This document shows positions 1-64,000 of a stretch of 64,000 nt of DNA, one piece after another. Each line of letters opens with the position of its first letter. Positions within the stretch are counted from its first letter, which is position 1. The position numbers and the translations under genes were made by a program. The stretch lies in the NCBI GenBank assembly GCA_031835245.1, contig JAVKOQ010000070.1, positions 149,857 through 213,856 on the forward strand, in the 5' to 3' direction. This DNA is from Balamuthia mandrillaris. Its lineage: Eukaryota; Discosea; Longamoebia; Balamuthiidae. A model generated the notes under the pieces. It made no database searches and was not told the origin of the DNA. It saw only the letters and a list, made by a program, of their open reading frames with translations.

Positions 1-174
1 ATGTTAGAACAAGCAATTGAATCAACAAAACAAGCTAGCAATTTAAGTGGTAAAAAGCTTCTTTTACCAATTAGAATAGCTACAACTCTTCGTTCTTCTG
101 GACCTGAATTAGCTAAAGTTATTTGATTACTAGGTAAAGAACTAATTTCAAAAAGGCTTGTAAAATGAGAGTAA
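1..174 (+). CDS. gltX: Glutamyl-tRNA synthetase, C-terminal end (partial)
   Basis: Only the last 57 codons are in the window; the frame is open from base 1 and, with TGA read as Trp, ends at TAA 172-174. The segment GKKLLLPIRIA, then SGPELAKVI and LLGKE, matches the anticodon-binding C-terminus of bacterial GluRS, which charges tRNA-Glu in the cytoplasm. It overlaps the next gene's ATG at 165 by 10 bases, so the two are probably co-transcribed. The assignment rests on this short piece only; the rest of the gene lies upstream of the window. Confidence 0.72.
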
Positions 175-560
175 AATTTTCTTCTTTAATTAAAAGTCCA
201 CAAAGTGAAGATCAAAAAATAGCTTTTGAATCTAAACTTGAAAAAGAAGAAGAAATTAGCATCGATACACAAGAACCATTTACTAGTTATACATTTACAA
301 ATCCAGAAAACAAAGGTGTATTAAGAATAGAAATCTACAATAATAAAGCACTACTCATTACTGAATTTTCTACAATTGTTCTTGATAAAGAACAAAAACA
401 CACTATTGAATATAATACAACTTATGGTCAAATGTTTTTAGAATCATCACTTCAATTGCTTTCAAAAACAGAAAATGAAGTTAATATTCATTATAGTTTA
501 TATACTTTAAAAGGTGAATTAGTTGGACAATATTTTGTTGTTTTGGAGATAGAAAACTAA
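165..560 (+). CDS. Hypothetical protein, possibly DUF1934/YwiB-like
   Basis: A 131-residue soluble protein without signal peptide or membrane segment. It has an acidic, Glu/Lys-rich stretch near residues 18-35 followed by alternating hydrophobic/polar segments that suggest a beta-rich fold. Size and pattern resemble the small DUF1934 (YwiB, calycin-like) proteins found in mycoplasmas, but I see no decisive motif, so the family is a guess. It overlaps gltX by 10 bases and ends 1 base before trmL, so it sits in the same operon. No function can be assigned. Confidence 0.7.
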   Translation: MRVKFSSLIKSPQSEDQKIAFESKLEKEEEISIDTQEPFTSYTFTNPENKGVLRIEIYNNKALLITEFSTIVLDKEQKHTIEYNTTYGQMFLESSLQLLSKTENEVNIHYSLYTLKGELVGQYFVVLEIEN

Positions 561-561
561 A

Positions 562-1089
562 ATGATACATATAGTTTTATACCAACCTGAAATTAGTCCA
601 AATACAGGAAATATTATCAGAAGCTGTTTTGCTACTAATGCAAAATTACATATTATTAAACCCATTGCTTTTGAATTAGAACCAAGATATTTAAAACGGC
701 CAGCAGCTGGAAAGTTATTATCAGATATTGAACACGAAATTCATAGCAATTATGATGAATTTGTTAAAAAATACGGTGATAAAAAAATTTTTTACATCAC
801 AAGATATGCAACACAAACTTATTCTGATGTTGATTTTAAACAGATTAGAGATAATAATGAAGATATTTTTTTAATGTTTGGAACCGAATCAACAGGGATA
901 CCGAAATCCATTTTATCCAAAAATTTAAACACATGTCTTAGAATTCCGATGCAAGAAAAATCTAGATCACTTAATTTAGCTAATTCAGTTGTTATTGTCA
1001 TTTACGAAGTATTAAGACAATTAAATTTTGAATCATTATCATTGTATGAAGTTCAAAAAGGAAAATACTTTTTAAATGAAGCAAATTAG
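562..1089 (+). CDS. trmL: tRNA (cytidine/uridine-34-2'-O)-methyltransferase TrmL
   Basis: A 175-residue SPOUT-class methyltransferase, the usual length for TrmL/YibK, which 2'-O-methylates the wobble nucleotide of tRNA-Leu using SAM. Family signatures are visible in order: PEISPNTGNIIRSC at residues 9-22, the FGTEST.G.P segment near residue 110, and the trefoil-knot SAM motif IPMQEKSRSLNLANSV followed by YEVLRQ near the C-terminus. It starts directly after the upstream stop and overlaps the next RNA methyltransferase by 14 bases, so the pair is translationally coupled. Confidence 0.9.
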   Translation: MIHIVLYQPEISPNTGNIIRSCFATNAKLHIIKPIAFELEPRYLKRPAAGKLLSDIEHEIHSNYDEFVKKYGDKKIFYITRYATQTYSDVDFKQIRDNNEDIFLMFGTESTGIPKSILSKNLNTCLRIPMQEKSRSLNLANSVVIVIYEVLRQLNFESLSLYEVQKGKYFLNEAN

Positions 1090-1846
1090 TTCATTACAAA
1101 ATCCAGAAATTAAATTTTTAATTAAGTTAAAATTAAAAAAATATCAACAAATTTACAACGCTTTTTTAGTTGAAAATATTAAAGATTTAGAACTAGCATT
1201 AGAATATAAAAAAGTTATAAAAATTTACACAACAAATGCTAATTTACAAATAAAATCCTTTAAAAATGAACAAATAATTCTCATTTCTCATTCAATTATG
1301 AAAAAAATTACTTCATATGAATCAGCTTCAGAAGTAGTTGCTTTGTGTAACAAATTAGATGTTGTAAAACTTGAAAACTTTTTGCAACATAAACGAATTG
1401 TCATTTTAGAAAATATCCAAGATCCAGGGAATTTGGGAACTATCATTCGCAATTGTTCAGCATTTGATTTTGCTTTAATTTATTCAGGCGTGGATTTTTA
1501 TAACTCAAAGGTTATTAGTGCTTCAAAAGGTGCAATTTTTAAAACTCCAATTTTAAAAGTTGAAAATTTATCACAAATTTTAGATAAATTGCATCAAAAT
1601 AATTTTGTTTCCATAGGAACATTTTTATCAAAAAAAGCTGCAAAAATAAAGGATTTTGTAATTGAAAATGAACAAAAATATGCCATTATTTTTGGTAATG
1701 AATCCAGTGGAATTTCAGCTGCATTAGAAAAAATAATTCAAAAACAAATTTATATTCCAATCGCATTTGAATCTTTAAATATCGCAAATGCCACTGCTAT
1801 TTTACTCTATGAATTTTCAACTCAAAATTATGAAAAAAGGAAATAA
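1076..1846 (+). CDS. TrmH-family (SpoU) RNA 2'-O-methyltransferase
   Basis: A 256-residue SpoU/TrmH-family enzyme with a small N-terminal RNA-binding region (about residues 1-100) and a C-terminal knotted SAM domain. Motif 1 is LENIQDPGNLGTIIRNC near residue 118, motif 2 is IFGNESSGIS, and motif 3 is IPIAFESLNIANATAILLYE. The layout fits 23S rRNA or tRNA ribose methylases (RlmB/TrmH-like); which nucleotide it modifies cannot be told from the sequence. It overlaps trmL by 14 bases in another frame. The stop lies 5 bases before the convergent tRNA-Trp gene. Confidence 0.85.
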   Translation: MKQISSLQNPEIKFLIKLKLKKYQQIYNAFLVENIKDLELALEYKKVIKIYTTNANLQIKSFKNEQIILISHSIMKKITSYESASEVVALCNKLDVVKLENFLQHKRIVILENIQDPGNLGTIIRNCSAFDFALIYSGVDFYNSKVISASKGAIFKTPILKVENLSQILDKLHQNNFVSIGTFLSKKAAKIKDFVIENEQKYAIIFGNESSGISAALEKIIQKQIYIPIAFESLNIANATAILLYEFSTQNYEKRK

Positions 1847-1851
1847 AAAAA

Positions 1852-1926
1852 TGGCAGAGGTGACAGGAGTCGAACCCGCAACACACGGGGTTGAAGCCCG
1901 TTGTTCTACCATTGAACTACACCTCT
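1852..1926 (-). tRNA. tRNA-Trp (anticodon UCA)
   Basis: Read on the minus strand this is a complete 75-nt cloverleaf with an encoded CCA end. The acceptor stem AGAGGTG pairs with CACCTCT, the D arm is GTTC...GAAC, the anticodon stem ACGGG/CCCGT encloses the loop CTTCAAC, and the T arm contains GTTCGA. The loop gives anticodon TCA, so it decodes UGA (and by wobble UGG) as tryptophan. This agrees with the many in-frame TGA codons in the window and fixes the genetic code as table 4. Confidence 0.95.
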
Positions 1927-2007
1927 AAGGCCAAATAGTATTATACTTGATTTTTAAAAACTAAAAAGTTTTTCTTTATCAATTATAATTTTACAAAGAA
2001 AGAAAAT

Positions 2008-2601
2008 ATGAAAGTTAATTTATTTTGGAAAGTATTTTGATTCATTTTAAAAATATCTTTTATTAGTTTTGGTGGCGGTAATGCAATTATGCCAATTGCT
2101 AAAAGATATTCTGTTGAAAAATACAACTGACTCACTTCTGCAGAATTTGATGAAGTTGTTATTATGACGAATTTATTACCAGGACCTAGTGTTATACAAA
2201 TGTTTTCGTTTGTAAGTATTAAAATGTTAGGTAAATTTAAAGGCATTTTAGCTACTACTCTTGCTTTATTTCCTCATATGCTATTTGCTTTGATATTAAT
2301 TTATGCTTCAACTTACTTACCACCAAAATATTTACTAGTTATAAATATAGGAATAATGCCTGCTATTATTGGAATACTAATAGCATTTGGAGTTAACTAC
2401 ATAAAAACAAGTAAAAAAGAGTTGTCACTAGCTTTGGTAATTTTAATTTTTGCCTTTACTTTTTTATTTTGTATTTTTGTTCCTGCACCATTTAATTTGC
2501 CTGTTATTTCATTAGTAATTATTTTTATAATTTACATACTATTTGAGTTTGTTTATAAAAAAATAAGAAAGAAAAAAAATGATTTTAGTAATAATAACTA
2601 G
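2008..2601 (+). CDS. Chromate transporter family protein, first half
   Basis: A 197-residue integral membrane protein of the short-chain ChrA (chromate ion transporter) type. The N-terminal signature FGGGNAIMPIA (about residues 21-31) and the loop LLPGPSVIQM are the family hallmarks; several hydrophobic helices follow, ending in a Lys-rich tail. TGA codons inside are Trp. In many bacteria ChrA is split into two half-size proteins encoded as a pair, and a second half follows here with a 23-base overlap. The physiological substrate in mycoplasmas is unknown; chromate is only the family name. Confidence 0.85.
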
Positions 2602-3244
2602 TATTTTTTTACTGATAGTTATTTGCTTAATAGTTTTTGGAGGAGGGCAAGTTTTTATGCCTGTTTTCAACTGATTTTGACTATTTTTAGCAAATCAGTT
2701 TGGAACTCGAATAGATGAAAACAGAATACAAGAGATTTTTTCTATCACAAATTCTACACCAGGTGTTGTTTCATTAAAATTTGCAGCAGTTACTGGTTTA
2801 GTTGTAGCTAATAATGAGTGGTGAGGAATATTTTTATCTATATTTTTCTACTTTGTTTTTAGTTTACCAGCAATTTTGTTAGTTATTTTAGGTTTAAAAG
2901 TTTTAAAAAAGCATAAAAATAATCCTAGGTTTAAGAAGTTATTTTCCTTATTTAAACCTGCGATCGCGGCTATTATGATTAGCTTAGCAATTCAATTATT
3001 CATTAGCATTTATTTTATTCAAATTTATTTTAATAAATCAATGGGACAATATGTTGGATATAGCGATATTACTTCATTAAAAAACACTTTTTTTACAAAT
3101 TGAAGATATTATGTCTTACTAGTTTTTGTTCCAGTTTATACACTAGCTTCATTTGTAATGTATCGTAAAAAAGTACCTATTTTCTTTATTTTCTTAACAG
3201 GACTTGTTTGTGCATTTATAGTTTTTGAGCCTTGATTAACATAA
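2579..3244 (+). CDS. Chromate transporter family protein, second half
   Basis: A 221-residue membrane protein, the partner half of the split ChrA-type transporter. It carries the same signature as its neighbour, FGGGQVFMP near residue 18 and STPGVVSLKF near residue 60, in the opposite-topology half expected for a two-gene ChrA. About six hydrophobic segments follow. The start overlaps the first half by 23 bases, implying co-translation and a heteromeric complex in the membrane. Several TGA codons are read as Trp, including one two codons before the TAA stop. Confidence 0.82.
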
Positions 3245-3310
3245 AAAAGCAAACAAACTATAGAAAAAGTTTTTATTTTGTTCAATTTAAGAATTTAAAA
3301 GGAATTTTAA

Positions 3311-3316
3311 TATAAT
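3311..3316 (+). promoter_or_regulatory. -10 box for a probably leaderless nuclease mRNA
   Basis: A perfect TATAAT lies 6 bases before the nuclease ATG at 3323. Transcription would start at or within a few bases of the ATG, leaving no room for a ribosome binding site. I see no clear -35 element. Confidence 0.5.
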
Positions 3317-3322
3317 AAAGAT

Positions 3323-4150
3323 ATGACAAGGAAGTTTTACAATAAAAAAGAATACTTTGTGGATTTAGAAAAAAAAGAAGTTATTCTTGAAAAAGAATTT
3401 CATAGAAAATTACTAAACAAAGAATTTGCTTTTAATACAGGATTTAAAAAAATAGGTGGTTCATCTATCGGAGAAGTTTTAGAAGTTGATGATTATTCTT
3501 CAGCCTTTAAAGCTTTTATTAGGCTAGCAAAATTAGATATGCCTATTTTAGATACTAAATACATTGATGCTGGGGTAGCTATTGAGCCTTTAGTAGTAGC
3601 TGCGATTGAGAAAAAATTAAAAGTAAAAGTCGAAGTGTTTCCTCCGCAAAAGTATAACTATGATTATTTTAAAGAAGATCCGATAATTGGGGGTATTCCT
3701 GATGGATTTATTCAAGAAAAACAACTTATAATCGAAATTAAGACAACAGGTGAAAAAAACTTTGAAAAATGAGGTAAAAACGGTGAAAATTTACCTCCAA
3801 AATACTTAAAACAAGCTCAGTTGTACGCTTACTTAAAAAAGGTAGATAGATTTGCTATTGTAGCAACATTTTTAAAAGAACAAGATTATATAGATCCTAA
3901 AAACTTTCCTATTGAAAAAAGAAAAATACAAACATATGCTTTTAATGTAAATAAAGAAGAAGTTGAAGATGATATAGTGCAAATTAAAGCTTGATATTTA
4001 GAACATACAACTTCTGGTGTTTCTCCGAAATTTAATTCTATAAAAGATGCTGAAATTTTAGAATATTTACTCTGTGAAAATGAAAAACAATGAATGAATT
4101 TGCTTGAAAAATGAAGAAAAGAAGGAAAAGTTAAAGTAGAAATTGATTAA
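3323..4150 (+). CDS. YqaJ/RecB-like putative nuclease (MAGa7180-type)
   Basis: A 275-residue protein with the core of a PD-(D/E)xK nuclease of the YqaJ/lambda-exonuclease type. GGSSIGEVLE (about residues 49-58) corresponds to the YqaJ N-terminal helix motif; IIGGIPDGFI then LIIEIKTTGE (about residues 118-143) provide the D...ExK catalytic set. The C-terminal half is Lys/Glu-rich and contains several TGA-encoded Trp. Mycoplasma genomes encode a conserved family of this kind, often annotated as MAGa7180 family putative nuclease; I assign it from motif pattern, not from a search. Role in repair or defence is open; it ends against the decayed restriction locus. Confidence 0.72.
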
Positions 4151-4152
4151 AT

Positions 4153-4176
4153 AAAAACCAGTTTTAACTGGTTTTT
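4153..4176. terminator. Bidirectional rho-independent terminator
   Basis: A perfect inverted repeat AAAAACCAGTT-TT-AACTGGTTTTT sits between the convergent stops of the nuclease (4150) and hsdR (4179). The A-run and T-run flanks allow it to work in both directions. Confidence 0.85.
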
Positions 4177-4178
4177 AT

Positions 4179-7100
4179 TTAATCTTTTTTCCTACTTAAT
4201 TTATCTGATCAATCTTCAAGTTCTCCTTGAAAATTTTTGTATAAGGCTATGCAACCTGTTGGAACATTTTCTTTATTTAATTCTTTTAAATATTGTTTAT
4301 ATTTGCCACAATCTCATATGCTTCGTATTTCTTCGTTTTTACCTAAATTAAAAATTTCATCTTTGGGTTTATTAAGTAATTCTCTGATTCAAAAATATTG
4401 AGAAAAACCAATAATTTCACATCAATTTTTAAAATTATATTCATTTTGTTTAATAACTTCTTGTTCTAAAAAATTTTCTAATGAAATTTCATTTGGTTGT
4501 GAGGTAAGAAAATCAGTTACTTTATCTATGTTGTGCTCTGCTCATTCTCTTTGGTCATCATCTTTAATTTCAAAAATTATTTTTTTAATTTCTTTTTCTA
4601 GTTCGTATGTATTATCTTGCTTTATTAATCTTTTAATTTTTTCTGTTGAATAAGTAAATTGATGAATATTATCCTTATTGATAATATCTTTACCAAAAGA
4701 AGAAATATAATCATTAATTAATCTTTCTTCTCCCATAATTGGAGACTCAAATTTATCAGCTTTTATTGATTTAAATCTTCTTTTTGCTTCTCTAACTAAA
4801 ACTTCAAGTGCCTTTCTTTCTTTTTCTGTAATCTGCACATTTTCATTTACAAAATCTTGTTCTTCTTTGGTATCAACTAAATTTCTTAGTTGTAATCTGA
4901 AATAGTAAATTTTTATTCAGTATAGTAAAAACTGTTCTATTTGACTTTTAATAAGAATCTTATTATCTTGTTCTTCTTCACTTGGAATGCTTTCAAAACA
5001 AGGAATATCTCATAAATAAAACAATTTTTTGATTGCGTTAAAGTTCTCGTTTATTTGTTCTACCACTCAAAATATTTTATCTTTATCAAAATCTACAATG
5101 GAAACATCTGCATATTTAATGTTTCCATAAATATCAAGAGCATGAATTAAGTTTTTGTACATTTTAAATGGATTATTAAAGAACACAACATTACCATGAG
5201 GCTTTATATTGTTTAAAAATACTCTATTAGTTCTTGAAATCGCTTGAATCAAGTGCTCTTCTTCTAAATTTTTGTCAAAGAAAATTGTATTTATATATTT
5301 AGAATCAAAACCAGTAAGTAATTGATTCACCACAATCACTAAATCTAAATGGTCTTTACCATCGTTATTAAAATTTGTGCCGTTATCGTTAGAAGAAACT
5401 TGATAAGTATCCTTTTTAGCTAATCTTATAGTAAGATCTTTTTTGTAATTTCTAAAAGTTTCTATTGTTCAATTAGTATCAAAAAGATCATTATAGTTTT
5501 TTAATATTTCCTCAACTCCATTTTTTTTAAATTCTATTTCTTCGGCATCACCAGTGTACGATTCGTTAGGATCAAATAATGCGCTTACTTTAATTTTCTT
5601 ATAGAAAGGACCATCTTCTTGACTTAAATATTACTGAAAAATTTTAAAATATGCAATTGCATCTTCAATTCTATTTGTTGCTAAGATAGCGCTAAATACA
5701 TTTTCTTTAGCTATAAAACTATTTCAAGTTTTTAAAATATCTTTTACTACTAAATGTTTTCAAAGTCATTGTTCATCTTTATTTAGATAATTTGGCTCTA
5801 AAAACTTTTCAAATAACTTTTCATTTTTATCAATATCATCGTTATTTTTGTTTTCGAAGTGTAAAATGCTAAAGTAATCTTCGGAAAATTCTTTATCTGA
5901 CTCTAATATCTGCTTTACTTTTTCTATTTTTGATATTTTTTTATGCTCATTAGCTTCATTTGGATTTCAAAAATCTTTTACAAAATCATAATTTAATTCA
6001 CTTAAAATATCTTGCTCATATGCATATTTTCAAAAATTATAATCATTGAAAAAGACATACTTAAAACTATAACCCAGAACGTTATTATCAATAATCGCAT
6101 TTTTCATAGTATAAGTGTGAAGAATTTTTCCGAAGATAATTTGTGAATGTAATTCACCTTTTTTATTAATTTCAAAAATAGGAGTTCCAGTAAATCCCAT
6201 TCATACTGAATTGTAAAATGTTTTTTTAATATTTGCAGCAGTTTCACCAAAAACACTTCTATGTGATTCATCTAGTATAAAAACTATTCTTTTTGAATTA
6301 ATTTTTTCTACTTCACTTGGAGAAAGTTCTTTAGCAATATTGTTTATTTTTTGATGAGAACTAATGTGTAATTTTTTACCACTATTTAAAAGAAAATCCT
6401 TTAAAGAAGAAGTGTATTTAGAATTAGTTACTTCTTCACTCCAATTTTTTGCAAAGTCGCTATAATTTTGAAATGTCTGATCAGTTAAAGCAATTCTATC
6501 AGCTAAAAAGACTACTTTATCTGCATAATTTTTGTCAATTAAAACTTGGGCAGTCTTAAAACTAGTTAAAGTTTTTCCTGAACCGGTTGCATGTCAAATT
6601 AATCCACATTTTTTAATAAAGTCTGTTTTATTATTTCAAATAGTATTATTATTCTTTTCGAATTCTCTAGTAATAGCTTCAATAGCTCAGTATTGATATG
6701 GTCTTAAAATTTTTATATCCTTATCATCAGAAGCTGAGTATATACCAACCAAATTATGAGATGTTGGAATATTTAAAAAACTTTGAACAATGTCTTTTCA
6801 ATAAGTTATTTTTTCGTTTTTTTCGTCAGTCCACTTAAAAATAAAGTCTTTATTTACAATATCATCTGCATTATTTTTATTAGATGTATAAAACATTTCA
6901 TTTTCATCCATTGCTACAAACATTTGAATAAGTGAAAAAATCCCTTGTTTATACACGCCAGCTTTATGATATGACCTTATCTGACCTAATGCATCTATTG
7001 CGTAATTATTTTTGCCTTTTAATTCTATTTGTATTACAGGAATTCCGTTAATCAAAAGAACAATATCAAAACGCTTATTTGCTCTTTTGTCTACAACTTG

Positions 7101-7565
7101 TTGTGCAATTTGATAAATAGTTTTACCTTGATTTACATCAGTTTTTGAAAATATATTCAAATATTTTGTTTTACCATAATCTGGATTAGTCTCTGGTGTT
7201 CCAGCATCTCTTGTAATACTTACTTCACCGTTTATGATAAATTGATTTTTTAAACCAACTGTATTTCTTTTATTGACTTTATCTAATATTTGTTCCATTT
7301 CTGAATCAGATAGTGGAATCGATTTTAATTCTCCTCTATTTCTAAAATAAATTATTTCTTTTCAATTTTCAATCAAACTTTGTTCATCTTTTCTCTTTAA
7401 AACATTATCAGAATATTTTTTTAAAACATCATTTAATTCCGAATTATTAAACGGATCAGAAATTTGTTTTAAAGTAATGTCTCTGTTTTCTCAACCATAA
7501 TGTTTTAATAAAGAAATTAATTTTTCTTCAAATTTAGCTTCATTTTCTTCTGGTTTATATAACAT
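4179..7565 (-). pseudogene. hsdR: Type I restriction enzyme R subunit, interrupted by an internal stop
   Basis: HsdR is the motor and nuclease subunit of type I restriction. One frame runs from ATG 7565 to TAA 4179, equivalent to 1,128 codons, but codon 645 is TAA (5631-5633), probably a CAA or similar codon mutated once. The N-terminal piece keeps the nuclease core (D167, E181 and K183, in the segment PVIQIELKG), Walker A HATGSGKT (about residue 326) and the DESH box (about 431). Helicase motifs V and VI (LLTGFDS; QAISRTNR) lie beyond the stop, so the truncated product should lack motor activity. I found no other in-frame TAA or TAG. It is preceded by hsdM with a 20-base gap. Confidence 0.88.
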
Positions 7566-7585
7566 AATTTCTCTTTTATAAATTT

Positions 7586-10306
7586 TTATTTCAAAATTTT
7601 TATAAGTTTATTTATAGCTATAGAATCTGATTCATTAGCATCAAGTTCTGATAATAAAGTAGCTAAATTTGCTTCATTTTCTTTTATTTCACTGTTTATA
7701 TTTTCTAAAACATCTTCATATTTTTTGTGTAAATTTTCAAATCTAAAAACAAAATCTAAGATTATTTTTTTAGATTTAGATTTTAGATTGTTTATTATAA
7801 GATTGGTTCAGTTTGAAATTAAAATTTCTATAATTTCTTCATTTGTTAATGTTTGAAAAGTATTATAAGTTTGTGAAATTAGTTCTTTATTTAAATCTTT
7901 TATTAAATTATTAATATTGTTTTTATTATTTTCTAATTCATCTATTTGTAAGATTAGTGACTCGAGAGAATTATCTTCAATTTGTTGAGTTTTTAGATTT
8001 TTGGCTTCTTTTTTTATTTTTTTAGTACTAATTTTTCAAACGTCATCTTTTTCTTTAAAATCAAAGTACATATCTGTTTTATCTTCATCACTTATGGTCT
8101 CAATAATTGAATTAATTTCTTCTGAAATTTGATTAACTTGTTCTTCATATTCTTGTCTTTGTTTTAATTTATCAACAAAAAATACTGAACTTATCATATC
8201 AGGATGGATAATTTCGTGATCTCAAGATTCTATTTCTTTAACAATTACTGCTTCTTTTAATTTTGTTTTTTTAGAAATTACTCTTTCTTTTTCTATTATT
8301 TGTGCTGTTGATTTAATGAAATCTAAAATTTCTTCATCTGTTTTGTCCAAAAATTTATTAAATTCAAAATACTCTAAATAATCGTTAATAACAAGTGATG
8401 AATTCATTAAAATTTGAAAAATGTCATATTTATCTAAGAAGCTAATTTCTTCTAATTGATTAAAAACAAAATTAATTATTAGTTTTTCTAATTCAATTTT
8501 ATTTAGTGTTTTTAATGCATCTCAATTACTAAAATTTGTTTTAAATAGATTATATATTCTTTTTCCTAATGCGTCGTAAGAATTTAAATAACTTTGAACT
8601 GAAGAAGAATTAAATATTGTTTCTTGAATATTTTCTGGATCTTTAAATAGATAATAACCTTGTTTTTCTGTAGGTTTTAGTAATTGATTTTTGATATCTA
8701 AGAACTTTGTAAAAAATTCATTAAATTCATCTAACTCTGTTTCTGATATATTTCCGTAAATAGTAGAATATAAATCAAATTTTTCTTCTTTTTTGAAATT
8801 ATCTAAGTATCTAGAAATATTTAAGTTATAGTCATTTTCTCTTATTTCGCTTACATCTACTAATCTTGAAAAATCTTTTAGTTCTATTTTGTTATTTACA
8901 GTATCAGCGATTTTTTTAATATGTGAAATTTCTAATTTGTTTTTCTTTCCTTCTTTTACAAACAATTTTGAAGCGTCTACAAATAATATTTGATTTTTTT
9001 CGTCATTAGTTTTTCTTTTTAAAATAACAATTATTGTTGAAATTGATGTACCATAAAAAATATCTGATGGTAAACCAATAATAGAATCAATCTCTGCATT
9101 TTCAATTAATCTTTCTCTTATTATTTTTTCGTTTCCACCTCTAAATAAAACCCCGTGTGGTAAAACTATAGCAACAATTCCATCTGGACTAATATGGTAT
9201 AAATCATGTAGTAAAAAAGCAAAGTCAGCCTTAGCTTTAGGTGCTACTGCATAGCTTCTAAATCTTTTATCAGATTCAGCATTTTCTGTATCTCATTTTA
9301 ATGAATAAGGAGGATTAGAAACAACAGAATCTACTCTTAAAGGTTCTGTTGAATTTATTTTGTCAATAGGTCAATCTTGTTTTAAAGTATCAGCATTTCT
9401 TGCATGAATTTCAGAAACATTAACTCCGTGCAAAATTAAATTCATTTTTGTTAATTTGTATGTAGATTCATTAATTTCTTGTGCATAGTAGGTGACTGAG
9501 TGTTTCTTTTTATTAAATTTTTGAAAAACTTCACCTATATTTAAAAGTAAAGAACCAGAACCTGATGTTGGATCGTAAATTTTAATATTGTCTTTGTGTT
9601 TTAAGTGAAAAGCTACTATTTCAGCCATTAATAAAGAAATTTCGTGAGGAGTGTAAAATTCACCTCCTTTTTTTCCTGCAGATGATGCAAATTTACCTAT
9701 TAAATATTCATAAACAAAACCTAAAATATCATATTGTCCTTTTTTAACAGGAATATCTTTGATAATTTCAATAAGTTTTTTTAACTTTTTAGTTTGTTCA
9801 GCTTCATTTGTACTTAATTTGTATAACTCATCAGATAAAGTTTTAAAAATATTTTCAAATAAATTTTCACTTTTTCCTCTTAAGTTTGAATCAAAAGAGT
9901 TAATTGAACGATTTAGTAAACTAGCTGAAAAATTTCTTGCATTATCCTTCATTCAAGAAGAATATAAATACTGATGCTGGATAAAATAACCTAAATTTTT
10001 ATTTGCAGATTCTTTTATTTCTTCGTATTCATTTTTAGAATAAGGACTTTTAATTGAACTATTATCTTCATAATAATCATCATTTAGTCATTGAATATCT
10101 TCGATATTTCCGTTATATTTTAAAAATCATTCTTCGAATCTTTGTGAAATAGTTTTATAAAAAATAAGTTCAAGTAAGAAATTTTTATACTCAGTAATTT
10201 CTAATGAACCTCTCATTTCGTTAGCAGCTTCTCAAATTTTGTTTCCAAGTTCTTGTTTTGTAAATGTTTTATTTGTTTCTATTTGTGTATTTTTCTTTTT
10301 TGACAT
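7586..10306 (-). CDS. hsdM: Type I restriction-modification DNA methyltransferase subunit M
   Basis: A 906-residue HsdM, much longer than the common 500-residue form. The N-terminal half is a standard N6-adenine methyltransferase: GEFYTPHEI near residue 216, the SAM motif DPTSGSGSLLLN at about 245-256, and the catalytic NPPY near residue 330. The C-terminal 500 residues are Lys/Glu/Asn-rich with coiled-coil-like stretches; I do not recognise a target recognition domain there. The start follows a strong AAAGGAG site. I checked the frame and saw no TAA or TAG. No hsdS lies in this window, so specificity must come from elsewhere or is lost. It precedes the broken hsdR. Confidence 0.85.
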
Positions 10307-10328
10307 AATTTTTACTCCTTTGTTTAAT

Positions 10329-13222
10329 TTATAATAGAGATTTTGGCTTTAAGATATATTTTATTTCCTTCTTATTTTTTTGGTAAAAATTTTTTTCATA
10401 TTCATCCAAAAGTTTTAATTCTTCTTCATTATCTTCAAATTTAAGCGAAGACAGTATCTTCCAATCTGTTTTTGAAGGTCAATAAATTTTTAATCTTTTT
10501 TTGCCCTGGTAATTGCGGTGTAAAAAATATTGAATGAAATCTAATCGGTATTGTTATCTGGAAAAATAATTTTAACTGAATCATATTCTAATCCTTGAGC
10601 TTTATGAATAGAAACTGCATATGCCTATTCAAAAGGTAAATGCAATTTATTTGGTTCTTCATTATTGTATTTTGTAGTAATTTTTACAACAGTGTTTTTG
10701 GCATTTTTATAAATGGTTGACTTTAATATTTGTATATTATCAACTTCTGGACTGTTTTCTACTAAATCAATAGTTATACTTAATTCAATATCGAAATAGA
10801 TTGTTTCATTTTCTGAAATATAAATATTAAGTATTTTACCTTTAGTGTATTGTGGAATAATATAATTATCTTTATCTTTATAAAATAATACAGGATCTCC
10901 CTTTTTAAATTTTTTAAAACCGAATACATATAATTTATTATTATTTTTATTTTGTAAATAATTGTTTATATTATTAATTCCAAATAAACCCCCATAATTT
11001 AATGTTAAAATTATTTCTTCCATTTGTTCTTCGGATTCTTCTACAAGTAAGTCTTCTAAGTTATTAATAAAATTATTGTTAATTAAGTACATATATATGT
11101 CTTTAAGTTGTTGATTTCTTTCAATATCTCTTAATTGCGTTATATTTATAAGATAGTTTTGTAAATGAAGTATGTTTTTATTTTCAATGGATCTTAAAAT
11201 TACTTCTAATTTTCATAAATTAGTTTCTAAATCTTGAATTTTTAAATACTTTTAAATCAAGTCCCCAAACGAATTGATTCTATTTGTTGATTATCTCCTA
11301 CAAAAATTAGTTGTTCATATTTTGCTTTTTGGAGTATATCGTTAATGTCATCGTTACTTATTACACTACATTCATCTATTATTATAACATTGTATTTAGT
11401 AGAATTGTCTGGGTCTGCTAGTTGTTTTTTAAATGATGATATTGTCAAAAATCGATCATTTGAACTATATTTTCCTATTTTTTGTTTCAAGTTATTTACA
11501 CATACATTTGTTTGAGCCAAAAAAAGTTTTTTTCTACTTTTTGTGATTTCGCTTATAAATTTTAAAAGTAACGTTTTACCTGTTCCTGCTGGACCATATA
11601 TAACACCAAGATTTGAATCATTAAAAATATTTAACAAAATTTCTTTTTGTTGATTATTTAAATTAGTAGAGCGGTTATCTTCTATTCACTGTTGAGCAAG
11701 TAGCTTATAATTTTCATATGTTGATCTTTTTGCAATCTCTAATATTTTGTTTTTTATTTTAATATATTTTGATGCGAAACCATCAATAAATAGATAATTG
11801 TTAAATATTCTTATTTTTTCATTTTCTGCATATGTTTTAGAAACTTTTAAAGCTATTTAGTTATTATAATTATTGATTAGTTTTTGTATATCATTGCTTT
11901 TTTCATCTTCTTTGTTTAATTTATAAAAAATCTTATTTTCAGTATGTGAATAGAGTTTTATTTTCGCTGCAAATCGTTCGGCTTTATATTCTTTTTGTTC
12001 ATCCAAAATAAAATTTAAATTTTTATCTAGTGTTCATAAATTAGGAGGATTAAAATTCAAAGGAAAATCATTGAAAAGTTTAGCTTTTTTATTGATATTA
12101 TCAAAACAATTAGATGTTGTACTATTTTTGTTATTTTCCGGTAAGAATATTTTAATATTTTTTCCTGTAAAGTTTGACAATATATATTTAATAACTATTA
12201 TTCACTCATTATTTTTAATTTCTTTATTTAAATATTTCAAAAAATCTAATATAGGAGTATTTGTTTTATTAATTTTGAGTTTATTTTTTAAGTTTTCATA
12301 ATTACTCTCATTAATTAAATCTAATAAATTTAAACTATATTTAGTTAAGTATGAACAAATTTCTTTTAGTTCTGATTGATTTATCGAAACTTCTTGTTTT
12401 TTTTATAGTATTTATGAAATATTTTATGTCGCTTTCTTGGATAACAATTTCATAAGCTGTTATTATATAAAAGTTTAACTGTCTGTCTTGTATTTCTATA
12501 CTGTCCTCTATATAAGAAATTTTAGAAAAATAACCTAATTTAAAATCGATTTTACTATATGCAATTATATTATTTTTTTTATTTCTATAATCTAAATTAT
12601 ATTCTTCAATAGTTGAAAATGTGACTTTATAGTATAGACCATTTTTCTTTTTTCAAAAAATAGGAGTTTTATCAATTATAAAAATACTTGCAGTTTTTGT
12701 ATTATTTTTAATTTGCTCATCTAACTTGTCTGCAATTTTTTTGTTATATTCTTTAACGTTTGAAATAACATATTCATTTAATATATCAAAATTTTCAATT
12801 AATTTAAGTGAAAATCTATTTCAAGCAATTTCTTTAATTTCACTTAAATAATTTAAAAAATAAAAGAATAATCTTTCAGAAGTATCGTTACTTTTCGCTG
12901 AATGTACGATATTTTTAGACAAGTCATCGTAAAAAGATGTCAAAAATTTATAGTCAGGCTGGTGTTTAATTCAATTTTTTGCTTTATTTCATATTTTTTC
13001 TTTATTAAATTTTTCTTCTACATTATTATCTTTAATATATATATAACTTCCAAATGAATCTACTAATTTCCTAAAATACTGTAAAGCATTTTTTAAATTC
13101 TCTACACTGTTTTCTTTACGAATTTTTTCAATATTTCTATCAATATCACTATTATTAATTTTAATTTGCTCAAGTAAATAATTTTTAATTTCTTCTATAT
13201 CTACTTTATTATTTTTGTTCAT
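10329..13222 (-). pseudogene. Superfamily 1 (RecD/UvrD-like) helicase, decayed
   Basis: Pieces of one roughly 960-codon gene lie in three frames. The start MNKNNKVDIEE at 13222 follows an AAAAGGA site. An N-terminal region of about 400 residues is unrecognised. Then come Walker A GPAGTGKT (near 11590), Walker B IIIDECS, motif III GDNQQIESI, and the C-terminal UvrD_C_2-like motifs AVSIHKAQGLEYDSV and FYTAITRAKK (near 10600-10510). Frameshifts lie at an A8 tract (12397-12404), near 11245 and at an A7 tract near 10500; stops lie at 11857, 10625 and 10541. Its position just upstream of hsdM suggests an accessory defence or repair gene that has been lost. Confidence 0.8.
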
Positions 13223-13292
13223 ATATTCCTTTTAATTATATTTAGATAAGTATAAATTGTTTACTCAAAATAATTTTATGTTATCAATTTTC

Positions 13293-15586
<2,294 letters not shown>

Positions 15587-15600
<14 letters not shown>

Positions 15601-16594
15601 TTTTGTATTCTTTGAGTTTAGGATTAAAGCTATAACCACGTCCAAATTTAGCAATTTTTTTGTTGTTAATCATTGTTGCATCAGCACTAAAATGTACTTT
15701 GATTTCAAGCATATATTCACCTACTCCATATGAATCTACTGGCGCATTTTGTGCTTCAAAATCAGCAATTTTTTTAGCATTAAATCCTGAAGAAACAATA
15801 ATTTTTACATTTTTACCATCGTTTTCATCTAGAGCTTTTCTTAATCTTTTAATTTGTTCTACAGTAACTCCGTATTGATTTTCGCCTTCTTTAAACATTT
15901 TATCTTGTACAGCTGCTGAAGTATCTACTCTTACTCCGTAAAGTTTTTTGCCAAAACGTTTTAAGACTTTTAAAGAATCACTAATTACATCGTTGTTAAA
16001 ATCAACTAGTGCTATTAAGTCAAGTTCAGGAAATAGTTGATGATAGTATTCAAGTGCTTTGACTAAATCTCCTTCAAAAGATTGAATAAGTGCATGCGGT
16101 ATTGAGCCAAAAATATCTTCTAAATTTTTTCTAGCTCCTGCTTCTGTACTATGTGTTTTTATTCCTGCAACTTCAGCTGCTAATCCATCTATGTGTTGAT
16201 TTAAATAGTGATCAGCACGATCCGCCATATATATTATGTCTTTACCTTTAGCTGCTTGAATACATTCGTGAGCATTTGTAGCTATTGAAGAAGATCTAGC
16301 TAAAATACCATCAATTACACCTTCAAAAACTCCAAAATCTTGATAATGACCTTCAAGTTCTAAAACTACCTCTCTTGGTTGAACAATGCTTCCATCTTCT
16401 AAATAACGAATTTTATATTTAGAAGTATCTGTATGATCTTCTAAAAGTTTTAAAACTTCTGTCATACCAGCTAGCATTGTATTTTCTCTCCTTTGAAAAA
16501 ATTGTAAAACTACAATTGCGTTTGGATTGAATTTCTTAATTACCTCTTCTGCTCTAAAAAAGTAATCGGATATGTATTTTTTAATATTTTCCAT
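15587..16594 (-). CDS. pncB: Nicotinate phosphoribosyltransferase
   Basis: A 335-residue enzyme of the nicotinate/nicotinamide phosphoribosyltransferase family, which makes nicotinate mononucleotide for NAD synthesis. Supporting segments are FFQRRENTMLAGM at the N-terminus, the barrel segment GDLVKALEYYHQLFPELD, GVRVDTSAAVQDK near residue 215, and the phosphate-binding SSGFN...YGVGEYM stretch at about 265-295. The length is typical of the short mycoplasma/archaeal form. AGGA precedes the ATG. It is the first gene of the operon that continues to the TrmN6-like gene and metG. Confidence 0.85.
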
Positions 16595-17149
16595 GTTATT
16601 CCTGTTAGTAAATTATTTATTTAAAATTTTAACTTAATAAAATAATTTTTTTGAAAAATATCCTTTATTTTCTTTATTTTTGTATTTGTAAATATATCTT
16701 TAAAAATATCAAAATATATTTTGATAATTTACTATTGTTAAAGGAACTTAATAAAAATTAATAGTATTAAATTTTTTAATATTTAAAAATTAATTAAAAA
16801 TAATTTATTAATTATAAAAATAAATATAATTATAAAAATAAATAATTAAATTAATACTTTTGTAAATTGATTTTAAAAGTAATGATTAAAAAATAAAAGA
16901 AAAAAGAAATTGTACAAATAAATAAATAAATAAAATAAGACAAAAAATTAGCTTTAATAAAAATACTACTACTATTATATAAAGAAAACCAAACCTAATT
17001 GATATTGAATTAATACTTAGTTAGAAATTATAATTAAGATTACATAAATATTAAGGATTGAATATAGAAATCAAAAATTTTCAAAAATAATTTAGATACA
17101 ATTTTTTTATCTTTAATTATATTTTTAAAAAAAATTTCTTGAATTATTT
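16595..17149. other. AT-rich intergenic region without a recognisable gene
   Basis: This stretch separates the divergent pncB operon and the vlp locus. It is almost pure A/T with many short direct repeats such as ATAAATAA. I see no open frame of useful length and no RNA gene. It must contain the pncB promoter on the minus strand, but no box stands out. Confidence 0.6.
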
Positions 17150-17330
17150 TAAAAATTATTAAATTTGTAAATTTTTTTCATATTTGCAAAAAAAAAAAAA
17201 AAGACTGGGACAATTTTTCTGTAAAACTCTGCAAAGATTTTTACAAATAACAACAATTCACACAAATAATAATCACCTCTTTTATTTTTGCTTTTATTTT
17301 AAATTTAAATAAATAATGAATTGAGGAAAA
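17150..17330 (+). promoter_or_regulatory. vlp promoter 1 with A15 phase-switch tract
   Basis: The region upstream of every vlp gene is conserved: TTTTTTCATATTTGC, then a poly(A) run, then G(A/C)(T/C)TGGG...GTAAAA, a 130-base leader and GAGGAAAAGTG. Here the run is 15 A (17188-17202). In M. hyorhinis, changes in length of this tract switch vlp transcription on and off by slipped-strand mispairing (established work on Vlp). I cannot tell from the length alone whether this copy is on. GAGGA at 17323-17327 is the ribosome binding site for the GTG start. Confidence 0.85.
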
Positions 17331-17837
17331 GTGAAAAAATCGATATTTTCAAAAAAATTATTAGTTAGTTTTGGTTCACTTGTTACTTTAGCGGCTATTC
17401 CTCTAATAGCTATTTCATGTGGTCAAACTAATACAGATCAATCACAACAACCAGGATCTGGTTCTACAACTGGGGGTCAATCTGGAACAACCACTGGAAC
17501 TGACTCAACAACAGGCGGTCAAACAGGATCAGAATCTGGTACTACAACTGGGGGTCAGACTGGAACAACAACAGGTGGACAATCAGATTCAACTTCAACA
17601 AGTAAAGAACAAGGATCTTCAGATTCAACTTCAACAAGTAAAGAACAAGGATCTTCAGATTCAACTTCAACAAGTAAAGAACAAGGATCATCAGATTCAA
17701 CTTCGACAAGTAAAGAACAAGGATCATCAGATTCAACTTCAACAAGTAAAGAACAAGGATCTTCAGATTCAACTTCAACAAGTAAAGAACAAGGATCATC
17801 AGATTCAACTTCAACAAGTAATATGAATACTAGATAA
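17331..17837 (+). CDS. vlp: Variable surface lipoprotein (Vlp), first gene, 12-residue repeats
   Basis: A 168-residue prolipoprotein. Residues 1-29 form the conserved Vlp signal peptide with lipobox AISC; Cys30 is the predicted lipidated residue that anchors it to the outer face of the membrane. A Gly/Ser/Thr/Gln-rich spacer follows (31-84), then six copies of SDSTSTSKEQGS and one partial copy, ending in NMNTR. I use GTG 17331 rather than the in-frame ATG 15 bases upstream because the sixth vlp gene has AAG at that place and the SD lies between them. The frame is intact. Letter designation (vlpA-G) not assigned. Confidence 0.92.
   Translation: MKKSIFSKKLLVSFGSLVTLAAIPLIAISCGQTNTDQSQQPGSGSTTGGQSGTTTGTDSTTGGQTGSESGTTTGGQTGTTTGGQSDSTSTSKEQGSSDSTSTSKEQGSSDSTSTSKEQGSSDSTSTSKEQGSSDSTSTSKEQGSSDSTSTSKEQGSSDSTSTSNMNTR
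17583..17819 (+). repeat. 36-bp tandem repeat in vlp gene 1
   Basis: Six near-identical 36-bp units starting TCAGATTCAACTTCAACAAG plus a 21-bp partial unit. Because the unit is a multiple of three, gain or loss of units changes protein length without breaking the frame, the known basis of Vlp size variation. Confidence 0.95.
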
Positions 17838-17838
17838 T

Positions 17839-17866
17839 AAAAAGCCAACAAAATTGTTGGCTTTTT
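17839..17866 (+). terminator. vlp gene 1 terminator
   Basis: Stem AAAAAGCCAACA / TGTTGGCTTTTT with a 4-base loop, directly after the stop. A second hairpin (AAATAACAGT...ACTGTTATTT, 17901-17935) follows 35 bases later. Confidence 0.85.
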
Positions 17867-17969
17867 ATATAAAATAGATACAAAATTCTTCATTATAAAT
17901 AAATAACAGTGTCTAAAATATAGATACTGTTATTTTGTTTTTAATTAAATTTGTAAAAAATTTTCTTGA

Positions 17970-18156
17970 ATTATTTTAAAAATTATTAAATTTATAAAAT
18001 TTTTTCATATTTGCAAAAAAAAAAAAAAGATTGGGAAAATTTTGCTGTAAAAATCTGCAAGGATTCTTACAACATAATAACAACACACACAATAATTTAT
18101 GCCTCTTTTATTTGTACTTTTATTTTAAATTTAAATAAATAATGAATCGAGGAAAA
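17970..18156 (+). promoter_or_regulatory. vlp promoter 2 with A14 phase-switch tract
   Basis: Same conserved vlp upstream block as at 17150; the poly(A) run is 14 A at 18015-18028, followed by GATTGGG and a leader ending in GAGGAAAAGTG. Switching state not inferable from sequence alone. Confidence 0.85.
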
Positions 18157-19234
18157 GTGAAAAAATCGATATTTTCAAAAAAATTATTAGTTAGTTTTGG
18201 TTCACTTGTTACTTTAGCGGCTATTCCTCTAATAGCAATTTCTTGTGGTCAAACTACTGATAATTTATCCCAATCACAACAACCTGGCTCAGGAACAGGA
18301 AGCGGATCAGGAACAAATACAGAAAACGGTTCAAATAATGGATCTGGAAGTGGAACTACCAACTCATCTGGTGGAACAAATCAATCTGGTTCAGCATCAG
18401 GAAACGGTTCATCTAATAGCTCAGTTTCTACACCAGATGGACAACATTCAAATCCATCAAATCCAACAACATCAGATCCAAAAGAATCTAATCCATCCAA
18501 TCCAACAACATCAGATCCAAAAGAATCTAATCCATCAAATCCAACAACATCAGATCCAAAAGAATCTAATCCATCCAATCCAACAACATCAGATGGACAA
18601 CATTCAAATCCATCCAATCCAACAACATCAGATGGACAACATTCAAATCCATCAAATCCAACAACATCAGATCCAAAAGAATCTAATCATCCATCCAACA
18701 ACATCAGATGGACAACATTCAAATCCATCAAATCCAACAACATCAGATCCAAAAGAATCTAATCCATCCATCCAACAACATCAGATGGACAACATTCAAA
18801 TCCATCCAATCCAACAACATCAGATGGACAACATTCAAATCCATCAAATCCAACAACATCAGATGGACAACATTCAAATCCATCAAATCCAACAACATCA
18901 GATGGACAACATTCAAATCCATCAAATCCAACAACATCAGATCCAAAAGAATCTAATCCATCCAATCCAACAACATCAGATGGACAACATTCAAATCCAT
19001 CCAATCCAACAACATCAGATGGACAACATTCAAATCCATCCAATCCAACAACATCAGATGGACAACATTCAACCATCAAATCCAACAACATCAGATGGAC
19101 AACATTCAAATCCATCAAATCCAACAACATCAGATGGACAACATTCAAATCCATCAAATCCAACAACATCAGATGGACAACATTCAAATCCATCAAATCC
19201 AACAACATCAGATGGACAAAATCAAAATAAATAA
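18157..19234 (+). pseudogene. vlp: Variable surface lipoprotein (Vlp), second gene, frameshifted in its repeats
   Basis: It has the conserved 29-residue signal peptide, lipobox Cys and a Gly/Ser-rich spacer, then about twenty 13-residue repeats in two versions, SNPTTSDPKESNP and SNPTTSDGQHSNP. Three small deletions break the repeats: -2 near 18690, -1 near 18768 and -2 near 19070. After the first, translation leaves the repeat frame and stops at 18760-18762, giving a shortened lipoprotein with a foreign tail. The intended end is TAA 19232-19234 after GQNQNK. None of the deletions is in a homopolymer. It could be a real off state, decay, or an assembly fault in repeats. Confidence 0.85.
18433..19222 (+). 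repeat. 39-bp tandem repeats in vlp gene 2
   Basis: About twenty 39-bp units of two interspersed types that differ in the GATCCAAAAGAATCT or GATGGACAACATTCA segment. Three units are 1-2 bases short. The two types alternate irregularly, suggesting past unequal exchange within the array. Confidence 0.9.
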
Positions 19235-19239
19235 AATGT

Positions 19240-19267
19240 AAAAAAAGCCAATTAATTGGCTTTTTTT
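19240..19267 (+). terminator. vlp gene 2 terminator
   Basis: A perfect 28-bp palindrome, AAAAAAAGCCAATT / AATTGGCTTTTTTT, just after the stop. A second, weaker hairpin (AAAACAGTC/GACTGTTTT, 19318-19345) follows. Confidence 0.85.
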
Positions 19268-19371
19268 ATTACATAAAATATATTATTATTCCATTTGTAA
19301 AAATTCATTGATAAAGAAAAACAGTCATATAAAACAGACTGTTTTATTTTTTATTTAATTTGTAAAAAATT

Positions 19372-19568
19372 TTCTTGAATTATTTTAAAAATTATTAAAT
19401 TTATAAAATTTTTTCATATTTGCAAAAAAAAAAAAAAAAAAAGATTGGGAAAATTTTGCTGTAAAAATCTGCAAAGATTCTTACAACATAATGACAACAC
19501 ACAATAATTTATGCCTCTTTTATTTGTACTTTTATTTTAAATTTAAATAAATAATGAATCGAGGACAA
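19372..19568 (+). promoter_or_regulatory. vlp promoter 3 with A19 phase-switch tract
   Basis: Conserved vlp upstream block; the poly(A) run is the longest of the locus, 19 A at 19424-19442, four more than the median of its siblings. It is followed by GATTGGG and the leader ending GAGGACAAGTG. The length difference marks a tract that has slipped relative to the others. Confidence 0.85.
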
Positions 19569-19898
19569 GTGAAAAAATCGATATTTTCAAAAAAATTATT
19601 ATTTAGTTTTGGTTCGCTTGTTGCTTTAGCAGCAATACCTTTAATAACAATTTCATGTGGACAAACTAATACTGATCAATCTCAGCAACCTGGTTCAGGT
19701 TCAGGAAGTGGATCAGGTACATCAAATGGTTCAGGATCAACTCCAACTCCAGAGCAAGGAAATAACCAAGGTGGATCAACTCCAACTCCAGAGCAAGGAA
19801 ATAACCAAGGTGGATCAACTCCAACTCCAGAGCAAGGAAATAACCAAGGTGGATCAACTCCAACTCCAGAGCAAGGAAATAGCCAAGTCTCAAAATAA
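19569..19898 (+). CDS. vlp: Variable surface lipoprotein (Vlp), third gene, short
   Basis: A 109-residue prolipoprotein, the shortest Vlp here. The signal peptide differs slightly from its siblings (LLFSFGSL, ITISC) but keeps the lipobox Cys30. After a short Gly/Ser spacer come four copies of the 13-residue unit GSTPTPEQGNNQG, the last ending in GNSQVSK. GTG 19569 is used as start by analogy with the other vlp genes. The frame is intact. Expression would depend on the A19 tract upstream. Few repeats means a short surface protrusion; in Vlp biology, repeat number affects antibody exposure of the membrane. Confidence 0.9.
   Translation: MKKSIFSKKLLFSFGSLVALAAIPLITISCGQTNTDQSQQPGSGSGSGSGTSNGSGSTPTPEQGNNQGGSTPTPEQGNNQGGSTPTPEQGNNQGGSTPTPEQGNSQVSK
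19734..19886 (+). repeat. 39-bp tandem repeat in vlp gene 3
   Basis: Four 39-bp units beginning GGATCAACTCCAACTCCAGA, almost identical to each other; the last differs by AATAACC to AATAGCC. Confidence 0.92.
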
Positions 19899-19938
19899 CA
19901 ACTATTCTTATTTAAATTAAAAAATCAATAATAATATT

Positions 19939-19971
19939 AAAAAACAGCATCTGTTTGAGATGCTGTTTTTT
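19939..19971 (+). terminator. vlp gene 3 terminator
   Basis: Strong hairpin AAAAAACAGCATCT / AGATGCTGTTTTTT with loop GTTTG, 40 bases after the stop. Confidence 0.88.
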
Positions 19972-20009
19972 AATTTTCCATTAAATTTATAAAAATATTT
20001 CTTAAATTA

Positions 20010-20073
20010 TTATAAAAAATATTAAATTTGTAAAATTTTTTCATATTTGCAAAAAAAAAAAAAAGATTGGAAA
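20010..20073 (+). promoter_or_regulatory. Orphan vlp promoter (A14) cut off by IS1221
   Basis: The conserved vlp block ATTAAATTTGTAAAATTTTTTCATATTTGC, A14 (20051-20064), GATTGG is present but runs directly into the end of an IS1221 copy at 20074. No vlp leader or gene follows. It is the remains of a seventh vlp unit whose gene is gone. If active it would transcribe into the IS antisense to the transposase. Confidence 0.85.
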
Positions 20074-21595
20074 TGAGATGATACCTTTTCTTAAATAAAT
20101 TTTTGAGTGTTTTAATTAATTATAATTTGGAATGAATGTTTCCCTAAATTTAATGGGAGACATTCATTTTATTCTATCTTTAATTCGCTTGTGATTATAA
20201 TAATAAATATAATTTGCAATTGCTTTGTGAAATTGTTTAAAAGTTAAAAATTCTTTTTCGCGACCATAAAAACATTCTCTTTTTAATGTCCCAAAAAACG
20301 ATTCAATGATGCTATTATCTAAACAATTTCCTTTTCGAGACATGGACTGAATTATTCCTTTTTGTTTTAATTTTTCTGAAAATTGTCTATGTTAATATTG
20401 TCAACCTTGATCAATGTGAAAAATTAAACCCTCAAGATTTTTGTGCTTTGAAAAAAGCTCTTTGAAGCATTTTTCTAATTTGCTGGTTATTAGCGCTTGT
20501 AGACAAATCTCAAGCAATAACTTCGCCATTAAACATATCTAAAATTGGCGATAAATATGCTTTTCCAAATGGTCCGCTAAATTCAGTTACATCTGTAGTT
20601 CATTTTTGATTTGGTTGAGTAGCAACAAAATTTCTATTTAAATATTGTCTGCAATTTTGCCAACTGTTCCTTTGTAAGATTTGTATTTTCTTCTAGAACA
20701 AATTGCTTTGAGATTGAATTTTTCCATTAATCTGCGAACTTTTTTAAATCCAATTTTATATTCTCTATTATTAAGTTCAGTTTTTATTCTTCTTTTTCCA
20801 TATCTTGCTTTATTTCTTCAAAAATAAGCTTCATTTGGCTTATAATTTCTTCATTTTTCTTGTCAAAATCTTCTTTTTTGAGTTCATAATAAAAAGTAGA
20901 TATAGGAATAGAAAACTCTTTTAATACTTGAGTTAATCGCAGGTTTTTATCAGCTTTTACTCTATTATAAATTTTTTTTATTTTTTCTTGCCTTGGTTGA
21001 TTTGAGTCAAAGATCTCTACCAAGGCTTTTCACTTTTTTAGAACTTCATTTTCCTTTTTTAAAAGTTTATTTTCTTCTCTAAGAAGTTTAAGTTCTTCAT
21101 ATACAGATAATGAAGAATTTGATTGATCTTGACTATCGGAATTGTTTGATACTTTTGTAGATTTATTATTATTATTATTATTATTAATCTTAGATTTCAT
21201 TATTGGTCTTCCTTTGTTTAATTCTAAACCACTAATTCCCGATTCTAAATATTTTTTCGCTCAAAAAGATATTAGACTTGGATTAAGATTATTTTCAAGT
21301 GAAATTTTAATCATTGTTTCACCAGCTAAAAATCTTTTAACTATGTTAATCTTTGATCTATAGTTCACTTTTTATTTCGTGGTTTTTTCTTAAGACCTTC
21401 AACTCCTAATTTGTCATAAATTTTTTCTCAAAAATTTACTTGATTTAAAAAATTTTTCTGACTTGTTTTAGCAAAATCAGGCTTTTTAATTTCAATTCCT
21501 TTTTTGTATTTTTTTACACATTCTAATTTAAATTCTAATGAATATTTCATAAAAAATCCCCTTTTCTATTTTTCTAGGAAAAGGGGATCTGCTCA
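20074..21595 (-). mobile_element. IS1221-type insertion sequence, copy 1 (IS3 family)
   Basis: A 1,522-bp element whose ends are imperfect inverted repeats: TGAGATGATACC at the left, and GGGGATCTGCTCA at the right, equivalent to the TGAGCAGATCCCC end of copy 2. It matches copy 2 over its whole length in reverse orientation, apart from indels. The flanks show no target duplication (GGAAA before, TACTTG after). The right flank CTTGTTG-T8 looks like the 3' half of a vlp terminator. IS1221 is the IS3-family element known from M. hyorhinis, described with frameshift expression of its transposase; I identify it from family pattern and context. Confidence 0.88.
20116..21550 (-). pseudogene. IS1221 transposase, copy 1 (multiply broken)
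   Basis: It starts at ATG 21550 (MKYSLEFKLECVKKY) and ends at TAA 20116. Compared with copy 2 it has lost single bases in orfA (AGATTAACATAG for AGATTAAACATAG, near 21345), in GAAGAAATAAAG (near 20815) and in AATATTTAAATAG (near 20645), and has a CAA to TAA stop near 20393. An expanded AAT run (about seven units, near 21165-21190) adds a poly-Asn stretch. At the orfA/orfB junction it has A8, joining the frames directly, while copy 2 has A7. DDE-type transposase segments are recognisable but no complete protein can be made. Confidence 0.88.
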
Positions 21596-21660
21596 TACTT
21601 GTTGTTTTTTTATTAAAAATCATTATTTAAGAATTAGATGTTCTTTTCATTTTCAATTAA

Positions 21661-21861
21661 ATTTATGAAAAAAATTCTTAAATTATTCTAAAAAGATTAA
21701 ATTTGCAAAATTTTTTCATATTTTCAAAAAAAAAAAAAAAGCTTGGGAAAATTTTGCTGTAAAAATCTTCAAAGATTCTTACAAATGACAACAATACACA
21801 CAAATAATATTTACCTCTTTTATTTTATTAATTAATCAGTTAAATAATGAATCGAGGAAAA
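21661..21861 (+). promoter_or_regulatory. vlp promoter 4 with A15 phase-switch tract
   Basis: Conserved vlp upstream block; TTTTCATATTTTC, then 15 A at 21726-21740, then GCTTGGG and the leader ending GAGGAAAAGTG. The GCTTGGG variant is shared with promoter 6, whereas most others have GATTGGG. Confidence 0.85.
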
Positions 21862-22770
21862 GTGAAAAAATCGATATTTTCAAAGAAATTATTAGTAAGT
21901 TTTGGTTCGCTTGTTGCTTTAACAGCAATACCTCTAATAGCTATTTCATGTGGTCAAACTACTAATAAACCATCCCAATCACAACAACCAGGATCTGGTT
22001 CTACCACTGAAACAGGTGGTCAAACAGATTCAATTCAGGAACAAGTTCTACAACTGAAACTGGTTCAACTACCGAATCAAGTGGACAAGCAGATTCAACT
22101 TCAGGAACAAGTTCTACAACTGAAACTGGTTCAACTACCGAATCAAGTGGACAAGCAGATTCAACTTCAGGAACAAGTTCTACAACTGAAACTGGTTCAA
22201 CTACCGAATCAAGTGGACAAGCAGATTCAACTTCAGGAACAAGTTCTACAACTGAAACTGGTTCAACTACCGAATCAAGTGGACAAGCAGATTCAACTTC
22301 AGGAACAAGTTCTACAACTGAAACTGGTTCAACTACCGAATCAAGTGGACAAGCAGATTCAACTTCAGGAACAAGTTCTACAACTGAAACTGGTTCAACT
22401 ACCGAATCAAGTGGACAAGCAGATTCAACTTCAGGAACAAGTTCTACAACTGAAACTGGTTCAACTACCGAATCAAGTGGACAAGCAGATTCAACTTCAG
22501 GAACAAGTTCTACAACTGAAACTGGTTCAACTACCGAATCAAGTGGACAAGCAGATTCAACTTCAGGAACAAGTTCTACAACTGAAACTGGTTCAACTAC
22601 CGAATCAAGTGGACAAGCAGATTCAACTTCAGGAACAAATTCTACAACTGAAACTGGTTCAACTACCGAATCAAGTGGACAAGCAGATTCAACTTCAGTA
22701 ACAAGTACAAGTATATAGTGGAACAGAAAGTTCGAAAACCTCAAAAGATCAAGAACACAAACAAAAATAA
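21862..22770 (+). pseudogene. vlp: Variable surface lipoprotein (Vlp), fourth gene, shifted into an alternative open repeat frame
   Basis: It has the conserved signal peptide and lipobox, then a spacer ending GGQTDS. A missing C near 22035 (TCAATTCAGG where later units have TCAACTTCAGG) moves translation out of the Ser/Thr repeat frame (TSGTSSTTETGSTTESSGQAD) for all ten 66-bp units. The shifted frame is also open and encodes ten copies of EQVLQLKLVQLPNQVDKQIQ plus LQ, ending at TAA 22699-22701. In the Ser/Thr frame the array ends at TAG 22716. A typical Vlp tail (SGTESSKTSKDQEHKQK, TAA 22768) lies in a further frame, implying a second indel near 22710. Confidence 0.85.
22039..22698 (+). repeat. 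66-bp tandem repeat, ten units, in vlp gene 4
   Basis: Ten almost perfect 66-bp (22-codon) units, the longest repeat unit in the locus. Two frames on the plus strand and one on the minus strand are free of stops throughout. Only one or two base differences separate the units (EQI for EQV in the last), so the array was homogenised recently. Confidence 0.95.
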
Positions 22771-22820
22771 ATAATAGTTCCTCTTATTTATTTAAATTTA
22801 AAAATAACTATAAAATTAGT

Positions 22821-22846
22821 AAAAAGCCAACTTTTGTTGGCTTTTT
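22821..22846 (+). terminator. vlp gene 4 terminator
   Basis: Stem AAAAAGCCAAC / GTTGGCTTTTT with loop TTTT, same design as the gene 1 terminator. Confidence 0.87.
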
Positions 22847-22929
22847 TTATAAAAATCTACATATATCTTCATCTTTATTTATTAGAAAATAAAAATAATT
22901 CTTGGAAATTAGATATAGTTTTGTTTCCA

Positions 22930-23148
22930 CTTAAGTTTGTGAAATTTTTTTTCAAATTATTGTAAAAAACATTAAATTTGTAAATTTTTTTCATATTTCC
23001 AAAAAAAAAAAAAAGATTGGGACAATTTTGCTGTAAAAATCTTCAAATATTTTTACAAATGACAACAATACACACAATATAATAATCACCTCTTTTATTT
23101 ATTAATTAGACTATTTTTTTAATAAATCAAATAATGAATCGAGGAAAA
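22930..23148 (+). promoter_or_regulatory. vlp promoter 5 with A14 phase-switch tract
   Basis: Conserved vlp upstream block with CATATTTCC in place of CATATTTGC, then 14 A at 23001-23014, GATTGGG and the leader ending GAGGAAAAGTG. Confidence 0.83.
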
Positions 23149-24208
23149 GTGAAAAAATCGATATTTTCAAAGAAATTATTAGTTAGTTTTGGTTCGCTTG
23201 TGGCTTTGGCTGCGATACCGCTAATAGCAATTTCTTGTGGACAAACAGATAATAATTCATCCCAATCTCAACAACCAGGATCAGGAACTACTAACACATC
23301 TGGTGGAACAAATTCATCAGGATCAACAAATGGAACTGCTGGAACAAATTCATCAGGTTCAACTAATGGTTCAGGAAATGGTTCTAATTCAGAAACAAAC
23401 ACTGGAAACAAAACAACTAGTGAATCAAATTCTGGATCATCTACAGGTAGTCAAGCAGGAACAACTACAAATACAGGTAGTGGATCAAATTCTGAATCAG
23501 GAATGAATTCAGAAAAAACTGAAAACACACAACAAAGTGAAGCTCCAGGAACAAAAACTGAAAACACACAACAAAGTGAAGCTCCAGGAACAAAAACTGA
23601 AAACACACAACAAAGTGAAGCTCCAGGAACAAACACTGGAAACAAAACAACTAGTGAATCAAATTCTGGATCATCTACAGGTAGTCAACAGAACAACTAC
23701 AAATACAGGTAGTACAAACAACAAAAACAAAAAAACTGAAAACACACAACAAAGTGAAGCTCCAGGAACAAAAACTGAAAACACACAACAAAGTGAAGCT
23801 CCAGGAACAAACACTGGAAACAAAACAACTAGTGAATCAAATTCTGGATCATCTACAGGTAGTCAAGCAGGAACAACTACAAATACAGGTAGTGGATCAA
23901 ATTCTGAATCAGGAATGAATTCAGAAAAAACTGAAAACACACAACAAAGTGAAGCTCCAGGAACAAACACTGGAAACAAAACAACTAGTGAATCAAATTC
24001 TGGATCATCTACAGGTAGTCAAGCAGGAACAACTACAAATACAGGTAGTGGATCAAATTCTGAATCAGGAATGAATTCAGAAAAAACTGAAAACACACAA
24101 CAAAGTGAAGCTCCAGGAACAAAAACTGGAAACAAAACAACTAGTGAATCAAATTCTGAATCAGAAATGAATTCAGAAAAAACTGAAAACACACAACACA
24201 CATCTTAG
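23149..24208 (+). pseudogene. vlp: Variable surface lipoprotein (Vlp), fifth gene, frameshifted between repeat modules
   Basis: The signal peptide and lipobox are followed by a Gly/Ser/Asn spacer, three 13-residue units SEAPGTKTENTQQ, and larger modules containing TGNKTTSESNSGSSTGSQ and AGTTTNTGSGSNSESGMN. A 2-base loss near 23690 (CAACAGAAC where other modules have CAAGCAGGAAC) causes early termination at 23710-23712. The remaining modules (23713-24208) stay open in the other frame to TAG 24206-24208 and contain three more SEAPG-type units. The change is not in a homopolymer. The downstream terminator has been split by IS1221. Confidence 0.85.
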
Positions 24209-24317
24209 TTCCTATTATTTATTTAAATTTAAAATTTAAGTGTAACTATAAAAAAATAAAAAACTCAACCTTTGAGCAGATCCCCTTTTCCTAGAAAAAT
24301 AGAAAAGGGGATTTTTT

Positions 24318-24938
24318 ATGAAATATTCATTAGAATTTAAATTAGAATGTGTAAAAAAATACAAAAAAGGAATTGAAATTAAAAAGCCTGATTTTGCTAA
24401 TACAAGTCAAAAAAATTTTTTAAATCAAGTAAATTTTTGAGAAAAAATTTATGACAAATTAGGAGTTGAAGGTCCTAAGAAAAAACCACGAAATAAAAAG
24501 TGAACTATAGATCAAAGATTAAACATAGTTAAAAGATTTTTAGCTGGTGAACCAATTGTTAAAATTTCACTTGAAAATAATCTTAATCCAAGTCAAATAT
24601 CTTTTTGAGCGAAAAAATATTTAGAATCGGAAATTAGTGGTTTAGAATTAAACAAAGGAAGACCAATAATGAAATTTAAGATTCGCAATAATAAACCTAA
24701 AAAGGTATCAAAAAATTTTGACAGCAAAGATGAATCAAATTCTTTAACATCTGTATATGAAGAACTCAAACTTCTTAAAGAAGAACTTAAACATTTAAAA
24801 AAAGAAAAAAATTTTGAAAAAGAAAATAAACTTTTAAAAAAGGAAAATGAAGTTCTAAAAAAGTGAAAAGCCTTGGTAGAGATCTTTGACTCAAATCAAC
24901 CAAGGCAAGAAAAAATAAAAAAATTTATAATAGAGTAA
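24318..24938 (+). CDS. IS1221 OrfA (helix-turn-helix/coiled-coil transposase part)
   Basis: A 206-residue OrfA. It begins MKYSLEFKLECVKKY, has helix-turn-helix-like segments typical of IS3-family OrfA, and a strongly Lys/Glu/Leu coiled coil at about residues 130-180 (LKLLKEELKHLKKE). At the end an A7 tract (24917-24923) precedes the stop at TAA 24936. A -1 ribosomal shift on the A tract would continue into orfB, the standard IS3 mode and the one described for IS1221. In copy 1 the tract is A8, which fuses the frames without a shift. Confidence 0.85.
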
Positions 24939-25776
24939 AAGCTGATAAAAACCTGCAATTAACTCAAGTATTAAAAGAGTTTTCTATTCCTATATCTACT
25001 TTTTATTATGAACTCAAAAAAGAAGATTTTGACAAGAAAAATGAAGAAATTATAAGCCAAATGAAGCTTATTTTTGAAGAAAATAAAGCAAGATATGGAA
25101 AAAGAAGAATAAAAGCTGAACTTAATAATAGAGACTATAAAATTGGACTTAAAAAAGTTCCAGATTAATGAAAAAATTCAATCTCAAAGCAATTTGTTCT
25201 AGAAGAAAATACAAATCTTAAAAAGGAACAGTTGGCAAAATTGCAGACAATATTTTAAATAGAAATTTTGTTGCTACTCAACCAAATCAAAAATGAACTA
25301 CAGATGTAACTGAATTTAGCGGACCATTTGGAAAAGCATATTTATCGCCAATTTTAGATATGTTTAATGGCGAAGTTATTGCTTGAGATTTGTCTACAAG
25401 CGCTAACCAGCAAATTAGAAAAATGCTTCAAAGAGCTTTTTTCAAACACACAAATCTTGAGGGTTTAATTTTTCACAGTGATCAAGGTTGACAATATCAA
25501 CATAAACAATTTTCAGAAAAATTAAAACAAAAAGGAATAACTCAGTCCATGTCTCGAAAAGGAAATTGTTTAGATAATAGCGTTATTGAATCATTTTTTG
25601 GGACATTAAAAAGAGAATGTTTTTATGGTCGTGAGAAAGAATTTTTAACTTTTAAACAATTTCACAAAGCAATTGCAAATTATATTTATTATTACAATTA
25701 CAAACGAATTAAAGATAAAATAAAATGAATGTCTCCCATTAAATTTAGGGAAACATTCATTTCAAATTATAATTAA
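24920..25776 (+). pseudogene. IS1221 OrfB transposase (DDE), copy 2, damaged
   Basis: This is the -1 frame after the A7 tract. The catalytic DDE core is visible: TTDVTEFSGPFGKAYLSP (first D), FHSDQGWQYQ (second D) and KGNCLDNSVIESFFGTLKRE (E), and the gene ends at TAA 25774. A missing G near 25160 (GTTCCAG where copy 1 has GTTCGCAG) and a TAA at 25219 (copy 1 has TAC) interrupt the region before the core. Both copies of the IS in this window are therefore defective, at different sites. Confidence 0.85.
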
Positions 25777-25910
25777 TTAAAACACTCAAAAATTTTTTCA
25801 AGAAAAGGGTATCACCTCACCTTGTTGAGTTTTTTTATAAAAAATAATATTGATTTACCCACAATTAATTAAAAAGTTTTAAAACTCAAAATATTTTTAT
25901 TTTCCATTAA

Positions 25911-26123
25911 ATTTGTGAAAAATTTTCTTAAATTATTTTAAAAATATTAAATTTGTAAAATTTTTTCATATTTTCAAAAAAAAAAAAAAAAGCTTGGGAA
26001 AATTTTGCTGTAAAAATCTTCAAAGATTCTTACACAAATAACAACACACACAAATAATGCACACCTCTTTTATTTTTGCTTTTATTTATTAATTTATTTA
26101 AGAAAATAAAGAATTGAGGAAAA
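25911..26123 (+). promoter_or_regulatory. vlp promoter 6 with A16 phase-switch tract
   Basis: Conserved vlp upstream block; 16 A at 25976-25991, then GCTTGGG and the leader ending GAATTGAGGAAAAGTG. The ATG seen 15 bases upstream of the GTG in the other vlp genes is AAG here, so the GTG must be the start. Confidence 0.85.
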
Positions 26124-26534
26124 GTGAAAAAATCGATATTTTCAAAGAAATTATTAGTTAGTTTTGGTTCGCTTGTTGCTTTAGCTGCAATACCTCTAAT
26201 AGCTATTTCATGCGGACAAACTAATACAGATAAATCACAACAACCAGGATCTGGTTCATCTACAAGTGGAGATCAATCTGGAACAACAACAGGTGGACAT
26301 TCAGGATCAGGAACATCTACAAGCGGAGGCCAATCTGGAATAACCAGTGGTTCTGGAACAACAACAGGTGAACAAACAGAAACTGCTCCTAAATCTCCAG
26401 AATCAGGATCACAAGAAGCAGCTCCTAAATCTCCAGAATCAGGATCACAAGAAGCAACTCCTAAATCTCCAGAATCAGGATCACAAGAAGCAACTCCTAA
26501 ATCTCCAGAATCAGGATCACAAAAAACTACTTAA
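26124..26534 (+). CDS. vlp: Variable surface lipoprotein (Vlp), sixth gene, 12-residue repeats
   Basis: A 136-residue prolipoprotein with the conserved signal peptide, lipobox Cys30 and a Gly/Ser/Thr spacer that resembles that of gene 1 (TNTDKSQQPGSGS). Four copies of APKSPESGSQEA or its Thr variant (TPKSPESGSQEA) follow, the last ending SQKTT. The frame is intact. It starts at GTG with GAGGA 4 bases upstream. It is the last vlp gene of the locus; gpsA follows on the same strand after a terminator. The repeat carries both Lys and Glu, unlike the mostly uncharged repeats of genes 2 and 3. Confidence 0.92.
   Translation: MKKSIFSKKLLVSFGSLVALAAIPLIAISCGQTNTDKSQQPGSGSSTSGDQSGTTTGGHSGSGTSTSGGQSGITSGSGTTTGEQTETAPKSPESGSQEAAPKSPESGSQEATPKSPESGSQEATPKSPESGSQKTT
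26385..26522 (+). repeat. 36-bp tandem repeat in vlp gene 6
   Basis: Four 36-bp units starting with GCTCCTAAATCTCCAGAATC or ACTCCTAAATCTCCAGAATC, the last one incomplete. Confidence 0.93.
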
Positions 26535-26549
26535 AAAGAAATTACAAAC

Positions 26550-26577
26550 AAAAAACCCAATATTTGTTGGGTTTTTT
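26550..26577 (+). terminator. vlp gene 6 terminator
   Basis: Stem AAAAAACCCAA / TTGGGTTTTTT with loop TATTTG, 15 bases after the stop; it closes the vlp locus. Confidence 0.85.
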
Positions 26578-26614
26578 GTTTTTTAAAAGCTTTTTTCAAT
26601 TAGAATTTTAAATT

Positions 26615-27616
26615 ATGAAATTACAAAAAATTAGTATTATAGGTTCAGGAGCTATGGCTACTGCCACAGCCAAAGTTATTTATGATTCAGGATTTAAAAA
26701 TATTTGAATTTATGGAATAGATAATGAAGAATTAGAACAACTCTCACAAGGAAAAAATTTAAAATATTTTCCAAGTTCTACACAAATTCCACATTTTAAT
26801 ACAAGTAATAATTTAGAACAAATACTTAATAATGTTGCTTATATTGTAATTGCTTTACCTTCAAAAGTAGTAGATGTTGTATTTAAACAAATATTACAAT
26901 TAACTAATAATGAAGTGTATATCATTAATGCATCAAAAGGTTTTTATCCAAATACTTTTTTATCTTTACAACAAGGAATGCGTCAAGAAGCTAAAGATAA
27001 TAAATATGTAAAAGGAATAGTTTCTTTGCTAGGACCATCACATGCTGAAGAAATTATAAAACAAGCTCATACACTTGTTTGTTTGGTTAATAAGGATAGT
27101 AATATTTCCAAACAAGTACAACCACTATTTACTAATTCTTATTTTCGTACTTATTTAGTAGAAGATGAAATAGGAGCAGAAATTGGTTCAGCATATAAAA
27201 ATATTTTAGCTATTGGATCAGGAATGCTTTTTTCAAAAGGATTTGGTATTAATACAGTAGCAGCTTATTTAGCACGTGGGCTTTCTGAAGCAAGAAAATT
27301 AAACTCATTCTTAGGTGGCCAAGATACCACTTTAATGGGTCTAACAGGTCTTGGTGATCTAATTGTAACTGCACTATCTGACTTATCAAGAAATTATTCA
27401 TTTGGATATGAATTTATCCAAGATAAACAAAAAGCTTTACAGACAAGTAAAACAGTTGAAGGCTTAGTTGCACTTGATAATGTAATCAAAATTGCAAAAA
27501 CCAATAACCTAGATTTACCAATTGCTTTATCCCTTTATCAAATTATCTATCAAGATCATAATTTAGATGATATTATCAAAAAGCTTTGAAATAGAAATTT
27601 GAAATTAGAAGATTAA
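26615..27616 (+). CDS. gpsA: NAD(P)-dependent glycerol-3-phosphate dehydrogenase
   Basis: A 333-residue GpsA, which interconverts dihydroxyacetone phosphate and glycerol-3-phosphate for phospholipid synthesis. The N-terminal Rossmann motif is GSGAMATATA (about residues 10-19). The family segments GPSHAEE, EIGSAYKNILAIGSGM (catalytic Lys region) and GLTGLGDLIVT are present. Full length needs TGA as Trp near both ends. There is no clear Shine-Dalgarno sequence. It is separated from vlp gene 6 by a terminator and from mraZ by another, so it is probably a single-gene unit. Confidence 0.92.
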
Positions 27617-27639
27617 TAATAATAATAATATTGTAAATA

Positions 27640-27684
27640 AAAAAACTCAGAAAGTTAGTTAATATACTCACTATCTGAGTTTTT
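27640..27684 (+). terminator. gpsA terminator
   Basis: Outer stem AAAAACTCAGA / TCTGAGTTTTT with a 22-base loop that can fold further. An AAT microsatellite (five units) lies between the gpsA stop and this hairpin. Confidence 0.75.
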
Positions 27685-27731
27685 ATTTTAAAAAAAATTT
27701 AAAAAAAATCTTTGTATTTTAAAAATTAATA

Positions 27732-27762
27732 TATAATAGTGGGGAATAGTGGTAAAAAGTAG
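27732..27762 (+). promoter_or_regulatory. mraZ promoter -10 box and MraZ operator repeats
   Basis: TATAAT at 27732-27737 is directly followed by three copies of the pentamer AGTGG/AGTGG/AGTAG at 27738, 27748 and 27758, spaced exactly 10 bp. MraZ is known to bind direct repeats with a GTG core at about one helical turn upstream of its own operon, including in mycoplasmas. The position between the -10 box and the ATG fits autorepression of mraZ-rsmH-ftsZ. Confidence 0.72.
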
Positions 27763-27764
27763 AT

Positions 27765-28208
27765 ATGTATGGGACAAATTTAAGAACATTAGATGAAAAA
27801 AATAGATTAGCAATTCCTAGCATTTATCGCCAAGAATTAGGTAATGTATTTTATATTAGTCTTAGCTTAGATCAAGTACTAGAAATACGTTCTGCCGAAG
27901 AATTTGACAAAATTAAGAACAAAATCTCACAAGCAAACTCATTAAACAAAAATATTCGGAACTTTGCAAGATTTTTCTTCTCTAATACAACTCAGGTTTC
28001 TCCAGACAAACAAGGGAGAGTACTTTTACCAAAGAATCTACTAGAACTCTCTGCTATTCAAAACAAAGAGCTCATACTTGTTGGAGTAGGGAAAAAATTA
28101 GAAATTTGACCAAAAGATAGATTCAATCAACTACAAAGTCAATTCCAAGATGCTGATAACATCGAAACTCTTGAAAAAGAACTATTAGAATCTGGAGTTG
28201 AACTTTAA
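27765..28208 (+). CDS. mraZ: Transcriptional regulator MraZ
   Basis: A 147-residue MraZ with two SpoVT/AbrB-like half-domains: [13 protein letters not shown] at about residues 9-21 and [13 protein letters not shown] at about 85-97. Both have the conserved D-x-x-x-R-x-x-(I/L)-P pattern. It is the first gene of the division cluster, regulates that cluster in other bacteria, and here has matching operator repeats in its promoter. The last 33 codons need TGA as Trp. Its TAA overlaps the rsmH ATG (TAATG). Confidence 0.95.
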
Positions 28209-29104
28209 TGGATCATATACCTGTTTTGCTTGATCAAGTGATTGATCAGCTTAATATTAAAGAAGATGGTATCTATTTAGATCTTACTTTAGGACGTGGT
28301 GGTCATTCGAGTCAAATTTTAAAAAAACTTACTAGTGGCAAGCTTATAGTCTTTGATAAAGACAAACAAGCAATTGAACAAACAAAAGAAAAACTCTTAA
28401 AAATTTCTTCAAATATTGAATTTATTTGATCTGATTTTAAAGATTTTGATCAAGAACTAAAAAAACTTCAAATCAACAAAGTAGATGGTGTATTACTTGA
28501 TTTAGGAGTATCTTCACCTCAGTTAGATCAAGCCAATAGAGGATTTTCATACAACAAACAAGCTCGTTTGGATATGAGAATGAATCAAGCTCAAAGCTTT
28601 TCAGCTTATGAGTTAGTAAATGAATACTCAAAAGAAAAATTAGTTAATATATTCACAAATTATGGACAAGTACCTTTTGCAAATAATATTGCTGAAGATA
28701 TTGTAAAACTAAGACCTATTACTTATACAACTGAACTTGTAGATATAATTAAACATTCATTACCTAACTTTGTACTTAGAAAGAAAAACCCTGCTAAAAA
28801 TGTTTTTCAAGCAATTCGAATTGAGGTTAATCAAGAACTTGAATCACTAAATATCTTTTTATCCAAAATAGATAAATTCTTAAAAAAAGATGGCAAATTA
28901 GCAATTATTACTTTTCATTCTTTAGAAGATAAAATTGTTAAAAACTATTTTAAACAATTACTCAAGCAAAACCAAACTTTATTTTTTGAAACAACCCAAG
29001 CAAAATATTTAGTTAAAACTACTTGAGCAAATCAAAAAGAAATAGATAATAACAAACGTGCAAAAAGTGCTAAATTAAGAGTGCTCACAAAACTTATAAA
29101 TTAA
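28208..29104 (+). CDS. rsmH: 16S rRNA (cytosine-1402-N4)-methyltransferase
   Basis: A 298-residue RsmH (MraW). It begins [13 protein letters not shown] and carries the SAM motif [12 protein letters not shown], then [16 protein letters not shown] and the conserved GFSY...LDMRM segment. The C-terminal motifs IRIEVNQEL and ITFHSLED are typical. It methylates N4 of C1402 in the 16S rRNA decoding centre. It overlaps mraZ by one base, the usual coupling in mycoplasma division clusters. Two internal TGA codons are read as Trp. Confidence 0.95.
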
Positions 29105-29160
29105 AAATACTTTAATTTTCTATATAAAAATTAATTGAAAAGATAACATGAGAAGGAAAA

Positions 29161-30285
29161 ATGTCAAATAACAACCAAAACTCTGAAGTAATCAAAGCTA
29201 AAATCATCGCTATAGGTGGCTGTGGGGCAAACATCTTAGTGGATTTTCTCAAACATAGACAACTTCAAGATATTTCTTATTTGTTAGTAACTACCAAAAC
29301 AGGAAATAATACGTTAAGATTTTTTAATCCTTCACAAACTATGTTATTAGATGACAAAAGCTCAGAATCAGGATTTGAATTAAATCCGATTCAAGCTGAG
29401 CGGGCAGCTCTTTTAGCAGAGCAAGATATTAAAAAACAATTAGTAGATACTAAACTACTATTTATTCTTGCCGGTATGGGCGGAGCAACAGGGACTGGAG
29501 CTTCACATATTTTTGCAAAAGTAGCCAAAACTCTGAAATCTTTAACTATAGCTATTGCTATCCAACCTTTTGATTTTGAAGATAGTAAAAGGCTTTCAAG
29601 AGCTTCTGAAGGAATTAAAAAACTACAAGAAAATTCAGACGCGCTAATTGTAGTTTCCAATTCTAAAATCGCGGAGCTATACAACGGCATAAGTATTTCA
29701 GATTCTTTTACAAAAGCTAATCAAATTATTTTTGATATTATTCAAACTATTATTGATTTAATTAGTAAACAAGCTTTTGTAGAAATTGATTTTTCAATCT
29801 TAAGAAAAGCAATTAGAAACCACAAAAAATTGTTCATAAATTCAGGCTTAGGATTTGGAAAACAAAATGGTCAAAGAGCCAAAAGAGCAGCTCAACAAGC
29901 ATTGATTGATTCAGTTATTGATTTTGATTTTAAATTAACTAAACAAGTAATTATAATAATTTCAGCTAAAAATTCTTATTCAGAAGAAAAAAGAGAAATC
30001 ATCAATACAATTGTTCAATTTTTAGAATCTAAAGGTGCACGTAATTTTGAATACTCTTGTGGTATTTATTTAGCACCAGAACTAGATGAAAACATTAAAG
30101 TAGGTTTAATCATCTCAGGTGATGAATCACATTTAACTCTTACATCACAAATAAATCATAAGATCCAAGAAGAACCACGTACATTTAATAAACACTCTAA
30201 TTACTTAGAATTTGAAGATGATCAAGATGTACAAGCATCACAAGGTGGCGATGATTTATCAAATCCCTTTGGAGCTGATTTTTAA
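29161..30285 (+). CDS. ftsZ: Cell division protein FtsZ
   Basis: A 374-residue tubulin-like GTPase that forms the division ring. IAIGGCGANI is at residues 17-26 and the tubulin signature GMGGATGTG at 105-113, with the downstream GTPase and T7-loop region present. Sequence is diverged, as usual in mollicutes. The C-terminus is short and acidic (DDLSNPFGADF) with no classical FtsA/ZipA binding peptide, consistent with the absence of ftsA here. AGAAGGAAAA precedes the ATG. It follows rsmH after 56 bases in the mraZ operon. Confidence 0.93.
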   Translation: MSNNNQNSEVIKAKIIAIGGCGANILVDFLKHRQLQDISYLLVTTKTGNNTLRFFNPSQTMLLDDKSSESGFELNPIQAERAALLAEQDIKKQLVDTKLLFILAGMGGATGTGASHIFAKVAKTLKSLTIAIAIQPFDFEDSKRLSRASEGIKKLQENSDALIVVSNSKIAELYNGISISDSFTKANQIIFDIIQTIIDLISKQAFVEIDFSILRKAIRNHKKLFINSGLGFGKQNGQRAKRAAQQALIDSVIDFDFKLTKQVIIIISAKNSYSEEKREIINTIVQFLESKGARNFEYSCGIYLAPELDENIKVGLIISGDESHLTLTSQINHKIQEEPRTFNKHSNYLEFEDDQDVQASQGGDDLSNPFGADF

Positions 30286-30505
30286 ATCACATAAGTTCAA
30301 AATCTAATCACCTACAACAACAAAACCATTAATTTATTTATAACACTTATTATACAAAAAGCCAATTGAATTTAATAAACTAGCAAACTCATAAGTACAA
30401 AACGAGGTCTATGAAGTTATGTACCACAAATGCCAGTTTAGAAAAATAAATTGGTTTTTTGTTTATTTTCAAACATTTTTTTACTTTTGTTTTAAAATTT
30501 TAGCT

Positions 30506-31729
30506 ATGATAAAAATCGAAATTAAAGATGTAAAAGATGGTGTGTTACACACAGAATTTGGAAATGCTAATTTAGGTGGTAAATACAAAAATACAGTTAG
30601 TTTTCCTTTAAAATGAAGCAAAGTTAAAGGGGCTAAGTCATACGCTATTACTTTAATTGATCTAGAAGCAACAGGAGCTATGGGAATTATTTTTATTCAC
30701 TGAGTAGCTGCTAATATTAAAACCAATAAACTAGGATGGGATTTTTCATTTCAAAATAGGGATAAAATTTTTCAATTTGAAAATAGTTTAACAAATAAAG
30801 CAACAAAATATTTACTCCAAGCACTTTATAATGACCATCCAAACGGTGTTTATTTTGGTCCATTTCCTCCTGATCAAGATCATAACTATGAACTACGTGT
30901 TTATGCTTTAAATGTAGAAGACATTTTTTTAACAAATCCTGAATTAAAAAAGATGGATTTATTTTATGATGATTTTTTAAATTTAATCGCTAACAAAGTA
31001 ATTGATCAAGGTTTTACTACCTTTTTATATCGTGCAAAAACAAAAATGAATCAAGATTATCATCTAGAGCAATTAAATCTTAGCCAAAAACAATTAAACG
31101 CTCCGTTAGCAAAAGATCAGCAAAACTTTTTTGCTACTGAAAAAATAATAGATTTTGCCATATTCTCTGATTCCTTTAGCAAAATTGGTGATGATACCTA
31201 CTTATTAGAAACAAAAAACGTAATGAATTTATCTAAAGAAGCTCAATTTCAAGCTGAGGAATTAGTGTTAAAATGAAACAAACTCAATGATGTTAAAGAA
31301 TATGTCATCATACTTTATAGCACAGCTGAAAATACAACTCTTGGCGTCTCACTTGTTAAATGAGTAAAAGTAGGAATTAAAACATCAGATTTTGCAAATG
31401 ATCTCATTGTTTCTTCACAAGCTAAAGAAAATGTAAAAATTTCTACTTCTTTTGCTTCAATTAGTTTGGCTAATATTGCAAAAGCAGCGCAATTAGATCC
31501 AAAAGCATTTGATTCAATTTTAAATGGATATGGATTAGCATATATTCCATCACTTTCAAATAATCAAGGAAACCATCTTCTAAAAGTTTATGGTTTAAAT
31601 CAAGAAATCGATTGATTACAATATCAACAAGAATTAAATCGGGAGTTAAATTTAGCGGATGTATATAGGAAAATTAAATCCAAAGTAATCGCTAAATCAG
31701 AAAAAGTAATCAAAATTAAACAATATTAA
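30506..31729 (+). CDS. Double PEBP (YbhB/YbcL, Raf kinase inhibitor-like) domain protein
   Basis: A 407-residue cytoplasmic protein. The first half contains the PEBP pattern FPLKWSKVKGAKSYAITL, a D near the end of that strand, then FIHWVAANI and YFGPFPPD...YELRVYAL, as in YbhB/YbcL proteins. The second half repeats the layout in diverged form (LVLKWNKLNDVKEYVIIL ... GVSLVKWVKVGI), suggesting an internal duplication. I chose ATG 30506; an in-frame ATG at 30419 adds 29 residues with no ribosome binding site. Function is unknown; PEBP proteins bind phosphorylated ligands or small anions in other systems. It ends at a strong terminator. Confidence 0.72.
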
Positions 31730-31733
31730 TACA

Positions 31734-31769
31734 AAAAATTACTCTCTTAAAAATATGAGAGTAATTTTT
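31734..31769 (+). terminator. PEBP gene terminator
   Basis: Stem AAAAATTACTCTC / GAGAGTAATTTTT with a 10-base loop, 4 bases after the stop. Confidence 0.88.
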
Positions 31770-31850
31770 ATTTTTTAAATAATGAATTGCTCAAAATCCT
31801 TCATTTTCTTCATTGATTTTGTTTTTGTGTGTGAATTGATACGGAGGAAA

Positions 31851-32774
31851 ATGAAAAAATTAGATATACTATTTCATCAATATTTTAAAAACTGAATATA
31901 TTTGTATAAAAAAGATTCTATAAGATCAATTAGCTTTCAAAAATATCAAACTACATTGGATTGAATTCTTAAATTAGCTCCTGATCTAAAACTAAAAGAA
32001 ATTGATAGATACAAATATCAAGAAATTTTAAATACGTATGCAAAAGATCATGAAAAATCAACAACACTTGATTTTCATCATCATATTAAAAGAGTTTTAC
32101 TCGATGCTTTTGAAGATGGATTTATTAAAAAAGATCCAACTAGAAATGTTGTAATCAAAGGCAAAACACCAGCTAAAAAAAGGCCGAAGTTTTTAAGTTT
32201 ATTTCAACTACAATTGTTATTAAAAACTCTTGATTTAAGAACAACAATTAACTATGATTGATTAATTTTATTAATTGCTAAAACAGGACTTAGATACTCT
32301 GAAGCAATTGCCGTTACACCTGCTGATTTTGATTTTACAAAGCAAATTTTAAACATTTCAAAAACTTGAAATTACAAAGAAGACGGTGGTTTTCTTCCAA
32401 CTAAAAACAAATCTTCTATAAGAAAAATACCGCTTGATTGACAAACTTGTTCACAATTTTCAACTTTAGTTGCTAATCTACCACAAAATCAGCCTATTTT
32501 TTTATTTAATCACAAAATTTTTAATTCAACAATTAATGAAATACTACATAAAAAATGTTCTTCAGTTAACATCCCACAAATTTCTTTACATGGATTAAGA
32601 CACACTCATGCTTCTATTTTACTCTACGCTGGTGTTTCTATTGCTTCGGTAGCTAAACGTTTAGGTCACGCAAGTATGAACACAACAGAAAGAGTTTATT
32701 TACATATAATTAATGAATTAGAAAGCAAAGATATCGACATAGTAATGCGTTCTATTTCAACACTAATTAACTAA
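31851..32774 (+). CDS. Tyrosine recombinase (XerC/D-like)
   Basis: A 307-residue phage-integrase family recombinase. It has an N-terminal SAM-like DNA-binding domain (about residues 10-100) and a catalytic domain with R148 (TGLRYSEA), H247 and R250 (HGLRHTHAS), H273 (RLGHAS) and the nucleophile Y283 (ERVYLHI). The active-site set is complete. GGAGG precedes the ATG. It is a single gene with its own leader, not part of a visible prophage or integrative element. In mycoplasmas such enzymes act in chromosome resolution or in surface-gene inversion; no inverted recombination sites are evident here. Confidence 0.85.
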
Positions 32775-32800
32775 TATTAATAAAATCAATTCACGCAATA

Positions 32801-32830
32801 GAAAAACAAAAGGAAACCCTTTTGTTTTTC
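32801..32830. terminator. Bidirectional terminator between recombinase and pepF
   Basis: Perfect 13-bp stem GAAAAACAAAAGG / CCTTTTGTTTTTC with loop AAAC, between two convergent genes. Confidence 0.85.
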
Positions 32831-32834
32831 TAAA

Positions 32835-34664
32835 TTATTTGCTTGTAAATAGTTTTTTACCTAATTTTATATATTCTTCAATATTTTTATTAAAAACAGC
32901 AAAAGCTTGTTGGTAAATCTTATCATCATCTAAATCTACTCCTGCGTCTTTTAAGATCAATGCAGGTCAATTAGATCCTCCAGCTGATAAGAATTTAGCA
33001 ATATATTGTTCAAGAGCTTTGGTTCCTTGTTCTTTATATTTTTGAAAAAATACATTAGCTACGATAAAACCAATTGCATATTTGTAAACATAATATCCAT
33101 AATAAAAATGAGGAACAATTACTGAATAAATATTTTGTGGTTGATTAAGTTTGTGTTTTTGTTTATTTGTTTCATATTGGTTTAAAACATTAACATAAAC
33201 TTTTTCCATTTCACTATAGGAGTTAATTGGAACCCCTTGATCTACTAGATTGTAAAGTTCGTATTCAAATTGTGCTCATTGAGTTTGTTTAATTACTGTT
33301 TGGTAAAAATCTGAAATTGCTTCTTCTAAAAGACTAAATTTAACTTTATTGTCTTTAGTATTTGAAATTACGTAATCATTTAACATCAATTCGTTAAAAA
33401 TTGAAGCTATTTCAGCTAAAAAGATAGGATAACTAGCTTGGGCATACGGTAGTGATTTATCAGAATAATATGAATGCATAGAATGTCCTAATTCATGAGC
33501 TAATGTTGAAACTGAATTAAAACTAAAATCAAAGTTCATTAAAATATATTTTTTATTTACTCCATATGTTCCACCAATTGAATAAGCGCCACTTACTTTG
33601 TTATTCACATTGTAATAATCAACTCATCTTTTTTCAAAGGCTTCTGTAACTACTTTTTTATACTCAGAACCCAAAGGTGAAATTGCTTTTAAAACAAAAT
33701 CTTGTGCTTCTTTTACTGTGTAGTTTTGTTTGATTTTGACCAATGGTACCAAATTATCTCAAGGTCTTAAATTTTTGTTGAATCTAGCTTTAAAAAAGCT
33801 TTTTTTCGCAGCTCTGAACTTATTTACTCCTTTTGCATTTGCTTGCACATTTTTAAAAAGTTTTTCTAATAAAGATTTAGAAATTTTATCAGGATAAATG
33901 CAATACTCAACTAATGAAGGATAATTTCTAATTTTAGCTTCGGTAGATATTTTTTTAACATGTTGGTACAAAAGTGAAGAATAAGTTTCTTTGTGAACTA
34001 AATATCCTTGTAAATAATTTTTATAAGCTTGTTCTCTGACATATTCGTCTTTGTTTTTTAACAATTTGCTATAAGTTGAAATAGTAAGTGGAAGAGATTT
34101 TTGTTGCCTTGTTTTTACTGATTTAAATTTAGTTTCAGAGTTGTTTAAAATTGAAAAAGTAGAATCTAATTCAATGTTTCCAAAAGAAGTTTTAGATAAA
34201 TACTCTTCTACTTCATCTGCTAATTTATGTTTTTTAGATTCAATTAAAAAATCAATTTTCTTTTTGTAAATTTTAACTTCTTCATTATCTTTTCAACTCA
34301 TAACTTTGTCAATATTTTGAAAAAATAAATTTTCCACCGAACCTAATTGTGATTCAAATTGTGAAATTTTATAACTAAATTCACCAAAATATTTGTTAAA
34401 AAGCGGATCAACTAAATTGGTATTTAATTTATTAGAAATATAATTGTGTAATTTGTTTGTAAAAATAGAAAAATCTTCAAAAACTTTTGTGTATTCTAAA
34501 AAGTTTTTAGCTGAATCAAATTGAGTATCTTTTTTTGCTAATATTTGTTCTTTATAAATATCTATTTGCTTGAGATGTTCTTCAACTGATTTATTTTCTA
34601 GTAAATCTTCTAAATCAAAACGATATTTTAAAGGAATGTCTTCATATTTTTTATATGTTTTCAT
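32835..34664 (-). CDS. pepF: Oligoendopeptidase F (first paralogue)
   Basis: A 609-residue M3-family zinc metallopeptidase that cleaves oligopeptides in the cytoplasm. The zinc motif [13 protein letters not shown] gives H390, E391 and H394, and the downstream AEIASIFNE motif supplies the third ligand. It begins [22 protein letters not shown], as PepF proteins do. TGA codons are Trp, and I found no TAA or TAG in frame. It lies downstream of oppA behind a terminator. A close paralogue of nearly the same length lies at the other end of the opp region, so peptides imported by Opp are likely substrates of both. Confidence 0.93.
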
Positions 34665-34706
34665 AATTTACTCTTTCTTTTTGTTTTTAAAATTTTACTA
34701 AATAAT

Positions 34707-34742
34707 AAAAACTAATCAAGGAATTTTTCTTGATTAGTTTTT
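34707..34742. terminator. Terminator between pepF and oppA
   Basis: Stem AAAAACTAATCAAG / CTTGATTAGTTTTT with an 8-base loop; terminates the opp transcript on the minus strand just before pepF. Confidence 0.85.
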
Positions 34743-34764
34743 GTTTTAATGAGGAATTTTATAC

Positions 34765-37470
34765 TTAATTATTTGCTTCTACAGGTAAACCTTTTGTATT
34801 ATTATTAATATCAAAAGCAAATTGGAGTGAGAAGGTAAATGTTCTTCCGACACCTCTTAGTCGAGAAATTGTTCAGTAAGTATCTACTTCCATCAATGGT
34901 ACAATTGGAGCACTTTCTCTTAATATTTTTTCAAATACAGCAATTAATTTAAAGACTTCAATTGAGTTTCACCCTTCACTTTTTTCTTCAGGAGTAAATA
35001 CTCCGTTAAAAAAGGCATTGACTCTTTCGTTGTAATCAGTAGTAGATTCTGAAAAAATTGGATTTGTGATTACATTACCGTTTATATCTGTTGCATAAAC
35101 TGGTTTTGAATCTTTGTATTGTTTAATTACTGGTTTAGTTTTTACTTTTTTGGTTTTTGGATCGATTTCCATTTTTCTTGTAATTAATTCTTTGAATTTA
35201 GATAAAAATTTACCTTCAATTTCTAAACGTTTTACTACTTCTTCTTGTTGTTGTTTAGTAAGTGACATTCATCAATTTTGATAAGTAAATGAAGAAGAAG
35301 GATTGTAAACTAAACCATTGAATTTATTATCTTCTGGGTTAATTTCATCAGCTGTAAAAAATGCAGTTATATAACCTTGTGCTGTAGAACCAAAAGTATC
35401 AAAGTTTTGTGTTGTAAGATCAAAATCACCACTAATTATTCTTTCTTTGTAAATATTTTCAGGCAGAGCAACTATATCAACATCAATAAATTTATTAAAT
35501 GCTCGATTTATTTGATCTTGGATTCCAATTGCAATTCCGGTTTGACTAGCTCCTGAATAAATAAATTCTAGTTTTATTTGTTTTAAATTTGGATGTTTTG
35601 CTTTGAATCTATTCAAGTAAAAATTAGCTGTTTTTACATCATATGAAGGATCTTTACGTGAGACGTTTTCAAAATTATAACTTTTAGCTAAGCGATCAAT
35701 AAAAGGTAGTGATTGAATTGGGAATTCTTTTTGTTTTCCATTTTCAACGTATTCAGTTTTAAAAGTTTGTCCATCAAAAAATGTTTCAAGATTAATTCCA
35801 CGTTCTGTTTTTGCTTGACCAAAAGCTGTTCAAGTTGTAACTCCAAATGAAGAATCCAACTGTGATAATTTAAGCATAGCTTCACGATTAATGGCGTAAT
35901 AGATAGCTTTTCTTAAATCAGGGTCTTGTAAATAACTATTTCCTCTTTTAGAATGATCTAAATTAAATTGCAGAGCAATGGTTCCATATCCTTGGGATTT
36001 TTCCATGTATTTTCTACTTGCTAACTCAGATCAAAATCTCTTTTGAAAAACTGGTGAAATTTGTGAAAAAGCAATATAACCATCAGAGAATAAGTTAGAT
36101 ACTAATTCAGGTTGATCAGCAAAAAAGACTTTGACTTCATCAGGAACAGTTTTATCAGCTGAATAATAAGAAGCTCTTTTAGTTAAAAGCATATTTCCTT
36201 GTGGACCTAGTTTTAAATCTTTAATATCAAAAGGTCCATTTCAAAGAAATTTAGAAAGTTCTGATCCTAAGTCATCTCTGTTTTTTAAATCATATTCAAC
36301 AAATTTTCTATTAATTGGTAAAAGTAAAGAAGAAGTTATTACTCTAGCGTATAAATCGGTTAATGACTTTGGTGCTGAATCTTCAAATTCAATTCTTAAA
36401 TCATACTCATCAGCTGCAAAAGCATCATATTTTGGAGTAAGTTCTGGACCATCAAATTCTTGTAATGGATCTAAAAATGGGTTTTTAGTTAGTGTTTTTG
36501 TAACTTGTTGGCCTTTATCATTTAAAAAGGAAATTTGTGTTGAATTAACAGAAAATGAAGGATTTAATGCTTTATTGTCTTTTAAAATTGTTCTTATTTC
36601 TTGATTGGAGAATTCATTGAAAATTCTTCCTGTATAAAGACCTATTGATCTTGCAATAGTTTGCATTTTTTTAACTAATTCTTCATCACCTTTGTTTTCA
36701 GATTGAAAAATTGGTTGGGATTGATCCTCGACAATTTGTCCTTCTTCATTTTTTATGAATCTTCTTCTACCAAAAGGATTTTTATAAATAATTCCAAATT
36801 GTTTTAAGTAATCATTTTGCACATCTCTCATTGCTCTGACATTTTTAATATCCATATTTAAGAGCTCATTTAATCTAGTTGAAGCTGTGTTGGTATCTAC
36901 GATGTATAAAATAGTATCAATAAAATCTTGTGCTTTTACTGGATCACCGTTTGATCATTTAGAAGCACCTTTGTTTAAATGTGATAAAAAAGTAACGTAC
37001 TTATTTTCAGAGTTTTGAACTCCAATAAATGAAGGGGAATTTTGCCCAGAAGGAGCTAAAACTCCTGTGGTAACTCCAAAATTAGCAATTGGATAACTAC
37101 TTCCTTGATCAGTAATAGCGTCTCTATTTTTTAAAATTTTTGAACCCACTGTTTCTGGAACACTACTTTTGTAGTTTTCAAAAGTAATAGTTGGTAATTT
37201 TAAAATATTTCCAATTGCGGTGTTAGCAGCTGGTGCTGTTTTTACTAAACCTTCAACTAATGATGGCATTATTTTAAATGTAGCATTAGATTTTATATAG
37301 TTTAAAGTGTTAATAGGAGGTATAGAAATTCCAAAAGATGCTAATTCTTTCTTTGCATCAGAAGAGTTAAAGTTATTAGTTTCACTAGCAAGAGAACAAG
37401 CAAGAGCTACCAAAGGCGAAAAAAGCAAAGAAGATGATAGTAATAATTTAATTTTGTTTGATTTTTTCAT
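34765..37470 (-). CDS. oppA: OppA-type peptide-binding lipoprotein
   Basis: A 901-residue lipoprotein at the end of the opp gene set. The N-terminus MKKSNKIKLLLSSSLLFSPL, with lipobox ALAC (Cys25), is a lipoprotein signal. The long body contains the SBP_bac_5-like pattern of extracellular solute-binding proteins, including a region of deduced domain I (DLRIEFEDSAPKSLTDLYAR) and a C-terminal segment with AIGIQDQINRAF and DFDLTTQNFDTFGSTAQGY. Large OppA proteins of about 900 residues are usual in mycoplasmas. It should capture peptides outside the cell for OppBCDF. It starts 14 bases after the stop of the PDxFFG gene; the frame was checked and is intact. Confidence 0.85.
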
Positions 37471-37484
37471 ATTGATTCCTTTTT

Positions 37485-40400
37485 TTAACTAAATTGACTC
37501 TTAATTGTTATGAAGTATTGATTATCTTTGGTTTTTTCTATATAAACTGGAGCTTGTGTATAAATTTTTCCATTTTCTGCTAAGTAAGTTGTATCCGCTG
37601 GTAAATGTAATAAACCTTTTAACTCATTTTTGTTTTTATCTGCAAAGAAAATTCTTAATCTTTTTTCGCCTTTAACACCTGGATTAATTAAAGCATTAGA
37701 AAAAGTAGATAAAATGGATCAGTTAGTTACTCAAGAAGCATATCCTTCATCTTTTAATGTTCATTTAGAAGATTCATCTGCTTGACGTTTAAAGTAGAAA
37801 ATGTTGTTTGTGTTTTCTTTTTGTACTTTTAAGAAATATCTTTGACCAGTAGTTGGATCTTCAAAAGCTAAGTATTCAAGCTTGTCATTATCAGCTAAAG
37901 TGTTGTATCCTCAAAATGCAATTTGATCTCTTAAATGATCTCTTCAAAGTGAAGAAATTGTTTGTCTTCCTATACCTTGTGATTCTAATGTATAGTATCA
38001 AACAGCAGAAGCTCTATCTGTTACTTTGTTACCTTTGAGATCTTTAATACTTATGTTGTCATCTTTAATACTTTCACGATTTTCATCATAAATTTGTCAA
38101 TCAAGTACTTTTCTTTGGAAACGATCTTTGAAGAACCCATTATTTGAATAATTAGTAAATCCAATGTAGTTTTCTAATCTTACATATTGTTGAGTTGATC
38201 TATTTAGTCTTACTTTTGGCCCAACTCCACTATATGCATTATCTTGTGCAAAGGGTCCATAGAAAGTTTTTCAAAGGCTATCTAATGCTGAAACTGTTGG
38301 AGTAATATATTTGTTAACTTGATCAGAAGCTATTGCATCTATTTTACTGATTTCTTCATCGGTTTCTTGAGTTTGTTTTTGAATTTCTTTTTTAATATCT
38401 AAAATTTTAGCTTTTTTATCATCATCTAATCATTCGTAGTTATCTCATTTTGCATTTTTAAATGCTTCTAATTTGTTTTTTTGTTCTTGAGTTTGTTCTG
38501 ATTGTCTTTTTGAAATAGCTGCTTCTATAAGTACTTGTTTATCTTGTGCTGCAGCTCTGTAAATTTTTGCTAAATCTGCATATTGTTTATTTAAATCTGA
38601 TTCAAACATATGAACATAAAAGTTAGCAATGGATGGATTAGATGTAAAATCATAACCTAAACCTTTTCCTTGTGATAGAGAAACAGGATTTGTATATGAT
38701 TGAAGTCATTTTTTAGAAAAACTTGGATCAACAAAGAACTCATAACCTGTATTTTTTTCAGAAAATCCATTTAAATATGAAGGGATATTATTTAATGTAG
38801 TAGTTGAAGGAAGATAAGTTGTTTGTACTAAATCTCTAGTTAGTGATTCTGCATAATTATAAACATAATCAGAGAAGAAATCGCTTACTCTATTTTCAAA
38901 TCTTGATGAATTAAATTTATCTATTGAGCTAAAGTTCAGATCAGTTGTGAAATATCTTGTTGAATCAGCTAATTCTCTATATCATTGATTTTTAGTTGCT
39001 AAATTTGAATATGTAAATAAATCTTTGGTTCCTATTAAATATTGAAGTTCAAATAATCTAGCATTGGAGATATCAATATTTTTATCTTTTAAATAACGTG
39101 ATAATAATCTATTAATTCTTGATTTTGAAGCGTCATCTTTTTCTATATTAGATTTTAAAATACTTGCAGTATCTAAATTTAAAGAATTAGTAGTATCAAT
39201 TTGTGAAATGTAATCAATTCCGATTCTACTTTGGCTTGCTAATGCTTCTTGAAGTTGTAAAATAGAAGGGTCAACGTTATACATTGTATCTATTCCATTA
39301 GATGCAAGTGCTTCACCTCTGCTTAAATCTATAGTGTTAAATCCACTATAACCTACATTAGATAAGAATAATTGATCAATATTTTTATTTGTGAATTTGT
39401 TATTTTTAATTAATAAATTAAATGAAGATTTTTCAAATTTATCCATTAATTCATTTGCAGTATTTTGCACCATATCTTCAAGTTCTTCATCTGTTTTATC
39501 ACTAAGAACTAATTTTAATTTTGCAAGTAATTCTGCTTTAGTTTTTATTGTAAAATCACCATTAAATAGAGGTTTTTTCTCTTGTTCTAAAATATAGTTG
39601 TATAAATCAAATTTAGTAAGGGCATAATCTACATCTCAAGTACGATATAGTTCTTGATTATCATCTTGAGCTATTCTAAATTTATAAACATCAATTGAAA
39701 TAAAATCTATAAATGAAGCCAAAGTTGTAAAGACTGTTTGTTGTTCATTTTCTTTGTTTTTAACAAAAAAGTTTTTGTCAAAAAATTCTTCTTTATCTCA
39801 ATTATCTAGATAAATTTTAGATTTATCAAGAACGGTTTTACCATTTTCTACTTTAGATTTAAAGGCAAATTCACCTTTTTGCCCAAAGAATTTAGTAGTT
39901 ATATCTTTGGTGACTTGTTTTCCTGTAGCAGTATCTTTCTTTTTCAATTGGCTTTCTAAAAAATCATAATCAAGATTTAATAATTGTCACAATGAAGATT
40001 TAAGAATGGAAATTTCTGTTCTTGAAGTTTCTGTTCTAGGCGCAGTATAAGTAGCATCTAAAATAATTTTGGCATTTGAAGATTTTAATTTTACTAAGTA
40101 ATCATATTTTGGATTTTGATAATACTCATTATCTCCTATTTTAATTACTTTTGCCATTGGCATAGAAGCACTTGTTAGTGATAGTAATTGCTGTCTTCTT
40201 CTTTCTCCTAAACTATAATATTTGAAATATTCTTTTAATAAATTAAGGAAAAATTCAACATCTTTTTTATCTAAATCTTTATTTGTAGCATTGTTATGGA
40301 TTTTTACAGAATCTAAAACTTTATCTGCAACTATGTCAAATATGCTTGATAAATCTAAGAAGTTTCTATAAATTGATAAACTTGTATTAAGTTCACCATA

Positions 40401-43400
40401 TTGAGTACCTTTCAATTTACTGTTAATGTTGTCTATAACTTTAGATTCAATAACTGATCTTTGTTGACGTGCTATAAATAAAATTAGATTCATTAATTTG
40501 TAAAATGAAGAACTTCTTAATGAAACTAAATCACTAAGATTAGCAAATAAATCTTTTTCTTTTGCATCTGAGTAAAAACTATCTTGTTTTATTAAGTTTT
40601 TTTGTTCTGGAGTTAACTTATTAAATGCTTCATCATTATAGTAACCATATTTGAGTTTAAAAGCATTTAAATCAAATACTTTACCTTTTTCATCTTTATT
40701 TCTAAAGTCAATTTGATCACTTTGTGGATATGAATAATTAGAATTATTTCCTAATTTAGTTCTGTAATCTTTAGTAAATGAATCAAAATTAACTTCAACA
40801 TTAGTTTTTGGATTAATTCGGCCACTTAGATTATAGTAATAGTAATAAATGAGCTTTATATATTCATCTTTAACAGTTTTATTTTGTGAATTACGTACTC
40901 CTGCTATTCTTGATTCTACTACATCTTGAACTTCTTTAGTTAAATCTAAAGTTGAGTTATTGAGTTTGCTTAAATCAAGACTAAAAGTTAAATTTTTTTC
41001 TTTTGTGTCTTTAAAATCGTCATAAGAATAGAAAAATTCTCTAAGGTTACCATTTAAAAACTGGCTTAAAAAAGTTCAATATTTACTTGCATTTGCTGGA
41101 TTTTTAGAATTAGCAACTCCATCGCTAGTTTTAAAGTTTCATGTGGAAATGCTTGATGATGTATCTCATCCATTATTTTCATATTTTTTTATTAATTTGG
41201 AATTAAATGAACTTGTTAATTTATCAATTGCTTTTTTTAATTCTGAATAAGATGTTGGATCATCAAAAGTGTTTATATCAATTAAAGGTCTTCCATTTTT
41301 GTAAAATAATGTTGGTTTAAAGTTTTTAAACTTCATTATTTTTGGATCAGATTCTGAAGGATATGTTTCATATGTTCCTGCAATAATTTGACCTTTGTCA
41401 TCAAATTTAATGATGTTTCCTTTACCATCTACTAAAGATCTGTTGTAAAGATTATTAATATCACTTCCTAAAATATAACTATCCGGCGCTTTACTTAATT
41501 CTTCTAAATTACTGTTATCACCAAAGAGATTATCTTTTATTTCATTAAATAATTTTTGTTTTTGTAAAAAACTTTCTAATTTTTGATTTAACTGTGCTAA
41601 TTTGTCTTGAGCAGCTTTGTTTGTATTTTGATCTTTTGATGCTTTTAATTGTTCATTTTGTTGAGCTATTTGTGCTTGTAAATCACTTACTTCAGTGTTT
41701 ATTGCTAAAAGTAAAACATCTACAATGGATTTGAATTGAAGTAATACTCAATCTTGAGGGAAAAATCCTTCAGGAATTTTTGTTTTACCTGTTCCAGAAG
41801 GTAAAGTTTTATATTGTTGAGATAATAATTCAATATTTTTTTCTAAAGATTCGATTTGTTCTTGAGTAACATTTTCAAATCCTGCTTGTTTATTTTTGGC
41901 TTTTTCTAATAAAGATTTAAGTTGTTGAACTCCATATTTATTAAGATCATCTAAAGTTTCAATTTTAACTTGATCAAAGATTTGCTCCACACTAAGAGAT
42001 TTAACATCAAGATGTCGCTCTAATAAAGTAAGTAATTTTTTAAAATTTTCAGCATTATTTACTAGTGATTGATAAGTAATAAGTTTGGTTTGTAAAGCTA
42101 ATTTAGATAATTGTTCTTGATTATTTGGTTGATTATTTGCTTGGTTTTGTTGATTAGAATTTTGTTGTTTTTGTTCTGCTTCTAGTTTTTTTAACTCAGG
42201 TTGAAACTCTTGTACAAGTTCATCAATTAATGAATTAAATGAAGAAAGATTTGATTTGTAAAACACTGCAAGTGCTCTTTTTACTTTTGCACGATAAATG
42301 GATTTAGCTTGATCTTCAGTAAAATTATTATCCAATTTTGCGCTTGCTACAATGTTAAATTCTTTTTCAAAAATTTGTTTTAAATCATCAAAAGAAATAT
42401 GAAAGGTTTTATCTTGATTTTTTTTGTTTGCTTGAGATAATACTTTATCAAGAAAATCACTTACAAAAGTAGCAAATTTTTCTTTATCTAATTTTTCTTT
42501 AGAAACAGGTGGAGTTAGTTCTAAATCATGCAAGCTAACTTGGGCATTTTGTGCAAAAGAGTCTTTATTAGCAATACGTGAAAGAACTTCATTACCTAAT
42601 TTAAAGTACTCGGAATTTCCTTCGATTTTAGGACTAATTGTTCCTGAATCAAAATCAAATGCGTTTAATAAATATAAATCATATAATTTAAGATTTCTTA
42701 AATCAGCAGCTGTTTTTAAATTTTCAAAAGATTGTAAGTATCTTCTTGCTTTGTTATCGATTAAATCTTCAGTGGGTTCTCCTGGACGAGATCCAAAAAT
42801 ATCTTTTTCTGTTTCTCAACGTTGTGGAATGTCACCTTTTGCTTTGTTAAATGTATAGTTAGAATACAAACCATTAGCTGATGGTTCATATGTTGCATTT
42901 GCACTTCTTATTTTAAGACCAGAAGATCTTGCATCTAGGTAAAGTTGTAAGATATCTTTGTTATATAAACCTTCAGCTGCAATTCCACCACTTGTTAAAG
43001 CAGCAGCTTGAATTGCTTTGGATTTTTCAGAAATATTTTGGGCATATTGAAGTGTTTGGTGATGACCATATTCGTGTTGTCCAACGTATCTTAAATAGTT
43101 TATTCCGGTAGTTTTAAACTTATCTGAACTAGCTTTTAGTAACGAAATGAAAGAAATACGATCTGTTGAATAAAATCCAGTATATTTTCCATCCGCTATT
43201 GAATAAGTTATTTCACCTGTTGTTGGATTAATTGATTTTTCTAAATGTGTGCCGTCAATTTCAGTTGCAACGTATGGATCATTTTCTAAAACTGTATCAA
43301 TTAAACCATCGTAATAATCAAGAAATAGTGTGTAAGTTTTTGTGGGTTTTAAATCAATAATTTCATCATTTTCTTTAATTATTCTTGGAGTTACTCTATC

Positions 43401-45749
43401 AAAGTAATTAACTGATCATTTAAAAGTTCTAAATTCTTCTTCAGCTTGTTTTAAATCTGGATTGTTGCTTGCAAGATTAATTTCTTTTACAATTGTAAAT
43501 TCAGCATCTGATTTAGCTTTAGCTTCTGGTTTAGCATTTAAAGTATTAACCAAATTTAAAGCAGCATCCACAAAAGAAGCAAATGAAGAAATATTAGTTT
43601 CTAAAGTTTGTTCAGTAACAGATGTAACACCATCATCTGTTGAATCTAAATAGGTGTTATTAAGTTCTGCTTCATCTAATTGTTTATTTCAAAGCTTTTC
43701 TAATTGTAAAAGTAAAGCGTCGATATTTTGTGAATTTGTAAGATTATGTTTGGTGTAAAACTCTTTTAATTTAGTTAAATGTTTTTGTAAAAATGAAACT
43801 AAACTTGGATCAGTTATTGATAAAGTTTGAGTTTTAGCATCAAATGAAAGAGCATTTAATAAATTAGGAAGTTTTGAATTTGGAGTTTTTTGTAAATCAG
43901 TAAAAGTTTTTAAAACTGGTGTTAATTTAGTTGAAAATGTTGTATCTTTTGCAAATTGTTCTAAATATGTTTTATATTTATCTTCATCTGTTAGTTTAAT
44001 TTCTAAGTGATCTTTGTCTTTTTTAACAACATCTAAAATTGAAACTTTTTTTAATTTTTTAAAATCAAAATCTTCACCATAATTATCTTCAGCGTATTCT
44101 AAACTTTGGTGAAATGTAGTTTTTTTACCATCTTCGTAAAGGTAAATTGTATTTCCTTTTGTAGATTGGAAATTATAAAAATTTCTAAATCCGTTAGTTG
44201 CTAATTTTTCTAATTGCGGTTGTGTTTCTTTAATAAATTCAAGAAGCATTAATGAATTTAATTCATCTTTATTAGTTCCATTTGCTAAACGATTAATTCT
44301 AAAATTGTAACTAAATTTTAGTTGTTTTTGATTTTGTGAATCTCTTTCTTTTTTAGTGTCAAAATCTGGATTTGAGATTACAAAATCAACAGTTTCTAAA
44401 TATTGTTCAGGTACATCATCTGGATATAAACGATATTGTTCTCAATTAGCATCTCTGTGTTTGTTGATTAATTTTTCAATTGTATATTCTTTATCTACTT
44501 GTGTTGTATCAAGAACAACTTCAGGATTATTGGCCAAAGATATATTGTGATTTTTTGCAAAAATGTATAAAGCTGTTGTAAATTTAGCAACTAATTGCTG
44601 ATGTTTTGCACTTGGTTCGTCTTTATCACTGAAAGCATAAAAATAAGTATCTTCTGGTTTTAATTTAAGAGCTTCAAGTTTTTTTAACTCTGCATCGTAA
44701 TCAACATTAAATGAAATGTCTTTGTTTAATCCAGTTGCTTTTTTAGTAGGAGTTATCACTTCAACAGAACCATCAGCTCTGGTATTTTTTATAGAAACTA
44801 AATCTGGATCATTTAAACCATTTTCAAACACAGGTTGTTGTGCTTTAATTGTTTGTTGTTGACTTTGTTGTGTTGCATTTTGTTTTGCTTTTTCCAATGT
44901 TGCTTTTAAAGCATTATAAAGACTATATCTGTGGATTTTTTTACCTAATAATAAATCAAGACCAACAACACCACCAGCTGTGAATTTATCTGGATAGTTA
45001 GAAATTACTAATCTTTGCGGAATGGTTTTGATATATTCTTGCAATTGTTCTTTTGTAAAAGCAAGTGAATTAAATTGATATGTTAAACTATCAGGTCCAT
45101 TTCCTCTTCCTGCGTAATTAGAAGCTAAAGGAAGAGAACCAAAGAATGCATCAGGGTAAAAAGTAATATTGGTTTCTTCTTTTCTTTTTCCTTGATGTTG
45201 CCCCAAAGTTATTGCATTTCCATTTACTATAACTCCTTTTTTAAGGGTAAATGAAGAAAGTGAAAGAGTTTCTGGTCCTCAGGAAACATTTTTAATAAAT
45301 CATTTTGCATAATCCACAAATTCTTGAGGACTTAATGCTTCAAAATATTCATTAATAAATGTCATCAACCCTATTTTTACTCTAAAGATAGGAGTCTGGC
45401 GATTGTGAGTTTTTAAAAATCATAAACGAAAATCTTTAACTGACATAGTCATTTTACCATTTACTCTTTGTTGTAAAATAACCATTGAATTTTCATTTTG
45501 AGGATTATTTGGATCTAAGTTAGAATCGAATTTTGCTACAACTTGTCCTACAGAGTCAAGAAAATCTGCAGAACTTACTTTAGTTAGGTTTGTTACTGCA
45601 TTTGAATCACTTTGTTCTAATTGCAAGTGATAAACACCTAATTCATTATGCTCTCCGTATAATTTAATTCCACCAATAACAGCTCCTGATGCAGCTACAA
45701 CTGAAGTCGTTGCTATTAAAAACTTAGCTCCTGCTGTTAATTTTTTCAT
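37485..45749 (-). CDS. Giant PDxFFG surface protein with HE(x)xH motif
   Basis: One uninterrupted frame encodes 2,754 residues; I scanned it and found no TAA or TAG. The N-terminus MKKLTAGAKFLIATTSVVAA is a signal/anchor helix without lipobox Cys. The motif YPDAFFGSLPLASNYAGRG near residue 200 is the name-giving signature of the mycoplasma PDxFFG family. A zinc-protease-like motif HEYGH lies at residues 892-896 (43062-43076). The rest is largely alpha-helical, with a Gln/Asn-rich linker near residue 1,200 (QQQNSNQQNQANNQPNNQ). Its position between oppF and oppA, with a 13-base overlap to oppF, suggests a role on the cell surface in peptide acquisition; protease activity is inference. Confidence 0.82.
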
Positions 45750-47071
45750 GTTTTATAAACTCCTTTTTTTCATTGAGAAACTTCGTCTTTTGTAGCTAAA
45801 ACGAAGTGATTATTACCCAAATTAACTCACTCTGGTTGATTATCTTCTGAATATTCATGAATTTGCGGATCATATACATAACCAAGTAGTGATTTAGATG
45901 TTGAATCAATCGCGGGAATAGCTTCCATTAATGATTTAGTATAAGGATGTAGAAAATTTTGCATTATTTCTTTGGTTGGACCTATTTCTAATAATTTACC
46001 TTTGTTAATAACAGCTATCCTATCCGAGATGTACTCAACCATTCTTAAATCATGGGAAATAAATAAAATTGTTAAATTATATTTTTGTTTTAAATCTTTA
46101 AAAATATTAATAACTTGTGCTTGAATGGAAACGTCAAGAGCAGAAATTGGCTCATCAGCGATTAATAATTTTGGTCTTAAAACTAAAGCTCGTGAAATAC
46201 CAATTCTTTGTTGTTGACCACCGGAAAATTCTAAAGGAAAACGCTTTAGTACACTTTCGTCTAGACCAACGGATTTTAGCATCTCTAAAATCAATTCATA
46301 CTTGAGTTTTGCGCTTGAAAGTGCTTCTTTTTCCTTTCTAGTTGCTTGTGATTGTTGTAAATATGCTTGAGCTTTTTGAGTGTTTTGTTCTGCTAATTCA
46401 TTAAGAAATTTAACATAGAGATAATCGTAAGCTAACTCTTTGTTTTCTTCTTCTAATTGGAAAAACTTATTTAGATATAACTCTTTTGTATGTTCTGATC
46501 AGTTGTTGTCTTTTGCTAGAATATCAACTAAATTTCGAAAAACATTTTCATCAAAATTTTGGAGAAAAATTTTTTTAATGCCACCTTTGGTTTTAAGCTC
46601 TAAATTATCAATTCCTTCTGAAACTACTTTGAAAATGTTTTTATGAGGATTTAGTGAACTAACTGGATCTTGAAAAATCATTTGTACATTAGCTACTAAA
46701 TAATTATTTAATTTTGAATTAATTTGTGTTGTTTTATGCGGTAATGTTTCGCTACCTATAGTAATTGAACCAAAACTATGTGAAGTCAAAGCAGCTAGTG
46801 CTGAACCTGTTGTTGATTTCCCACTTCCTGATTCACCAACTAGTGAGAGGATTTCTCCTTTGTAAATATTCATATTTAAATCAGAAATTGCTTTTAGTGT
46901 ATTTTTACCACTCCCGTAAGTAATATCCACACTTCTGAATTTAACTAATTGCTCTTTTTCTGGATATGCATCTAACATAGCTTGAGTACCTTTGGTTAGT
47001 CTTCTTGCTACTGTTTTATTTAGAATTCCATATTTTTTAATTCGATGTTCTAAGTAAAATTTATCTTCCAT
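45737..47071 (-). CDS. oppF: Oligopeptide ABC transporter ATP-binding protein OppF
   Basis: A 444-residue ATPase of the peptide importer. Walker A GESGSGKST is at about residues 79-87, the signature is FSGGQQQRIGISRAL and Walker B is LLIADEPISALDV, followed by the Opp C-terminal zinc-less extension. An insertion of about 90 residues lies between the Walker A half and the signature, common in mycoplasma OppF. I chose ATG 47071 because GGAAG lies 5 bases upstream; ATGs further up lie inside oppD. The end reads through TGA (Trp) to TAA 45737, overlapping the PDxFFG gene start by 13 bases. It overlaps oppD by 11 bases. Confidence 0.92.
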
Positions 47072-48506
47072 ATCTTCCTTCATTTTTAAAGCTATTAGTT
47101 GAATTACTTGAATGTGTTCTTGCTCATTGTGCTTGTTTTTGAGCAATTAATTCAGGTGGATTTACTTTTGGTGCTTTTGGATCAAGTAGTGCTGATTTTA
47201 CCCTGTGTGTTTCAGATAAGTAATAGAAATTAGGTTCTACATAAAAATCTTGTTCAAGAGCATAATCATTTCTAACTGCAAAAGCATCTCCAACGATTTC
47301 GTTTAACGATGAAGGCACAACTCCACGAATTGTTGAGAGTCTACTTCCTTTGTTTAAATCTGGCATAGATAAAATTAGCCCTCAAGTATATGGATGTTGT
47401 GGATTGTTTAGAATTTCATCTCTTGTTCCTTCTTCTATAACTTGACCTGCGTACATAATTGAAATATAAGTAGCAAGTGAAGCAACAACTTCTAAATCAT
47501 GTGTTATGAAGATAATTGTAATTTTTAATTTCTTTTGTAAATCTCTTACAATATCTAAAACCAAAGCTTGCACTGTAGTATCTAAAGCTGTTGTTGGTTC
47601 ATCCATAACAATGATTTTAGGCTCAAGTGATAAAATAGCTGAGATAACAACACGTTGAATCATTCCTCCAGATAATTCATGTGGATAAAGTTCCATTACT
47701 TGTTCTGGATTGTTGATTTTTGTTAGTTTTAAATATTCAATTGCTTTTGCTTTTGCTTCTTTTTTGGTCTTAACAATTCCGTTAATTAACATTCCTTCTG
47801 TAATTTGTTTTCCGACTTTTTTAGTTGGATTTAAAGTGGAAATTGGGTTTTGAAATACAGCTGAAATGACTTTTCCACGGTAATTAGACAACTCTCAATC
47901 TCTAAAGGAAAAATCTTGCACTTCATTGTTAAATAATTTAATTGATCCTTCTTCGATTATTGCATTATTTCCTGTTAAACCATACAATGCTGAAGTAATA
48001 ACTGATTTTCCAGATCCAGATTCACCAATAACTGCATGAATTTCACCTTCGTAAAATTTAATTGAAGTATTTCTAATTACTAAAGAACGATAATTATGAA
48101 TTGCTGGATTACTAAAGGACAATCTTAGATTATCAATTTCAGCAACGATTTTCTTTTTACCAAAGGAAAAATTTTGATATTGGACATTTTTTGCAAAAGA
48201 TTCAAAATCAAAATGTTGTCTATTATATGCTAATTTAAAACGCTTTTGTACTCTTTGTAAAAATGGTGTTTCGGCTCTTCTTTTTTCTTTAAGAGCTTGT
48301 TTTTTCAAAGCAAATTCTCTGGATTTAAACTCATCAGTTAAAGCTTTGATTCTTTTATCTTTTAATTCTTGTGAATCTGCTGAATTTTGAATAGCTTGTA
48401 ACTTCGAAGCAAAATCTGCAACATTTTTTTCTAATTTCTTTTCAAGTCTTAATTCAATTTGATTCACTTTGGGATTCATAGCAATTGTAGTTCTTAATTG
48501 TTGCAT
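47061..48506 (-). CDS. oppD: Oligopeptide ABC transporter ATP-binding protein OppD
   Basis: A 481-residue ATPase partner of OppF. It has an N-terminal helical, Lys-rich extension of about 120 residues, then Walker A GESGSGKS (161-168), the signature ELSGGMIQRVVISA (about 277-290), Walker B IIVMDEPTTALD and the H-loop ITHDLEVV. The C-terminal Opp domain carries SVRG/LST-IRGVVPS-like residues. A strong AAGGAGA precedes the ATG, whose A overlaps the oppC stop. Three TGA codons, two of them near the C-terminus, are Trp. Confidence 0.93.
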
Positions 48507-49477
48507 TATCTTTGTCTCCTTAATGAATCTTGAAGTGCATTTCCTATCATTTGCACAGCTGATGTTAATAAAATTAGTAAAAATGCTGGGATTAAAACAT
48601 ATCTAGGATATAGTGTTACAATTGGTATTCCATCATTAATTGCATTACCTAAAGTTGGTACATTTGGCAATGAAAGCCCTATAAATGCTAATCCAGTTTC
48701 TCCTAAAATGGTTCCTGGTATAACAAAAACAACGTTAGTAATTAATAAAGGAATAATTAAAGGTACGAAGTTAAAAAGAATTTTTCTATTTGGAGTTCCA
48801 AGCACTCTAGATGCTGAAACTCAAGTGAAGTTTTTAGCTCTTTTAACTTGAGCTCTAACTTGATTAGCTAATCCAATTCATCCTGTAATGTTAAAAGCAA
48901 AAACTAATACTCAAAATGAAGGTTTTAAAACAAGTGTCATTAAAATTAGAATTAAAATTGTTGGTACGTTAGAAACTACTTTGATTACAAAGGTAAATAC
49001 TTTGTCAAATATACGAAAATGACCCATTAAAACTCCAAAGAAAGTTCCAACAGCAACTTCAATTATTGCAACAATAATACTAAGAGCTAAAGAAAAACGA
49101 AGTCCATGTCATAAAAATGCTCAAACATCACGACCTAAATTATCAGTTCCTAAAATAAAGTTTTCAGTAAAGTAATTTAAGTTTTTTTGATTAGGTCTAG
49201 TTTCAATTGGATTTCCAGTAGTAAAAGGAAGAATTATTGCCAATAAAATTAGAAAAGCTATGATAATTACACCAAAAACACCAGCAAATGAACGAGAAAA
49301 TCTGTTGATAAAGTCTTTAAATGCATTTTGCTTTGGTTGAAAAAAGTTTCTATCAAAAGCTTCTGCCTCTTTAGACATTAATTTTCATTGTTGATAAGCC
49401 AATGGTTGTAAAACTGCATTTGGTGCTGATACTTCTTTTAAATATTGACTAATTGAATTGTTTTTTGTAATGGTCAT
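48506..49477 (-). CDS. oppC: Oligopeptide ABC transporter permease OppC
   Basis: A 323-residue inner-membrane permease. The N-terminal tail of about 60 residues precedes the first membrane helix (GVFGVIIIAFLILLAIILPF). The extracellular/periplasm-facing loop FILGTDNLGRDV is characteristic of OppC/DppC, and the C-terminal half contains the EAA-type cytoplasmic loop followed by the typical PNVPTLGNAINDG segment. ATG 49477 overlaps the oppB stop as TAATG, and the oppC stop overlaps oppD the same way. Confidence 0.92.
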
Positions 49478-50592
49478 TATCTTGCCTTTCTTCTGATTCT
49501 TGGATCTAATAATTCATAACTTATATCTCTTAATGTATAGGAAATAATAGTAAGTAAAGAATAAATTGAAACTAAAAATAAAATAATATTAAAGTCTTTT
49601 GCTTGGATGGCATCAATTAAAATTCCCCCGGACCCTGCAATTAAGAAGATTTTTTCAACAAAAACAGAACCCACAAACGAACCCAAAACAACACCAGGGA
49701 AAAATGTTGCTATTGGAAATAAAGAAGCTTTAAGTGCATGTGTTCAAACAAATCTATTTCTTGTTAAATTCTTTAAATATGCAAATTTAGCATGCATTGA
49801 GTTTAATTCATTATTTAATTCATATCTAATATATCTAACATAAGAAACAATTGAACCAATCGATAGCGCAATTGCTGGTAAAACATACGTTGCAAAATCT
49901 TGAAAATCAAATACATAAGGTATTTTTGTTGCTTTACCGATAATTAATAGAATTAAAGAAAAAACAAGTGAAGGTATTGAAGATAAAACTGCAATTGCTA
50001 CTGTTGAGAAATTATCTAAAAACTTTCCTGGATTTTTACCTACAAATATTCCCAAAGGCACTCCAATTGCTATTGTTAAGAACACAGAAAAGATTCCTAC
50101 AGAAAATGAAGTTAAAAATCTTTGTCAAATAAAGGAGTTAATATCCACTCTAGGTCTTAGAGTTAATGAAATTCCAAAATCTAGATTAATAAAGTGTCAT
50201 AAATAATTAAAATATCTTTGAATCAATGGTAAATCAAGCCCATATTTAGCTAATTCAGCTTTTTTTTGCGCTTCAGATAATCCTGTTAAAATTCCTAATT
50301 CACATGGTGTGGAATTTATCAGGAAAAATACAAGAGTTATTACTATTCAAGCTACAACAATAAATTCAAGCACTATTTTGAACAATTTTCATAAAAACTT
50401 TAAAATCACCGAATCTTTTGAAAATAATTCTTCTCAAAAACTCGTCCTTTTTCTAATGTGTGCTTTACTTAAGTTAATTTGATTATTATCAATTTCAATA
50501 TTTGACATTGATGAAATTTCACTTGCGTTGGCAAATTCTTGTTTTGGTTTTTGGTTTTTTGAAAATTTTAATTCTATTTTTTTTGTTTGCAT
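49477..50592 (-). CDS. oppB: Oligopeptide ABC transporter permease OppB
   Basis: A 371-residue permease, first gene of the operon. A cytoplasmic Lys-rich N-terminus of about 70 residues is followed by the first membrane helix and LLPLIQRYFNYLWHFINLDFG-like OppB residues, then helices with GVPLGIFVGKNPGKF, and a C-terminal EAA-type loop ending RDISYELLDPRIRRKAR. I chose ATG 50592 (MQTKKIEL) because AAGGAAA lies directly upstream; the next ATG up has no such site. The overlapping start/stop with oppC shows tight coupling. Confidence 0.92.
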
Positions 50593-50701
50593 TTTATTTC
50601 CTTTTTTTAAAAATATAAAAAAACACACTAATAGATTTTATTAGCATATTTTCTTAGTAATTATAAATTTTCATTTATTTTCTAAAATAGAAAGTAAATT
50701 A

Positions 50702-52528
50702 CTAATTTTTAAATAGTTTATTACCTAATTTTATATATTTTTCAACGTTATCTTCTAGTATACTAAAAGCTTGTTGATAAATTTTGGAATCTTCTAAATC
50801 TATTCCTGCATCTTTTAAAACTAAAGCAGGTCAATTAGATCCTCCAGCTGATAAGAATTTATCAATGTAATTTTGCAATTGTGCTTTTCCTTCTTTTTTG
50901 TACCTTTGAAAAAACACATTAGCAACGATATATCCTATAGCATATTTATATACATAATAACCATAATAAAAATGAGGAACAATTACTGAGTAAATATTGC
51001 TTTTATCACCTAATTTTACTTTGTTAGCTTCCATTTCATATTTATTCACTACATCAACGTAAACCTTTTCGATTTCTGTGTAAGAATTAACTGGTTGCCC
51101 TTTATCAATTAAATTGTACATTTCATATTCAAATTCAGCCCACTTTGTTTGTTTAATTACTACTTGATAAAACTCTAAAATTGAATCTTCTAGTAATTTA
51201 AACTTAGTAAAGTCATTTTCTGATTGTTCAAAAGCTTTATCAACTAACATTAATTCATTAAAAATTGAAGCAATTTCAGCTAAAAAAATTGGATAACTAG
51301 CTAATGAATAAGGCAATCTTGTATCTGAAAAATATGAATGCATTGAATGTCCCAATTCATGAGCTAAAGTAGAAACTGAATTAAAAGTAAAATCATAATT
51401 CATTAAAATGTATTTTTTATCTAAACCATAAGAAGCACCAATTGAATAAGCTCCGCTTCTTTTATTGGCAACATTGTTGTAATCAACTCAACGATCTTTA
51501 AAAGCCTTTTTAATCATATCTGTGTATTCTGATCCCAAAGGCTTTAAAGATTCAAGAACTAAGTTTTGAGCTTCTTCAATGCTATAATTTTCTTTGATTT
51601 TAACCAACGAAACTTTATTATCTCAATCTTTCATTGGCTTATTAAACTTAAATTTAAAAAATTTGTTACGAGCTTTTTTAAATTTATTGTAAATATTTGT
51701 ATGATTTTGCACATTTTTAAATAAATTTTCTAACAAAGAAACACTAATCCGATCGGAAAATAAACAATATTCAATTAAAGAGTTAAAGTTTCTAGCTTTA
51801 GCATCCACGGATTGTTTTTTAATGTGTTGATATAATAAAGAAGAATAAGTTTCTTTATGCATTAAATATGCATCTAAGTAATTATTGTAAGCTTGCTTTC
51901 TAATATCTTCATCTTTATTTTTCAAAAGTGTTGAAAGTGTAGCAATTGTTAAAGAATGCTTCTTATTTGAAGCAGAAATTACATCTTTGAACTTTGTTTC
52001 TGAATTATTTAAAACTGCAAAAGTTGAACTTAAAGAAACTTGACCAAAAGAAGTTTTAGTTAAACATTCTTCAACATCATCACTTAATCTATGTGCTTCA
52101 AAATCAAGATATTTTTGAATTTCTAATCTGTAATTTTTAACTCTTGGATCATTTTTATATTGATTAATTAAATCTTTCTTAGCAAAAAAAAGATTTTGAA
52201 TTGAACCCAAAGATGAATAAAAATTACTCATTTTAAACTTGTATTGACCAAAAAGTTTATTAGTTTCTGCATCAACTAAATTTGTATTTAGTTTATTTGA
52301 AATGTAATTTAAAACTTTATTATTATAAATTGCGAATTCTTCTGAAAGCTTTTGATAGGCTAAAAAATTATCAACTGTATCAAATTGACTATCTTTTTTG
52401 GCAATTAGTTGTGAAATATACTCATCCATACCTGCTAATTTGTCTTCAATAGTACGACCTTCTAAAAGGAAGTCTAAATCAAATCTGTACTGTTTTGGAA
52501 TGTCTGAATATTTTCTATAAGTTTTCAT
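50702..52528 (-). CDS. pepF: Oligoendopeptidase F (second paralogue)
   Basis: A 608-residue M3 metallopeptidase, clearly a duplicate of the gene at 32835: same length, same start ([22 protein letters not shown]), same zinc motif [13 protein letters not shown] with H390, E391 and H394, and a nearly identical C-terminus (LGNKLFKN versus LGKKLFTSK). The middle of the proteins differs more. The frame is intact with TGA as Trp. It lies upstream of oppB on the same strand with a 109-base gap. Two peptidases bracketing one peptide importer suggest division of labour on imported peptides. Confidence 0.92.
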
Positions 52529-52721
52529 ATTTTTGTCCTAATTGCATTTTTTCATTAAGTATACAATAAAAATTAGAAAATTTGCATTTTTTATTATTTT
52601 TTTTATTTTTTATTAGTAATTCAAATTTTCAATAAAAAAGAATTTTTTCTATTTTGCAAGAAAAATAAAGTAAAATTAACTCAATTTAGAACTTATTTAT
52701 TAACTAAAAAAGGAAAAAGCA

Positions 52722-53282
52722 ATGATTAACGTAAACGAATTTAAACCAGGTATTACTTTTAAAGATGACGGGCAAATTTATGCTGTGATTGAATCACAAC
52801 ATTCCAAGCAAGGTCGTGGTCAAGCCAATGTCAAAACAAAAGTGAAAAACCTAAAAACAGGAGCTATTACTTTAAAAACCTATTCAGGTGGAACCAAAGT
52901 TGAAAAAGCTCATATTGAAAAATTAACAATGTCTTATTTATACAACGACGGAACAAGCATAGTTTTAATGAATGATACTGATTATGAACAAATTAGTATT
53001 GACATTGAAAAAGTTCAATGAGAAGTAAATTTTTTAGTTGAAGGAGCAAAAGTTTTAGTTAGAAAATACAAAAATGAAGTATTAGATATTGAACTAAAAC
53101 CAAAAGTTGAATTAATTGTAACAACAGCTTATGACGCTGTAAAAGGAAATACTTCTTCTAATCCTTCAAAAAAAGTGATTGTTGAAACTGGATATGAACT
53201 CGATGTTCCTCTATTTATTAAAGAAGGCGAAAAAATAATTGTATCTACTGAAACAGGAAAATACGTTTCAAGAGGAGATTAA
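52722..53282 (+). CDS. efp: Elongation factor P
   Basis: A 186-residue EF-P, which rescues ribosomes stalled at polyproline stretches. It begins MINVNEFKPGITFKDDGQIY, shows the three beta-barrel domain layout and the C-terminal SRGD end. The tip of domain I, normally PGKG, reads QGRG in HSKQGRGQANVKTK, so Arg takes the place of the usually modified Lys. AAAAGGAAAAAG lies upstream of the ATG. It heads a probable operon with the next two genes (2-base gap, then an 8-base overlap). Confidence 0.93.
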
Positions 53283-53284
53283 TA

Positions 53285-53596
53285 ATGAATTTTGTAGTTG
53301 TAAATTATTCTTTAAATCAAGAATATTTAGTATATAAAAAAGCTTTTAGTTCACAAGTTAAAAAGGCGCTAAACAAACTAGATAGCTTCACAATCAAGCA
53401 TTTGGATGTCAACATTAACCTCAAGTCAACAAATTTGACTCTCAAACTTTATATCAACACCAAAGCTAACTTTAAATATGCAACTACTGTTAATAAAATT
53501 TTAAGCAAAACAAGAGAGGCAATAAAGTTATTAATTAATACTGAGCCTGAAAATATTTATTTAATATTTAACAAAGAAATGAGAAAAAATGCATAA
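53285..53596 (+). CDS. Small conserved hypothetical protein (Asp23-like?)
   Basis: A 103-residue soluble protein, basic in the first half, with a predicted alternation of strand and helix (HLDVNINLKSTNLTLKLYI, then a helix VNKILSKTREAIKLLI). The strand-strand-helix order recalls Asp23/Gls24-family proteins, but motifs are too weak to assert this. It lies between efp and tkt, 2 bases after the efp stop and overlapping tkt by 8 bases, so it is surely translated as part of the operon. No function assigned. Confidence 0.7.
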   Translation: MNFVVVNYSLNQEYLVYKKAFSSQVKKALNKLDSFTIKHLDVNINLKSTNLTLKLYINTKANFKYATTVNKILSKTREAIKLLINTEPENIYLIFNKEMRKNA

Positions 53597-55436
53597 AAAT
53601 ATAGAAGAATTAGCAATTAATACTTTAAAAATGAACGGAGTTGCTGCTGTTAATCAAGCAAATTCAGGGCATCCTGGAATTGTTTTAAGTGCTGCTAATA
53701 TTGTTCATACTTTATTTACTAGACATATGAATTTTGATCCACAAAATCCACAATGAATTAATAGAGATCGTTTTATTTTATCAGTTGGTCACGGATCTGC
53801 TTTATTATATTCACTATTAAGAGTAATTGGATTGATCTCTAAAGAAGATTTAAAACAATTTCGTCAATTAAACTCTAAAACTCCAGGGCATCCAGAATAC
53901 AGACACACAAAAGGAGTAGAAGCAACAACAGGACCATTAGGTCAAGGAATTGCAATCGCTACTGGAGTTGCAATTGCTCAAGCTCATTTAGAAGTAAAAT
54001 TTAAAGAAATTGATCACTACACTTATGTTTTATGTGGAGATGGTGATATTCAAGAAGGTGTAGCAAATGAAGCATTTTCATTAGCTGGACACTTAAGATT
54101 AAACAAATTAATTGTTTTATATGATTCAAATAATATTCAATTAGATACAAGAGTAGAAGCAACTTTTACTGAAGATGTAAAAGAAAAAATGACTGCATTA
54201 GGATTTAATTATATCCTTGTGGAAAAAAATGAAGTTGATGCTATTGATCAAGCAATTACTAAAGCAAAACAATCTAACTTACCTTCATTTATTGAAGTAA
54301 AAACAATAATTGGTGAAGGAGCTCCAAAAGCAAATACCTCAGAAGTGCACGGTGCACCATTAGGTAAAGATATTGAAGTTTTAAAGCAAAATCTAAATTG
54401 AACTTATGATGAATTCGAACTACCTCAAGAAGTAAAAAAATTCTATGAAGATACATTGATTAAAAGATCTCAAAATGCTTTTAATAGCTTCAAAGTTTCC
54501 AAAGAACTCCAAAATTGAATTTTAGCTTCTGATAAAGAGCAAAAAATTGAAATTGATATTAAAGAAAACATTGCTACTAGAGCAAGTTCAGGTGCTGTTA
54601 TAGAGCATTTAAACAAAAATCTTGAATCTTGAATAGGTGGTAGTGCTGATTTAAGTAGCTCAACTAAAGCAAAAGGTGCAGATGGAGATTTTTCTATAAA
54701 AAATAGAAAAGGAAGAAATATTCTATTTGGAGTTAGAGAGTTTGCAATGGCAGCAATTGCAAATGGACTTGCTCTTCACTCTCACTTTAAGCCTTTTGTT
54801 TCTACTTTCTTTGTTTTTGCTGATTATTTAAAACCAGCATTAAGACTTTCTTCTTTAATGCAGCTTCCTGTAACTTATATCTTTACTCACGATTCAGTTC
54901 AAGTTGGTGAAGATGGTCCAACACATGAACCAATTGAACAACTTGCTATGTTAAGATCTGTTCCTAATTTAAATGTTTTACGTCCTGCTGATGAAAAAGA
55001 AGTAAAAGCTTCATATGAAATTGCAATAAATTCTAAACTAACACCAACTGTTATTGTTTTAACTAGACAAAATATTACTTCTTTAGCAAACACAAATCAA
55101 GAAGAATTTAAAAAAGGAGCTTACCTTGTAAGAAAATCTAAATCTAAATTTGCAGTTATAGCTACTGGTTCAGAATTAGCTATTGCACAAGAAATTGCTA
55201 ATGAATTAGATTTTAATTTAATTTCTTTATCTAATTGACAAAACACACCTATTTGAGATGCTTCTAAAGCGGTTTCTATTGAATTGGCTTCAACTTTTGG
55301 CTGAACAAAACACGCTAGTTTAAACATAGGAATTGATACATTTGGAATTTCTGCTCCAGTAAAAGATATACTAAAACAAATTGGCTTTGAAAAAGAAGCA
55401 ATTATTAAAAAAATTAAAACTTTTGTAAACAAATAG
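53589..55436 (+). CDS. tkt: Transketolase
   Basis: A 615-residue thiamine-diphosphate enzyme of the non-oxidative pentose phosphate route. SGHPG at residues 26-30, [10 protein letters not shown] near residue 114, the ThDP motif [13 protein letters not shown] (150 onward) and the pyrimidine domain ([38 protein letters not shown]) are all in place. Mycoplasmas use it for pentose interconversion because the oxidative branch is absent. It overlaps the upstream hypothetical by 8 bases. Just downstream is a lone IS1221 end whose hairpin may terminate it. Confidence 0.95.
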
Positions 55437-55475
55437 TTTTTTAAATAAATAATAAAAAAAATATGAACAAAATTG

Positions 55476-55516
55476 TGAGCAGATCCCCTTTTTTTAGAAA
55501 AATAGAAAAGGGGATC
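55476..55516 (+). mobile_element. Solo left-end remnant of IS1221
   Basis: 41 bases match the left end of IS1221 copy 2 almost exactly, including TGAGCAGATCCCC, TTAGAAAAATAG and AAAAGGGGAT; the rest of the element is absent. The remnant folds into an 11-bp stem (GATCCCCTTTT / AAAAGGGGATC). Its outer end faces tkt. On the inner side it breaks directly into the truncated lanKC-like gene, whose stop codon TAG begins at its last base. It may act as a transcription terminator for tkt. Confidence 0.88.
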
Positions 55517-57138
55517 TATCATTCTTTCAACATTTTTTTATTTTGTGAATTTTTATTTTTATTAAAATCATTCAAAAGATAAAAACAATAAAAAATTAAA
55601 CTTGATATTTTTAATTTATAGATATTTTTATAATGAACTTTTTTGTTTTCTGTATTTTCAAACTCTAAATCATTAATAACAGAAAAAATCAATTTATGTT
55701 TTCAACTTTCGAATTTAAACTTAATTTTTGGATTTTTAGCTAAAATATTTTGCACTTTATTGATTATATAATTTTCTGAAAACATTAAAAATGCTTCTTT
55801 TTTATAGCATTTTTGTTTAATTTTTTCTAATTTTTGTACAAAATTAACTTTTTCTGGATTTTTGTATAAAAGTAAATTAAGTGATTGAAAAATATAAGAT
55901 TTTAAACCAAAAAACTTTGTAAATTTTCAAAACAACAACAAATCCAAAGAAAATAAATATTTATCTTTTTTAAAGTAAAAATGATTAAAAAAAATGTTGT
56001 AATAGTACAATTGCTAACTTAAAATAATCTTTTTGAAAATGAGTTAATTTATTTGATTTATCAATTTGGAATAAATCTGTATCTAAAATAACGTTATTTT
56101 TTAAATCAAATTTCTTTTTAAAATCTTCATTAGTGAAAAAAGAAAAATCATAATCTATAAAGTGAAATTTATTCTTGTTTGTTATAATGAAATTTCCTAA
56201 ATTAATATCCTTTAAAATAATGTTATTTTTATGATGCAAATCAATTGTTTTTACCAAATTTATAATTAAATTAAACAAAAATTTAGAATAATGTTCGTGA
56301 TTAGTTAATGAATAAATTAGATTAGAATTTAATACATTTCCTAAATCTCTACCATTTATAAACTCTTTTACAGTATAAAAAAGTTGTTTTCAAAAAATGA
56401 TTCTATAAAAATAGATGGATTAATAATTTTTCAAAACTTTTGTTCACGTTTTCTTAAACTCACCAAAGCAACTTTTGAATCAAAATAAGTATAAATGTGA
56501 GTTTGTTTAACTGTTAGTAATTTATTTTCATTTTGTTTAGCACCTAAAAAAATAAATCCAGAAGTATTTTGATATATGTTATAGGGTAATCTATATTGTG
56601 AAAGTTTAGGTGAATCTTTTGGTTTTTCTGCAAAAACATCCTTTACAAATGAAGGTAAATAAAAATATGATTTACTTCTATCTGGTTCTTTTTTTCTGAG
56701 TAATGGGATTAACAAAATATGGTCTTTTGCTATGATTTGTTCCAAATCTATAAAAAATAATAGAATTTTTGTACTGCTTGTCTACTGAAATATTTAAGCC
56801 TTTATATTTTTTTAATAGTTGATACAAATTTTCGATATGTAGTTTAAAATCTTCTTCATTTTTTGGATAAATTGTAATTAATTTACCATACATTTGCAAA
56901 TCTAAACTTTTTGAAGAATAAATCTTGGCTAATTTATGGTTTTTAAATGCTTAAATTCTAAAAAATTATTTACACAATATGTGTAAATAATTTTTATAAC
57001 TTTGTAGTAATCCCTTATTCTGGGAGCTATATGAATTTTTCAACCTTGAAATAGTAGCGGGTAATTATGAAAAATTAAAAACTTAAAATTTTCATTTTTT
57101 GATACATTATAATTAACATTTGATGAAGAGACAACCAT
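55516..57138 (-). pseudogene. Class III lanthionine synthetase (LanKC)-like gene, frameshifted and truncated
   Basis: From ATG 57138 the pieces match LanKC in order: FQGWKIHIAPR (near 57040), FKHLK, GKLITIYPKNEEDF (56890-56850), IIFYRFGTN (about 56755), PDRSKSYFYLPSFV (about 56680), then a kinase domain with hinge YTVKEFINGRDLG (about 56365), catalytic loop ILKDINLGNFI (about 56205) and metal-binding FIDYDFSFF (about 56155). Four +/-1 shifts at short homopolymers (about 56942; T7 56689-56695; about 56380; A8 55987-55994) alternate two frames. About 170 further codons follow, but no LanC cyclase; the gene ends at the IS1221 remnant. Known LanKC enzymes phosphorylate Ser/Thr, eliminate phosphate and cyclise with Cys. 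Confidence 0.8.
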
Positions 57139-57154
57139 AATTTAATTATAATAA

Positions 57155-57325
57155 TTATTTTTTATAAATAATTATTGTGCATTGATTTGTGTCAATTTTT
57201 TCAAGTTCATTTTGTTTTGCTGCTAAATTCATTTCTTTATAACTAATGTTTAATTTATTAAAATCTAAAGAATCCAAATTATTTAGTAAATTTGCGTTGA
57301 GTAAAATAGTTGATAAATTGTTCAT
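57155..57325 (-). CDS. Small 56-residue peptide, candidate lanthipeptide precursor
   Basis: An intact ORF of 56 codons, 16 bases upstream of the LanKC-like gene on the same strand, with AGAAAG ahead of its ATG and a TATAAT (57348-57353) 22 bases further. The N-terminal 45 residues are Leu/Asn/Asp-rich and lack Cys (MNNLSTILLNANLL, LDSLDFNKLNI); the C-terminus is short, DTNQCTIIIYKK, with its single Cys flanked by two Thr. This leader-plus-core layout and its place directly before a LanKC gene suggest a precursor peptide. That role is inferred from position; only one thioether ring could form, and the peptide has no homologue known to me. Confidence 0.6.
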   Translation of the reverse strand: MNNLSTILLNANLLNNLDSLDFNKLNISYKEMNLAAKQNELEKIDTNQCTIIIYKK

Positions 57326-57347
57326 ATATACTTTCTATGTAAATTGA

Positions 57348-57353
57348 ATTATA
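57348..57353 (-). promoter_or_regulatory. -10 box of the peptide-lanKC operon
   Basis: Perfect TATAAT on the minus strand, 22 bases upstream of the peptide ATG. No convincing -35 box is visible. Confidence 0.5.
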
Positions 57354-57486
57354 TTAAAGTAAAATGTAAAAAAATTTTAAAATACAAAACATTATTAAGT
57401 TAATTTTTACAATAAAATTTTACTCTTTTTTAAAAAAGACATAAATTTTACTATTTTAAAAAATGGGTTATAAAAATTTTAGACTT

Positions 57487-58323
57487 TTATTTCATCCATC
57501 CCAGTCTGGATTTAAAATTATGTTTTTTGTTTAAATCTAAAACTAATGGAGTCAAGGTTACTAAACAAAAAGTATAAACAGGAAGTGTAATTGTAGATTT
57601 AAGAATTATTGGAGTTAAATAAAAAAAGAAATACTGTGAAATATATCTATCTTTTCCTGTTCTGTTTAAAAATCTATTGTAGTATCTAACAAATGCAATT
57701 GGATGTCAAAAATATCTAAAGACAACAAAAATAAATACTAAAATAACAAAAACTACAAATGCCAATCTTCATTTTCTATTATGTGTTTTATGATATAGAA
57801 ACAATAATGTTCCACCAACAAAAAAAGCAAATGAATAAATCACAGCTAAAAGACCAATAATTAATTGTTTATTAAAAATCCCTTTTCAGGATTTAGAAGT
57901 TCTTTGAATTTCTGAATCAGGCATTTTGAGGTAGTAAATTAAAACTACAGATGCAACTATAAAAGTAAGGACTGTTGGAAGAAGAAGTCAAATATCCCTT
58001 TTAGAATTTAACAAAAAGAGAAATCCTGATGCAATAATAGCAATAAGAGGAGGAATAATTCCATACTCATATGCTCAAAGATGAATTTGTCCTTTAATTA
58101 ATGCGTTCATAATATCAAATATAAAAGCAACAACAGCACCTTTAAATGTGCCTAAAATAATTCCTAAAAATAAATAGAAAGGAATTTCAAAAGCTACATT
58201 AAACCTAGAAGGTAAATGTACTTTTAAAATAAACGTTAACGCTGAAAATATTGCTAATAAAAAACCACTAATTACAATATCAAATGTTGAAAATAGGAAA
58301 AAAGTTTTTCAATTAATTTTCAT
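57487..58323 (-). CDS. ECF transporter S component-like membrane protein
   Basis: A 278-residue, strongly hydrophobic protein with about six membrane helices. The segment IPFYLFLGIILGTFKGAVV, followed by FIFDIMNALI, matches the substrate-binding S component of energy-coupling factor transporters (folate/pantothenate type layout). The rest is less typical, with a long charged loop (MPDSEIQRTSKSWKG) and RYYNRFLNRTGKDRYIS. Substrate unknown. GAAGG precedes the ATG. It is upstream of the small peptide gene on the same strand, separated by 161 AT-rich bases that include a separate promoter, so membership in the same unit is uncertain. Confidence 0.65.
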
Positions 58324-58530
58324 AACACCTTCTTTCTTTTTAAATTTATAAAAAATTTAATCTAAAAAACATTATATTAAAATAAGTTTATAGATAAATT
58401 TTTAAATTAATACAAAAATAAAAAACTTTTTAAAAAATACATAATTAAAAAAATAGTGATAAAATTGCAAATTATTCAAGATTAAAACTTGATTAATTCA
58501 ACTTTAGTAAAAACCAGTAAAAAAATAGGT

Positions 58531-59061
58531 ATGATGTCTAAAGATAAAGAAAAGCAAAGCACAATTAATGTGCAAGCTTATAAATTTAATGGCAAACTTT
58601 ATTGTCAGTGAAATACAGCTAAAATTGTTCAAAATACATCAAAACACTTGATATTGAACCTAAAATGGTCTAAAGTTAAAAGTGATAAATCACATTGAGT
58701 TGTAAAAGAACCTACATTATGAATCTTTCCAAAACACAAGTTTTATAATGCACTAGTAAGATTTAAAGCAAATGAGGTAAATATTTATATCAACTTAGCA
58801 TCGCCATTTATTTTAGAAGATAACACAGTAAAATATATAGATTTTGATTTGGATTTAAAAATTTGCCCGCAAAAAACAATAAAAATTTTAGATGTTTTAG
58901 AATTTTTTACAAATTCTTTAAAAATGAAGTATTCTCATAAACTAAAAGACGTTTTAATAGATCAAATAAACGAACTAATAAGAGATAATCTAAAAAGTAA
59001 GTATATATTTGATAATGAAGTTGTCTTGAATTATCTAAAGCTTGCAGAAAAAAATTCTTAG
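58531..59061 (+). CDS. DUF402-domain protein (nucleoside phosphatase-like)
   Basis: A 176-residue protein. The segments LWIFPKHKFYNALVRF, then NIYINLASPFILED and FDLDLKICPQKTIKILD, reproduce the DUF402 core (aromatic-Pro followed by Y-N-I-N and D-x-D-L motifs) found in FAU-1/YgaC-like proteins, which hydrolyse nucleoside tri/diphosphates in some firmicutes. The first 60 residues are poorly conserved and contain several TGA-encoded Trp. I chose ATG 58531, with a second ATG directly following. It is a single gene with a terminator. Confidence 0.75.
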
Positions 59062-59085
59062 CTAAAGTTATATAAAATTATAGAT

Positions 59086-59112
59086 AAAAATCACTTAATT
59101 TAAGTGATTTTT
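59086..59112. terminator. Terminator after the DUF402 gene
   Basis: Perfect 12-bp stem AAAAATCACTTA / TAAGTGATTTTT with a 3-base loop; can serve the convergent pseudogene as well. Confidence 0.85.
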
Positions 59113-59119
59113 ATTTTTA

Positions 59120-59432
59120 TTATTTAGAAGTTTGTTTTTCTGTATTCTCTTCAAAGGTTTCTTCCAAATCTTCTAAATCTTCTTCAATATCTGATAATAA
59201 TTTTTCAGTTTTAGGGATTATGTTTCTTGCTTCGGAAAGAGACTCTTTAACTTTAAATTTAGAATTTTTTACAAATTCAAAATCTTACTTTGAAAAATGA
59301 GATTGTTTCTTTGAATTAGATTTTAAAATTTGGATTTTAGTTTCATTATCTGGATCTGAAGATTCTACATATCATTTGCCATCTTTTTTGTTTACACCTA
59401 CATTTTGATGTATATAAAAATTCTTCGGACAT
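59120..59432 (-). pseudogene. Small acidic hypothetical protein, decayed
   Basis: A former protein of about 104 residues starting MSEEFLYTS after AAAGAGG. A frameshift follows within 10 codons (near 59400) and a TAA lies at 59285-59287. The remaining C-terminus is very acidic and helical (LLSDIEEDLEDLEETFEE), ending QTSK. I do not recognise a family. Intact copies may exist in other strains. Confidence 0.6.
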
Positions 59433-59556
59433 ATTTTTAACCTCTTTGATTATATTTGTACTTAAATTATATTCCTAAAATAAAACTCAAGAAGAATTTT
59501 TAAAATCTTGAAAAAGCATAATAACTTATTTTGTTATAATTTTTATTGTGAAAAAA

Positions 59557-60441
59557 ATGAAATTAATCGCAGATGAGCAAACTAGATTAGATATTTTTTT
59601 AAGAAAAAAACTCGAACTTAGTCGAGTTTTTGTTCAAGAAATTATTGCAAACAATCAAGTTTGAGTGGATAATCAAATTGTAAATAAGAAAAATTTTATT
59701 CTCAAACAAGGAAGTCAAATTGAAGTTCATTATCAAGAAAAAGAACAGAATATCATTGCAAAAGCACAAGATATTGAACTTAAAATTGTTTTTGAAGATG
59801 AAAATGTAATCGTAGTTGATAAACCAACAAATATGGTTGTTCATCCAGCTCCTGGAAATTATGAAAATACATTAGTAAATGCTTTAGTTTACAAATTTGC
59901 TCAGCTTTCAAATGTCAATGGTTCTCTAAGACCTGGAATTGTTCATCGACTTGATAAAGATACCTCTGGTCTTATGTTGGTTGCTAAAAACGATAAAATG
60001 CATAATTTTTTAGCTCAGCAATTAAAAGAAAGAAAAATCAAGCGAAAATATTACGCAATTATAGAAGGTCAACTAGAGAATCAAATCAGTCATATTAACT
60101 TACCAATTGCTCGTGATGAAAAAAACAGAAAGAAAATGAGTGTATCTCATTTTAATTCCAAAGAAGCTATTACTCATGTCTTTGTTGAAAAATATTTTCA
60201 TTATAAAAAGAAAGTGTTTTCCTTTGTAAGATGTGAATTAGAAACTGGTCGAACACATCAAATCAGAGTTCATTTAGCGTATATTAAACATCCTGTTTAT
60301 GGCGATCCTGTTTATGGTAAAAAAGTTGATGATTTTAATCAAAGACTTCATGCTTATGAAATTGAATTTATAAATATTGATGGTAAAACTTTAAAATTTA
60401 ATTCAAAACTACCAAAAGAATTTGATATTGTAAATCAATAA
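59557..60441 (+). CDS. rluD: RluA/RluD-family 23S rRNA pseudouridine synthase
   Basis: A 294-residue synthase with an N-terminal S4 RNA-binding domain (residues 1-70; LSRVFVQEIIANNQVWVDN) and a catalytic domain with the family motif PGIVHRLDKDTSGLMLVAK (catalytic Asp in HRLDKDTSG), plus the later segment ETGRTHQIRVHLA and a YGDPVYG motif. It converts uridine to pseudouridine in 23S rRNA. A TATAAT at 59535-59540 is only 8 bases from an in-frame GTG (59548) and 17 from this ATG, so the mRNA may be leaderless and start at the GTG (three residues longer). Confidence 0.9.
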
Positions 60442-60457
60442 AATTTGTTAATATTAA

Positions 60458-60485
60458 AAAAACTTACTAAAAATAGTAAGTTTTT
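60458..60485. terminator. Terminator between rluD and the ABC operon
   Basis: Stem AAAAACTTACT / AGTAAGTTTTT with loop AAAAAT, between convergent genes; usable in both directions. Confidence 0.83.
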
Positions 60486-62117
60486 ATTTATCTAAATAAA
60501 TTATATAATCAAATGCTTGTTCTCTTTTGTTGTCATTATGATGTGAAATATAAATTAATGTAAGGTCTTGATCATTTAATAATAAATTTAGAGCAATTTC
60601 CAAATTTTCTTTATCAATGTTAGATAATCCTTCATCTATTATTAACACATCTTTTTTAAAATATAAATTTCTTGCTAACGCTATTCTTTGCATTTGACCA
60701 GTTGAGACATCATTATCATCTTCTTGTCCTAAGATTTTATTTTTATCTATTGTTTGCAAATTTAATTTTTCAATTAGGTTATTTAGCTTGTTTTTATCAG
60801 AATTTTCTTCAAATAAAACAATATTATTTTCTATATTTGCTTCAAGTAAAAGCGAGTTATTTGCTAGATAGTTAAAGTGTTTGTTTATTCATTTAAAATC
60901 AATCTCTTTAACTTCATATTTAGCATTTAGTAAAACATTTCCATCATAGTTTTTCTCAAGACCTAAAAGAATTCTGGCAAGCGTAAACTTACCTGAACCA
61001 TTTGAACCTTTTATAATGTATTTTTTAGCTGGATATATAATTAAATTTTTATTGTTATACAATGTTTTATCCTTTAATTTTAAAGAGAGATTTTTAATTA
61101 AAATGCTTGAAAATACTTCATTTTCTAAGTTAAATGCACTTACTGTAAGTGTTAAATTAAATGGTGCAATATTTTGTGTATCTTGAATTTCTTTTTTGGC
61201 CTTTTTTACTTGAAGAAATTTTAAAATATCTTCAATTGTTTCATTTAGATGATCAAAAAAGTTATCTAACAAAGAACCAACAAATGCAATAATTGAAACT
61301 GATTTAATCAACTCAAATACATCATTTTTATGAACTAAACCAAAATAAACTATTATCACACCACTTACAAAAAGTTTAAAAACTAAATTTAAATTTTCTG
61401 AAATTAAAGAAAAAAACTTAGAAGTTTTTAAATAATTATTGTAAACATTTAAATTTGCATCTAGTTTTTTTGCAAATAATTTATTAAGTTTTTCTTTTTT
61501 ATTTAGAGTATACAACGCTGGTAAATAAGAAATGATACCTGTTATATTTTCATTAAATTTATTTCAAGATTCTGTTTTTGCAATAAATGTTTTTTTTTTT
61601 TTAATTTTGGCTTTATAAATAAAGAAAAATTAAAAAATAATACTAACAAAGCTACTATAGTAACTCCAAGAATTCACTTGGTATAAAACGCAAAAATTAA
61701 AATTGCAATTATATATAAAAGATTTTTTAAAATTTCAATTAATGCTAAATAATATTTTTCAATTCTTTCTCCAATGTTGTTTTTAATTTGTGAATAATAA
61801 TAACCTTCAGAATTTTTGTTATATTCACTTAAATTAACCTTATCAAAAACCTTAATTGTTTTAGAAACAAGTTTGAGTTTTAAAATATTTATAAAACCTG
61901 TAAAAACAGCATTATGATAACCTGTAAAAACAGCAGAAACTATAAAAGATAGAATTAGAATAAGTGAAGTAATAACAAGTTTTTGATAGTTATGTTCTTC
62001 TAGAAATGTAAACAAATAGTAAGGAGCAACTGTAATAACAAAAGATGTAATTAAATATTGTAAAACATAAAAAATATTTCAAATATTAAATAAAAATAAT
62101 TTTGATTTTGTACTCAT
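60484..62117 (-). pseudogene. ABC half-transporter (exporter type), frame broken at an A13 tract
   Basis: About 540 codons: a type I exporter membrane domain with roughly six helices (residues 1-300) and an ATPase domain. From ATG 62117 (MSTKSKLF, after GAAGGAAAA) the frame holds until an A13 tract (61590-61602), where it shifts; the rest continues cleanly in the next frame. A tract of 14 or 11 A would restore one protein, so phase variation is possible. Walker A reads GSNGSGKFT, with Phe in place of the usual Ser/Thr after Lys. The signature is STGQMQRIALARNL and Walker B is VLIIDEGLSNID. It follows the second half-transporter by 12 bases and ends at TAA 60484. Confidence 0.82.
61590..61602 (-). 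repeat. A13 homopolymer inside the ABC transporter gene
   Basis: Thirteen consecutive A on the coding strand, the longest homopolymer inside a gene body in this window. It lies exactly at the point where the reading frame breaks. Confidence 0.9.
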
Positions 62118-62129
62118 TTTTCCTTCTTT

Positions 62130-63716
62130 TTATAGCCTAATTACCTCACCAAATTGCTCTAATATTTGTTCATTAAAATGATGACTAATAGCAATAATTG
62201 TTTTATCTTGTTGATTTAAAATGTTAGATCAAATAAGATTACTAAACTCTTTTTCTATATTATCTAGCGCTTCGTCTAAACACCAAATATCAAAGTTTCC
62301 ATATTTTAATCTAGCTAAAATTATTCTTTGTTTTTCTCCTTCAGATAAAGAATCAGAAGTTACTTCAGTATCAAGTGATAATTTTTTAATTTTAAATTCA
62401 TCAATTAGTGATTCCACTCTTTCTAGGTCTGGATTGTCATCTCACATAACTATGTTATTCAATAAAATATCATTAAAAATTGTGTTTTGATTGTCAATTA
62501 ATCCAATGTTTTTTAATGTATTTTTAGGATTTAATTCTTTTGTATCAACTTCATTATTTATCAAAATTGTACCTTCGTAATTTGTTTCTAAATTAGCTAT
62601 TAACTTTAAAAGTGTTGATTCTCCACTTCCTGAAGCTCCAACTATTGCATATTTTTTATTTTGCATAATTTCAAGATTTAAATTTTGAAAAATGAAGTCA
62701 TTTTCATTACTTTTATATGATAAATTATTTAATTTTATTGACTTAATTTTATCTATGTTTTCAACTTTAAAACTTGGTTGTTCGTGTGTTTCTAATATTT
62801 TTTTCAATGTTGGACCATATGTCATTAAAGGAAAAATTGAATTAAATAAAAGAGTAAAAGAAAAACTAATAATTATTAAATAAGAAAGCAAAAGAATAAA
62901 GCTTGATTTTCCTATGAAATTATTATAAATTAGTAAAGCAATTTCAACTATACTAATTCCAACAAATAAAACTGAAATAAAATTTCCAAATGAATTTGCT
63001 CAATCTGTTTTTAGATTAAATTTAAATTTATTTGCATATATATTTTCAGTTTTTTTAAATATTAAATTATTAAAAATATTAACTTTATTAAAGAAGTAAA
63101 ATATAGAAAATAATGAAAAAGTTTTAACCTGTTTTTGAGCATATTCTTCATATTTTTGCATTAATATTTGGAATTTATATTGAAATCTTGGAATAATTAT
63201 TATAAAAAAGGCAAGAATTAAAAACTGTGAAAAAATTATTGTTAAAAACATTATTCAAGATCATTGACTTAAAACAAATATAAAAACTAATGGTATTGTA
63301 AACGAAGAAATAAATTTAAATAAATAATCATGGAAAATCTCCAAAAGAAGCATTGTTGAATCTAAGTATTCATTAAACAATGCAACGGTTTTATTTCTTT
63401 GTTTGCTAATTTGAGAAAAACTCTGATTAGATAAATTATCTATTATTTTTTCTTGAAGTAATTTATATGTTTTTCTAGTAACAGATATCTTAAAAGCAGT
63501 TAAAATCCACTGAATTATTATAGATAAAACAAGTGAAAATAAACAAATTAATAATCAAATTAAAAACTCATCAAATTTAATTTCATTTAAAAAATAATCA
63601 ACAATATATTTGTATGAATATAAATTTAATGATAAAAATGCTACAAAGATATTTTGTAGCACAAAGATAAAAATATTTTTGGTTTTATCAAATGATAAAA
63701 TTTTTAAAATGCTCAT
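62130..63716 (-). CDS. ABC half-transporter (exporter type) with altered Walker A
   Basis: A 528-residue protein with an N-terminal membrane domain of about six helices (residues 1-290) and a C-terminal ATPase domain, the layout of peptide or lipid exporters of the MsbA/LagD class without a peptidase domain. The signature SLSEGEKQRIILARLKYG and Walker B IWCLDEALDNIE are present, but Walker A reads GASGSGESTLL: the invariant Lys is Glu (one base, AAA to GAA). ATP hydrolysis at this site should be lost. The frame is otherwise intact. It starts 10 bases after a small peptide gene and is followed by its partner. Confidence 0.85.
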
Positions 63717-63726
63717 AAATATCTTT

Positions 63727-63900
63727 CTATAAAATTTTCATTATATATTTTTGTACAAAAAATGTTAAAGTGATTTTTAAAATTTTTTGTTTTATCTTAT
63801 CAATATTATCTTTGAGAACAATATTTTCCAAATTATCTACTTTATCTAAAAGTGAAATAAAAAAATTAGATAATTTATTATCATATAATGAAATTTTCAT
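63727..63900 (-). CDS. Small 57-residue peptide at the head of the ABC operon
   Basis: An intact ORF with AAAGGA before its ATG, 10 bases upstream of the ABC gene and same strand. It begins MKISLYDNKLSNFFISLL, continues with LDKVDNLENI, and ends in a hydrophobic/basic segment (KITLTFFVQKYIMKIL). No Cys and no signal peptide cleavage motif. It could be a translated leader, an exported peptide or a small membrane protein. The segment LDKVDNLENI loosely resembles LDSLDFNKLNI in the peptide upstream of the LanKC-like gene; this is too short to prove relation. Confidence 0.55.
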   Translation of the reverse strand: MKISLYDNKLSNFFISLLDKVDNLENIVLKDNIDKIKQKILKITLTFFVQKYIMKIL

Positions 63901-63940
63901 ATATTATTTTTCCTTTCTTTCATATAAGAAAATTTTATTT

Positions 63941-63971
63941 TTCTTTCTTTCTTTCTTTTTTTTTTTTTTTT
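63941..63971 (-). repeat. (AAAG)n plus A16 tract upstream of the ABC operon
   Basis: On the coding strand of the ABC operon, 16 A (63956-63971) run into about four AAAG units, 40-70 bases before the peptide ATG. Both types of simple repeat are prone to slippage, and the placement in the presumed promoter recalls the vlp poly(A) switches. Confidence 0.8.
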
Positions 63972-64000
63972 AAGAAATAAAAAGATTCTTTTACACTCAC

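What the first reader, a model, noticed from the sequence alone, without database searches (positions are those of the whole stretch)
55516..57138. A class III lanthionine synthetase (LanKC)-like gene in a mycoplasma
Seen directly: the fragments, in the order and spacing expected, contain GWKIH, FK, GK-ITIYP, YRFG, DRS...YLPSFV, then a protein-kinase-like catalytic loop (DINLGN) and DYD metal motif. Known: this exact series is the fingerprint of the N-terminal lyase and kinase domains of LanKC (RamC/LabKC) enzymes from actinobacteria. I know of no report of lanthipeptide biosynthesis in mollicutes. Inference: M. hyorhinis, or an ancestor, had a peptide-modifying system; this copy is decayed, but other strains or species may have it intact.
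Basis: partly seen in the sequence, partly recalled or inferred. Interest (0 to 1): 0.9.

Follow-up and report, generated by a model that had tools for sequence, protein, structure and literature searches.

The report
Decayed lanthipeptide gene cluster in mycoplasma
A pig mycoplasma carries the wreck of a gene set of the kind that makes ring-shaped modified peptides (lanthipeptides), and some other mycoplasmas, apparently including a human one, carry what look like intact versions, which would be unexpected in these stripped-down wall-less bacteria.

Summary
The finding holds. On the minus strand, 57138-55519, five open pieces in two frames encode a broken class III-like lanthipeptide synthetase: RamC_N lyase in two pieces (5.9e-9, 4e-12), kinase in another. 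The C-terminal cyclase region is gone. The M. hyorhinis type strain is broken too, so this is real decay.
New here: near the synthetase or an exporter pair, at 15 of 22 distinct loci, lies a 34-68 aa peptide ending in Thr-x-x-Cys (Thr/Ser at -3 of 25 of 26 Cys), a pattern expected of methyllanthionine rings. The window keeps a relative of one such peptide (63900-63727), without Cys in frame, and damaged exporter genes.
The intact enzymes have a shortened LanC-like domain without conserved Cys or His; 8 of 10 tested miss Pfam's LANC_like cut-off. Chemistry and function are untested. A 2014 paper lists mollicutes, in passing, among classes with this lyase domain.

The parts
56932..57138 (-). LanKC-like pseudogene, piece 1: start of the lyase domain (GWKIH, FK)
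   Evidence: RamC_N 5.9e-9, over cut-off; LanKC 7.8e-10
56681..56950 (-). piece 2: rest of the lyase core (GKLITIYP, VDKQYKNS, YRFG)
   Evidence: RamC_N 4e-12, over cut-off; LanKC 6.6e-12
56371..56781 (-). piece 3: lyase-kinase linker and start of the kinase (DRS...YLPSFV)
   Evidence: no significant family match alone; 83.6% identical to the G033 protein over 110 codons
55988..56419 (-). piece 4: kinase catalytic loop and DYD motif
   Evidence: Pkinase 6.4e-4, below cut-off; LanKC 1.8e-7
55519..56013 (-). piece 5: end of kinase and linker; homology stops at residue 558 of 712 of the G033 protein, so the C-terminal LanC-like domain is missing
   Evidence: 81.5% identical over 157 codons; no family match alone
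57155..57325 (-). 56-aa ORF directly upstream of the pseudogene with one TxxC (TNQC): possible precursor or remnant
   Evidence: position as in other loci; no family match; a protein homologue search was not made
63727..63900 (-). 57-aa ORF upstream of the exporter genes: remnant of a precursor; leader part kept, no Cys in frame
   Evidence: 52% identical over 46 aa to the TILC-bearing peptide of G033 in the same place
62130..63716 (-). ABC half-transporter 1, open frame, Walker A Lys replaced by Glu
   Evidence: ABC_tran 2.6e-23; 73.5% identical to a G033 gene that has the Lys; same replacement in the type strain
60484..62117 (-). ABC half-transporter 2, split into two frames (62117-61542 and 61515-60484)
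   Evidence: 72% and 71% identical to one intact G033 gene

Best explanation
The window holds a decayed lanthipeptide pathway of M. hyorhinis: a broken class III-type synthetase (LanKC-like), a precursor remnant and damaged exporter genes. In other mycoplasmas the pathway appears intact. Proposed mechanism: a ribosomal peptide of 34-68 aa with an N-terminal leader binds the synthetase; the kinase domain phosphorylates Thr of C-terminal T-x-x-C motifs; the RamC_N lyase domain eliminates phosphate to give dehydrobutyrine; the Cys three residues on adds to it, closing one or two four-residue methyllanthionine rings, helped by a shortened metal-free LanC-like domain or without help; a pair of ABC half-transporters without a recognised peptidase domain exports it; an unidentified cellular protease removes the leader. 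Shown by sequence: domains, catalytic residues, gene neighbourhood, TxxC pattern, breakage here. Inferred: every chemical step, export and processing. Role: a small secreted bacteriocin or signal is my guess.
Against: None of 10 intact proteins reaches NCBIfam's LanKC equivalog cut-off (135-267 of 575 bits). LANC_like cut-off met by 2 of 10, and its matches lie at scattered profile positions, so the register of the cyclase domain is unsure. In the register the ThurKC cyclase residues S726, F770, D771 are not kept; R191 is aligned as Arg in 3 of 17. No accepted precursor at 7 of 22 distinct loci. The precursor remnant shows no constraint (dN/dS 0.91 over 46 codons). No leader protease was recognised among the neighbours tested. 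Leaders share little across loci. The tree does not show one origin.
Confidence: 0.8

Rival explanations
1. The enzyme only dehydrates: with a reduced cyclase it makes Dhb-containing linear peptides, or rings form without catalysis, so the product is not enzymatically cyclised.
For: LANC_like cut-off missed by 8 of 10; the domain is about half as long as LanC; cyclase residues of ThurKC not kept in the register used.
Against: Cys three residues after Thr is kept almost without exception, which a dehydration-only enzyme would not need; Lys625, Gly631 and Gly634 are invariant in 17 of 17.
Confidence: 0.25
2. The protein is a kinase and phosphothreonine lyase that modifies proteins of the cell or host rather than a peptide precursor.
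For: The lyase fold is shared with the SpvC/OspF family (PMC10604976, passages).
Against: Neighbouring TxxC peptides and ABC exporter halves; whole-length match to lanthipeptide synthetases.
Confidence: 0.07
3. The breaks in the window are sequencing errors and the gene is intact in this strain.
For: Homopolymers of 7-8 bases lie in the gene; the two strains differ in one homopolymer length inside it.
Against: The independent type strain assembly is otherwise broken in the same way, other long genes nearby are open, and the 3' end with the cyclase and the downstream exporter pair of G033 is missing.
Confidence: 0.03

Closest known systems
ThurKC with ThurA (andalusicin), class III, Bacillus thuringiensis; PDB 8sao, 8sap, 8sam
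   Same: Lyase, kinase and C-terminal domain in one chain; six lyase residues shared; no zinc ligands
   Different: ThurKC's cyclase spans residues 491-862; the mycoplasma C-terminal region is shorter and lacks S726/F770/D771 in the register used; labionin is formed on ThurA1, here the cores are TxxC
PneKC and SalKC (class III) and CuvL (class IV by recall)
   Different: Matched chains of 830-860 residues against 596-763 here
LanL, class IV (NF038150)
   Same: Lyase and kinase; matched in 10 of 10, always below the class III model
   Different: Class IV cyclases bind zinc (PMC10604976, passages); here no conserved Cys or His after the kinase
NF045998, Mbov_0121 family peptidase domain-containing ABC transporter of mycoplasmas
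   Same: Window ABC 1 matches with 133.7 bits
   Different: Cut-off 500 not met; the match starts at profile position 148 of 673, and Pfam shows no peptidase domain in the halves tested

Membership tests
[quoted passage not shown]
   over gathering score in window pieces 1 and 2 and in 10 of 10 intact proteins tested, of 17
Class III lanthipeptide synthetase (LanKC) | lyase residues of ThurKC K65, H67, K94, K117, D152, R163 | tested here: met
   17 of 17 intact proteins (ThurKC numbers matched by counting in the alignment); also encoded in the window pieces
Class III lanthipeptide synthetase (LanKC) | ThurKC R191 equivalent | tested here: inconclusive
   Arg in 3 of 17 at the aligned column, in a poorly aligned loop
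Class III lanthipeptide synthetase (LanKC) | central Ser/Thr kinase domain | tested here: met
   catalytic Asp, Asn and DFG Asp in 17 of 17; Pkinase over cut-off in 3 of 10
[quoted passage not shown]
   Pfam cut-off met in 2 of 10; hhalign to class III LanC domains prob 98.0, E 1.8e-12, about half the length; one kinase control and 10 column shuffles prob 0.1 or less; absent from the window copy
Class III lanthipeptide synthetase (LanKC) | no zinc ligands in the cyclase | tested here: met
   after the kinase no alignment column holds Cys or His in 5 or more of 17, and no CH or C-x-G motif occurs
NCBIfam NF038151 LanKC equivalog | score over the curated cut-off of 575 bits | tested here: not met
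   135-267 bits in 10 of 10; so not filed as that equivalog but as a divergent relative
Lanthipeptide gene cluster | small precursor gene with leader and Ser/Thr-Cys core near the synthetase | tested here: met
   15 of 22 distinct loci; not found convincingly at 7
Lanthipeptide gene cluster | (methyl)lanthionine in the product | not testable with these tools
   needs mass spectrometry

The most novel reading that the evidence does not exclude
Mollicutes make lanthipeptides with a minimal class III synthetase: a half-length, metal-free cyclase in which the ThurKC residues are replaced and an invariant Lys (Lys625 in the G033 protein) near the GxxG motif takes part in closing four-residue T-x-x-C rings. 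Because the producers have no peptidoglycan (recalled), a product aimed at cell-wall precursors would need no immunity gene.
Probability: 0.35. Interest if true: 0.9.

Novelty: new variant of a known kind. Interest (0 to 1): 0.8.

Why it matters
Mycoplasmas are models of minimal genomes and are not thought of as makers of peptide natural products (recalled). A peptide-modification pathway kept under constraint in some lineages and lost in others would mean that they compete or signal with modified peptides. It may also explain why the pathway was overlooked (inference): 8 of 10 of these enzymes miss the Pfam LANC_like cut-off, while published mining sorted class III and IV clusters by matches to LANC_like and a kinase model (PMC7268733, passages), and the one mycoplasma entry with a name is called 'protein kinase-like protein'. 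The shortened cyclase would make it directly testable what a metal-free lanthionine cyclase minimally needs.

Tried and rejected
Defence kinase: PADLOC gave matches of at most 41 bits over the kinase domain of three synthetases, and mad3 (60.7 bits) on the ATPase of one ABC half; rejected. Nine flanking or neighbouring genes at L032, L033, L034, L037, L038 and L044 as pathway parts: flavodoxin, TIM barrel, FUR, integrase cores of transposases, one without a match over cut-off and three with no match; rejected. Contamination of the other genomes: rejected, since the open frames at all 25 loci hold in-frame TGA codons; the genes are however lower in GC (18-24%) than their loci (21-31%) at all 25, which I cannot explain. 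Single origin in mycoplasmas: not shown; the tree needs 3 changes of label and has long branches. L046 and L048 were among the 14 of 22 loci and were dropped from the 15; L032, L037 and the G033 peptide were added by eye; for several peptides I chose an inner Met as start. L051 has a possible but unconvincing candidate. Directly before the synthetase of L036 none was found (other genes lie there, HsdS-like by my reading); none convincing at L049, L052, L055, L056. The hydrophobic TxxC test used a pattern seen in the same data, so only the [ST]xxC test is quoted. The profile search matched 176 of 320 genomes, most of the listed ones over the kinase part only, and is not used for counts. An ordinary Foldseek search was not run; one search is a second look at Foldseek's own candidates.

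Searches for earlier reports, listings seen: 20 of 145; 0; 15 of 129; 15 of 36; 10 of 11; 4 of 4; 15 of 17; 20 of 34; 8 of 23. Passages were seen in PMC10604976, PMC7268733, PMC11278639, PMC2697654, PMC4159009 and PMC11278768; no paper was read whole. No report of a mycoplasma lanthipeptide was seen, but the lists were partly cut and only open-licence papers are held.

Full report
What is in the window. The window is a 64-kb part of a contig (G000:C69) of a 64.8-Mb assembly, that is, a mycoplasma contig inside a much larger, probably eukaryotic, assembly; 18 kb of it is 99.75% identical to the M. hyorhinis type strain ATCC 17981. Pieces 1 and 2 exceed Pfam's cut-off for RamC_N, piece 4 resembles protein kinases below the cut-off, and pieces 1, 2 and 4 match NCBIfam's class III LanKC model. 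Each piece is 79-88% identical to successive parts of one intact 712-aa protein of genome G033. Homology ends at residue 558 of 712: the C-terminal domain is missing, and the exporter pair that follows the gene in G033 is absent; the same gene (a transketolase by my reading) comes next in both genomes.

Decay is real and probably recent. The type strain's copy is broken as well, in the same way except that the strains differ in one homopolymer length inside the gene; they also differ by a six-base length change and two substitutions there. Pairwise dN/dS between window pieces and the G033 gene is 0.07-0.23, against 0.02-0.14 for five intact neighbour genes, 0.19-0.20 for the exporter genes and 0.91 (46 codons) for the precursor remnant. 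So the synthetase was under constraint for most of the time since the two lineages parted; the value is an average over both lineages.

Intact relatives. RamC_N passes its cut-off in 25 of 320 genomes of the order, M. hyorhinis included. In 17 of them a single frame of 596-763 aa runs through all domains; three of the 17 are near copies of others. Of the other 8, one gene runs off a contig end (L035) and seven are broken. In a sample of 395 genomes of the class, 7 match, of which 6 are among those 25; how many of the 395 belong to the order is not told, so no ratio is given. The open frames at all 25 loci hold in-frame TGA codons read as Trp.

Cyclase domain. This is the odd part. It passes Pfam's LANC_like cut-off in 2 of 10. 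Profile-profile comparison finds LanC at probability 98.0 over about 180 columns, aligned to the last half of a 425-column LanC profile; one kinase control and ten column shuffles gave 0.1 or less. Pfam's matches lie elsewhere in its profile (positions 4-132 or 165-218); LanC is built of repeats, so which half is kept, and the exact register, is unsure. After the kinase no column holds Cys or His in 5 or more of 17 proteins, so there is no zinc site, as in class III generally. In the register ThurKC's S726, F770 and D771 are not kept; Lys625, Gly631 and Gly634 are invariant. No protein of the 10 tested reaches NCBIfam's equivalog cut-off. I therefore file these as a divergent, shortened variant of class III.

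Peptides. Upstream of the synthetase, or of an exporter pair, most loci have a small ORF, often after an AAGGAG-like sequence, whose end carries Thr-x-x-Cys once or twice, such as TIFC...TFIC, TLIC-H-TRIC, TFFC-T-TIVC. Among ORFs of 30-120 aa, [ST]xxC in the last 20 residues occurs in 17 of 46 ORFs directly upstream and in 135 of 2313 others of the same loci (odds ratio 9.5, p 8e-10), at 14 of 22 distinct loci. I accept 15 peptides at 15 of 22 loci; the G033 one lies 9 kb from its synthetase, before another exporter pair. In these, Thr or Ser stands at -3 of 25 of 26 Cys (24 Thr); at other spacings from -1 to -8 it does so at most 4 times. The peptides were chosen for one such motif each; the remaining 11 Cys still fit 10 times. 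Class III cores are better known for SxxSxxxC (PMC7268733, passages), so TxxC is a departure.

The window's own peptides. G033 has such a peptide upstream of an exporter pair. The same place in the window has a 57-aa ORF, 63900-63727, 52% identical over 46 aa, without Cys in frame. The exporter genes that follow are damaged: one has Glu for the Walker A Lys in both strains where G033 has Lys, the other is split. A further 56-aa ORF with TNQC lies directly before the pseudogene. So enzyme, precursor and exporter all look decayed in M. hyorhinis.

Exporters. ABC half-transporter ORFs lie within about 6 kb of the synthetase at 20 of 22 distinct loci; L035 (contig end) and L055 have none, L041 shows only a piece at a contig end, L039 a single half, L033 the pair on the other strand, L047 broken pieces. 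The cluster of ABC proteins used for that count also takes in other ABC transporters. The L036 half tested shows only ATPase matches in Pfam, and the window half matches the peptidase-containing mycoplasma family only from profile position 148 on.

Origin. In a tree of 39 rows the 20 mycoplasma rows need three changes of label; one origin is neither shown nor excluded. M. conjunctivae, G023 and G033 group together, and the M. conjunctivae and G023 loci share one or two neighbouring gene families (ABC permeases by my reading) with the window, which suggests descent within that group.

How sure. That the window holds a decayed LanKC-like gene: about 0.97. That intact mycoplasma loci are lanthipeptide pathways: about 0.8. 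That they close rings at TxxC: about 0.65. What the product does is unknown; bacteriocin or signal are guesses.

Noticed in passing
window 63938-63971 (-): A run of A followed by GAAA repeats lies just upstream of the precursor remnant and differs in length between the window and the type strain. In M. hyorhinis, promoter poly-A tracts switch vlp surface genes on and off (recalled), so this promoter may once have been phase-variable.
   Followed up: partly
window as a whole: The window lies in a 64.8-Mb assembly of 775 contigs without prokaryote relatives, so the mycoplasma contig is probably a contaminant of a eukaryote assembly.
   Followed up: no
window 1852-1926 (-): ARAGORN's 'tRNA-SeC' with anticodon tca is most likely the mycoplasma tRNA-Trp that reads TGA.
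   Followed up: no
G033:C1 about 399253-399408 (-): A second N-terminal fragment of the synthetase lies near the first exporter pair, and there are two exporter pairs, so the locus seems to have been duplicated.
   Followed up: partly
L036 7412-9516: Between the synthetase and the gene shared with the window lie ORFs in opposite directions that look like HsdS specificity subunits (my reading, no family search); such pairs can invert.
   Followed up: no
L037 and L038: A transposase gene sits inside the first exporter gene in L037 and between synthetase and exporter genes in L038.
   Followed up: no
G024:C1:755036-755707 and G095:C1:556218-556889: Broken stretches matching only the C-terminal part of the synthetase profile: possible relics of the pathway in two more genomes.
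   Followed up: no
L034, about 9459-9650: The M. conjunctivae locus has a second open frame before the synthetase ending in TTYVCIVKSIPAL, whose leader part has no ATG start.
   Followed up: no
L032-L056: The synthetase frames are lower in GC (18-24%) than their loci (21-31%) at all 25 loci.
   Followed up: no
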